Of a stretch of 42,449 bases of DNA, positions 1-42,449 are shown piece by piece. Below the pieces are notes generated by a model. The model did not search any database. It saw only the letters and a list, made by a program, of their open reading frames with translations, and had not been told where the DNA came from. This DNA comes from Candidatus Omnitrophota bacterium. Lineage in GTDB: Bacteria; Omnitrophota; Gorgyraeia; 2-01-FULL-45-10. The DNA lies in the NCBI GenBank assembly GCA_026387175.1, contig JAPLME010000012.1, forward strand, positions 203,429-245,877, in the 5' to 3' direction. Position 1 is the stretch's first letter; every line of letters starts with the position of its first letter. The translations under genes were made by a program, and so were the position numbers.

Positions 1-695
1 CGTACATATTTCCGTGCTTTGTATCTTTAGCGGTCATCACAGGCGTGCTGTTGGATGATTTTTTGAGCGGCAAGGTTTCAAATTCTATTGCTAAGGCCAC
101 CAGGTTCTCTTATTATAGCCTGATAGCTATAATGCTCCTTGGATGGGTGGGTGTCGCCATTTACGTAAAACTCGATTTTTTCTCAATAATAATGGCAGGC
201 GTGGTCATATCAGGCCTATTTCTCGCTTTCGGAGGCTTACTTTCATTAATAGCGTTTATAAATAAAAGGTTAATGCTGGCATTCGTGTTGATCGTTTATT
301 CCGTAGCGATATTCTTGAGCCCATTGAGCGCGTCGATCTTGCCCGAAGTGGAACGTTATGAGACAAGCAAAGAGGTGTCTGAGAAACTGTCGGCTGTCAT
401 GAAGCCCGGTGAGGAGCTCGGCGCGGCCAGCAATTATATGGCTGGCCTTGCCTTTTACACCGGGAAATTTCCGATCGACCTTGATCAGCATCATATACAG
501 ATAAGTTTTATGAATTCCGGGAAAAGGATATGGGCGGTGATGAAAGAGAAGAACCATAAACATCTTTATGATAAAGAAATTACAAAGGCATATGTTAAGC
601 CCTCGTATGTTGTATTCAATATAGGAAAGCGCGCCATTATAACCAATGAAGCGCCTGCCGATGGACGCTTTCTGGTGAAACGGGAGAGACTGTAA
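1..695 (+). CDS. C-terminal part of an ArnT/GT39-like membrane glycosyltransferase (5' end outside window)
   Basis: The reading frame is open at the left edge (first full codon at base 3), so the true start is missing. The visible part has at least three hydrophobic segments in its first ~100 residues and then a ~115-residue soluble tail. That tail carries a Y-T-G-K-F-P patch and an R-I-W-A-V-M-K stretch, as in the periplasmic domain of ArnT/PMT-like (GT39, GT-C fold) enzymes. These use polyprenyl-phosphate sugars as donors and modify lipid A or proteins on the periplasmic face. The stop overlaps the next start by one base (TAATG), so the gene is coupled to a GT2 sugar-phosphate transferase, as expected for donor synthesis plus transfer. 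The catalytic N-terminal loops cannot be checked. Family assignment is fairly sure; substrate is unknown. Confidence 0.72.
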   Translation, partial: YIFPCFVSLAVITGVLLDDFLSGKVSNSIAKATRFSYYSLIAIMLLGWVGVAIYVKLDFFSIIMAGVVISGLFLAFGGLLSLIAFINKRLMLAFVLIVYSVAIFLSPLSASILPEVERYETSKEVSEKLSAVMKPGEELGAASNYMAGLAFYTGKFPIDLDQHHIQISFMNSGKRIWAVMKEKNHKHLYDKEITKAYVKPSYVVFNIGKRAIITNEAPADGRFLVKRERL

Positions 696-1387
696 TGATA
701 GCGAAAAACGTCTCATTCGTATTCCCGATGTTCAACGAAGCCGACAATATCGAGTCCACTATACGTCGCGCTACGGAATTGGCCGCACAGATTTCAGGTG
801 ACTATGAGATCGTGGTCGCGGACGATGCTTCTACTGACGGAAGCGGGGATCTTATAGACCGGATAGCCGCAAAAGACCCGCATCTTAAACCTGTGCACCT
901 TAAAAATAACTCAAAATTCGGCGGAGCGCTTAATGCCGGCCTGATGGCTGCGCTGAAAGACGTGATCATATACACAGACTCGGACTTTCCCGCGAGAGAG
1001 GAAGATATAAAGAAGGCTATACAGATGCTTGATGAGGCCGATGTCGTTACCGCGTACAGTCTCGCGATAAAAGACTCAAGCCTGAAGCGTATTCTGATGT
1101 CGAAGGTTTATAATTTTCTGGTCCAGTCATTATTTGGCTTGCATTTGAAAGATATCAACTCGGGGTTAAAAATATATAAAAGGGAAGTCCTCCAGGGCCT
1201 TAATTTAAAGTCAAAGAGCCCGTTCATCGATGTCGAGATATTTGCCGAGGCCGTTAAGCGCGGATTCAAGATAAAGCAATATGGCCTCATCTTTGAACTT
1301 CGTACTAAGGGCTCATCCACGATATCCCGTATGAGCGTAGTGACGCGTACGTTCTGGGATATGTTTGCTTACAGATTTTGGCGGTAG
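695..1387 (+). CDS. GT2 family glycosyltransferase, polyprenyl-phosphate sugar synthase type
   Basis: A 230-residue GT-A enzyme that starts with the family signature F-V-F-P-M-F-N-E-A-D-N, followed by V-A-D-D-A-S-T-D-G-S and the metal-binding D-x-D in I-Y-T-D-S-D-F. The motif D-I-N-S-G-L-K-I-Y-K is typical of the DPM1/ArnC/GtrB group, which transfers a sugar from a nucleotide sugar to a polyprenyl phosphate at the inner membrane face. It lacks the C-terminal transmembrane pair of GtrB/ArnC, so it resembles the soluble DPM1 form. It overlaps the ArnT-like gene by one base and is followed nine bases later by a ChbG-type deacetylase. The three together suggest that a lipid-linked sugar is made, deacetylated and transferred. 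The sugar identity is not visible. Confidence 0.85.
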   Translation: MIAKNVSFVFPMFNEADNIESTIRRATELAAQISGDYEIVVADDASTDGSGDLIDRIAAKDPHLKPVHLKNNSKFGGALNAGLMAALKDVIIYTDSDFPAREEDIKKAIQMLDEADVVTAYSLAIKDSSLKRILMSKVYNFLVQSLFGLHLKDINSGLKIYKREVLQGLNLKSKSPFIDVEIFAEAVKRGFKIKQYGLIFELRTKGSSTISRMSVVTRTFWDMFAYRFWR

Positions 1388-1395
1388 GACCCAAT

Positions 1396-2253
1396 ATGAA
1401 ACAATTGATAGTGGCCGCGGATGATTTCGGGATCACGGAGAGCGTGAATGAAGGCATAGCGCGTTCCCATAAAGAGGGGATTGTCACTTCGCTGAATTTT
1501 CTGCCATCGGGCGAGGCATTCGATGACGCGCTTGCCCGGGCGAAGTCGATCGGCCTCAATGAAGCCGGCGCGCACCTTGCGCTAACCGAAACCATTTCGG
1601 TCACGGAGGCTTCCAAAATACCATCCTTAGTCGATGCCGAAGGCAGATTCTATAAAGGCCATACCCAGTTTTTACTGAAATTCATATCAGGATCGATAGA
1701 TCTCGACGAAGTCTATGTCGAATGGAGATCTCAACTGCAAAAAGTAAGCGCGACCGGCATCAGGATAACCAACTTGTCCAGCCACGAACATATACACATG
1801 CTGCCGAAACTTCTCGACATAATTATTAAACTCGCCAAAGAGTATGATATCCCCGCGATCAGATATCCGCACGCGGATCGTTCCAGCCGCCGGATGAGCG
1901 TAAATACCGTCTGTAAATCGCTGGCGCTTTTATATTTCGAAGGGAATATGTCCCAGGCCCTGAAGTCTTCCGGGATCACGGCACCGGAGCATTTTCTGGG
2001 ATTTCTCGATTCCGGGAATATTACCGAGGAGGTGCTGCTCGATATCATAGCTAATCTTGAAGACCGGACCACAGAGCTTGTGTGCCATCCTGGATTTCTG
2101 GGGCCGGAGGTGCTGGATAGATACAAATTCCACAAAAATTCCGAAGCCGAACTTTACGCGCTGACGAGCCTCCGCGTAAAGAAATCAGCCGCCGATAAAG
2201 GGGTAGGCCTTGTGAGCTATGCCGAATTTCTTTCCAAAAATAAAAATCGATAA
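1396..2253 (+). CDS. ChbG/HpnK/NaxD (YdjC-like) family sugar deacetylase
   Basis: A 285-residue protein. The ATG at 1396 is chosen over the upstream TTG at 1378 because the family consensus begins directly with L-I-V-A-A-D-D-F-G, and because a GGTAGGA ribosome site lies just upstream. Metal-site motifs are present: D9-D10, H60 in A-H-L-A-L-T, and H130/H132/H134 in S-S-H-E-H-I-H-M, plus the conserved late E-L-V-C-H-P-G-F. ChbG-fold enzymes remove N-acetyl groups from sugars. In Francisella and Bordetella the family member NaxD deacetylates undecaprenyl-phosphate-linked amino sugar before an ArnT-like enzyme transfers it to lipid A, and HpnK is a hopanoid-linked member. The neighbours favour a NaxD-like role, which is inference from context. 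Confidence 0.87.
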   Translation: MKQLIVAADDFGITESVNEGIARSHKEGIVTSLNFLPSGEAFDDALARAKSIGLNEAGAHLALTETISVTEASKIPSLVDAEGRFYKGHTQFLLKFISGSIDLDEVYVEWRSQLQKVSATGIRITNLSSHEHIHMLPKLLDIIIKLAKEYDIPAIRYPHADRSSRRMSVNTVCKSLALLYFEGNMSQALKSSGITAPEHFLGFLDSGNITEEVLLDIIANLEDRTTELVCHPGFLGPEVLDRYKFHKNSEAELYALTSLRVKKSAADKGVGLVSYAEFLSKNKNR

Positions 2254-4045
2254 CAGCGTAAAAGCGGCGCTCTTCTTATTTATCTTCACCCTCATAATAT
2301 ATTCCAATTCTTTGGGTGGGGAATTCGTATACGATGACGATTATTTCATCGTGAAGAATGTGCATATACGCAGCCTCGAGAATATCCCGTCGTTTTTTGT
2401 AAATCCGTCGACGGTGGCGTTCGCGGAGCTCGCCCAGGACGTCTACAGGCCGTTGACCACCATATCGTATGCGTTCGATTACCGCCTCTGGGGGCTCGAT
2501 ACGTTCGGGTATCATCTGGAGAGCGTTCTCTTACACGCGTTAAACGCCATATTGCTCTTCATCCTTTTGCAGCTCATCTTCGGAAATGCATCAATAGCGT
2601 TCCTGTCGAGCCTCTTATTCGTGTGCCATCCGGTGCAGACAGAGGCGGTCGCCTGGATATCGGGTCGCTCCAGCGTGCTCTTCCTTTTTTTCTATCTCGC
2701 GTCTTTCATATGTTATCTGCTCTTTATGAAGAAAGAGAAAAAGGCATATCTTGCGCTTTCTCTGATATTTTTTCTAGGATCGTTATTTTCGAAAGAGATG
2801 GCCATCAGTCTGCCGCTCCTGCTTGTATTGTATGATATTCATTTCGCGCCGGGGGAAAGCCTTAAGAAAAGGGCGCTGAAGCTGGCGCCATATTTTACAC
2901 TCACAGTATTCTTTATAGCGGTCAGATTCATAGTAATAAACAGGGTGAGCCAGTGTGGATGGTGGGGCGGCAGTTCCTATCACACGTTTCTTACTATGCT
3001 GGTCGTGCTTGGCGAGTATGTGAAACTTATGATAGCGCCTGTAAAACTTTGCGCCTTTTACATGACAACGGTTTATACATCCATAGCGTCAGCCAAGGTC
3101 CTTTTATCGGTGGCGGCCATCGTAACGCTGATAGCATCGCTTCCGTTCATCTTCAGGCGCTCGCGCGGGATCTCATTTGCCATAGCTTTTTTCTTTCTGG
3201 CGCTTTTACCCGTTTCGAATATAGTGCCGTTAAGGGCCCTTATGGCCGAGAGATTCTTATATCTTCCGTCGATAGGATTCTGCGTTCTTGTTTCAATTCT
3301 TTTGGAGAAGATCGCAAGGATGGAATATAACGTTATCAAACTGAATCTCAGGAGACTGGCTATAGTCATAGCCTCTATGCTGGTACTGTTATATTCTGCC
3401 CGGACCATGATGAGAAACGAAGATTGGAAGAGCCAGATCACCATAACGAACTCGATATTAAAAATAGACCCGCTCAATCAATGGGCGCTGACGACGCTCG
3501 GAGCGGCATATTCGGATCTGGGGCAATACGAGAAGGCAATAAAGCCTCTCGTTAAAGCCATAATATTGTCGGAGAATTATTTTGCGCCGAGGAATATCCT
3601 GGGATTCTGTTATCTCCAGCTTGGCCGATATGATGAAGCCATAAAGATGCTCACAGACGCCCTGGAGATCAAGCCTGATAACCTCGAGGCCTTGAGCTCT
3701 ATCGGGGTAGCGTATGCCCAGACCAAGAGATACGCCGAAGCGATACAACAGTTCGAGCGCGCTATAAAGGCTGACCCGTCGTTTGTAGACGGTTATATGA
3801 ATCTCGGGACAACGTATGATCAGATGGGACAGAGTGAGAAGGCGATACAGGCCTACCAGCAGGCCGCGGATAGCACTAGATCGGCCCAGTCTATAGCCAT
3901 CGCGTATGTGCGTATCGGCGATGTCTACAGGAGGCTAAGGGATCTCGAAAAGGCCAAGGCTTATTATAATAAGGCCATGGCATTATTCAGTCCCGGGATG
4001 GTAGAGCTTAAGAAATTAATCATAGGTCGGTTAACCTCCGGTTAG
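2219..4045 (+). CDS. TMTC-like GT-C membrane glycosyltransferase with C-terminal TPR repeats
   Basis: A 608-residue protein with about ten hydrophobic segments in residues 15-390, followed by about five tetratricopeptide repeats (roughly 420-590). The first extracytoplasmic loop has F-V-Y-D-D-D-Y-F-I, the acidic pair typical of GT-C enzymes. Another loop has H-P-V-Q-T-E-A-V-A-W-I-S-G-R, a hallmark of the TMTC/DUF1736 group; eukaryotic TMTC1-4 are protein O-mannosyltransferases with the same membrane-then-TPR order. It overlaps the deacetylase by 35 bases in another frame, so translation is probably coupled. It likely transfers a polyprenyl-linked sugar to a protein or glycan outside the inner membrane, with the TPRs for substrate binding. 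Donor and acceptor are unknown. Confidence 0.83.
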   Translation: MPNFFPKIKIDNSVKAALFLFIFTLIIYSNSLGGEFVYDDDYFIVKNVHIRSLENIPSFFVNPSTVAFAELAQDVYRPLTTISYAFDYRLWGLDTFGYHLESVLLHALNAILLFILLQLIFGNASIAFLSSLLFVCHPVQTEAVAWISGRSSVLFLFFYLASFICYLLFMKKEKKAYLALSLIFFLGSLFSKEMAISLPLLLVLYDIHFAPGESLKKRALKLAPYFTLTVFFIAVRFIVINRVSQCGWWGGSSYHTFLTMLVVLGEYVKLMIAPVKLCAFYMTTVYTSIASAKVLLSVAAIVTLIASLPFIFRRSRGISFAIAFFFLALLPVSNIVPLRALMAERFLYLPSIGFCVLVSILLEKIARMEYNVIKLNLRRLAIVIASMLVLLYSARTMMRNEDWKSQITITNSILKIDPLNQWALTTLGAAYSDLGQYEKAIKPLVKAIILSENYFAPRNILGFCYLQLGRYDEAIKMLTDALEIKPDNLEALSSIGVAYAQTKRYAEAIQQFERAIKADPSFVDGYMNLGTTYDQMGQSEKAIQAYQQAADSTRSAQSIAIAYVRIGDVYRRLRDLEKAKAYYNKAMALFSPGMVELKKLIIGRLTSG

Positions 4046-4071
4046 AGTATAAAATAGTTACATATTTTGAC

Positions 4072-4100
4072 TGGATTTCCGTAGATAATTAGTGTATACT
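4072..4100 (+). promoter_or_regulatory. weak candidate promoter for the gene at 4205
   Basis: A TATACT -10 box lies at 4095-4100 in the AT-rich gap after the TMTC-like gene. The hexamer 17 bases upstream, TGGATT, is poor. A better-looking TTGACT at 4067 is 22 bases away, which is too far. No terminator with a T-run is seen between 4046 and 4204, so read-through from upstream remains possible. Confidence 0.3.
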
Positions 4101-4204
4101 CATAGTAAAGGTAGTGTTTGGCTATAGCTGCATATTTTGTAAGGTGAATTTTTTTTGGTTATATTTTAAGTTATTTTCAAAACTCTGACAAATGTGGATG
4201 CCGT

Positions 4205-5356
4205 ATGAAAATATCAAGATTGTTTCTAATCGTACCCATTATAATTGTCCTCCCTTCATGCTCGTTTGCTGAAGATTCGACGGCCAAGAAGGGGGAATTG
4301 TCCGTATATGGTGAGACAGGGCATGTAATTCCATTTATGGGCAATCAAAATACGGGCGCAACGCAATCCGAAGTCGACAAGAAGAATGATCTGGATAGTT
4401 CAAAGACGAAAGCACCGGATGTACAGGTTTGCGAGAATAAGCCGGGCACTATTCCGAACGGGATAAAAAAAGTATCATATGATGAACATGGAAAGATAAC
4501 TGAATTGACAATGGATGATGGCACCATAGTAGCTTACAAATATTCCAGCGATAAAGAGCTTACTCTAGAGTCCAAGCAGGACGGTGTCGCGGTAAAATTC
4601 AAGAATACCTCCACCGCGGGCACAAAAGATGGTCAAGGCTCCGAATCGACCGCCAATGTGAGCTCCGCTTCCGGGAATGCCAATATCGCCGGCAGCGCGG
4701 ACAGTGGAGAGGGTAAAGGCGGGATCATAGTAGAGGTCTATGCAAAGGAGCCTTCTGTTGCCGAAAGTTTCGGCAGGCCGGGTAATAGAAAGACCGACAT
4801 GCTGGAACCCGCATTTCAGGTAGGATGCCCCGATACCACCGTACCGATTGCTAAACTCGCCGCAACACCGATGAAGTTTGATTTTAAGGAGATAAAGAAA
4901 GCCATCGAGAAGACTTCCAAGATAAGAGCCCAGGCGCTAAAAGACTACAAGCATAATACATCCAATTACTATGACGCGATGGATGCCGCTATCAAAAATA
5001 ATATCGATGCCCTGGAGAAAGAAAATATTGGCCTTAACGGACTTGAAGGCCGCGTTCCTGCCGCGAATAGACAGGACGCCGTAGAAATGACCGTGAATAA
5101 TATGTACGCCTATATCAGAAACGGCGGTGCCGATAGATCTATAAAAGATATAATGTCTCTTGAGGGAGAGCTCAGAAGCAAGATCGTAAATCCCGGCAGG
5201 AAAGTGTATGAAGGCAGGTTAATAGAGGCAACCGAGTACACGAACGATATGATAGAGAAGCTGGTAAAATCGCAACTGGCCCTTTATTTGAAGATCAAAA
5301 AAGATAAGATAGATGTCATAATCAATCTTCAAAAAACCCCGAAACCGAATAAGTAG
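4205..5356 (+). CDS. secreted protein of unknown function, possible lipoprotein
   Basis: Not recognised as a known family. The 383-residue product starts with a Sec signal (M-K-I-S-R-L-F then a hydrophobic core). The end of the signal reads L-P-S-C-S-F-A-E-D, allowing either a lipobox-like cysteine or signal peptidase I cleavage after S-F-A; Pro before the Ser-Cys makes the lipobox atypical. Residues ~75-115 form Y-D-E-H-G-K-I-T-E-L-like strands, reminiscent of YD-type beta repeats. A Ser/Thr/Gly-rich linker follows (~130-165), and the C-terminal half (~220-380) is strongly helical and charged. It ends just before the promoter of the ECF sigma gene, so it is probably a separate transcript. 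Several large secreted proteins in this window share short Y-D-x-x-G-x-L units, which hints at a common surface theme but no function. Confidence 0.7.
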   Translation: MKISRLFLIVPIIIVLPSCSFAEDSTAKKGELSVYGETGHVIPFMGNQNTGATQSEVDKKNDLDSSKTKAPDVQVCENKPGTIPNGIKKVSYDEHGKITELTMDDGTIVAYKYSSDKELTLESKQDGVAVKFKNTSTAGTKDGQGSESTANVSSASGNANIAGSADSGEGKGGIIVEVYAKEPSVAESFGRPGNRKTDMLEPAFQVGCPDTTVPIAKLAATPMKFDFKEIKKAIEKTSKIRAQALKDYKHNTSNYYDAMDAAIKNNIDALEKENIGLNGLEGRVPAANRQDAVEMTVNNMYAYIRNGGADRSIKDIMSLEGELRSKIVNPGRKVYEGRLIEATEYTNDMIEKLVKSQLALYLKIKKDKIDVIINLQKTPKPNK

Positions 5357-5357
5357 G

Positions 5358-5386
5358 TTGAAGCCCCCCAATTCCTCTGATATAAT
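5358..5386 (+). promoter_or_regulatory. sigma-70-type promoter for the ECF sigma/FecR operon
   Basis: TTGAAG at 5358-5363, a 17-base spacer and a perfect TATAAT at 5381-5386 preceded by TGA (extended -10). The -35 box begins one base after the stop of the upstream gene. The predicted start near 5393 gives a ~69-base leader. It is a housekeeping-type promoter; no ECF-type autoregulatory GAAC/TC pair was noticed. Confidence 0.72.
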
Positions 5387-5461
5387 CAAGCAGTAGTCTC
5401 ATGAAATATGTAAAAATATGCCCATTTTCCGTGTATTACTAAAGGGAGTATAGGCGTCCGG

Positions 5462-6073
5462 ATGTCTTCTGAGCAGCTGTCTGATGAAATATTGGTGCAA
5501 AAGGCCAGAGAAGGCGATACTAAAGCTTTCGAAGAGCTTTTCGACAGATATAAAAAACAGCTATTGAATTTTATTTATAGGCTCATAGGTAACAGGGAAA
5601 CGGCCGAGGAAGTGACTCAGGAAGTATTTATTAAAGTTTATAATAAGCTGGAGATATTTGACCCAAGTAAGAAGTTTGTGTCATGGATATATACGATAGC
5701 GCGGAATCTCGCGAAAAACGCGCTCAGAGATAAAAAATATTTCTCCGCTAGATCTCTGGAAGAAACGGTGGTCCCTGGAGATGAAACCATGCATCTGAAG
5801 GATGTGATAGCAGATTCCAGTGCCGGCCCTGACCAGATCATTGAAGACGATGAGCTGGCGGAAGACGCGCAGCGGGTTCTGGATTCGATGCCGATCAAAT
5901 ATAGAGAGGTAATAGCGCTATGCAGCGTGCAGGGGCTTACTTATAAAGAGGCTGCGGTAGTGCTCGGTTGCAGTATCGCAAGCATTTCGGTAAGGCTCGA
6001 AGAGGCAAAATTGCTATTCATGAAGAAATTGGGCATAGATATGCCAGGGCGCAAGGAAAGCGATTCGCTATGA
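5462..6073 (+). CDS. ECF-type RNA polymerase sigma factor
   Basis: 203 residues, the usual ECF length. Sigma region 2 spans about 8-95, with A-F-E-E-L-F-D-R-Y, the core-binding T-A-E-E-V-T-Q-E-V-F-I-K-V-Y and the W-I-Y-T-I-A-R-N-L promoter-melting segment. Region 4 (about 135-195) ends in a helix-turn-helix, G-L-T-Y-K-E-A-A-V-V-L-G-C-S. It redirects RNA polymerase to a private promoter set. The stop codon overlaps the ATG of a FecR-domain membrane protein (ATGA), the arrangement of a sigma factor with its membrane regulator. No TonB-dependent receptor follows, unlike classical FecI/FecR systems. The signal and regulon are unknown; the secreted repeat protein downstream is a candidate target. 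Confidence 0.93.
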   Translation: MSSEQLSDEILVQKAREGDTKAFEELFDRYKKQLLNFIYRLIGNRETAEEVTQEVFIKVYNKLEIFDPSKKFVSWIYTIARNLAKNALRDKKYFSARSLEETVVPGDETMHLKDVIADSSAGPDQIIEDDELAEDAQRVLDSMPIKYREVIALCSVQGLTYKEAAVVLGCSIASISVRLEEAKLLFMKKLGIDMPGRKESDSL

Positions 6074-7431
6074 AGAACTCTGATCAGGACAGATTCAATA
6101 TCGTAATGGCTCATCTTAAACCTATTGAGCCATCCAGCGGCTTCGATTTTGAATTCCGCAGAAGGCTTGCGGAGGCGGTTGCCAAAAAGTACAGCGAGAC
6201 GCCGTTCGAATCATTTACCAGGCGTGTTGCCGGTGCTCTAGAGGGGCTTAAAGAGGCCCTGCTGCCGAGGACGCCGGTCATGGTAAGGGCCATGGCTGCC
6301 TTCCTATTCTTCATGTCGGCTGGTTTTTATGTCTATTCGACACAGCCCGCGCTACCGATCGTTATGGATGTAGGGGGCGTCGTTATAGTGCATCGCGCTG
6401 GTGAGTCTGTCGCCAGGCCGGTCACTCCATTGCAGGAGCTTAAGGAGGGTGATGTTATAACCGCGCAAGGCGCGTCGCAGCTCGACATAAATATGATGAA
6501 TAAATATACCGTGCGTGTGAAGCCGGGAACCACTTTTAGGATAGCGAAGCTCGCTCTGCGGTTTGGAAACGGCACGGTCGATATAAGGCTGGCCGATGGC
6601 AATATGCTTGTCGACATAGAAAAGGGTTTTAAAGGTTCGAAATTCATTATAACGACCGACGCCGGCACCGCTAGGGCGCTAGGCACAAAATTTAGCGTAA
6701 GCTCAACCAATAATAAAAAACAGATTATGAATGTGGATGTGCTTGAAGGTAATGTGGAGGTTAATAGCAGCTACAGGCCGTCGAAGACGCTGATCGCCAG
6801 GCAGACTGTGATAGTTGGCCCAGGGCAGAAGACGGAGGTAACGGCGGGAGATCTGCCTGAGCCTCCGCAAAGGCTGATAGAGGAGGAGTGGAGAAAGCTC
6901 GAGGAATTGTATCAGATAGGCAGAAAGCCGAAGGTCCTGCTCCTGCTGAAGAATACCCCCGACCGAGTGAAACAGCTTTTAGCTCCGTGCCCAATATATA
7001 TATCAGATGAAAAGCCGAGAGAGCTTCCCGTTGAACTTGAGGATGCCGTAATGAAGACGCGCGAAGCCATCGATACTGGGGATGCCTCAAAGCACATAGA
7101 AAGCATAAAAATTCTTGAGGGGATGGTGGCTAGATACCCTCGCGCAAAATATAACCCGCAACTCCTATTATATATAGGAAGTTATTATGAGTATATAGAT
7201 CATCACCAGGATGCTATGCGTGTGTTCCGGGAGGTTACAAAGCGTTACCCCGAATCTCAGTTCGCTGGGATGGCTCAATGTGCGATAGGTATCATATATG
7301 AGGAGAAGCTGAACGACCCGGCAATGGCAGAGGGTGCTTTTAAGTTGGTTCTTAGCAAATATCCAAATAGTTTAGAAGCTATATGGGTGGAGGAAAAATT
7401 AGGCATCAAAAAAGTTAGAAATATGATTTAA
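6070..7431 (+). CDS. FecR-domain transmembrane (anti-)sigma regulator with TPR tail
   Basis: A 453-residue protein starting at the ATG that overlaps the sigma stop; a longer frame from a TTG at 5968 has no support. Residues 1-68 are charged and probably cytoplasmic, the anti-sigma part. One transmembrane helix lies at ~70-88. A FecR domain spans about 97-245, recognisable from G-V-V-I-V-H-R-A-G, L-K-E-G-D-V-I-T-A, the F-K-G-S-K-F-I-I-T-T-D-A-G-T-A core and G-T-K-F-S-V. The remainder ends in two or three TPR-like helical pairs (about 360-445) like those of outer-membrane assembly proteins. The layout fits an inner-membrane sensor that holds or activates the sigma factor in response to a periplasmic partner bound by the TPRs. 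Partner and direction of regulation are inference. Confidence 0.87.
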   Translation: MKNSDQDRFNIVMAHLKPIEPSSGFDFEFRRRLAEAVAKKYSETPFESFTRRVAGALEGLKEALLPRTPVMVRAMAAFLFFMSAGFYVYSTQPALPIVMDVGGVVIVHRAGESVARPVTPLQELKEGDVITAQGASQLDINMMNKYTVRVKPGTTFRIAKLALRFGNGTVDIRLADGNMLVDIEKGFKGSKFIITTDAGTARALGTKFSVSSTNNKKQIMNVDVLEGNVEVNSSYRPSKTLIARQTVIVGPGQKTEVTAGDLPEPPQRLIEEEWRKLEELYQIGRKPKVLLLLKNTPDRVKQLLAPCPIYISDEKPRELPVELEDAVMKTREAIDTGDASKHIESIKILEGMVARYPRAKYNPQLLLYIGSYYEYIDHHQDAMRVFREVTKRYPESQFAGMAQCAIGIIYEEKLNDPAMAEGAFKLVLSKYPNSLEAIWVEEKLGIKKVRNMI

Positions 7432-7477
7432 AATTATCTCGCATCTCCGTGTATATAGTAGTAACGAAAGGAACACG

Positions 7478-7651
7478 GTGAATGTGATGAAGATAAACGG
7501 CGAAAAGACATATTGCAGAAGAAGATGTATCCGTGAGCTTATCGCGAAGTTGGAAGCATTAAATATGCGCGCGAGGGCGATGACGGATATTTTTTTTGAG
7601 ATGAACTTAAAACCTTTAAAAAGCTGTTCACAAATCAAAGGAGGGAAATAA
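7478..7651 (+). CDS. possible 57-residue basic protein between FecR and the repeat protein
   Basis: Too short for most gene finders. It would start at GTG 7478, five bases after an AAGGA ribosome site; an in-frame ATG at 7487 is the alternative. It stops one base before the next ATG. The product is Arg/Lys-rich with three Cys (Y-C-R-R-R-C-I and K-S-C-S) and a predicted amphipathic helix, E-L-I-A-K-L-E-A-L-N-M-R-A-R. Its last codons contain the strong ribosome site of the next gene, so it could be a coupling peptide. No family is recognised, and it may be chance. Confidence 0.35.
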   Translation: MNVMKINGEKTYCRRRCIRELIAKLEALNMRARAMTDIFFEMNLKPLKSCSQIKGGK

Positions 7652-7652
7652 C

Positions 7653-10025
7653 ATGAAGACCTTAAAGATTGCCGTGACGATAATATTAGCGGTTGCGTTT
7701 GTCATATCGGCCGGATTTGCAACTTTTGCCGAGGACTATAATGATATTGTGGTGAGGCATCAAGAGTTGACGAGTAAGCTAATGCTGAATATGCGCTCGC
7801 CGGGCATAAGGACCGAAGGCAGGACGACTACTTCCTATGTCCCGATCAAAATCCTCGCAATAGCCGAACGATATCTGAAGGAGATCTTAAACCCCGAGAG
7901 TTTTAAGCTCAGTCAGTGGAGTGTAAAACCCGGTTCGTTAGTCGTTGTATTCAAACTTCCTGATGGCTCACCGGCAACTATAAATGTTGATATGCGTACG
8001 GGCAAGCCGAGTATATCGGGAGGCGATATGGTTAAGAATGGAGTTCTGAAGACCCGGGAGACCATAGCCCGGAAAATGAACGTCGATATATCAGAGGTTC
8101 ATATAAATGGAATCGGGGATTGGGCTATCGGGATGACCATGGGTATTCCCCCGAATATCTTTGATACCGTGGTGCTGCCGGCGAGCGTCGAAGGCTATGC
8201 TCTTAAACTTCAGTATCGGCACAATCAATTCGGTCAGCCTGTTCAGGAAACCACGACCATAACATTGCTGTCGTTTGTGAACAAGAAAACAGGAACCGAT
8301 CTGCTTCAGAGCGCTATGGGCTGTCTGAATGGGATCTTAAATCCGAATGCCTACACACTGGACTCCTGGCTGATAAGTGCGGGCGGGAATCTTACGTTTA
8401 CCTTCAAGCTCGCTGACGGCTCGAAAATTAGAGTCAATGTGAGCGCTCAATCCGGTAAGTCTAAAATAGATGGTATCCTTGCCTCTCCGAAAGATTTGAA
8501 ACAAGCCAGCACAATCCTCGGAGCGAATGCCGTCATCGGAATAACTACACTGCTCACTACTAAGGACGGCAAAGATATCGTAGGAGCCGCTACAATTACA
8601 AAGTTTTACGATAAAGAAGGCAATCTCGTGGGATCGCATGTAGTAAATGGATCCCTGGGACCGCTATACGGCAACGGCAATCGATGGCTTGATGGTAAAG
8701 GTGTTCTCATAGGCTATGATGCTTCTTCAGAAGCCCTGAAACAAGCCAGCACGATCCTCGGAGCGAACGCCACGTTCGGAATAACTATACCGCCTCTTGC
8801 CAGTACGCCAGAAGGAGCCACTACGATTACAAAGTTCTACGATAAGGATGGAGTTCTCATGGGAACGCATATGGTAAATTCATCTCTGAGGACAAATAGC
8901 GATGTGTGGCGTGATGGTAAAGGCGTTATCATAGGTTATGGAGCTTCTCCAGAAGCTTTGAAACAAGCCAGCACGATCCTCGGAGCGAATGCCGTCATCG
9001 GGATAACTGCACCATATACTGTTAATCTTCTCCACATCAAGGATATGCCCATATACATCACCACAATTACAAAGTTCTACGATAAGGATGGCGTTCTCAT
9101 AGGAACGCATATGGTAAGCCCGTATCCAAACGGCAATCGATGGCTTGACGGTAAAGGTGTTCTCATAGGCTACGATGCCTCTTCGGGAGCTTTAAAACAA
9201 GCCAGCACGATCCTCGGCGCGGACGCCACGTTCGGGATAACTATACCGCCTTCCAGCATTACGAATGGCAATATAGAATATGTTATGGTAGGTGCCGCCA
9301 CAGTCACGAAGTTCTATGATAAGGACGGTGTTCTCATAGGAACTCATATGGTGAGTGGGTCGCTGGGACCGATATACGGTAACCAATGGTTTAACGGTCA
9401 AGGCGTTCTTATAGGCTACGGAGCCTCTCCGGAAGCCTTGAAACAAGCCAGCACGATCCTCGGAGCGAACGCCGCCTTCGGGATAACTACACCATATACT
9501 ATTAAGATAGCTGGCGCTACAATTACAAAGTTCTACGATAAAGAAGGCAACCTCATAGGAACGCATATGGTAAGCCCTTATCCAAACGGCAATCGATGGC
9601 TTGACGGTAAAGGTGTTCTCATAGGCTACGATGCCTCTTCGGGAGCTTTAAAACAAGCCAGCACGATCCTCGGAGCGAACGCCATGTTCGGAATAACTAT
9701 ACCGCCTCTTGCCAGTACGCCAGAAGGAGCTACTACGATTACAAAGTTCTACGATAAAGAAGGCAACCTCATAGGAACGCATATGGTAAGTCCCAGGCCG
9801 GGCGGCGACCAATGGTTTAATGGTGAAGGCGTTCTTATAGGATACGAAGCTTCTGAGATAATTAAAACCGAGCCGCCGGTTATCAATGCTGACGCTGCGG
9901 GTAAGATGAGCGTATTAGCGGATATAAACGCTAAGGCGGCGGAAGTTGCCGCTGCCGGTGCCAGTATCGATCCGAATCTGGCGCTAAAAAGGAATAATCT
10001 GCCGGCAGAACAGCTGAAACGATAG
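7653..10025 (+). CDS. large secreted repeat protein, unknown function
   Basis: A 790-residue product behind a strong AAAGGAGGG ribosome site. A signal peptide occupies residues 1-26, with probable cleavage after T-F-A. Two related ~57-residue segments follow (about 66-122 and 216-272), each with an I-L-N-P-x-x-F/Y-x-L start and an F-K-L-x-D-G-S strand. Residues 282-735 are six tandem units of 70-82 residues, each opening with L-K-Q-A-S-T-I-L-G-A and closing with G-V-L/I-I-G-Y-x-A-S. A Gly-rich variable loop and the motif T-K-F-Y-D-K-x-G-x-L sit between. The tail is Ala-rich and lacks a sorting or membrane anchor. Each unit looks like a small beta-rich domain. The position downstream of the ECF sigma/FecR pair suggests a regulated surface or exported protein. 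No enzyme motif is visible. Confidence 0.8.
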   Translation: MKTLKIAVTIILAVAFVISAGFATFAEDYNDIVVRHQELTSKLMLNMRSPGIRTEGRTTTSYVPIKILAIAERYLKEILNPESFKLSQWSVKPGSLVVVFKLPDGSPATINVDMRTGKPSISGGDMVKNGVLKTRETIARKMNVDISEVHINGIGDWAIGMTMGIPPNIFDTVVLPASVEGYALKLQYRHNQFGQPVQETTTITLLSFVNKKTGTDLLQSAMGCLNGILNPNAYTLDSWLISAGGNLTFTFKLADGSKIRVNVSAQSGKSKIDGILASPKDLKQASTILGANAVIGITTLLTTKDGKDIVGAATITKFYDKEGNLVGSHVVNGSLGPLYGNGNRWLDGKGVLIGYDASSEALKQASTILGANATFGITIPPLASTPEGATTITKFYDKDGVLMGTHMVNSSLRTNSDVWRDGKGVIIGYGASPEALKQASTILGANAVIGITAPYTVNLLHIKDMPIYITTITKFYDKDGVLIGTHMVSPYPNGNRWLDGKGVLIGYDASSGALKQASTILGADATFGITIPPSSITNGNIEYVMVGAATVTKFYDKDGVLIGTHMVSGSLGPIYGNQWFNGQGVLIGYGASPEALKQASTILGANAAFGITTPYTIKIAGATITKFYDKEGNLIGTHMVSPYPNGNRWLDGKGVLIGYDASSGALKQASTILGANAMFGITIPPLASTPEGATTITKFYDKEGNLIGTHMVSPRPGGDQWFNGEGVLIGYEASEIIKTEPPVINADAAGKMSVLADINAKAAEVAAAGASIDPNLALKRNNLPAEQLKR
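8496..9857 (+). repeat. six tandem in-frame repeats of 210-246 bp
   Basis: Units begin at 8496, 8736, 8958, 9192, 9438 and 9648, and every length is a multiple of three. Unit starts are nearly invariant at DNA level while the central ~40-70 bases vary in sequence and length. A 95-bp block at 9123-9217 is identical to 9579-9673, which indicates recent duplication or gene conversion. Confidence 0.9.
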
Positions 10026-10052
10026 CGTCGAAATAGACATTTACGATTATTA

Positions 10053-10090
10053 GAAGGCCTCTTCATTTATCACTGGAGAGGTCTTCTTTT
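10053..10090 (+). terminator. intrinsic terminator after the repeat-protein gene
   Basis: Arms 10053-10062 and 10077-10086 form a ten-pair stem with one G-U pair around a 14-base loop, followed directly by TTTT. It sits 28 bases after the stop codon. Confidence 0.82.
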
Positions 10091-10146
10091 CCTCCTATTC
10101 GTCGGCGCTCGCAAGCTTCAACTCCCCAGACTTATTTGAGTGAGAT

Positions 10147-10231
10147 TGGTGCGGAAGAAGGGAGTTGAACCCTTAAGGTGTTACCCATACGGTTCTGAGC
10201 CGTACGCGTCTGCCAGTTCCGCCACTTCCGC
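10147..10231 (-). tRNA. tRNA-Leu (anticodon CAG)
   Basis: Read on the minus strand, the gene folds into a cloverleaf with a GCGGAAG/CTTCCGC acceptor stem and a G-G-C-A-G-A type D loop. The anticodon loop is CTCAGAA, giving CAG. A long variable arm, typical of class II leucine tRNA, and a GGTTCAACTCC T-arm follow. Discriminator A and an encoded CCA end are present (plus-strand TGGT at 10147-10150). Total length is 85 bases with CCA. It is a single gene transcribed opposite to its neighbours from its own promoter. Confidence 0.96.
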
Positions 10232-10248
10232 ACGAAATAGGTTCACCA

Positions 10249-10277
10249 AGTATACCCTAAATCACTCAGACTGTCAA
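10249..10277 (-). promoter_or_regulatory. promoter of tRNA-Leu
   Basis: On the minus strand: perfect TTGACA (10277-10272), a 17-base spacer and TATACT (10254-10249). The predicted start is about ten bases before the mature tRNA 5' end, as expected for a stable-RNA promoter. Confidence 0.88.
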
Positions 10278-10322
10278 TTATCCCAAAATAGACCCCCGGG
10301 GTATATTTTACGCCAATTCCGC

Positions 10323-10351
10323 TTGACAAAATAGTTCTTTAGAGTTACGAT
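10323..10351 (+). promoter_or_regulatory. promoter of the hppA transcript
   Basis: Perfect TTGACA at 10323-10328, a 17-base spacer and TACGAT at 10346-10351 (four of six consensus positions). The predicted start near 10358 leaves a ~88-base leader before the hppA ATG. It diverges from the tRNA-Leu promoter about 45 bases away. Confidence 0.65.
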
Positions 10352-10380
10352 AAGTCATAAATTATTCTGATTGCTACAAA

Positions 10381-10420
10381 AGAATGTAACCAGAGACGAC
10401 CATTCTCTGGTTTTTATTTT
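10381..10420 (+). terminator. terminator-like hairpin with alternative pairing in the hppA leader
   Basis: Arms 10388-10396 and 10404-10412 form a nine-pair perfect stem with a seven-base loop, followed by a T-rich run. It lies between the predicted start site and the ribosome site (AAGGAGGAG, 10429-10437). AGAATG at 10381-10386 can instead pair with CATTCT at 10401-10406, which overlaps the 3' arm and would break the terminator. This is the geometry of an attenuator. The leader seems too short for most large riboswitches, and no known class was recognised. Confidence 0.6.
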
Positions 10421-10445
10421 ATAACATTAAGGAGGAGAGTAAGAC

Positions 10446-12728
10446 ATGTTTGGTTCTATTTCTGCGACATTGTTTGAAGTGGTTGCCATCTGGGGAGTTC
10501 TGTTTATTGCTATTTTAGGCCTGGGCTATGCTTTTCTATTAAAAACCCAGATCATGAAAAAAGACAAAGGCACTAATGAGATGCAGGATGTCTGGTCTGC
10601 TATACGCATGGGTGCAGACGCCTATCTTGGCCGCCAGCTCAAGAGTATTCTTCCCTTAATTTTCGGACTTACCGTAGTTTTATTCTTTTCGGTTTATATA
10701 ATCCCGCCCAGCAGTGAAGCGTTACAGCGTTTTAGCGGCATGAATCCGGATACTATTAGGCTTATCGTTGGCCTTGGGCGCGCTCTAGCGTTTATTATGG
10801 GCGCGTTCTTCTCGCTTATAGTGGGACAATTCGGAATGCGCATGGCGGTTGAGGGTAATGTCCGCGTAGCAAGCGCATCACGAAGAAGCTTCAGTGAAGC
10901 GTTACAGATCGCCTACCGCACAGGAACCATCACGGGCATGCTTACGGATGGATTAGGACTCTTAGGCGGCACATTGATATTTATCATTTTCGGCATCGCC
11001 TCTCCCGATGTACTTTTAGGCTTTGGTTTCGGCGGGACGCTGCTTGCCTTATTTATGCGCGTGGGCGGCGGAATCTTTACAAAGGCGGCCGATATCGGAG
11101 CCGACCTCGTAGGAAAGGTTGAGAAGAATATTCCGGAAGACGATCCCAGGAATGCGGCTGTTATCGCGGACCTCGTGGGCGATAACGTCGGCGATTGCGC
11201 TGGTATGGCCGCGGATATTTTCGAATCTTATGAAGTCACTATCGTTTCGGGCCTGATCTTAGGCTTGGCGCTGGTTGCAATGACGGGCCAGATCAAATGG
11301 ATAATATTTCCTCTCTTGGTGCGCGGCATAGGCGTGCTTTCCTCTATTGTAGGGACATATCTGGTAAGGGGAGGGAAAGATGGTGAAAATACAGACGCTT
11401 TCGCCAGCATAAACCGCGGTTTCTATGCTTCGGCGGCTATTTCGATGGCAGCATTTATGGTATTGGCGCATTTCTACATGCATGAATGGAGAGCGTTCTT
11501 CTCGGTAGGTATAGGCATATTACTGGCTATCGTCATCGATGAAATAACAAAATATTTTACGCATACACAGCATGCTCCGGTCAAAGAGATCGCCCAGAGT
11601 TCAAAGACGGGCTCCGCGACATTGATATTGAGGGGGCTTGCGATAGGATTCGAATCGTCGGCCTGGCAGTTCGTCGTTATCGCCATCACTATTCTGGCAG
11701 CGGTCGTTATCTATTGGGGACAATCGGTTGCCTTTGTACTCTACGGCGTGGCGATGACCGGCATAGGAATGCTTACTCTGACCGGCAACAATGTGGCCAT
11801 GGACTCCTTCGGGCCCATTGCCGATAATGCGAACGGGATAGGCGAGATGGCGCATCTGGAGCCTAAGGCGCGCCAGATAATGGCTGACCTCGACGCGGTT
11901 GGCAACACAACCAAAGCGATCACTAAAGGCATCGCGATCGGCTCGGCAGTCATTGCGGCGGTATCGCTCTTTGGCTCGTTCCTCACGGATGTTACCATGG
12001 TTCAAGCGCAAATGAACGTGCCGGAACATCTGCGGATGCTTGTTACGGGTATACGCGTTTCGGAGCCGATCGTCTTTATAGGCTTACTTTTAGGCGGGGC
12101 AATCCCTTGCCTATTTTCGGCGCTTATGATCAATTCTGTCGCGCGCGCGGCGTCCTTAATCGTAAATGAAGTCCGCCGGCAATTTCATATTCCCGGCCTT
12201 ATGGAAGGCAAGGTAAAACCAGATTATAAAAAAGCTGTTGAAATCTGCACCATAGCCGCGCAGAAAGAATTGATAGGATTGGCGTTAATAGCCATCTTAA
12301 GCCCGATATTAATCGGGCTTGTGCTGAAGGTCGAGGCTCTGGGCGGCTTCCTGGCGGGTGTCATTATTTCGGGCCAGCTTCTGGCGGTATTTATGGCAAC
12401 CGCTGGTGGCGCATGGGATAATGCCAAGAAGACGATAGAAGACGGTTTATACGGCGGCAAGGGTTCGGATGCACATAAGGCATCGGTTGTCGGAGATACG
12501 GTGGGAGATCCTCTTAAGGACACCGCGGGCCCGGCACTGAACCCGATGATAAAAGTTATTAACCTCGTTTCCCTGTTAGCGGCGCCGATAATTATCCATC
12601 TTCATCGGGCCGATGCGGGAGTTATTGTCGCGATAGCGATATGTGTGCTTCTTATATTCGGGGCCATTATCTACTCCAAGCACGGGGTCTTGAGTTTCAG
12701 GAAGCCGAAAGAGGATAGTACCTTCTGA
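10446..12728 (+). CDS. hppA: membrane-bound ion-translocating pyrophosphatase, K+-independent type
   Basis: A 760-residue integral membrane protein with about 16 predicted helices. It couples PPi hydrolysis to H+ (or Na+) pumping across the inner membrane. The PPi/Mg site is intact: A-D-L-V-G-K-V-E followed by E-D-D-P-R-N, then D246-N-V-G-D-C-A-G-M-A-A-D and, near the C-terminus, G-D-T-V-G-D-P-L-K-D-T-A-G-P. The diagnostic motif reads G-N-T-T-K-A-I-T-K-G, with Lys490 and Thr493. K+-dependent enzymes have Ala and Gly/Ala there, so this belongs to the K+-independent, usually H+-pumping, class. It sits upstream of the dedA-kdp run with a 74-base gap and no clear terminator, so read-through is possible. 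It would recover energy from biosynthetic PPi. Confidence 0.97.
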   Translation: MFGSISATLFEVVAIWGVLFIAILGLGYAFLLKTQIMKKDKGTNEMQDVWSAIRMGADAYLGRQLKSILPLIFGLTVVLFFSVYIIPPSSEALQRFSGMNPDTIRLIVGLGRALAFIMGAFFSLIVGQFGMRMAVEGNVRVASASRRSFSEALQIAYRTGTITGMLTDGLGLLGGTLIFIIFGIASPDVLLGFGFGGTLLALFMRVGGGIFTKAADIGADLVGKVEKNIPEDDPRNAAVIADLVGDNVGDCAGMAADIFESYEVTIVSGLILGLALVAMTGQIKWIIFPLLVRGIGVLSSIVGTYLVRGGKDGENTDAFASINRGFYASAAISMAAFMVLAHFYMHEWRAFFSVGIGILLAIVIDEITKYFTHTQHAPVKEIAQSSKTGSATLILRGLAIGFESSAWQFVVIAITILAAVVIYWGQSVAFVLYGVAMTGIGMLTLTGNNVAMDSFGPIADNANGIGEMAHLEPKARQIMADLDAVGNTTKAITKGIAIGSAVIAAVSLFGSFLTDVTMVQAQMNVPEHLRMLVTGIRVSEPIVFIGLLLGGAIPCLFSALMINSVARAASLIVNEVRRQFHIPGLMEGKVKPDYKKAVEICTIAAQKELIGLALIAILSPILIGLVLKVEALGGFLAGVIISGQLLAVFMATAGGAWDNAKKTIEDGLYGGKGSDAHKASVVGDTVGDPLKDTAGPALNPMIKVINLVSLLAAPIIIHLHRADAGVIVAIAICVLLIFGAIIYSKHGVLSFRKPKEDSTF

Positions 12729-12802
12729 TTTAAAAGGAAGGCCTTTATGAAGTTTTCCTATCCGCATGACCATTTCTCCCAAGGAAAGGTAATAGGTGGC
12801 CT

Positions 12803-13444
12803 ATGGAGTTCTTCCAGAAACTGATCGATATAATCCTCCATTTTGACGCGTACATCAGCGTTATGATCCAATATTGCGGTTTATGGGCGTATCTTATACT
12901 TTTCGGGGTCATCTTTGCCGAAACCGGGTTTGTGGTTATGCCGTTTTTGCCAGGGGATTCTCTTCTTTTCGTGCTGGGCACATTTGCCGCGCGGGGAACA
13001 TTTCACCCGATGCTTTTGGCCGGTATTTTGATGTTGGCGGCTATTTTAGGCGATAGCGTTAATTATGCTATCGGAAAATACCTGGGAGATCGCCTGATTC
13101 ATGCCAAGGGCATCCCGTTCTTTAAGAAAGAGCACCTGGATCGGACACATCTTTTTTATAAAAAGTACGGCGGCAAGGCTATTATTTTAGCCAGATTTAT
13201 GCCTATAGTGCGGATGTTCGCCCCGTTTGTGGCAGGCATCGTGCGTATGGATTATGCTAAATTTTTCATATATAATGTCATAGGAGGCATGGCGTGGGTG
13301 ACAATTTTCATATTTAGCGGTTACTATTTCGGAAATATCCCTTTTGTGAAAAAAAATCTTTCTTTGGTTGTTATTGCTATTATATTCGTGTCGATAATGC
13401 CGGGAGTAATCGAATTCCTTAAGTATAAGTACAGGAAGAAATGA
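12803..13444 (+). CDS. DedA family membrane protein
   Basis: 213 residues with a VTT/SNARE-associated domain. The family signatures are clear: F-A-E-T-G-F-V-V-M-P-F-L-P-G-D-S-L near residue 45, then L-G-D-S-V-N-Y-A-I-G-K and R-F-M-P-I-V-R-M-F-A-P-F-V-A-G near residue 130. The latter contains the arginines known to matter in E. coli DedA proteins. Members act in the inner membrane in membrane-potential and pH homeostasis, and some flip polyprenyl phosphate or phospholipid. The start matches the family N-terminus. The stop overlaps the nitroreductase start (ATGA), placing it first in a nine-gene run that ends with kdpD. Confidence 0.93.
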   Translation: MEFFQKLIDIILHFDAYISVMIQYCGLWAYLILFGVIFAETGFVVMPFLPGDSLLFVLGTFAARGTFHPMLLAGILMLAAILGDSVNYAIGKYLGDRLIHAKGIPFFKKEHLDRTHLFYKKYGGKAIILARFMPIVRMFAPFVAGIVRMDYAKFFIYNVIGGMAWVTIFIFSGYYFGNIPFVKKNLSLVVIAIIFVSIMPGVIEFLKYKYRKK

Positions 13445-14070
13445 AAAAATTCGGAATCAATTGGTTAAAAAATAACACCTTATCATCCATTAAAAATCGT
13501 CATAGCGTAAGAATCTTCCTTGATAAGCCTGTTGATGACGAGGATCTCAAAACTATTCTTAACGCGGCAAATCAGGCCCCGTCAGCTCATAATCAACAGT
13601 CATGGCGGTTTATTGTCATAAGGGGAGAGAAGAAGAGCGATTTGGCTAATCTTATTTGCGCGAAGGCAGGCACTTTTTCTAAACCGTCCTCGACGCTGCT
13701 TCGCCTGGCATCGCGCAGCATCGCTTCCGCGCCGGTTGTGGTTGCCGTAGCAAATAGCGGAGAGCTTATTTCGAGGGGGCCGGAATTATTTAAGGTGGAT
13801 AAGAATAAGAGCGCCGCTCACGATTTCTTCCGCATTATGGAGATACAAAGTTCTGCCGCCGCTGTCCAGAATTTATTGATCGCCGCGACATCCTTAGGTC
13901 TTGCCACTGTGTGGCTTGGCGTGCTTGTCCTTATAAAGAACGATATCCTAAAATTCCTCGGTGAACCGGAGGGCGAGTTTATGGCGGTGGTCCCTGTGGG
14001 TTATGCGGCCAAGCCGAGCGGTAATGGCCCCCAAAAACAACCATTGAACATGGTTGTGAAAACTTTATAG
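13441..14070 (+). CDS. nitroreductase family flavoprotein
   Basis: A 209-residue FMN-dependent oxidoreductase fold. The N-terminal S-I-K-N-R-H-S-V-R-I-F and the A-P-S-A-H-N-Q-Q-S-W-R-F segment form the FMN phosphate and ring contacts. S-S-A-A-A-V-Q-N-L-L-I-A-A-T-S-L-G-L (about 138-155) and a late V-V-P-V-G-Y complete the family pattern. These enzymes use NAD(P)H to reduce nitro, quinone or halogenated compounds; the real substrate cannot be read from sequence. It overlaps dedA by four bases and lies two bases before the Ca2+-ATPase gene, an unexpected partner for ion-transport genes. Confidence 0.9.
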   Translation: MKKFGINWLKNNTLSSIKNRHSVRIFLDKPVDDEDLKTILNAANQAPSAHNQQSWRFIVIRGEKKSDLANLICAKAGTFSKPSSTLLRLASRSIASAPVVVAVANSGELISRGPELFKVDKNKSAAHDFFRIMEIQSSAAAVQNLLIAATSLGLATVWLGVLVLIKNDILKFLGEPEGEFMAVVPVGYAAKPSGNGPQKQPLNMVVKTL

Positions 14071-14072
14071 AT

Positions 14073-16775
14073 ATGAAAAACGTTATGCAATTATCTGTCG
14101 ATGAAGCAGCCGCTTCCTTCGACGTAAATCTGTCTGAGGGCCTTTCCGGTATTGAAGTAGCGCGAAGACAGAAAGAGCATGGCTTAAATCAGCTCAAAGA
14201 GAAAAAAGGCCGGACGCCGTTTGAGATATTTATTGAGCAATTTCAGGACTTTATAATCTGGGTCCTGATCGGCGCCAGCATAGTCTCCGGATTTCTTCAG
14301 GAATGGGTCGATGCCTTAGCTATCATCGCCATCGTAATCTTGAATGCTATATTGGGCTTTATCCAGGAATACCGCGCAGAAAAATCGCTATCCGCTTTAA
14401 AAAAACTGGCATCTTTCACTACTAAGGTTATCAGGGACGGCCAGCATGGTATCGTTCCGTCGGCTGAGCTTGTGCCCGGGGATATAATCGAATTGGAAGC
14501 CGGCGACCATATCCCCGCCGATTGCCGTCTCGTCTGGGTCACCTCTAATTTTAGCGTCCAGGAAGCGAGCCTTACCGGCGAGTCAACACCCGTTTTAAAA
14601 ACCACGAGCGCTTTAGAAGAGAAAGACGTTCCTTTGGCTGACAGAGCAAATATGGTGTATATGGGAACGTCTACGGCTTCGGGAAAAGCGAAAGCGATTG
14701 TTGTCGATACAGGAATGCTCACCGAATTGGGAAAAATTGCCGGCATGATTCAAGAGATAGGACGCGAATCCACTCCTTTGCAAAGGAGACTAGAGGCATT
14801 CGGCAAATGGATAGTATATTTATGTTTTGTTTTAGTAGGGCTGGTCTTTATCCTGGAGTGGCTGCGCGGAGGCAAGATGATGGAGGTATTCCTGACCGCG
14901 GTCAGCCTTGCTGTAGCGGCAATCCCGGAAGGGCTGCCGGCCGTTGTCACCGTCGCGCTTGCCCTCGGAGTTCAGCGCATGGTGAAACGCCATGTATTGA
15001 TCAGGAAGCTCCCATCGGTGGAGACTTTAGGATGCGCTACCGTGATCTGTTCCGACAAGACAGGGACCCTTACAAAGAACGAAATGACTGTCCAGGCAAT
15101 CTATGCCGATAACCGAATTTTTAAGGTAAGCGGGATCGGTTATGAACCGAATGGAGGATTTTTCCTCGAAGAAAGAACAGTTACTCCGAAGAGCTGTCCG
15201 GCCCTGGAGAAATTACTGCGGTGCGCTACGCTTTGTAACGGCGCGCGGTTAATTAAAGACGGCGCGGGATACAAAATAATCGGGGATCCTACAGAGGCCT
15301 CGCTTTTAACGGCGGCGGCTAAGGCCGGCATTTGGAAAGAGTCCCAGGAAAAAGAATTTGTTTTCATGGATGAGATTCCATTCGATTCCGAACGCAAAAA
15401 GATGACGATCATACGTAAAGATAAAGAACTTACGTTCGCGTTCGTTAAGGGCGCCCCGGACATGCTTCTGGAGGACTGTGATTATACTGAAGATAATGGA
15501 ACAGCAAGGCGTATTACCGCGGAAGATAAGCAAAGGATACTTAAAGTGAATAACGAGTTTGCTAATCATGCGATGCGCGTTTTAGGGCTTGCCTACCGCG
15601 ATTTAGAGGAGAGCGATTCCCGCTATGAAGCCGCTTCAATCGAAAAACGGCTTACGTTCCTGGGTTTGATCGCTATGATCGACCCTCCAAGGCCTGAGGC
15701 TAAAGAGGCAGTTGTGAAATGTAAAGAAGCCGGTATAAAGACCGTAATGATCACCGGAGACCACAAAAATACTGCCGTTGCTATCGCCAGAGAACTCGGG
15801 TTCTTTAAAGAAGATTCCATCGCGTTCAGCGGCGAAGAGCTGGATGGATTAAGCGAGGAGACGCTCTTAGCTAAGATCGAAAATATCCCGGTTTACGCGC
15901 GCGTCTCCCCCGAGCACAAACTAAGGATTGTAAAGGCCTGGCGCAAAAAAGGCCATATCGTCGCGATGACCGGAGATGGGGTTAACGACGCACCGGCCGT
16001 AAAAGAGGCGGATATCGGCGTCGCGATGGGAATTACGGGAACAGACGTTACAAAAGAAGTATCGGACATGGTCGTAACCGACGATAACTTTGCTTCGATT
16101 GTGGCCGCAATTGAAGAGGGAAGAGGTATTTACGATAACATCAAGAAGTTTGTGCATTATCTTTTATCCTGTAATGCCGGTGAAATATTAGTGATGCTTG
16201 TGTCCTCTCTTGTCGGATTGCCGGTACCATTGCTTCCGATTCAAATTTTATGGGTTAATCTGGTAACCGACGGTCTGCCGGCCTTAGCTTTAGGTGTAGA
16301 CCCTGTCGAACCCAATATTATGCAGCGGCTGCCCCGCAGGCCCAATGAGCCGGTAGTTACCAAACAGAGGGCATTTTTAATGCTGGCTCAGGGCTCCTTT
16401 ATCGCAATCTGCAGTTTGCTGGCATTTGGTTTTGTTCTATTTGTGGAAAAAGAAGGCATAGGGCGGGCCAGGACCGCGGCGTTTATTGTTCTCGCATGTT
16501 CGCAATTATTCCATTCCTTTAATTGCCGCAGCACGACCGAATCTATTTTTAAGATCGGAATATTCGGTAATAAAAAACTGATCGTCGCCACCCTTATTTC
16601 ATTCCTTCTGCAGATGGCAGCGGTCTATTTACCGTTTGCCCAAAAGATATTCAAGACCGAAATGCTTGGGACATTTGATTGGTTCTTAGTCCTGGCCATC
16701 TCTTCTTTTCCTCTATGGGCGATGGAGGCGGTTAAATTTTTGAATAAGCCTTTTAAGTTTCTGGAGAAGGTTTAA
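14073..16775 (+). CDS. P2A-type (SERCA/PMR1-like) Ca2+-transporting P-type ATPase
   Basis: 900 residues with the full P-type order: cation_ATPase_N region, T-G-E-S actuator loop, phosphorylation motif with Asp328 in S-D-K-T-G-T-L-T, nucleotide domain, T-G-D-G-V-N-D-A-P hinge and C-terminal helices. The Ca-site residues of SERCA are recognisable: P-E-G-L-P in M4, N and E in M5 (Y-L-L-S-C-N-A-G-E), and N-L-V-T-D-G in M6. The M8 glutamate of site I appears replaced by Gln (C-S-Q-L-F), so one Ca2+ per cycle, as in PMR1-type pumps, is likely. It exports Ca2+ from the cytoplasm. It lies two bases from both neighbours, within the operon that continues into kdp. Confidence 0.94.
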   Translation: MKNVMQLSVDEAAASFDVNLSEGLSGIEVARRQKEHGLNQLKEKKGRTPFEIFIEQFQDFIIWVLIGASIVSGFLQEWVDALAIIAIVILNAILGFIQEYRAEKSLSALKKLASFTTKVIRDGQHGIVPSAELVPGDIIELEAGDHIPADCRLVWVTSNFSVQEASLTGESTPVLKTTSALEEKDVPLADRANMVYMGTSTASGKAKAIVVDTGMLTELGKIAGMIQEIGRESTPLQRRLEAFGKWIVYLCFVLVGLVFILEWLRGGKMMEVFLTAVSLAVAAIPEGLPAVVTVALALGVQRMVKRHVLIRKLPSVETLGCATVICSDKTGTLTKNEMTVQAIYADNRIFKVSGIGYEPNGGFFLEERTVTPKSCPALEKLLRCATLCNGARLIKDGAGYKIIGDPTEASLLTAAAKAGIWKESQEKEFVFMDEIPFDSERKKMTIIRKDKELTFAFVKGAPDMLLEDCDYTEDNGTARRITAEDKQRILKVNNEFANHAMRVLGLAYRDLEESDSRYEAASIEKRLTFLGLIAMIDPPRPEAKEAVVKCKEAGIKTVMITGDHKNTAVAIARELGFFKEDSIAFSGEELDGLSEETLLAKIENIPVYARVSPEHKLRIVKAWRKKGHIVAMTGDGVNDAPAVKEADIGVAMGITGTDVTKEVSDMVVTDDNFASIVAAIEEGRGIYDNIKKFVHYLLSCNAGEILVMLVSSLVGLPVPLLPIQILWVNLVTDGLPALALGVDPVEPNIMQRLPRRPNEPVVTKQRAFLMLAQGSFIAICSLLAFGFVLFVEKEGIGRARTAAFIVLACSQLFHSFNCRSTTESIFKIGIFGNKKLIVATLISFLLQMAAVYLPFAQKIFKTEMLGTFDWFLVLAISSFPLWAMEAVKFLNKPFKFLEKV

Positions 16776-16777
16776 TT

Positions 16778-16858
16778 ATGGATATTTTATTTGCAGGCAT
16801 CATTCTGTTTCTTGCGATAATTTCTTTCGTCTTTATCGCGCTGTGCGGTAAATTATAG
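16778..16858 (+). CDS. 26-residue hydrophobic membrane peptide upstream of kdpF
   Basis: A tiny frame starting two bases after the Ca2+-ATPase stop, with GGAGAAGG as a possible ribosome site inside the upstream gene end. The product is one transmembrane helix (M-D-I-L-F-A-G-I-I-L-F-L start) ending in A-L-C-G-K-L. Short membrane ORFs with a Cys-x-x-Leu ending often precede kdpF in other genomes, where they are annotated only as small K+-ATPase-associated proteins. That comparison is from memory and should be checked. A role as a KdpFABC accessory peptide is inference. Confidence 0.55.
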   Translation: MDILFAGIILFLAIISFVFIALCGKL

Positions 16859-16873
16859 GGCGAGGGTAACGGC

Positions 16874-16966
16874 ATGACGATTATTTATTGGATAGGCGGT
16901 ATAATTTCGATACTCTTATTCGGCTATTTATTGATTGCCCTGTTGAAGCCGGAGATCTTCTCATGA
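16874..16966 (+). CDS. kdpF: KdpF, small subunit of the KdpFABC K+ pump
   Basis: A 30-residue single-helix protein, the normal size. It has the conserved ending G-Y-L-L-I-A-L-L-K-P-E-I-F, which matches KdpF families closely. KdpF is a lipid-like stabiliser of the KdpABC complex in the inner membrane. A CGAGGG ribosome site precedes the ATG, and the stop overlaps the kdpA start (ATGA). Confidence 0.93.
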   Translation: MTIIYWIGGIISILLFGYLLIALLKPEIFS

Positions 16967-18714
16967 ATATGAATTGGAATAATATAATTCAAGCCGGAAT
17001 TTATCTCGCGGTGCTGCTGTTATTGGTTAAACCGCTTGGAACTTACATGGCCCGCATATACGAAGGAAATTTTACGGGTCTTAATGCGTGGTTTCGCCCG
17101 GTCGAAAGATTGATTTATCGCTTATCCGGCATCGATCCTGAGACAGGCATGCCCTGGAAGACATACGCTGCGGCGGCAATGATATTTAATGTCATTGGTA
17201 TAGTGGTTGTCTATGCTATCCAACGATTTCAGGCGCAGCTTCCTTTAAATCCGATGTCCATGCCGCCTGTAGCCCCGGATTTGGCGTTTAATACAGCGGT
17301 GAGTTTCGCGACGAATACGAACTGGCAGAGCTACGGCGGCGAAACAACCTTAAGTTATTTTACTCAGATGCTTGCCTTGACCGTGCAAAATTTTGTATCC
17401 GCGGCAACAGGCATGGCAGTATTGGTAGCTCTTATCAGAGGGTTTATCCAAAAACAAGTAAATACAATAGGTAACTTCTGGGTTGACATGGTCAGGTCGA
17501 CACTCTATATACTTATTCCACTATCAATAATCTTAGCCCTGCTTCTAGTGTCACAAGGGGTTGTCCAAACAATTGGTCCCAGCGTAAAAGCCGCGTTGCT
17601 TCAGCCAGCCAAAGATGCGGATGGAAAAGCTATTACAGAACAAATTATCGCCGTTGGCCCTACCGCCTCGCAGATAGCAATAAAACAATTGGGAAGTAAC
17701 GGCGGAGGGTTCTTTAATATCAATTCTGCCCATCCGCTTGAGAATCCCACGCCGCTGTCCAACTTATTAGAAATGCTTGCCATTATCCTTATACCAGCCG
17801 CTTTATGCTATACCTACGGCTATATGGTTAAGGATAAGCGTCAGGGGTGGGCAATTCTCGCAGCAATGTTTCTTATATTTATCCCGTGTCTTTGGGCTTG
17901 TATGCACTTTGAGCAAGCCGGTAATCCTCTTCTTGATAAAATAGGGGTAGACCAGCGCTCAAACGCTCTTCAGCCGGGCGGCAATATGGAGGGCAAGGAA
18001 GCCCGTTTCGGGATCGCGAACTCTGCAATCTGGGCAACAACTACAACCGCTGTCGCCAACGGCTCGGTGAATGCAATGCACGACTCCTTCATGCCTCTAG
18101 GAGGGTTAATACCGATGTGGCTTATGCAATTAGGAGAGGTTGTCTTCGGCGGGGTGGGATGTGGCCTTTATGGCATGATCGCTTTCGTTATCGTCGCTGT
18201 ATTTATAGCAGGCCTTATGATAGGCCGGACTCCTGAATATCTGGGTAAGAAGATAGAATCCTACGAAATGAAAATGGCTTCTATTATTCTGTTAATCCCG
18301 CACATGTTCGTTCTTACAGGGACCGCACTAGGAGTTGTCTTGCCTCAGGTAAAATCAGCTATTTTTAATCCCGGACCTCACGGTTTTAGTGAGGTACTTT
18401 ACGCTTTTTCTTCCTGCGGAAACAATAACGGAAGCGCATTCGCAGGGCTTTCCACAAATAATCTCTTTTACAATATAGCGTTAGCGATGGCAATGTTCTT
18501 TGCTAGGTACTGGCTTCTTATTCCCACGCTCGCGATTGCCGGTTCGCTTGCTAAGAAAAAAATTGTACCAGTAAGCCAGGGAACTCTACCTACGCATACG
18601 CCGCTTTTTATAGTATTTTTGGTTATGGTTATATTAATTGTAGGGGCGCTCACATTCTTCCCAGCGCTGGCGCTCGGGCCTATCGCTGAACACTTGACGC
18701 TTATTCATTTATAA
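16963..18714 (+). CDS. kdpA: KdpA, K+-binding channel-like subunit
   Basis: 583 residues, close to the family length. The start at ATG 16963 overlaps the kdpF stop; an upstream GTG-type extension to 16888 is not supported. The four degenerate selectivity-filter loops are visible: [21 protein letters not shown], the P-L-G-G-L-I-P-M-W loop followed by G-E-V-V-F-G-G-V-G, and [14 protein letters not shown]. KdpA selects and admits K+ for the P-type pump. It has about ten transmembrane helices. The set kdpF-A-B-C is complete and evenly spaced, so the pump should be functional. Confidence 0.97.
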
Positions 18715-18722
18715 GGTTATAT

Positions 18723-20804
18723 ATGAGCCAGAAAAGAAGCCATAAAACGAAATCATTATTTGACCCGGCTATTGTTATTCCGGCGATTGTGGATTCGATA
18801 AAAAAATTGAATCCTCAGCATCAGATTAAGAATCCTGTGATGTTTGTGGTATTAGTGGGGAGCGTATTCACTACAGGGTTATATATTCAGGCTATTGCCG
18901 CGCGCGGGGAAGCGCCGGCAAGCTTTATTTTGGCCATAACGTTATGGCTTTGGTTTACGCTCATTTTCGCTAATTTCGCGGAGGCCATGGCTGAAGGCCG
19001 CGGCAAGGCACAGGCCGCGAGCCTGAGGAAGGCAAAACGAGATACACCGGCAAAAAAACTCTCGGGCCCCAAATACGGTTTAAGCTATGAAATAGTTTCA
19101 GCGACTACGATAAGAAAGGGCGATATTGTTCTTATCGAGACGGGTGACATAATACCGATGGACGGCGAGATTATTGAGGGAGTGGCGTCCGTAGACGAAA
19201 GCGCTATCACCGGGGAGAGTGCCCCTGTTATTCGTGAAGCGGGCGGAGACCGCAACGCCGTTACCGGCGGCACCAGAGTGCTTTCAGACTGGCTGGTAGT
19301 ACGCATCAGTTCAAATCCCGGCGACACGTTTCTGGACCGGATGATCGCCATGATAGAAGGGGCCAAAAGGCAAAAGACCCCTAACGAAATAGCCCTTAGC
19401 ATTTTACTCGCGGTCTTTACCATCATATTTCTTTTAGCTACGGTAACGCTCTTGCCATTTTCGATCTACAGCGTTTTAAGCGCGGGACATGGAGTGCCGA
19501 TTACGGTAACCGTATTGGTGGCGCTCTTGGTATGCCTCATACCGACTACCATAGGAGGCCTTCTACCCGCCATAGGCATAGCCGGTATGGACAGGATGAT
19601 CCAGGCAAACGTTATCGCTACTTCAGGCCGCGCGGTCGAGGCGGCAGGGGATGTCGATGTCCTGCTGCTCGATAAAACAGGCACCATAACACTTGGGAAT
19701 AGGCAGGCGGTGGCTTTTATGCCGGCCGAAGGCGTGAAGATCGAATCGTTGGCGGACGCGGCGCAGCTCTCTTCCTTATCCGATGAGACTCCCGAAGGCA
19801 GAAGCATCGTCATATTGGCTAAAGAGAAATACGGCATAAGAGAGCGGCATATACATGAATTGGAAGCGAAATTCATTCCTTTCACCGCCCAGACAAGGAT
19901 GAGCGGAGTGGACCTGGGAGACGGCAGGCAGATCAGGAAAGGCGCAGCCGACGCGATAGAGGAGTATGTGAAAAAGCTCGGAGGATATTTTCCGGAAGAC
20001 TTGAAATTAAATATTCAGACCATAGCCAAGACCGGCGGCACGCCGCTCGTGGTGGCGGAACATAAGAATGTCTTAGGTGTCATTCAACTAAAAGATATAG
20101 TGAAGGGCGGCATCAAGGAGCGTTTCGCGGAACTCCGCCGTATGGGGATCAAGACCATAATGATTACAGGGGATAATCCTTTAACGGCCGCCGCTATAGC
20201 AGCCGAGGCGGGGATGGATGATTTTTTGGCGCAGGCTACGCCTGAAACCAAGCTTAAGCTTATCCGCGAAATGCAGCTTGGCGGCAGGCTTGTGGCAATG
20301 ACCGGAGACGGCACTAATGACGCTCCGGCTCTCGCGCAGGCGGATGTCGCGGTTGCCATGAATACGGGAACGCAAGCCGCCAAAGAGGCCGGAAACCTTG
20401 TAGATCTCGATTCCAACCCTACGAAATTAATTGAGATCGTCGAGATCGGAAAACAGCTGCTCATGACTCGAGGCTCGTTGACTACCTTCAGCATTGCCAA
20501 TGACGTCTCAAAATACTTTGCCATTATTCCCGCGGCATTCGTGGGGACGTACCCGCAACTGAATGCGCTTAATATAATGCATCTCACCACGCCGGCAAGC
20601 GCCGTTCTATCCGCGGTTATCTTTAACGCGATTATCATAATATTGCTGATTCCGCTGGCCCTGCGAGGTATACCTTATAAACCGATGCCGGCAAACCGCC
20701 TTTTGAGGGATAATCTCTTGATCTATGGCATAGGCGGCATTATTGCGCCGTTTATAGGAATAAAATTAATCGATATGTTATTGGCCGCTTTACATTTGGT
20801 TTAG
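18723..20804 (+). CDS. kdpB: KdpB, catalytic P-type ATPase subunit
   Basis: 693 residues. Catalytic Asp317 lies in [14 protein letters not shown]. The actuator T-G-E-S (A-I-T-G-E-S-A-P-V), the P-x-D type loop M-D-G-E-I, the hinge [16 protein letters not shown] and the KdpB-specific [14 protein letters not shown] are all present. The subunit hydrolyses ATP to drive high-affinity K+ uptake through KdpA. It lies eight bases after kdpA and ten before kdpC. Confidence 0.98.
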
Positions 20805-20813
20805 GGGATAATT

Positions 20814-21392
20814 ATGTTTAAAGAGCAGCTAAAGTCCGCGCTTCTTGTTTTCATAATTTTGACGGTGATTACAGGTATTTTGTATCCGCTCTTCATTACA
20901 GGAATCGCTCAGGTACTTTTCCACGCAAAGGCCGATGGCAGCTTAATATATAGAGACGGAAAAATAACCGGTTCAGCCTTTATAGGACAACAATTTGATG
21001 ATCCTAAGTACCTATGGGGACGAATTTCGGCTACATCGCCCGTAGCGTATAATGCTAGTTCATCATCTGGTTCAAACATAGGGCCGTCCAACCCCGCGCT
21101 TTTAGAAGCCGTAAAGGCGCGTATTGAAAAACTGCGCGCAGCCGATCCTAAAAACAGGGCGCCGATACCCGTAGACCTGGTGACGTCGTCGGCAAGCGGG
21201 CTCGATCCGCATATAAGTCCCTCCGGAGCGTATTATCAGATCGTGAGGATTGCGAAACAGCGAAGGCTGTCTGTAAATATTGTAAGAAATATTATAGACA
21301 GGAATACGACACCACGTTTATTCGGCATGCTGGGCGAGCCGGTGGTAAACGTTTTAAAGGTGAATTTAGATTTGGACTCTTATAGGAAATAG
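20814..21392 (+). CDS. kdpC: KdpC, periplasmic-facing subunit of the K+ pump
   Basis: 192 residues with one N-terminal transmembrane helix (about 10-32). The family motifs are G-S-A-F-I-G-Q-Q-F, L-W-G-R-I-S-A-T, G-S-N-I-G-P-S-N-P-A-L and the late S-G-L-D-P-H-I-S-P-x-A-Y-Y-Q-I. KdpC stabilises the KdpA/KdpB contact. The distance to the next gene is only 14 bases, so the kdpD-like gene belongs to the same transcript. Confidence 0.97.
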   Translation: MFKEQLKSALLVFIILTVITGILYPLFITGIAQVLFHAKADGSLIYRDGKITGSAFIGQQFDDPKYLWGRISATSPVAYNASSSSGSNIGPSNPALLEAVKARIEKLRAADPKNRAPIPVDLVTSSASGLDPHISPSGAYYQIVRIAKQRRLSVNIVRNIIDRNTTPRLFGMLGEPVVNVLKVNLDLDSYRK

Positions 21393-21406
21393 AGTATATT
21401 ATAATT

Positions 21407-23593
21407 ATGGCGAACGAAAAGAATAATATAGAAGAGATCCTGGCGCGGGTTAAAGCAGAAGAATCCAACCGCGGGAAACTGAAGATCTTCTTCGGGGCCA
21501 TGGCAGGAGTCGGGAAGACCTACTCCATGCTTGAAGCGGCAAGGGTCCTGAAAAAGGAAGGCATCGACGTTGTCATAGGTTATATAGAGACGCACGGCCG
21601 CGCTGAGACCGACGCCCTAATAGGGGACCTCGAAATACTGCCCAGGAAGGAATTTCCGTATAAGAACATAGGCTTGAGCGAGTTTGATATCGATGCGGCC
21701 TTAAAAAGGCATCCCTCCACAATATTAGTCGATGAATTGGCTCACTCCAATGCTCCCGGTTCCCGCCATCTGAAGCGCTGGCAGGATGTAGAGGAATTAC
21801 TGGACGCGGGCATAAATGTTTATACGACCTTGAACGTACAGCACTGCGATAGCACAAGCGATGTAGTGGCCCAGGTTACAGGTGTGACAGTGCGTGAGAC
21901 GGTTCCCGATACATTCGTAGAGCGCGCCGACGATATAGAATTAGTGGATCTCTCGCCCGAAGATCTGCTTAAGCGCCTCAAAGAAGGAAAGGTTTATTTC
22001 GGCGAACAGGCTCAGCGGGCGATCCAGAATTTTTTCCAGATAGGAAATCTTATCGCGCTTCGCCAATTGGCCCTCCAATATACTTCCAGGACCGTGGACG
22101 CGAAGATGCGGTCCTATAAAAAATCCTATTCGATAACAAAGGTTTGGAACGTCAGGGACAGGATTCTGGTATGTATAAGCGCCAGTCCCCGGGCCGTGCG
22201 CCTGATACGGGCCGGCAAACGCATCGCTTCATCGCTCGGCGTTGAATGGATCGTCGCGTATGTTGAAGCGATTTCGCATGTACCTAATCAAAAAGGCAGG
22301 ACCGACATAGCCGAAATGATGCGCTTAGCCGAAAAATTAGGAGCTGAAACGATTACGCTTGTCGGCCTGAATGTCGCGGAAACCCTTATCGAGTATGCCC
22401 GCTCCAGGGATATCACAAAAATTATTATCGGGAAGCCCGGGAAGCCTAAATGGCATGAATTCATCTTCGGATCGGTCATAAACGAACTTGCGCGAAAATG
22501 CGGTGAGATAGATTTATATCTTATGAGCGGAGAGACGCAGGAGCTTTCCGCTAAATATGAAACACCCGCCTTGAAACCATTCCCCTGGAAAGGCCTACTA
22601 TGGACTATGGTCACGGTCGCTATCTGCACTGTGATAGACAGGCTTTTATTTCACCATCTGAACCTTGTAAACTTGACAATGGTTTATCTCTTAGGGGTCA
22701 CATGGGTCGCTTTCAGGTATGGCCGCAGGATGTCGATTATAGCCTCAATTCTTAGCGTATTATTTTTTGATTTCTTTTTCGTTCCGCCTTATTTTACATT
22801 CGCGGTGATCGAAGCCGAATATTCTATAACGTTCATAGTGATGTTGTCGGTAGGTTTTATAATAGGGGGCTTGACCGGGCGTCTCAAGCAACAGACCACA
22901 GCTATGCGCCTGCGGGAAAACAGGACCCAGGCCCTGTATTATTTAAACAGGGATCTGGCTAAGACTTCTAATTTAGACGAGATATTTCAAATAGCGGTCC
23001 ATTACGTTCAGGAGTTTTTTAAATGTCCCGTTGTTATTTTTACTCCCAGTAAGGGTAAAGGCGTTACGGTCCGTTTCGGCGATACCGGCGTATTGCCGTT
23101 AAGCCCAAACGAAGAAGCCGTTGCGCAGTGGGTGTATACGCATAAGAAACTGGCCGGTAAGGATACGGATACCCTCCCCGGATCGAGAGGCATCTATTTA
23201 CCGTTAACCGGCTCCGAGAAGACCGTAGGTGTTATAGGCCTGTTCCCTAAAGAAGAAAAACAGTTAACCGACCCGGATCAACTGCACACACTTGAGATGT
23301 TTGTGAATCAGACGGCATTAGCGGTAGAAGGCGCTCAGCTCGCCGCCGCGGCAGTTAAAACTGAGACGGAGATAGAAAGCGAACGTTTGCGAAACTTGCT
23401 TCTGAGCACATTCTCCCTGGACCTCCCGGCACCGCTAAAGACCATTTCCGCAGCCGCCGCAGAATTGTTGAAATCCGAAAATATTAATGATAAATCAAAA
23501 CGTGACGAGTTGATACAGAAGATCCGCGATGAAGCAAGGCGCCTGAGAGACCTTTCCGCGGAGATGACAAAGATAATCAGGTCGGAAAAGTAA
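21407..23593 (+). CDS. kdpD: KdpD-like K+/c-di-AMP sensor lacking a working histidine kinase module
   Basis: 728 residues against about 890-900 for full KdpD. Domains in order: N-terminal KdpD domain (1-~210) with Walker A G-A-M-A-G-V-G-K-T and V-D-E-L-A-H-S-N-A-P-G-S; a USP-like domain (~245-370), the c-di-AMP site in some bacteria; a four-helix DUF4118 membrane block (~390-490); a GAF-like domain (~515-650); and a short DHp remnant. The H-box reads F-S-L-D-L-P-A-P-L, so the phospho-accepting His (S-H-D-L-R-T-P-L in active KdpD) is Leu671. The protein ends at 728 with no N, G1, F or G2 boxes, and no frame after the stop restores them. No kdpE is present. It probably senses K+ status by another route, such as a direct effect on the pump or a partner kinase. 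Confidence 0.92.
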   Translation: MANEKNNIEEILARVKAEESNRGKLKIFFGAMAGVGKTYSMLEAARVLKKEGIDVVIGYIETHGRAETDALIGDLEILPRKEFPYKNIGLSEFDIDAALKRHPSTILVDELAHSNAPGSRHLKRWQDVEELLDAGINVYTTLNVQHCDSTSDVVAQVTGVTVRETVPDTFVERADDIELVDLSPEDLLKRLKEGKVYFGEQAQRAIQNFFQIGNLIALRQLALQYTSRTVDAKMRSYKKSYSITKVWNVRDRILVCISASPRAVRLIRAGKRIASSLGVEWIVAYVEAISHVPNQKGRTDIAEMMRLAEKLGAETITLVGLNVAETLIEYARSRDITKIIIGKPGKPKWHEFIFGSVINELARKCGEIDLYLMSGETQELSAKYETPALKPFPWKGLLWTMVTVAICTVIDRLLFHHLNLVNLTMVYLLGVTWVAFRYGRRMSIIASILSVLFFDFFFVPPYFTFAVIEAEYSITFIVMLSVGFIIGGLTGRLKQQTTAMRLRENRTQALYYLNRDLAKTSNLDEIFQIAVHYVQEFFKCPVVIFTPSKGKGVTVRFGDTGVLPLSPNEEAVAQWVYTHKKLAGKDTDTLPGSRGIYLPLTGSEKTVGVIGLFPKEEKQLTDPDQLHTLEMFVNQTALAVEGAQLAAAAVKTETEIESERLRNLLLSTFSLDLPAPLKTISAAAAELLKSENINDKSKRDELIQKIRDEARRLRDLSAEMTKIIRSEK

Positions 23594-23627
23594 TTCGTTA
23601 CCGGCAAATTTGAAATATCTTTCCTTT

Positions 23628-23656
23628 CAAGGGGCGTTCCCCGCCGCCTTGCTTTT
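23628..23656 (+). terminator. intrinsic terminator at the end of the dedA-kdp operon
   Basis: A nine-pair GC-rich stem (CAAGGGGCG with CGCC-G-CCTTG, one bulged G) and a five-base loop, followed by CTTTTAT. It lies 35 bases after the kdpD-like stop. Confidence 0.75.
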
Positions 23657-23677
23657 ATACTAAAATTATGATATATT
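23649..23677 (+). promoter_or_regulatory. candidate smpB promoter
   Basis: TTGCTT at 23649-23654, a 17-base spacer and TATATT at 23672-23677. The predicted start is within about five bases of the smpB ATG and no ribosome site is visible, so the transcript would be nearly leaderless. The -35 overlaps the preceding terminator. Confidence 0.4.
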
Positions 23678-23689
23678 AATCAAGCTAAA

Positions 23690-24136
23690 ATGCCAGATAA
23701 GACTATCGTTACCAATAGGCAAGCGAGGTTTAACTATATCATCCTGGAAAGCCTTGAGGCCGGTATAGCCTTGACGGGCACAGAAGTTAAATCGATAAGG
23801 AGCGGCAACGTAAGCCTTAACGAGAGCTTTGCCAGAGTTGACGGCAGCGAGATCTTTATTTATAACATGCGCATCGCCCCCTACGAGTTCGGCAATATAA
23901 ATAATCCGGACTCGATGAGGCCCCGGAAATTACTTCTTCACAGAGCGCAGATCCGAAAATTCATCGCCGAGACCGCTACAAAACATCTGGCTATTATTCC
24001 GCTGAAATTATATTTTAAGAATGGTTTGGCAAAAGTAGAGATTGCCTTGGCCAAGGGCAAGAAACTCTATGATAAGCGCGAATCGATCAAGAAGCGCGAT
24101 TCCGACCGCGAGATCAAGCGCAGATATAGTCATTAG
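23690..24136 (+). CDS. smpB: SmpB, tmRNA-binding protein of trans-translation
   Basis: 148 residues, normal length. It starts with the family's N-R-Q-A-R-F-N-Y-I-I, then A-G-I-A-L-T-G-T-E-V-K-S-I-R and an N-V-S-L-N-E-S-F-A segment, and ends with the conserved basic tail G-K-K-L-Y-D-K-R plus K-R-D-S-D-R-E-I-K-R. It binds tmRNA and brings it into stalled ribosomes. The tmRNA gene begins 17 bases after its stop, so both partners are probably transcribed together. No Shine-Dalgarno motif precedes the ATG. Confidence 0.98.
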   Translation: MPDKTIVTNRQARFNYIILESLEAGIALTGTEVKSIRSGNVSLNESFARVDGSEIFIYNMRIAPYEFGNINNPDSMRPRKLLLHRAQIRKFIAETATKHLAIIPLKLYFKNGLAKVEIALAKGKKLYDKRESIKKRDSDREIKRRYSH

Positions 24137-24153
24137 CTATTTACAAAATTTTA

Positions 24154-24567
<414 letters not shown>

Positions 24568-24584
24568 ATGACGATTTGGCCTCC

Positions 24585-24690
24585 GCCAAAAAGTGTGGAA
24601 CTGCTTTTTGGCTTCAGCCTGCCAGAGTAAGATAATAGCAGGGCTAGCGCCCAAATCGTTTTAAGGAAAACCTAAATCGGTTTTCCTTAA
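24585..24690 (+). terminator. tandem hairpins downstream of tmRNA
   Basis: A first hairpin, GCCAAAAAG (24585-24593) with CTTTTTGGC (24604-24612), has no T-run. The second, 24661-24672 with 24679-24690, is a perfect twelve-pair stem with a six-base loop followed by a mixed T/C stretch (TATTCCTTTC). The second is the more likely terminator for ssrA. The symmetrical A/T ends could work in either direction. Confidence 0.62.
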
Positions 24691-24728
24691 TATTCCTTTC
24701 CCTTATGTGGAAGTAAGACAGGATATCA

Positions 24729-25850
24729 ATGAAATTTATAAACAAAGTGCTTGCTGTGGTATTTGTTACGATCTTTCTTGCCGGATGCGCGGCCCAGGCG
24801 CCCTATTTTAAGCTCGATCCGAGCCTGCAGAGCAGTATCCGGATCATCGACGGATATAAGTATCTCCCGCTGACGAGAATTTGCGACACATATAAGGTTA
24901 GCTGCAGTTGGGATACTTTTGCAAAAACGGCTTCTCTCAAGGCAGGATCCAATAACATAGTCTTGAGATCCGAGAGCCGTATAATTCTCATTAATGGCAA
25001 GGAGAGCAAGCTTGACAGGCCTGTGGTGGTCACAGACGGAACCGTCTTTGTGCCAGTCTCATTTGCCAGAAAGACCATAGCGCCTCTCTCCGCCGCCGAA
25101 ACCGCGGCGCCGCAGAAGGTACCTGTTATTGAGGCCGAGAAAGCGTTTACGATCAGGACAATAGCTCTCGATACGGGCCATGGAGGAAAAGACGCTGGCG
25201 CGATCGGCCGGGGCAGGGGCACAAAAGAGAAAGACGTAGCGCTTACTCTTTCGAAGAAAGTAAGGAACCTTCTCGAAAACGCGGGCATAAAGGTCGTGAT
25301 GATCCGCGATAATGATACGTTCGTCGCGCTCCCGAAAAGAAGCGTGATAGCCAACGACAGCGGCGCGGACATTTTCGTGAGCATTCACATAAATGCGTCG
25401 TTCTCAAAGCTTGCGCGGGGATTTGAATGTTACTATCTTTCAAGCGCCACAGACGATAACGCCAGGGCCCTGGAAGCTTTTGAGGACTCATCATTGAAAC
25501 TGAGCGACGATGCCGATGCCGAACATTCCCGCCGGCTCGATAAGACGCTGTGGGACATGACGCTTACGGAGAATAGAAAGGAATCGGAAGAGCTCGCCGG
25601 CTTTATATGCAAATCTGTCGATGAGGAACAATTGATAAAGAATAACGGAGTTAAATCGGCCAGATTTTACGTATTAAAGCATACGCATATACCGTCAGTA
25701 TTGGTCGAGAGCGGTTACATATCGAACAGGATCGAAGAGATGAAATTAAGGGATCAGGGTTTTCTGGATAAGATGGCCGAGGCCATCGTCCGGGGGATAT
25801 TGAGATATAAGAAACGCTATGAATCTACGGAAGGGTTTACCAATGTCTGA
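24729..25850 (+). CDS. lipoprotein N-acetylmuramoyl-L-alanine amidase (Amidase_3)
   Basis: A 373-residue lipoprotein with signal and lipobox F-L-A-G-C. Residues ~40-115 resemble a copper amine oxidase N-terminal-like repeat (G-Y-K-Y-L-P-L then T-V-F-V-P-V-S-F-A), which in exported enzymes often acts as a wall-binding or oligomerising module. Residues ~145-365 form a zinc amidase_3 domain: I-A-L-D-T-G-H-G-G-K-D-x-G-A (His ligand), the catalytic-site region K-E-K-D-V-A-L, V-S-I-H-I-N-A (His ligand) and the late V-L-V-E-S-G-Y-I-S-N (Glu). It cleaves the stem peptide from MurNAc in peptidoglycan. It overlaps murI by eight bases, a sensible wall-metabolism pair. Confidence 0.94.
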   Translation: MKFINKVLAVVFVTIFLAGCAAQAPYFKLDPSLQSSIRIIDGYKYLPLTRICDTYKVSCSWDTFAKTASLKAGSNNIVLRSESRIILINGKESKLDRPVVVTDGTVFVPVSFARKTIAPLSAAETAAPQKVPVIEAEKAFTIRTIALDTGHGGKDAGAIGRGRGTKEKDVALTLSKKVRNLLENAGIKVVMIRDNDTFVALPKRSVIANDSGADIFVSIHINASFSKLARGFECYYLSSATDDNARALEAFEDSSLKLSDDADAEHSRRLDKTLWDMTLTENRKESEELAGFICKSVDEEQLIKNNGVKSARFYVLKHTHIPSVLVESGYISNRIEEMKLRDQGFLDKMAEAIVRGILRYKKRYESTEGFTNV

Positions 25851-26640
25851 CAGGCGGCCGATAGGTATATTCGATTCAGGTGTGGGCGGGCTTACGGTCG
25901 CGCAGCAGATACAGAATATGCTTCCGGAAGAGGATATAGTATATTTCGGAGATACCGCCCGCGTTCCTTACGGCACTAAATCTAAAGAAACCGTAACGAA
26001 ATTTTCGGTCGAGAATGTCGAATTTCTTATGGAGAAAGATGTGAAGCTGGTAGTGGTGGCATGCAATACCGCCTCGTCGCTCAGCCTCGATTTTATTAAG
26101 AGATGTTTCCGCGTGCCTATAGTGGGCGTTATAGAGCCGGGCGCGAAAGGCGCGGTGCGTTCTACGAGAAATAAACATATCGGCGTGATAGGGACTAATG
26201 CCACAATATCTTCCGGCGCGTATGAGAAAGCGATAAGGAAGATCGACCCCAGGATTTCGGTGGCATCGCGCAGCTGCCCGTTATTCGTTCCGCTCGTAGA
26301 GGAAGGTTGGCTGAAGGAGCCTGTTACGCGCGACATTGCTTCGATATATCTGGCCCCGCTAAGGGCATCGAAGATAGATACGTTGATAATGGGATGCACT
26401 CATTACCCGCTTTTATTTAAGGTAATTCAGGATATCATGGGCCATAAAGTAGTTCTGATAGATTCGGCCAAAGAGGTGGCTAAAGAGGCGAAGGTGATAT
26501 TAGATTCGACGGGCCTCTTGAACTCATCCGGCAGAAAGGGCAAATATAACTTCTTTGTCAGTGATGAGCCTTCCAGGTTTGTCGCGGTGGCCGAAAGATT
26601 TTTGAAGAAAAAGATATCCTGTGTCAAGAGGGCGGTGTAA
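25843..26640 (+). CDS. murI: glutamate racemase
   Basis: 265 residues from ATG 25843. That start is preferred over the in-frame ATG at 25819 because GGAAGGG lies seven bases upstream and the product then opens as usual with R-P-I-G-I-F-D-S-G-V-G-G-L-T-V. The two catalytic cysteines are Cys74 (V-V-A-C-N-T-A-S) and Cys185 (M-G-C-T-H-Y-P-L-L), and the substrate loop F-G-D-T-A-R-V-P-Y-G is present. It interconverts L- and D-glutamate to supply D-Glu for peptidoglycan. It is coupled to the amidase gene upstream. Confidence 0.97.
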   Translation: MSDRRPIGIFDSGVGGLTVAQQIQNMLPEEDIVYFGDTARVPYGTKSKETVTKFSVENVEFLMEKDVKLVVVACNTASSLSLDFIKRCFRVPIVGVIEPGAKGAVRSTRNKHIGVIGTNATISSGAYEKAIRKIDPRISVASRSCPLFVPLVEEGWLKEPVTRDIASIYLAPLRASKIDTLIMGCTHYPLLFKVIQDIMGHKVVLIDSAKEVAKEAKVILDSTGLLNSSGRKGKYNFFVSDEPSRFVAVAERFLKKKISCVKRAV

Positions 26641-26666
26641 TCGGTTACTAAGTTGGAGAGAAGAAG

Positions 26667-27038
26667 ATGTACGAGATAAAGGTGAAGGCGAATTTCAGTT
26701 CCGCGCATAACTTACGTAACTACCGGGGTAAATGCGAACATCTGCACGGGCATAACTGGAACGTCGAAGCGATATTCGCGTATGGAAAACTTGACAAGGA
26801 CGGGATGGCGATGGATTTTAAAGACGCGAAGGCTGTCTTGAAGCGCGCCATAGAGGATATGGATCATTCGTATCTGAACGAACTCGAAAGCTTCAAAACC
26901 ATGAATCCCACATCGGAAAATATCGCGAAATTGATATATGGCAGGATCAAGAAAGCGTCAGCCGGGATCAAGTCCATATCCGTGTGGGAAAACGGTAATT
27001 CCTGCGCCACTTATACGGAAGGCCCGAAGAGCCGATGA
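26667..27038 (+). CDS. queD: 6-carboxy-5,6,7,8-tetrahydropterin synthase
   Basis: 123 residues. The zinc ligands lie in F-S-S-A-H-N-L and H-L-H-G-H-N-W; the catalytic Cys is in R-G-K-C-E-H, and a late V-W-E-N-G-N-S-C-A-T matches the family C-terminus. It converts dihydroneopterin triphosphate to carboxytetrahydropterin, the second step of 7-deazaguanine synthesis. It is first of a tight queD-queC-queE-queF cluster and overlaps queC by four bases. GTP cyclohydrolase I (folE), the first enzyme, is not in this window. Confidence 0.96.
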   Translation: MYEIKVKANFSSAHNLRNYRGKCEHLHGHNWNVEAIFAYGKLDKDGMAMDFKDAKAVLKRAIEDMDHSYLNELESFKTMNPTSENIAKLIYGRIKKASAGIKSISVWENGNSCATYTEGPKSR

Positions 27039-27703
27039 AGAAGGCAGTGATCCTTCTCTCCGGCGGACTCGACTCCGCCGTTACGATGTATGTTGCCCGC
27101 AACAAGGGCTACGAATGTTACGCGTTAATATTCGATTACGGCCAAAGACATAAGAAGGAGCTTGCGTCCGCGAGAAAACTGGCCCGAAAGTGCGGCGCTC
27201 ATTTAAAATCGGTTACGCTTACCCTGCCGTGGAAGGGCTCAAGTCTCGTAGATAAAGAAGCGCCGCTTCCGTTAGGCCGGAGCGCTAAGGATATAACCGG
27301 ATCCGGCGTCCCGTCGACGTATGTGCCCGCGAGAAACACCATCTTTTTAAGTATTGCGGCCTCATATGCCGAAACCATAGGTGCCTCAGCGATATTTATC
27401 GGCGCGCACACCGAGGATTCGAGCGGTTATCCCGATTGCAGGCTGGGTTACCTGAGGGCCTTCGATAAGGTAATCGCCTTAGGCACGAAGCGCGGGCTTG
27501 AGAGTAAATTACGCCTGGAATTTCCGTTAATAAAAAAAGACAAGTCCGGGATAATAAAGCTCGCTCGCTCGCTTGGCGCACCTCTTCAGTATACATGGTC
27601 ATGTTATCAGGGCCGAAGAGCCCCTTGCGGTAAATGTGATTCGTGTGTTTTGAGGGCAAAAGGTTTTAAAGAAGCGGGACTGAAGGATCCGTTATATGAG
27701 TAA
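27035..27703 (+). CDS. queC: 7-cyano-7-deazaguanine (preQ0) synthase
   Basis: 222 residues. The ATP-pyrophosphatase loop L-L-S-G-G-L-D-S-A is at the N-terminus, followed by F-D-Y-G-Q-R-H-K-K-E-L. The mid segment P-A-R-N-T-I-F-L-S is present, and the C-terminal zinc site is C-Y-Q-G...P-C-G-K-C-D-S-C. It converts carboxydeazaguanine to preQ0 using ATP and ammonia. The stop overlaps the queE start by eight bases. Confidence 0.98.
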   Translation: MKKAVILLSGGLDSAVTMYVARNKGYECYALIFDYGQRHKKELASARKLARKCGAHLKSVTLTLPWKGSSLVDKEAPLPLGRSAKDITGSGVPSTYVPARNTIFLSIAASYAETIGASAIFIGAHTEDSSGYPDCRLGYLRAFDKVIALGTKRGLESKLRLEFPLIKKDKSGIIKLARSLGAPLQYTWSCYQGRRAPCGKCDSCVLRAKGFKEAGLKDPLYE

Positions 27704-28400
27704 AGAGAGCGCGGAAATAACAGAGATATTTTCATCGATACAGGGCGAGGGAATATTCGCGGGCGCAAAACAGATATTCGTGCGCTTCAAAGCCTGTAAT
27801 CTGGCATGCAGTTTTTGTGATGAGCCGAGAGATGCGGCCGGTGAAATATATACACCGGCGTCTCTGATGAACGAGATTCGGCTATTAACCGAAAAGAAGG
27901 GCCCGCATCATTCCGTCTCTCTCACTGGAGGAGAGCCGCTCTGTTACACGGATTTTTTGAGCTCTTTCCTGCCGTTATTGAGCAAATCGGGCAGAAAGTC
28001 CTATCTCGAGACCAATGGGACGCTGCCAGGTGAGCTTGCGCGCGTGATAGATCTTATAGACATAGTAGCTATGGATTTCAAGCTGCCCTCTTCGACGGGA
28101 GAAAGGGCTTTCTGGGGCGAGCACCTCGAATTTTTAAAGATAGCTTCAAAGAAAAAAGTTTTCGTAAAAGCGATAGTGACGCCGGAGACAACGGCGGAAG
28201 ATATAAGGCAGGCGGTTTCTATAATTAAGAACCTGAATAAACATGTGCCTTTTATTTTGCAGCCTGCCACACCGGTAAAGAAATCCGACAAGGAAGTCGA
28301 TACCGGGACCCTTCTGGAATTTATGGAGATAGGGATCGATAATGATCTGGAGCAGATAAGGGTAATGCCTCAGGTTCATAAGATAATGGGAATTAAATAA
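27696..28400 (+). CDS. queE: 7-carboxy-7-deazaguanine synthase (radical SAM)
   Basis: 234 residues. The N-terminal E-I-F-S-S-I-Q-G-E-G signature is followed by the radical-SAM cluster motif C-x3-C-x2-C in A-C-N-L-A-C-S-F-C-D, the V-S-L-T-G-G-E-P-L SAM-binding loop and a late V-M-P-Q-V-H-K. It rearranges carboxytetrahydropterin to carboxydeazaguanine. It sits between queC and queF with only a ten-base gap to the latter. Confidence 0.96.
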   Translation: MSKESAEITEIFSSIQGEGIFAGAKQIFVRFKACNLACSFCDEPRDAAGEIYTPASLMNEIRLLTEKKGPHHSVSLTGGEPLCYTDFLSSFLPLLSKSGRKSYLETNGTLPGELARVIDLIDIVAMDFKLPSSTGERAFWGEHLEFLKIASKKKVFVKAIVTPETTAEDIRQAVSIIKNLNKHVPFILQPATPVKKSDKEVDTGTLLEFMEIGIDNDLEQIRVMPQVHKIMGIK

Positions 28401-28410
28401 CGGGGAGAAT

Positions 28411-28818
28411 ATGAAGAGATCTTTATATGAAGGGCTGCAGGGGGAGATACGGAAATTAAAGACGCCGCGCGTAGATACCTGGAAGAACCAGTATCCGGAC
28501 AGGGACTATACCATACAGATCGATATTCCTGAGTTTACCTGTATCTGTCCGAAGACGGGCCTGCCCGACTTTGCCATGATAATCATTAAGTATGTACCGG
28601 ATAAGGAGTGCATCGAGCTGAAGTCGCTTAAATATTACACGCTCTTTTATCGGGATGTAGGCATATTCAATGAGCATGTCGTGAATAAGATGCTCGACGA
28701 TTTCGTGAAGAGCTGCAAGCCGAGATGGATGGAGATATTCGGAGAATTCAATGCCCGCGGCGGCATTAAGACTACAGTGACGGCGGAGTACAGAAAGAGG
28801 CCTTCTAAAGATATATAA
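28411..28818 (+). CDS. queF: NADPH-dependent preQ0 reductase, type I
   Basis: 135 residues, the short unimodular (YkvM-like) form. The catalytic Cys and Asp lie in F-T-C-I-C-P-K-T-G-L-P-D-F. The substrate Glu is in C-I-E-L-K-S-L-K-Y-Y, and N-A-R-G-G-I-K-T follows. It reduces the nitrile preQ0 to preQ1 for queuosine. A GGGGAG ribosome site precedes the ATG. With queD, queC and queE it completes the route from dihydroneopterin triphosphate to preQ1. tgt and queA are not seen here. Confidence 0.97.
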   Translation: MKRSLYEGLQGEIRKLKTPRVDTWKNQYPDRDYTIQIDIPEFTCICPKTGLPDFAMIIIKYVPDKECIELKSLKYYTLFYRDVGIFNEHVVNKMLDDFVKSCKPRWMEIFGEFNARGGIKTTVTAEYRKRPSKDI

Positions 28819-28825
28819 GGGCTAT

Positions 28826-29668
28826 ATGAGAGAGATAAACGTTTCACGAATAAAAAAGGCCGTAGAAGAGCTTTGTCTTAAGGCTAACTTTACGCTCAGG
28901 AAAGACATTCTTAACGCGCTTGAGCGCGCGCTAAAGAAAGAGACGAATCCCCGCGCCAGAAGTATATTAAAGACGATCATCGAAAATGCGCGTCTTGCTA
29001 AAGCCAATTCGCTCGCGATCTGCCAGGACACAGGTATGGTATTTGTCCATCTTGATATAGGGCAGAATGTCAGGCTCTTCGGAGGAAGCTTGCGTAAGGC
29101 GATAACTGATGGCGTTAAAGAGGCATATGCCAGAGGATGCCTGCGTAAGTCGGTGGTCGGGAATCCTCTCTTTCGCGAGAATACAAAGACGAACACACCC
29201 GCCATAATAGTGACGGACATAGTCGACGGTAATAAAGTGAAAATAGATCTCGCGCCCAAAGGTTTCGGAAGCGAGAATAAGAGCATGATAAAGATGTTTA
29301 AGCCGACCGCATCGGCCGATGAGATAAAAGATTTTATCATAGATGTTGTGAAGGGCGCCGGGCCCGACGCGTGCCCGCCATTTGTTTTAGGGGTGGGCAT
29401 AGGCGGGACGTTTGAGGTTGCGGCCGGCCTCGCTAAGAAAGCGCTGATTAGACCGATAGACAGGAAAAACCCCGATAAGCGCCTGGCCAGACTCGAAAAG
29501 GAGCTTCTGGAAGAGATGAATTCGCTTGGTATGGGGCCGATGGCGCTCGGAGGAAAAGCTACGGCGCTCGGTGTTAACATACTGAGCTACGCCACTCATA
29601 TAGCGGGGCTTCCAGTTGCTGTAAATATGAGTTGTCACGCGACGAGGAGCGCTTCAAAGACGCTATGA
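28826..29668 (+). CDS. class I fumarate hydratase, alpha subunit (N-terminal half type)
   Basis: 280 residues, the separate N-terminal half of iron-sulfur fumarases/tartrate dehydratases (TtdA-like). Three cysteines suited to a 4Fe-4S cluster are present in A-I-C-Q-D-T-G-M, P-D-A-C-P-P-F and N-M-S-C-H-A-T-R-S. The glycine-rich L-G-V-G-I-G-G-T-F segment and F-R-E-N-T-K-T-N-T-P-A also match the family. It catalyses reversible hydration of fumarate to malate with the beta subunit encoded next, which overlaps by four bases. L-tartrate dehydratase cannot be excluded by sequence alone. Confidence 0.93.
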   Translation: MREINVSRIKKAVEELCLKANFTLRKDILNALERALKKETNPRARSILKTIIENARLAKANSLAICQDTGMVFVHLDIGQNVRLFGGSLRKAITDGVKEAYARGCLRKSVVGNPLFRENTKTNTPAIIVTDIVDGNKVKIDLAPKGFGSENKSMIKMFKPTASADEIKDFIIDVVKGAGPDACPPFVLGVGIGGTFEVAAGLAKKALIRPIDRKNPDKRLARLEKELLEEMNSLGMGPMALGGKATALGVNILSYATHIAGLPVAVNMSCHATRSASKTL

Positions 29669-30213
29669 AACAGAAACATATCACTGCTCCTATTACCTTA
29701 GGAGAGCGCAAGAAACTAAGAGCCGGAGACGAAGTGCTATTGAGCGGTATAATATTTACGGCAAGGGACTCTGCGCATAAGCGTTTATTCGATATGATAA
29801 AATCCGGCAAGCGCATACCTTTGGATCTGAGGGACACCGTTATATACTATGCGGGGCCCACTCCATCCAGGCCGGGAAGGGCAATAGGTTCATGCGGGCC
29901 GACGACAAGTTCCCGTATGGACGCGTTTACGCCTGAGTTGATAAAGCTGGGCCTGGCCGGGATGATAGGGAAGGGCGGTAGGTCCGCCGAAGTGCGAAAG
30001 GCAATCAAGAGGCATGCTTCGGTATATTTTCTTGCCACAGGCGGGATAGGGGCTCTGCTTTCGACGAAGGTGAGATCGTCTAAGGCGATACTATTTAAGG
30101 AACTCGGCCCCGAAGCTGTTTATAAACTGGAAGTGAAGGACTTTCCGTTAATCGTGGGAATAGACTCGAAAGGGAATGATATTTATGATAAGGCAGGACG
30201 GAAGAAGAGATAG
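29665..30213 (+). CDS. class I fumarate hydratase, beta subunit (C-terminal half type)
   Basis: 182 residues from ATG 29665, which overlaps the alpha stop (ATGA); a TTG start at 29632 would be longer than the family norm. Typical motifs are [16 protein letters not shown] and Y-Y-A-G-P-T-P, followed by [12 protein letters not shown], which contributes to the substrate site. A late [10 protein letters not shown] is present. It forms the active enzyme with the alpha subunit. Confidence 0.94.
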
Positions 30214-30913
30214 CGAGCTTCGTAAGATCAAGGTCACAAAAGACTATATCAAATATGCCGAAGGCTCATGCCTTATAGAGTTCGGCAATACCAGGGTGAT
30301 AACTACCGCGAGTGTTGAAGAGACCGTTCCGCCGTTCCTGAAAGGCAAGAAGAAGGGTTGGGTCACGGCCGAGTACAGCATGATACCGCGCTCGTGTAAA
30401 TCGAGAGTTCCGCGTGAAGCCTCAAAAGGTAAACTCGGCGGCAGGACCCACGAGATACAGCGGCTTATCGGCCGCTCGATGCGGACCGTAGTTGATATGG
30501 ATAAGCTGGGCGAGCGGACGATATGGATTGACTGCGATGTGATCCAGGCTGACGGCGGCACCAGGTGCGCGAGCATCACAGGGAGCTTTATATCGCTTGT
30601 CCTGGCATTGGCAAAATTGAAAAAAGACGGAGTGATAGCGGAAGTGCCGGTCTCGGATTATGTAGCGGCCGTGAGCGTCGGGATGCTGGGTGGCAGGCCT
30701 GCGCTTGACCTCAACTACGATGAGGATTCGAACGCGGAAGTCGATATGAATATTATAATGACAGGTGACGGCCGGTTTATAGAAGTGCAGGGCACCGCCG
30801 AAAGAGAGCCGTTCACAAAGAATGAGATGGAGAAATTATTGGCGCTGGCTCGAGGAGGCATAGAAAAGCTTATAGCGGTCCAGAAGAAAGCGCTGAAGGG
30901 TCTAATTCAGTAA
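30185..30913 (+). CDS. rph: ribonuclease PH
   Basis: 242 residues from ATG 30185. This start is preferred over ATG 30176 because AAAGGGA (from 30169) is then correctly spaced, and the product opens with the usual [12 protein letters not shown]. The core motifs are [26 protein letters not shown] and [13 protein letters not shown], followed by the phosphate-site G-T-A-E-R-E-P-F. It trims tRNA 3' ends by phosphorolysis. It overlaps the fumarase beta gene by 29 bases and rdgB by one, a common rph-rdgB pairing. Confidence 0.97.
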
Positions 30914-31515
30914 TGAGCCCCATCAGAACTCTGGTTGTAGCCACGAAGAACGATAAGAAGCTTTACGAGCTTAGAAGATACTTAAAGACGGTTAAGGCCA
31001 ATATCATATCGCTGAAAGATTTTCAAAAGACGCCCAAAATAGTCGAGAATAAGGACACGTTCAGGGGGAATGCCGCTAAGAAAGCGCTAATCGTGTCGCG
31101 GTTTGTGAAAGGGCTTGCTATAGCGGATGATTCGGGGCTTTGCGTGAAGGCGCTCGGTGATTTACCGGGCGTAAAAAGCGCTCGTTTCGCAGGGCCCGCT
31201 AAGAATGATAAGGCTAATAATCGAAAGGTGCTGGAGCTTTTAGAAGGTGAGAGCCTTTCCAGACGTAAGGCGAGATTTGTTTGCGCCGTGGCGATAGCCG
31301 ATAACGGCAGAATCCTTAAGATCATCGAAGAGGATTGCAAGGGCCTTATAGCGTTTGAAGTGAAAGGCAGACACGGATTCGGCTATGACCCGATCTTCTT
31401 TATTCCCAAATATGGAAAGACATTTGGCCAGCTGGGGTTGAAAACAAAAGACAGGATGAGTCACAGGTCAAAAGCGCTTAAGAAGGCGAGAGCATTTTTA
31501 AAATCCTACAAGTAG
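30913..31515 (+). CDS. rdgB: XTP/dITP (non-canonical purine NTP) pyrophosphatase
   Basis: 200 residues of the Ham1/RdgB family. V-V-A-T-K-N-D-K-K (S/T-x-N-x-x-K) is the triphosphate-binding start. A-I-A-D-D-S-G-L-C-V, G-V-K-S-A-R-F-A-G, the G-R-H-G-F-G-Y-D-P-I-F-F signature and the final M-S-H-R-S-K-A-L complete it. It hydrolyses dITP, XTP and ITP to keep them out of nucleic acids. The start overlaps the rph stop by one base. The next features are tRNA genes. Confidence 0.97.
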   Translation: MSPIRTLVVATKNDKKLYELRRYLKTVKANIISLKDFQKTPKIVENKDTFRGNAAKKALIVSRFVKGLAIADDSGLCVKALGDLPGVKSARFAGPAKNDKANNRKVLELLEGESLSRRKARFVCAVAIADNGRILKIIEEDCKGLIAFEVKGRHGFGYDPIFFIPKYGKTFGQLGLKTKDRMSHRSKALKKARAFLKSYK

Positions 31516-31545
31516 GAAAATATCTGTAGGGGCGATTTTGATTTG

Positions 31546-31554
31546 TGTTATAAT
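31546..31554 (+). promoter_or_regulatory. extended -10 promoter of the tRNA-Pro/tRNA-Arg pair
   Basis: TGTTATAAT: a TG extension and a perfect TATAAT at 31549-31554, 11 bases before tRNA-Pro. No good -35 hexamer is seen 16-18 bases upstream. Confidence 0.6.
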
Positions 31555-31564
31555 TTGCTTGCGG

Positions 31565-31641
31565 CGGGGCGTAGCGCAGCTGGCTAGCGCGTCTGCTTTG
31601 GGAGCAGAAGGTCCTCGGTTCAAATCCGAGCGCCCCGACCA
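31565..31641 (+). tRNA. tRNA-Pro (anticodon TGG)
   Basis: 77 bases with encoded CCA. Acceptor CGGGGCG/CGCCCCG, anticodon stem TCTGC/GCAGA with loop TTTGGGA (TGG), and T-arm CTCGG-TTCAAAT-CCGAG. The first base pair C1-G72 with discriminator A is typical of bacterial proline tRNA. Confidence 0.97.
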
Positions 31642-31667
31642 TTATTGAAAATTTGACAGCTTTACGC

Positions 31668-31744
31668 GTCCCTGTAGCTCAGTTGGATAGAGCATCTGCC
31701 TTCTAAGCAGAGGGTCGCCTGTTCGAATCAGGCCAGGGACGCCA
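31668..31744 (+). tRNA. tRNA-Arg (anticodon TCT)
   Basis: 77 bases with CCA. Acceptor GTCCCTG/CAGGGAC, D arm AGCTCAGTTGGATAGAGC, anticodon stem TCTGC/GCAGA with loop CTTCTAA (TCT), and T-arm GCCTG-TTCGAAT-CAGGC. It follows tRNA-Pro after 26 bases and is probably co-transcribed. Confidence 0.97.
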
Positions 31745-31774
31745 TCTTACTTCGCTCTTAAGACACTTAGGTGA

Positions 31775-31825
31775 GTAGGGCTTCGTAAGACATGCCCTAC
31801 ATGGGGAAACTACGTTTCCCCCTCT
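31775..31825 (+). terminator. two adjacent hairpins after the tRNA pair, possible terminator
   Basis: GTAGGGC (31775-31781) pairs with GCCCTAC (31794-31800). Immediately after, GGGGAAAC (31803-31810) pairs with GTTTCCCC (31814-31821) across a three-base loop. The following bases are CTCTTCGCATTTT, a weak T-run. TCTTAC (31745-31750) can also pair with GTAAGA (31785-31790), an alternative fold. The most likely role is ending the tRNA transcript; a dispersed repeat is possible. Confidence 0.45.
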
Positions 31826-31884
31826 TCGCATTTTCCTACCCATAATTCGACTTAAATAACATAGTATTTTTATAAACTATATTT

Positions 31885-31917
31885 TATCCTAACATTTTTA
31901 TCGCATTTGTTAGGATA
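31885..31917. promoter_or_regulatory. 10-bp interrupted palindrome upstream of the 1168-residue protein gene
   Basis: TATCCTAACA at 31885-31894 is perfectly mirrored by TGTTAGGATA at 31908-31917, with a 13-base AT-rich spacer. Half-sites are about two helical turns apart centre to centre, as for a dimeric or tetrameric DNA-binding protein. It lies 42 bases upstream of the extended -10. The rest of the 31826-32017 gap is AT-rich with no gene. Confidence 0.5.
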
Positions 31918-31939
31918 TAAAAAACTAAGCTGTTTTTCT

Positions 31940-31967
31940 TTGTATTTTTCTGATTTTATGATATACT
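31940..31967 (+). promoter_or_regulatory. promoter of the 1168-residue secreted protein gene
   Basis: Extended -10 TGATATACT (TATACT at 31962-31967) with a partial -35 TTGTAT 16 bases upstream (31940-31945). The predicted start near 31974 gives a ~44-base leader with an AGGTG ribosome site before ATG 32018. Confidence 0.55.
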
Positions 31968-32017
31968 TTAAGTAGATAGAAAAAACTTATTAAAAGTTTA
32001 TAATAATAGGTGTCTCA

Positions 32018-35000
32018 ATGAAAACTAAAATCCTGATTCTAACATCCTTTTTAATGACTGCATTCCTTATATCTATTACCACGTTTACTGCGGCTCAAGC
32101 CGCAACAGCAGATAAGAGGATCTTAGTTGAATCTCCTATGGCCGATGCTCCTTATGATGAGATGGGCGAAATATCAGATTTTGCGACAACTCTGAAAGCA
32201 GACCCCGTAGATATTAACAAAGACGGTGTCATAGATGCTCGCGATATGGCCTCAGCACAGATCGGTTATGCGTTGGCGTTTAAGCATGCAAATAGCCTGC
32301 CGGCTGCGGTAAAGCGCAGCTTAGATAGGAATAGAGATGGCAAGGTTACGAAGATGGATCTGTTATTGGTGACCAGTAACATTGCTAAGGCTGAGGAAGT
32401 TTATGAACGCGTTAAAGTCCCTTCCTTCAATTTCGTTAATATGCCCATTTTTAACTATATCTTCGTAGGACAAGGTAGCCTGATGATCGCCAAGGACACC
32501 GTTCAAACATTTGATGAAGTCACCGACAATGGCGTATCTCAGCCGACCGATGTCGGTGAAAGTGCATTGGCAAAATTAGATATCAATGCTGACGGCGCTG
32601 TTGGTGAAGGGGATGCCATAGCATTCGGCGATATCTACACTGCTATTGAACGTGTAAACTATCATGACTTCAATTTTAACGGTGATGGGGGACGGATAGC
32701 TGATGAAAAATGGCTTGCCGTTTATAACTCAAATATTACCCCTGAGGCCAGAGCGAAGCTCGATATTGAAAAGGCCGGGGTGCTGGATGAGAGGGATGAG
32801 CAGGTATTCAGCAATATGATAATCAAGCTGGCGACAGTTATAGATTACGTTAAATATGCGACCGGGTCAAACTCATCCACCATGACAGACTGGGCTAAGG
32901 ATCAAAATGGAAATTTACAGTGTTCGTTCAAGGCCGGAAAAGGCCATGAACTGAAGGTGGTAATAAGGATAGATACCGGCGTTATATTGAACTCGAAGGA
33001 GACGTTGTTAACCTACGACAATAAGAGTAAACTGACCGTTGCGGAAAGCGCCACACGCACATACGATGTCAGCGGCACTCTTCAAAAAGCGGAATATTCT
33101 GCCAGTACCTATGATGGCAGCGGTAAGCTTGTTTCTCATGTTGCGGAGAGCGTGGAGCTAAGTACTGCTAGCGGAGAGATAATAAATAGCACTTATACAG
33201 AGGCCACCAATATTGACGCCGCCGGCACAATCATGGTAGAGGTCACTGAAAGCGCAGTTTTTGGAGCGGATGGTAAAGTGATCGGATCATCCATCACAGA
33301 ATCACATTATAATGCGTCCGGAGTATTGATAGAGCGTGTAGCCAGTGTATTAATACCCGATAACGCCGGCCGATCGGGCGCCGGAACAAAGTTATCAGTT
33401 AAGTACTCTATCGATGCGGCAGGCGCGGTGGTATCTACTAACGTATATAACGAGCAGGGAGGAAAAGTTGCAGCGTTAAGCGGAGAAGGCTATAAGGATC
33501 CAGATTCAATTATAGGGTCTGTGCAGGCCGCCAAAGATGCGGAGCTAAAAGCTGCCCAGGATGCCGCTGCATTAAAAGCTGCCCAAGACGTCGCTGCACT
33601 GAAAGCCGTCCATGATGCCGTTGCATTAAAAGCTGCCCAGGATGCTGCTGCACTGAAGGCCGCCAAGGATGCGGAGCTAAAAGCTGCCCAGGATGCTGCT
33701 GCACTGAAAGCCGCCAAAGATGCGGAGCTTAAGGCCACCCAGGAAGCTGAACAAAAAGCCGCCAAAGAGGCTGAGCTTAAAGCAGCCAAAGACGCGGAAC
33801 TGAAAGCAGCCAAGGAGGCAGAGCTTAAAGCTGCCCAGGAAGCTGAGATAAAGGCAGCCAAAGAAGCGGAACTGAAAGTCGCCAAAGAAGCTGAGCTTAA
33901 GGCCGCTCAAGAAGCGGAGCAAAAAGCCGCCAAAGAAGCCGAATTAAAGGCTGCTCAAGAGGCTGAGATAAAAGCCGCCAAAGACGCAGAACTTAAAGCA
34001 GCCAAGGAAGCAGAGCTTAAAGCTGCCCAGGAAGCTGAGATAAAGGCAGCCAAAGAAGCGGAACTGAAAGCAGTCAAGGAAGCAGAGCTTAAGGCCGCCC
34101 AGGAAGCAGATCTGAAGGCGGCAGAATTAAAAGCCGCCAAAGAAGCTGAGCTTAAAGCAGCCAAGGAAGCAGAGCTTAAAGCTGCCCAGGAAGCTGAGAT
34201 AAAGGCCGCCAAAGAAGCGGAACTGAAAGCCGCCAAAGAAGCTGAGCTTAAAGCAGCCAAAGACGCGGAACTGAAAGCAGCCAAGGAGGCAGAGCTTAAA
34301 GCTGCCCAGGAAGCTGAGATAAAAGCCGCCAAAGAAGCTGAGCGCAAAGCCGCTGAAACTGAAATGGCGAAGAGGCTACAGGAAGAAATATTATTAGCGC
34401 AAGAAAAGATTAAAGCTGCTCAAGAAGCAGAGCTTAAGGTTGCTCAAGAAGCAGAATTAAAAGCCGCCCAAGAAGCAGATCTGAAGGCGGCAGAATTAAA
34501 GGCAGCCAAAGAAGCAGAATTAAAGGCTGCTCAAGAGGCTGAGATAAAAGCAGCCAAAGACGCAGAACTGAAAGCCGCCGCAGATCTTAAGGCCGCCCAG
34601 GACGCAGCAGATAAAGCCGCCAAAGACGCGCAGCTGATTTCCGCCCCATTCAATGCCGTAAGCGACATGACAAAGAGGTTAAACGACGAAGTGGCGGCGA
34701 CGCAAGCGAAACTGAAAGCCGCCGCAGATCTTAAGGCCGCCCAGGACGCCGAAGTTGCCAGAATTGCCGCCGAACAGAAGGCCGCCCAGGACGCAGCAGA
34801 TAAAGCAGCTAAAGAAGCGGAACTTAAGGCCGCCCAGGACGCAGAAGCAGCCAAAGACGCGAAACTGAAAGCCGCCGCAGATCTTAAAGCTGCTCAGGAG
34901 GCTGATTTTAAAGCCGCCGCTAAAGTCGCGGAACTGAAAGCCGCCGATATAAAGAATAGCAATACACAGAATATGGGTAAAGCGAATAAAGAAGAGCTGG

Positions 35001-35524
35001 GCGCTCTGGAAATTATCCAGCCGGTTCTTGACGCAATTCAGGATAAATTGGTAGAAGCACTGTACGATCTAAAGATAGATAAGAAAGAGATTAGCGCTTC
35101 ACAATCTATCGACATGAACTCTAAGGCAACTGCTTTTGGAGTATTGCTAATGGCAGAAAACAAACAAGATGTGGGTAATAAAGAGACCGAAACCGGAGAA
35201 TCTATTCAGCCGGTTCTTGGGTTGGCCAGCGAGAATGCAGTAGCGCCGCGAGTGGATATCAAAGAGCTTTTAGCTCGCAAGATGATGCCGGATCCGTTAT
35301 ATGTAGAAGTATTACCATTACATGAGCCGCAGAAAGTAGATAAGAAGGAAGTTAATATCCCCGAACCTGCTCTGCCTGATACTGAGTTAGATCAGCGGAA
35401 AGCGGTAGAGGGGCAAGTGTATACACAAGCTACAGATAAGCGTTTCATTGGTGAGATGGCAAGTTTGCCAGATAAAGAAATGCTCCCGTTGCAAAAGAAA
35501 ATTAATGAAAAGAAACTGCAATAA
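32018..35524 (+). CDS. very large secreted protein: dockerin-like Ca loops, YD-like strands, long Ala/Lys/Glu helix
   Basis: 1168 residues, family not recognised. A signal peptide occupies 1-29 (cleavage near T-A-A-Q-A-A). EF-hand/dockerin-type loops are clear at 65-76 (D-I-N-K-D-G-V-I-D-A-R-D), 103-114 (D-R-N-R-D-G-K-V-T-K-M-D) and 188-199 (D-I-N-A-D-G-A-V-G-E-G-D), with a degenerate one near 220. Residues ~330-490 hold repeated Y-D-x-S-G-x-L strands rich in Ser/Thr. Residues ~503-978 are dominated by the octad K-A-A-K-E-A-E-L and variants, predicting one very long charged helix, TolA-like in composition. A folded ~190-residue tail ends in basic residues. There is no membrane anchor. It could span the periplasm or stand off the cell surface; this is inference. 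It has its own promoter. Confidence 0.75.
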   Translation: MKTKILILTSFLMTAFLISITTFTAAQAATADKRILVESPMADAPYDEMGEISDFATTLKADPVDINKDGVIDARDMASAQIGYALAFKHANSLPAAVKRSLDRNRDGKVTKMDLLLVTSNIAKAEEVYERVKVPSFNFVNMPIFNYIFVGQGSLMIAKDTVQTFDEVTDNGVSQPTDVGESALAKLDINADGAVGEGDAIAFGDIYTAIERVNYHDFNFNGDGGRIADEKWLAVYNSNITPEARAKLDIEKAGVLDERDEQVFSNMIIKLATVIDYVKYATGSNSSTMTDWAKDQNGNLQCSFKAGKGHELKVVIRIDTGVILNSKETLLTYDNKSKLTVAESATRTYDVSGTLQKAEYSASTYDGSGKLVSHVAESVELSTASGEIINSTYTEATNIDAAGTIMVEVTESAVFGADGKVIGSSITESHYNASGVLIERVASVLIPDNAGRSGAGTKLSVKYSIDAAGAVVSTNVYNEQGGKVAALSGEGYKDPDSIIGSVQAAKDAELKAAQDAAALKAAQDVAALKAVHDAVALKAAQDAAALKAAKDAELKAAQDAAALKAAKDAELKATQEAEQKAAKEAELKAAKDAELKAAKEAELKAAQEAEIKAAKEAELKVAKEAELKAAQEAEQKAAKEAELKAAQEAEIKAAKDAELKAAKEAELKAAQEAEIKAAKEAELKAVKEAELKAAQEADLKAAELKAAKEAELKAAKEAELKAAQEAEIKAAKEAELKAAKEAELKAAKDAELKAAKEAELKAAQEAEIKAAKEAERKAAETEMAKRLQEEILLAQEKIKAAQEAELKVAQEAELKAAQEADLKAAELKAAKEAELKAAQEAEIKAAKDAELKAAADLKAAQDAADKAAKDAQLISAPFNAVSDMTKRLNDEVAATQAKLKAAADLKAAQDAEVARIAAEQKAAQDAADKAAKEAELKAAQDAEAAKDAKLKAAADLKAAQEADFKAAAKVAELKAADIKNSNTQNMGKANKEELGALEIIQPVLDAIQDKLVEALYDLKIDKKEISASQSIDMNSKATAFGVLLMAENKQDVGNKETETGESIQPVLGLASENAVAPRVDIKELLARKMMPDPLYVEVLPLHEPQKVDKKEVNIPEPALPDTELDQRKAVEGQVYTQATDKRFIGEMASLPDKEMLPLQKKINEKKLQ
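33525..34950 (+). repeat. tandem 24-bp (octad) repeats encoding a long Ala/Lys/Glu helix
   Basis: About 1.4 kb built from degenerate 24-base units encoding E-L-K-A-A-K-E-A and relatives. Occasional indels of other lengths are present, and two short breaks occur: near 34360-34410 (E-T-E-M-A-K-R-L-Q) and near 34635-34700 (S-A-P-F-N-A-V-S-D). Longer blocks also recur, such as the segment around 34010-34060 against 34160-34210. The complementary strand is open and encodes Ala/Ser-rich mirror frames that are not genes. Confidence 0.88.
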
Positions 35525-35548
35525 GCTAGCCCTTAAATTAGAAAATTC

Positions 35549-35577
35549 TTGATATAGCATACCAGTAAGCCTATAAT
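35549..35577 (+). promoter_or_regulatory. strong promoter of the sensor kinase gene
   Basis: TTGATA (35549-35554), a 17-base spacer and a perfect TATAAT (35572-35577). The expected start, about seven bases on, falls one to three bases before ATG 35586, so the mRNA would be leaderless. No ribosome site is seen. Confidence 0.8.
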
Positions 35578-35585
35578 GTCTCTAT

Positions 35586-37070
35586 ATGTTTTTCAAATCG
35601 GTCCGCTTTAAGATAATACTCCTATATATAGTAATATTAACTATCACGCTCTCCGCATTCAGTCTCCTCATATATGGAAATTTCAGCAAAAAGATTTACG
35701 ATGATCTTGACGATCTGTTGAGCTCAAGGGCCGAAGGCGTAGCTAACGCGTTAAACACCTATTACCAGTTAAGGAAGATAGAGGCCGCGCAGAACGGTAA
35801 GGAATTTAATTTTCTGGCCACCGATGGGTCCGGCGATTTTGTGAAAGTCGCCCGTAATTGGGTCGAAGCACAGCGTAAGGACCCGGAAATGATGAGCGTT
35901 TTTGTCCAGATAGCCGATCCCGCCGGCAATATTATAGTCTCCTCAAAAACAGTTCCTCATATACAACCGCTCTCTAAAGAAGACTTCAGGTCCATATTGG
36001 GCGGTGAAGATAGTTTTGATACGGTAGACGGGGAAGCCGCGGACGGCGGGCAGATAAAGTTCAGATTATATAGTAAGCCTATTATGGAGGGGGGGCAGGC
36101 TATTTATGTGGTGCAGACCGCAGGGCCGATAAGCATGCTATCCATTGCGCTTAATAACCTAAGATTTACATTATTTGTACTGCTCCCGCTCACAGTGCTT
36201 CTGGCCGGACTGCCTGGCATATTCCTGGTGAGAGTGGCACTGAACCCTATAGACAAGATGATAAATACGTTAAAACAGATTACCGCCGAAAATCTAAGAC
36301 TGAAGATACATATCCCGGATACAAAGGATGAAATGTCGAGGCTTGCCGATACATTTAACGACTTGATAGAACGGTTAGACAGGTCTTTTTCATCCCAGCA
36401 AGACTTTATGCACAGTATTTCGCACGAACTTGAAACGCCTATAGAAATTTTACGTAAAGAGATTGAAAGGGCGCTTAAGAATGTGCGTTCGTCAGGGGAG
36501 TACCAGGCTGTGCTTCAGGCGGCTCTTAAGGAGATAGGCGGATTCTCCAAAACAGTGGAAGATTTGCTGGCTCTTACGCGGTTGGCAGACGGCCGGTTAT
36601 TGCTCGAGATCAAAAAGGTTGATTTAACCAAGTTGATCGAAGAGGAATTGAATGAGATAAGGGTGTTGGCCGAAGACAAGGACATAGACATCTCTTTCTA
36701 TTGCGAGGAGACTATAATATTGGACGGAGATGGTAAGCAGCTGAAAAGGTTATTGACGAACATATTCGATAACGCGATCAAATACACGCTCCGGAAAGGC
36801 AGGGTGATAGTAACTGTGCGCAAAGAAGGCAAAGACGCGAATATTACGGTAAGCGATACCGGCGTCGGAATGCCTGAAGACGAGATACCATATATATTTG
36901 ACAGATTTTATCAGATAAAAAAATCACGCCGGACTAAGAGTGGTTTCGGCCTTGGCCTAAGCACGGTGAAAGCTATCGTCGAAGCGCATAGAGGAAAGAT
37001 ATCAGTGGAGAGCCGGGTTGGCCAGGGCTCAAGTTTTATCATCCATCTACCGTTATCATATCCTGTATGA
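35586..37070 (+). CDS. sensor histidine kinase (HAMP-HisKA-HATPase), orphan
   Basis: 494 residues. A first transmembrane helix at ~9-31 and a second at ~196-221 enclose a ~165-residue periplasmic sensor domain. HAMP follows (~222-270), then the H-box with phospho-accepting His280 (S-I-S-H-E-L-E-T-P-I-E). The N box is F-D-N-A-I-K-Y-T, G1 is D-T-G-V-G-M, F is F-D-R-F-Y and G2 is G-F-G-L-G-L-S. All catalytic boxes are intact. It is CusS/CpxA-like in layout. No response regulator gene is adjacent on either side, so its partner is elsewhere. E-L-E-T-P instead of E-L-R-T-P at the H-box is a mild variation. Confidence 0.94.
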   Translation: MFFKSVRFKIILLYIVILTITLSAFSLLIYGNFSKKIYDDLDDLLSSRAEGVANALNTYYQLRKIEAAQNGKEFNFLATDGSGDFVKVARNWVEAQRKDPEMMSVFVQIADPAGNIIVSSKTVPHIQPLSKEDFRSILGGEDSFDTVDGEAADGGQIKFRLYSKPIMEGGQAIYVVQTAGPISMLSIALNNLRFTLFVLLPLTVLLAGLPGIFLVRVALNPIDKMINTLKQITAENLRLKIHIPDTKDEMSRLADTFNDLIERLDRSFSSQQDFMHSISHELETPIEILRKEIERALKNVRSSGEYQAVLQAALKEIGGFSKTVEDLLALTRLADGRLLLEIKKVDLTKLIEEELNEIRVLAEDKDIDISFYCEETIILDGDGKQLKRLLTNIFDNAIKYTLRKGRVIVTVRKEGKDANITVSDTGVGMPEDEIPYIFDRFYQIKKSRRTKSGFGLGLSTVKAIVEAHRGKISVESRVGQGSSFIIHLPLSYPV

Positions 37071-37094
37071 TTTTTTAACAAGGCAAACATACCG

Positions 37095-37994
37095 ATGTCC
37101 GTTGTATTTTCATTTAATATTAAAGAGTGCATAAAACCGAAGCGGAATAATGACTCCGTCGCGGAAGAGAGTTTTTCTCTGAGAGGCAATAACGGAGCGA
37201 CAGTTATTCTTATTCATGGGCTCACCGGTACTCCCAATGAAATGAAGTTTTTGGCGACATTTTTAAATAAAAAAGGTTACTCTGTAATATGCCCAAGATT
37301 GGCTATGCACGGAGAGCCGATAAGGGTATTGAAATACGCCAAATGGCAGGAATTTTATGAATCCGTCCGCAATCTATTTATAAACGGAGAACTTGCCGAT
37401 AATAAGGGGCCGGTCTTTACTTCGGGGCTGTCTATGGGCGCGCTTCTGGCTCTTCTTGCCGCAGATGAGTTCAAGGAAAAGGTCTCCGGCGTAAGCTGCC
37501 TGGCGCCGACGTTATTCTATGACGGATGGAACTCTCCGGGCTCAGAAATATTTCTTCCGTTTGCCTACCACACACCATTAAAATATTTCGCGTATTTTAA
37601 AGAAGAGCCGCCTTACGGAATCAAGAATGAAGCGATGCAGGGGCGTATACATAAATATTACGGTGATGCGAAACTCGACGATATGGATAATGTCGCCCAG
37701 TACGGATATCCTTATTTTCCGGTTACACTTCTTTATCAGCTGCACCTTCTGGTCAAACATCTGACAAAAAAACTCCCGGCGATGGACTTTCCGGTACAGC
37801 TTATCCAGGCTAAAGATGATGACATGGCCAGCGTGAAGAATTCCAAATTTATTTACGACAGGGTAAAGACCGAGATGAAAGAGATGGTACTGTTGTACGA
37901 TTCATATCATGTGATAACCGCCGATCAGGAACGGGATATAGTGGGGGAAAAGATGGACGATTTCTTCACCCGTGTAATGGCCTCAAAACATTAG
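37095..37994 (+). CDS. alpha/beta hydrolase, carboxylesterase/monoacylglycerol lipase-like
   Basis: 299 residues. I-L-I-H-G-L-T-G-T-P-N-E-M contains the oxyanion H-G. The nucleophile is Ser113 in G-L-S-M-G-A, the acid probably Asp241 or Asp242 (Q-A-K-D-D-D), and the base His272 (D-S-Y-H-V-I). The pattern is that of Est30/YvaK-type carboxylesterases and S33 hydrolases acting on short acyl esters or lipids. There is no signal peptide, so it is cytoplasmic. It lies 24 bases after the kinase gene and is probably co-transcribed. It is the last gene before tRNA-His and the accessory region. Confidence 0.88.
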   Translation: MSVVFSFNIKECIKPKRNNDSVAEESFSLRGNNGATVILIHGLTGTPNEMKFLATFLNKKGYSVICPRLAMHGEPIRVLKYAKWQEFYESVRNLFINGELADNKGPVFTSGLSMGALLALLAADEFKEKVSGVSCLAPTLFYDGWNSPGSEIFLPFAYHTPLKYFAYFKEEPPYGIKNEAMQGRIHKYYGDAKLDDMDNVAQYGYPYFPVTLLYQLHLLVKHLTKKLPAMDFPVQLIQAKDDDMASVKNSKFIYDRVKTEMKEMVLLYDSYHVITADQERDIVGEKMDDFFTRVMASKH

Positions 37995-37995
37995 C

Positions 37996-38024
37996 TTGCC
38001 GGAATCGGGCGGTAAAGATATAAT
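37996..38024 (+). promoter_or_regulatory. promoter of tRNA-His
   Basis: TTGCCG (37996-38001), a 17-base spacer and a perfect TATAAT (38019-38024). The predicted start near 38031 is ~20 bases before the tRNA. Confidence 0.72.
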
Positions 38025-38050
38025 ATATCAGGTTTATCGAAAAGTTACGT

Positions 38051-38126
38051 GGTGGCTATAGTGTAAAGGTTAGCACAACAGACTGTGGCTCTGTTTGCAC
38101 GGGTTCGAATCCCGTTAGCCACCCCA
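38051..38126 (+). tRNA. tRNA-His (anticodon GTG), site of the accessory region boundary
   Basis: Acceptor GTGGCTA/TAGCCAC with an extra G(-1) at 38051 opposite discriminator C, the identity mark of tRNA-His, and an encoded CCA. Anticodon loop CTGTGGC gives GTG, and the T-arm is CGGG-TTCGAAT-CCCG. Its last six bases (ACCCCA) are the first six of the left inverted repeat. The recombinase gene on the other strand runs antisense through nearly the whole tRNA. Confidence 0.97.
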
Positions 38127-39549
38127 GTTTCTCCTCTCGCGAGTTTGCGAGTATTTTATATGGGTAAGTGTAAGAATAAGAAAGGCTTGCGTACGCAAAC
38201 CGGCGGTTCGAACAGATTTTTTTAATGTATTCGCACCGATCTTCGGCGCTTCCGGCCGATGCGATGTAACTGGCTTGGTGAGCAAGAGTTAGAAAATCCC
38301 GCATCGGTTCCAACCATTTTCCGTCAGTCCCTCCAGGATTTTCTAAATGGTGTGTTTTTTTATTCACAAGCGAGGCCTTCTTCGCTTTATACTCATCGGC
38401 AGAGATCGATCCGTCTACGAATAAATCCAGTAATCTCGATAACTGCTCGTCTATCTCTCGCAGTTTTGTCTCTCTAGTCAAATCGCTGTGTATCTTCGTG
38501 GCCTTCGCGAGTTCCTTCTCTCGGTCTAATTCAGCGAGCATAGCGTGATAGGTCTTATCATCTATAGATACCTTCGCGATGGCCTCGCTTATCATCAGGG
38601 CGAGCTTTTCCTCGCGGATATAGCCTTCCTGTGAACAGCCTGCCTTTCGCTTAGTGCAGTGGTAATATGCGTGGCCTTTCTTCTCCTCAGCAGTAATAAC
38701 GCAACCGCACTCACCGCATCGGATCAGCCCTCTAAATGCAAAGTAATGATTCTTGTATAACGTGGGCTTGCTTCGTGTCTTCAGCGATTCCTGCACTTTA
38801 TCGAACAGCTCCTTGGATATGATCGGCTCGTGCGCGCCGTGGAACAGCTCGCCTTTATAAAAAAACACACCATAGTAAAAAGCATTAGTCAGTATTCTAT
38901 GGACATTACTGATGGCAAGTGGCTTTTTACTTCTCTTGCTCACCAAGCCAAAAGCAGTCGCCAATTTTTGCAGCTCCTCAAGTGTGTGGCGGCCTTCGGC
39001 GCACAAGGCATATAGTTTCTGGATGAGTGGGGCGGTGGCAGTATCTATGAATATCTTTCCTTTGCCGTCGTTCAGATATCCTGTCGGTGCAAAGCCCGGA
39101 TATTCGCCGAGGCGCAGCTTCTCCCGAATGCCTCGCTTGGTATTCTCGCTTAGATTATCGACGTAATACTTTGACTGTCCGAAGATGATGTTCAACATGA
39201 ACTTGCCTTGTGCGCTATTGTCGAAGCGGTAAGTAGGGAAGCGCAAGTCAGCGATCTTTCCTGTGTCTACGAGGTAGATTATCTTACCGCCGTCTATGCT
39301 ATTGCGCGCAAGTCTGTCGGGATGCCATGAGATGATGCCGTCAGCGTCGCCTTTCTCGATCCTATGGATCATCTCATCGAAGATAGGCCTGCCGGGTATC
39401 TTGGCTGTGCGGGCTTCCTGAATAACCTCTACAATGTCCAATCGTTCTTTCCGGGCGTATTCTTGTACTTCGGTGAGCTGAGAGGGGATAGAGAGGATCT
39501 GCTTATCTTCCGTATCAGTGGACTTGCGCGCATAGAGAAAGTATCTCAT
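38056..39549 (-). CDS. large serine recombinase (resolvase/invertase superfamily)
   Basis: 497 residues. An N-terminal resolvase domain has catalytic Ser10 in Y-A-R-K-S-T-D-T-E and downstream W-H-P-D-R-L-A-R-N. It is followed by a Recombinase domain (~165-265), a zinc ribbon (C-G-E-C-G-C ... H-C-T-K-R-K-A-G-C) and a coiled-coil region (~335-400). A GGGAGG ribosome site precedes ATG 39549. The natural C-terminus probably ends near I-L-A-N-S-R-E-E-K; the last ~24 residues are read antisense through tRNA-His and look like a junction artefact. The last ~45 natural residues are encoded in the left inverted repeat and duplicated in the right one. It could integrate, excise or invert DNA. The geometry favours inversion between the flanking repeats, an inference. 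Confidence 0.92.
   Translation of the reverse strand: MRYFLYARKSTDTEDKQILSIPSQLTEVQEYARKERLDIVEVIQEARTAKIPGRPIFDEMIHRIEKGDADGIISWHPDRLARNSIDGGKIIYLVDTGKIADLRFPTYRFDNSAQGKFMLNIIFGQSKYYVDNLSENTKRGIREKLRLGEYPGFAPTGYLNDGKGKIFIDTATAPLIQKLYALCAEGRHTLEELQKLATAFGLVSKRSKKPLAISNVHRILTNAFYYGVFFYKGELFHGAHEPIISKELFDKVQESLKTRSKPTLYKNHYFAFRGLIRCGECGCVITAEEKKGHAYYHCTKRKAGCSQEGYIREEKLALMISEAIAKVSIDDKTYHAMLAELDREKELAKATKIHSDLTRETKLREIDEQLSRLLDLFVDGSISADEYKAKKASLVNKKTHHLENPGGTDGKWLEPMRDFLTLAHQASYIASAGSAEDRCEYIKKICSNRRFAYASLSYSYTYPYKILANSREEKLGWLTGFEPVQTEPQSVVLTFTL
38121..38264 (+). repeat. left arm of a 144-bp inverted repeat flanking the recombinase gene
   Basis: Reverse-complementary to 39567-39710. The outer 106 bp (38121-38226 with 39605-39710) are identical. 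Then 13 positions hold seven mismatches, and the inner 25 bp (38240-38264) are identical again. It contains the palindrome TTGCGTACGCAA (38187-38198) and CTCGCGAG. It encodes the recombinase C-terminus on the minus strand. Confidence 0.97.
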
Positions 39550-39566
39550 GTCATACCTCCCGTCCC

Positions 39567-39710
39567 TCGCATCGGCCGGAAGCGCCGAAGAGAAGGCCGA
39601 TTATATTAAAAAAATCTGTTCGAACCGCCGGTTTGCGTACGCAAGCCTTTCTTATTCTTACACTTACCCATATAAAATACTCGCAAACTCGCGAGAGGAG
39701 AAACTGGGGT
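39567..39710 (-). repeat. right arm of the 144-bp inverted repeat
   Basis: Inverted copy of 38121-38264 (137 of 144 positions match). It starts 18 bases beyond the recombinase start codon. The mirrored palindrome lies at 39633-39644. Outside the arm the sequence becomes unrelated to tRNA-His immediately after the shared ACCCCA. Confidence 0.97.
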
Positions 39711-39754
39711 CCCTATATCAAAAAGTCAGAACCTATTTTAAGGGGCACCCTTAA
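39567..39754 (+). pseudogene. inverted fragment of a recombinase 3' end
   Basis: On the plus strand this codes for the same C-terminal tail as the intact recombinase: S-A-G-S-A-E-E-K-A-D-Y-I-K-K-I against S-A-G-S-A-E-D-R-C-E-Y-I-K-K-I, then identical until E-E-K-L-G. A different ending of ~16 residues runs to the TAG/TAA at 39754. The four replaced residues correspond to the clustered DNA mismatches, so this is a slightly diverged paralogue tail. It either remains from a second recombinase or serves as the alternative 3' end after inversion. Confidence 0.75.
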
Positions 39755-39795
39755 AAATAAAACCTTTCAACGCTGGCTCGGCATATCGCCTGCCT

Positions 39796-39837
39796 GCTCG
39801 CTGTAGCTAAACAAGTAGAACAACAGCTATAGCAGGC
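39796..39837. repeat. imperfect hairpin in the spacer after the recombinase
   Basis: GCTGTAGCT (39800-39808) pairs with AGCTATAGC (39825-39833, one G-U) around a 16-base loop; flanking bases may extend it. It is part of the 39711-40178 spacer, in which no gene is seen. Confidence 0.4.
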
Positions 39838-39862
39838 TCTATCGCGTCCTCGCCCTACCCGC

Positions 39863-39901
39863 CGTCATTGCGAGGAGGCCGAAGGCCGACGAAGCAATCT
39901 C
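39863..39901. repeat. dispersed palindromic intergenic repeat of the CGTCATTGCGAGG type
   Basis: The segment opens with CGTCATTGCGAGGAGGCC and closes with GAAGCAATCTC. ATTGC (39867-39871) pairs with GCAAT (39894-39898), and the centre is GGCC-GAA-GGCC. Sequences of this form are scattered in many bacterial genomes as short palindromic repeats; that recognition is from memory. No coding role is apparent. Confidence 0.6.
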
Positions 39902-39989
39902 TACCACAGGCTCGTCCGCACCCGCCTGCTACAAGCCAGAATGAACTCGTGGACGGCGGGTTGCCGAGCCCCCACAACACAAGACCCGA

Positions 39990-40036
39990 GGGCGAAAAGG
40001 TAAATTTTGGGGCGCGGCAAAATTTGCCTTTCGCCC
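39990..40036. repeat. long near-perfect hairpin just before the XRE promoter region
   Basis: Left arm 39990-40009 and right arm 40018-40036 pair over about 18 positions, with one extra A and one T/C difference, around the loop GGGCGCGG. The arms run from GGGCGAAA to AAATTTTG and back. With no T-run, it looks more like a palindromic element than a terminator. It marks the point where base composition turns AT-rich. Confidence 0.6.
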
Positions 40037-40119
40037 AATGACTCAAAATATCAAAAATGCCTCAGGAGGTAGATTTTGGCTAAAAAAGCACGTTGTTATG
40101 GTAAAATAAGTCAGATAAA

Positions 40120-40159
40120 TAGACTGCAATATTAACACTACTATACTATTACAGTAATA
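40120..40159 (+). promoter_or_regulatory. promoter and candidate autoregulatory operator of the XRE gene
   Basis: TAGACT (40120-40125), a 16-base spacer and TATACT (40142-40147). The perfect palindrome TATTAC-A-GTAATA (40147-40159) touches the -10 and covers the expected start site, the usual place for an XRE repressor operator. An AAGGA ribosome site precedes ATG 40179. Confidence 0.6.
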
Positions 40160-40178
40160 ATATACTGTCAAGGATAAA

Positions 40179-40370
40179 ATGATCGGAAAAAATATTAAAA
40201 AAATAAGACAGCAAAAAAATTTATCCCAAGAAAAGCTAGCCCGCCTAACTGATATATCCCTTAATACTTTGACAAAAATCGAATCTGGTTTTACAAAAAG
40301 ACCATCCATCCAGACCATTTATAAAATTGCTAAAGCGCTCGAAGTGCCGATGGAGAATCTAGTAGAGTGA
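40179..40370 (+). CDS. small XRE-family (Cro/CI-type) transcriptional regulator
   Basis: 63 residues, almost entirely one helix-turn-helix domain: I-K-K-I-R-Q-Q-K-N-L-S-Q-E-K-L-A at the start, recognition helix around S-L-N-T-L-T-K-I-E-S-G, then P-S-I-Q-T-I-Y-K-I-A-K-A-L-E-V. Such stand-alone regulators often control restriction or other defence genes. A palindrome overlaps its promoter, and the large nuclease/NTPase gene starts 27 bases downstream with its own ribosome site, so one regulated two-gene operon is likely. The codon choice is AT-rich, unlike the chromosomal genes to the left. Confidence 0.92.
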   Translation: MIGKNIKKIRQQKNLSQEKLARLTDISLNTLTKIESGFTKRPSIQTIYKIAKALEVPMENLVE

Positions 40371-40397
40371 CCATGTATTATTATTAGGAGAAACGCA

Positions 40398-42449
40398 ATG
40401 TTAGATTGGTTAAAAATTGATAATGAAAAGACATTTCAACGACTGATTAGTCACCTCGTTTCTTTAGAATGTCATACTCCGGGGTTTTTGCCATCAAGTC
40501 CATATATTGGTGCGGATGGCGGATATGATGCTTATGTTGATAATTACGCAGAAGAGAACTTGTCTGGTGATATTTGCATTCAAGCTAAATTCACCAAACA
40601 TTCTTTAAAACAAGCCTATGAATATTTGTGCAATGAAGTGAAAAAAGAACTTATTAAAGCGGATAAGAATAAAATAACCCATTTGATTATAGTAACAAAT
40701 GCCGAATTAAATGTGGATTATATCAAAAAGCTTACAGCTCTTAATAGCTATAAAGGCATTTCCATGTGGATATGGGATCGCGAAAAATTAACTATCAAAA
40801 TCGAAAAACAGCCTTTCTTGCGAAGCAATTTTTTTGGTAGTTCTTCTATTCTCTCGTTTGTTCCGTTGTCTGTATTCTTTGAAGAAGCAGATACGAAATC
40901 TGATATTAATACTGGAAAAAAAATTAAAACAATTGAAGATAGGTTTAATGAAATAATATCTTTTTTAAAGAATGATAATTTAAAAATTTTTGTAATCCAT
41001 GCTCCTGGAGGATTTGGAAAGAGTCATTTTTTACGAGAATTTCCAAATCGAATAAGAAATTTAGGTATTACTAGAGAGATTTGGTTTATACGAGATGGTA
41101 TTCGCGATATTCGAGACGCATTTAATGATGAAATTGGCGTTAGGGAAAGTATAAAAGAGAAACACAGATATATTTTTGTAATAGATGATGCTGATCGCTC
41201 GGACGATATAAAAGACATCTTGTATTGTGTAACAAGATCAGGAATTGATGCAAAAATTGTTATATCACTCCGAACAGCAGGTATTTTTGCCTTAGAGGAA
41301 ACATTAGTTTCTGCTAAATGTAAGGATCTTGCCGTAGTTACGTCTATTCCCCAATGGTCGGACAATGAGCTGAAAACGCTTTTAAGAACTGTTTCGCAAA
41401 AGGATAAGATTGATGACGAAAGTGAGATAATCCGAAGATACCCTAACCCCTTTTTTATAGTTCTCATAGGATTAAACATGAAGGGAAAAAGTAAATATGA
41501 TTTTCAATCAACTAAGCAAAATATTCTTCAATCTTTGCTAAATGATACTCGTCAGATAGTTAAATCAACACAGCTTAATATTAATGACTTGCTCCTCAAT
41601 TTAACCTTAATAATACCTATAAATATAACTGATAACCAAACAATAACTAAACTTGCTCAATGTCTAAATGTTGACGATCAGCTAATGAGAGATATCCTGG
41701 GAAAACTTATCAAAGGCGGAGTATTATGTTCCACAGGAAATATTTTGAGATTTTTACCAGATATGATAGGAGATGTATATTTATTAGAAACGATGCAATC
41801 GCTTAAGGAAAAGCAACGAAAAGAGGTTTTCTTATATTGGTTTGACACGCATTCAAAAAATATTTTTTGTAATTTAGGTGCAACACTAAGGTACGGTGAA
41901 AAAGATTCATTAATGCCAATAGTTATAGATGTTATAGAAGGATGGATAAATAATTACAGCAAATATGACAGCTATGACAAAAGGCGGATACTAGAAAATC
42001 TTGAAGATATATGCAATATCGTACCTGATAAAACAATAAACTTGCTATGGACATTTATAGAAGGTGGCGATTTGAATACCGACTCCTATGGCCCAATTAT
42101 TTCGCGACTAATTTATGGCAGTATCGGTAGAAAAGAAATTGTGGATATTATTGAGGGATTAAGGGCAAGGGTAAAAGAAGGCACATTTAGTAACTATAAA
42201 TATGATACTTTGGCCAAGGAAACAGTATCGCCTTTGCATAACAACATTGAGAAACAGGTGATGCCAATATTAACTATTATTGAGAAGTCATTAAAAAGTA
42301 ATAAGCCTATGATAGATTTTTCAAAAGCAGCTTTAAAAGAAGTCTTAGCATCGTCCCACGAATGGTCCCGCTCTTCATATATGAAAATGGAGATCGGAAG
42401 TCGTGCGCTAAGAGCGACGGACTCGGTATTGGCAATGAGAAATAAGGCA
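40398..42449 (+). CDS. Mrr-like nuclease fused to a STAND-type P-loop NTPase, candidate defence protein (3' end outside window)
   Basis: Open from ATG 40398 (GGAG seven bases upstream) to the right edge: 684 codons without a stop, so the C-terminus is missing. Residues 1-~110 resemble the Mrr-type PD-(D/E)xK fold: T-F-Q-R-L-I-S-H-L, then G-A-D40-G-G-Y-D44 and I-C-I-Q62-A-K64-F (the Q-x-K variant of the catalytic strand). Residues ~195-400 form a P-loop NTPase: Walker A A-P-G-G-F-G-K208-S and Walker B Y-I-F-V-I-D263-D264-A-D-R, with a later L-R-T-A-G sensor-like motif. A winged-helix-like region and a long helical part follow, as in STAND proteins, where the C-terminus senses ligand. Avs-type antiviral STANDs share this effector-NTPase-sensor order. 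Function is inference; the domain calls are fairly firm. Confidence 0.8.
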   Translation, partial: MLDWLKIDNEKTFQRLISHLVSLECHTPGFLPSSPYIGADGGYDAYVDNYAEENLSGDICIQAKFTKHSLKQAYEYLCNEVKKELIKADKNKITHLIIVTNAELNVDYIKKLTALNSYKGISMWIWDREKLTIKIEKQPFLRSNFFGSSSILSFVPLSVFFEEADTKSDINTGKKIKTIEDRFNEIISFLKNDNLKIFVIHAPGGFGKSHFLREFPNRIRNLGITREIWFIRDGIRDIRDAFNDEIGVRESIKEKHRYIFVIDDADRSDDIKDILYCVTRSGIDAKIVISLRTAGIFALEETLVSAKCKDLAVVTSIPQWSDNELKTLLRTVSQKDKIDDESEIIRRYPNPFFIVLIGLNMKGKSKYDFQSTKQNILQSLLNDTRQIVKSTQLNINDLLLNLTLIIPINITDNQTITKLAQCLNVDDQLMRDILGKLIKGGVLCSTGNILRFLPDMIGDVYLLETMQSLKEKQRKEVFLYWFDTHSKNIFCNLGATLRYGEKDSLMPIVIDVIEGWINNYSKYDSYDKRRILENLEDICNIVPDKTINLLWTFIEGGDLNTDSYGPIISRLIYGSIGRKEIVDIIEGLRARVKEGTFSNYKYDTLAKETVSPLHNNIEKQVMPILTIIEKSLKSNKPMIDFSKAALKEVLASSHEWSRSSYMKMEIGSRALRATDSVLAMRNKA

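Follow-up and report, generated by a model that had tools for sequence, protein, structure and literature searches.

Why should a recombinase gene lie between two near-identical inverted repeats that encode the end of its own product twice? This question is raised by a locus in the window, the 42,449-nucleotide stretch of a Candidatus Omnitrophota contig (GenBank assembly GCA_026387175.1, contig JAPLME010000012.1) that was analysed here. The original prediction was of a recombinase cassette acting as a self-preserving invertible switch. We find instead that the gene probably belongs to the integrase module of a larger element, a small genomic island that targets a tRNA gene.

The two predicted arms are genuine and beyond chance. 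A BLAST self-match (E = 3.9e-62) recovers 144 bp that are identical at 137 positions (95.1%), with a perfect outer block of 106 bp and all 7 mismatches at arm positions 107-119. As was also foreseen, the right arm holds the same C-terminal codons of the gene in inverted orientation, ending 17 bp before its ATG. What had been overlooked is a tRNA-His gene (Table 1). The left arm starts 6 bp inside the 3′ end of this tRNA, and the last 6 bp of the tRNA, ACCCCA, form the outer end of both arms. The claim that the gene ends within the left arm holds in part: the last coding stretch does lie there, but the 497-aa open reading frame reaches its stop only at 38056, within the antisense strand of tRNA-His. 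The product carries the Resolvase catalytic, Recombinase and Zn-ribbon domains (Pfam) of a large serine recombinase, and its relatives of solved structure include the A118 integrase, with chains matched at E about 1e-7.

Table 1. Features of the integrase module and of the adjoining cargo (window positions)
Feature	Position	Strand	Basis or remark
tRNA-His (GTG), integration target	38052..38126	+	ARAGORN; 5-bp offset test; site-absent relatives
attB-type half (B) of attL, tRNA-His T-arm GGTTCGAA	within 38052..38126	+	
Core ACCCCA at attL	38121..38126	+	Common to both arms
P′ arm, tRNA-proximal copy	38121..38264	+	Overlaps int 3′ end
Large serine integrase ORF (int)	38056..39549	-	Pfam; last codons read from core and antisense tRNA strand
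Open frame with duplicated int C-terminus and attP-encoded tail ...KLGSLYQKVRTYFKGHP	39548..39754	+	L042 2933-3139
P′ arm, inverted second copy	39567..39710	-	Directly upstream of int
TATAAT in second arm, possible int -10 box (weak)	39600..39605	-	Not among promoter-scan hits
Core of spare attP (U site)	39705..39710	-	
P half of spare attP	39711..39735	-	Motif GTTCTGAC at 39725-39732 (minus strand)
P arm (at least to 40084)	39711..40084		
Hairpin TTTTAAGGGGCACCCTTAAAA adjoining P half, possible terminator	39733..39761		By eye; not among hits of terminator scan
Cro/C-type HTH gene, first of cargo module	40179..40370	+	
1286-aa cargo protein, start of cargo	40398..42449	+	Cargo extends past window to about C12:250900

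The identity of the repeats can be read from the spacing of their half-sites. Of the 40 canonical loci described below, 30 have a motif (GTTCGAAC) outside the second arm whose end is 21 bases away from the CCA end, the distance being 16 bases for the corresponding motif in the tRNA T-arm. The outer-half motif is displaced outward by exactly 5 bp in these 30 of 40 loci, compared with 4% for shuffled sequence; in four loci, including that of the window, it lies at 20, which for the window is an offset of +4 (gap 20 vs 16). Rutherford et al. (PMC3783163) place the motif for the zinc domain 5 bp nearer the centre in attB than in attP. Because the offset agrees with this published rule, we take attL to be the tRNA junction, and a complete attP to lie at the outer end of the second arm, although conservation of the P′-side motif is poor. 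As read from their half-sites and core, the arms are inverted copies of the attachment-site region, which overlaps the 3′ end of int. Rather than a single attP being consumed on integration, the loci read still have a P-core-P′ site next to int and, judged by these elements, the integrated island retains an intact spare attP.

The predicted layout of a repeat plus an encoded tail was sought in other genomes and recurs widely in Omnitrophota. Searches of relatives, of the class, of one family and of the phylum yielded a final survey of 68 loci, all from draft or metagenome assemblies. Forty were called automatically with a tRNA at the int 3′ end (they include L113 and L114, whose sequences are apparently identical), one is flipped, nine have arms and no tRNA call, and 18 are armless, a group that includes contig edges, decayed copies and distant integrases. 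Among the nine, one is a second flip, several look canonical on inspection, their tRNA or arms having decayed, and L173 is ambiguous. The 40 loci occupy genes for tRNA-His, Ser, Ala, Asp, Arg and Pro. Arm lengths are mostly 91-162 bp, and in nearly all loci the arms start at the last six bases of the tRNA, so the core varies with the target (CCGCCA, ACCCCA, CCACCA, CGACCA). The window genome itself contains a second integrase module of the same clade (G000:C11:204812-206164; L004, L005, L043), which is located at a tRNA-Ser(TGA) and has 93-bp arms that are 98.9% identical. Viral, plasmid and phage collections returned only integrases of 26-39% identity, and no extrachromosomal form was seen.

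The unusual gene end is equally recurrent. In 38 of the 40 loci, the integrase frame is open as far as the core and runs on toward the antisense tRNA, and the same frame is open in the inverted second arm in 36 of the 40, with its stop usually in or just past the P half. Among armless integrases of the sister group, five of six likewise terminate inside the tRNA, and the overlap of int with the tRNA is therefore probably older than the duplication of the arm. An integrase tree (midpoint root, with some long branches meeting) places the arm-bearing loci in one branch of 55 rows with support of 100/98, made up of 48 with arms, 5 at contig edges and 2 armless; seven armless integrases fall outside it. 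Furthermore, in an identity comparison, the first arm of a locus is matched more closely by its own second arm than by the first arm of any other locus in 36 of 39 cases, a pattern that at the level of sequence demonstrates concerted evolution of the arms of a locus.

Six complete islands (G015:C4, G015:C2, G021, G154, G243:C3 and G247:C69), 4.7-12.4 kb in size, place the module in its wider setting. Each has an attL, an inverted middle attP, an attR and inverted P arms, in the order tRNA[B]-core-P′arm-int-P′arm(inverted)-core-P arm-HTH-cargo-P arm(inverted)-core-B′. The outer half and core are repeated downstream in direct orientation to the tRNA in G015:C4, G015:C2, G021, G154 and G243:C3. 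The distal copy is joined to the middle site by inverted repeats of 469 bp (98%, G015:C4), 374 bp (99.7%, G015:C2), 337 bp (88%, G021), 465 bp (99.8%, G154), 430 bp (88%, G243:C3) and 255 bp (93%, G247:C69). Thus, the direct repeats that the original prediction expected of integration, and took to be missing, are present after all as the core at attL and at a distant attR in complete relatives; the inverted arms are an additional duplication of attP.

Relatives that lack the island reveal the same neighborhoods. In G018, a tRNA-Ser(GCT) lies 91 bp before the phosphoesterase gene that is located just past attR in G015:C4, and in G023, a congener of G021, the operon found beyond attR in G021 comes after tRNA-His. 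This site-absent evidence is synteny, the exact attB bases not being recovered; for the genus of G154, a joined-flank search for the exact attB matched the two sides apart. The six complete relatives combine attL and attR with a repeated core, with G018 and G023 as site-absent genomes, and the window's own attR lies off the contig. In G298, the closest relative of G154, the sequence after tRNA-His (L184, G298:C1, 1765-1885) matches G154 cargo just past the HTH gene, and the stretch read of this locus holds no integrase match. It is probably a decayed island.

For the window genome (G000), a pattern search for its own attR gave the middle site only. Window positions 39965-40084 are an inverted, 100% identical copy of the last 120 bp of contig C12 (C12:250901-251020), and the cargo runs up to the end of C12, inside the P-arm repeat, so that the attR was not recovered. 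A partial match on contig C10 to the tRNA-His tail region was considered as this attR and rejected, as it comes without a P half. That match (G000:C10:24130-24216; L181 1501-1587) is a partial tRNA-His tail whose downstream sequence resembles that after tRNA-His in G023, and it is possibly the relic of a moved site.

The cargo differs between islands. In the window, PADLOC and Pfam return a weak match of the 1286-aa protein to an nSTAND NTPase (E 1.6e-5, below the curated cut-off), a partial match to PDC-S60 and an HTH of the control-protein type. Translations examined by eye indicate a DNA methyltransferase-like gene with a companion in G015:C2, ATPase-like genes in G021, and methyltransferase and helicase-like genes elsewhere. 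A defence role for the cargo is plausible. Two other features of the window were observed outside the island: a 1168-aa open reading frame at 32018-35524 with long alanine/lysine/glutamate repeats (KAAKEAELKAAQEAE type), likely a coiled coil, and a tmRNA gene at 24154-24567 whose predicted tag peptide is unusually long (31 residues), a call that may be misread.

The original prediction also held that inversion between the arms would leave a complete recombinase with only its last residues changed, and two natural flipped isomers bear this out. In G247:C69, tRNA-Ser lies at the int 5′ end, the integrase bears the attP-encoded tail, and the HTH gene and cargo keep their usual orientation; a mis-join is less likely here, since the two arms are not identical. 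G392:C47 is also flipped, but its contig starts inside an identical arm. The two sit in separate parts of the tree. In all eleven islands where it was found, G247 included, the HTH gene lies beside the middle site and reads away from the tRNA, and so the flip in G247 is confined to the integrase module. Given these two isomers, the module has inverted, but rarely. Both orientations are seen across genomes, and canonical loci outnumber flipped ones by 40 to 2. The part of the switch claim that survives is the existence of both orientations; with so strong a bias, the known copies show neither an even flip-flop nor free flipping. As judged from these assemblies, the bias reflects either rare flipping or a short life of the flipped copies.

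These observations suggest a mechanism. A large serine integrase would insert the island where tRNA-His ends. The attP of this enzyme overlaps the 3′ end of int, and the region as a whole, with P′ arm, core and P arm, occurs again, inverted, upstream of int. The arms would be kept alike by homologous recombination or by gene conversion, perhaps with help from the integrase, and the same arm-to-arm recombination would occasionally invert the integrase module. Because the arms carry the C-terminal codons of int, the enzyme is complete in either orientation. We consider it likely that this overall explanation, a tRNA-targeted integrase module with an inverted duplicate attP whose arms are kept alike and which is occasionally inverted, is correct.

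A competing and less probable explanation is that the second arm is only a regulatory copy. The integrase would bind the spare attP upstream of its own gene and repress itself, incidental gene conversion would keep the arms alike, and the inversions would be rare accidents without function. The 40-to-2 orientation speaks for this proposal. The second arm comes to within 12-25 bp of the int start codon in several loci, which puts the promoter in or beyond the arm. The window's second arm contains a TATAAT that is missing from the first arm because of the clustered mismatches, and the int promoter may lie in the second arm. Against a purely regulatory copy, a half-site needs only about 25 bp, yet the arms are far longer in most loci, and their C-terminal frame is open in 36 of 40. 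Even so, gene conversion by itself could account for this.

The region between the second arm and int varies among loci. In L084, L086, L090, L092 and others, an AT-rich hairpin (GTCATTTAATTTTGAG...CTCAAAATTAAATGAC type) separates the arm from the start codon. In a tRNA-Asp group (L087, G340:C1; L097, G376:C33), the separation is about 300 bp, and this sequence resembles, by reading, the end of a small DNA-binding protein of the excisionase type. It is a candidate for a directionality factor encoded inside the module.

Returning to the module with an inverted duplicate attP, what might its two orientations do? By sequence, inversion replaces the tail encoded by the antisense tRNA with one encoded by attP, and turns the gene from antisense to co-directional with the tRNA. 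We hypothesize that the tail swap or the orientation might have a regulatory role; the usual orientation would most likely correspond to rest and the flipped one to greater activity. The fuller proposal is that integration would strip the attP-encoded tail and leave the gene antisense to the tRNA (resting), and that inversion would restore the tail and co-directionality (mobile). As a two-state switch, this is rather unlikely. If true, the island would set its own mobility by flipping its integrase. Other site pairings, such as attP x attP, are not recombined by serine integrases according to PMC3783163, and by this rule an integrase-driven inversion is itself doubtful.

The order of modules in the complete islands predicts that in an excised circle the integrase and cargo modules would be separated by two inverted attP regions. 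Perhaps these regions serve the circle, with flipping during replication raising copy number as in the yeast 2-micron plasmid. Such a circle would comprise two unique regions and, separating them, a pair of inverted repeats (up to ~600 bp) that each contain a full attachment site, and both isomers do exist. However, attP x attP is no normal substrate, orientation is near-fixed, and no replication gene was recognised in a non-exhaustive reading of the cargo by eye, all of which makes this role very improbable.

Two further explanations are extremely unlikely. Although tRNA sites are insertion hotspots, a second arm left over from the integrase 3′ end of another, neighbouring element is contradicted by the same position, tRNA-specific core and near-identity of the arms in 40 loci and by the greater likeness of a locus's own arms than of any between-locus pair (36/39). 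An ordinary transposon with terminal inverted repeats, or an assembly artefact, would fit two inverted arms flanking one recombinase gene, but barring read-level evidence is contradicted by complete relatives that extend past the second arm to attR, by island-free relatives, and by arms that are not identical to each other in many loci and are seen again in independent assemblies, including some with few contigs.

Serine integrases are in wide use as tools, and their one-way behaviour depends on the consumption of attP at integration. A clade that keeps an intact, inverted attP by its integrase, encodes the enzyme's end there and exists as two isomers would suggest built-in control of direction and mobility. 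The loci also supply a set of natural integrases, at many tRNA genes, whose att sites can be read, and the islands mark entry points of variable cargo, such as methyltransferase and ATPase genes, into Omnitrophota genomes. We found no description of an inverted or duplicated attP around an integrase gene in the open-access papers searched, which is not proof of absence.

Several known systems share parts of this arrangement. Hin/Gin-type segments have a serine recombinase gene within or beside the inverting segment, a likeness to the module described here, and use small resolvase-type enzymes and short sites. They differ in that there is no integration and no tRNA target, and their sites do not encode the enzyme's end. 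The yeast 2-micron plasmid is eukaryotic and has inverted repeats with the target of its recombinase, Flp, and two isomers. The likeness is in two unique regions between inverted, target-bearing repeats and in the two isomers, with the circle only inferred here; the differences are that Flp is a tyrosine recombinase and that the plasmid is not integrated at a tRNA gene. The A118/LI family, phiC31 and Bxb1 are alike in domain set, in attL and attR with a short core and in the zinc-domain motif, which is shifted by 5 bp between attP and attB halves (PMC3783163). Here, in contrast to these systems, attP is doubled and inverted around int, an intact attP is kept when integrated, and the int frame crosses the core. 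In mycobacteriophage BPs, attP lies inside a coding gene, that of the phage repressor, and integration alters the C-terminus of the protein. Integration-dependent immunity has been described for this phage (PMC4557955). The islands share with BPs an attP within a gene and a consequent change of C-terminus, but here the gene is that of the integrase, and a second, inverted copy of the gene end is present.
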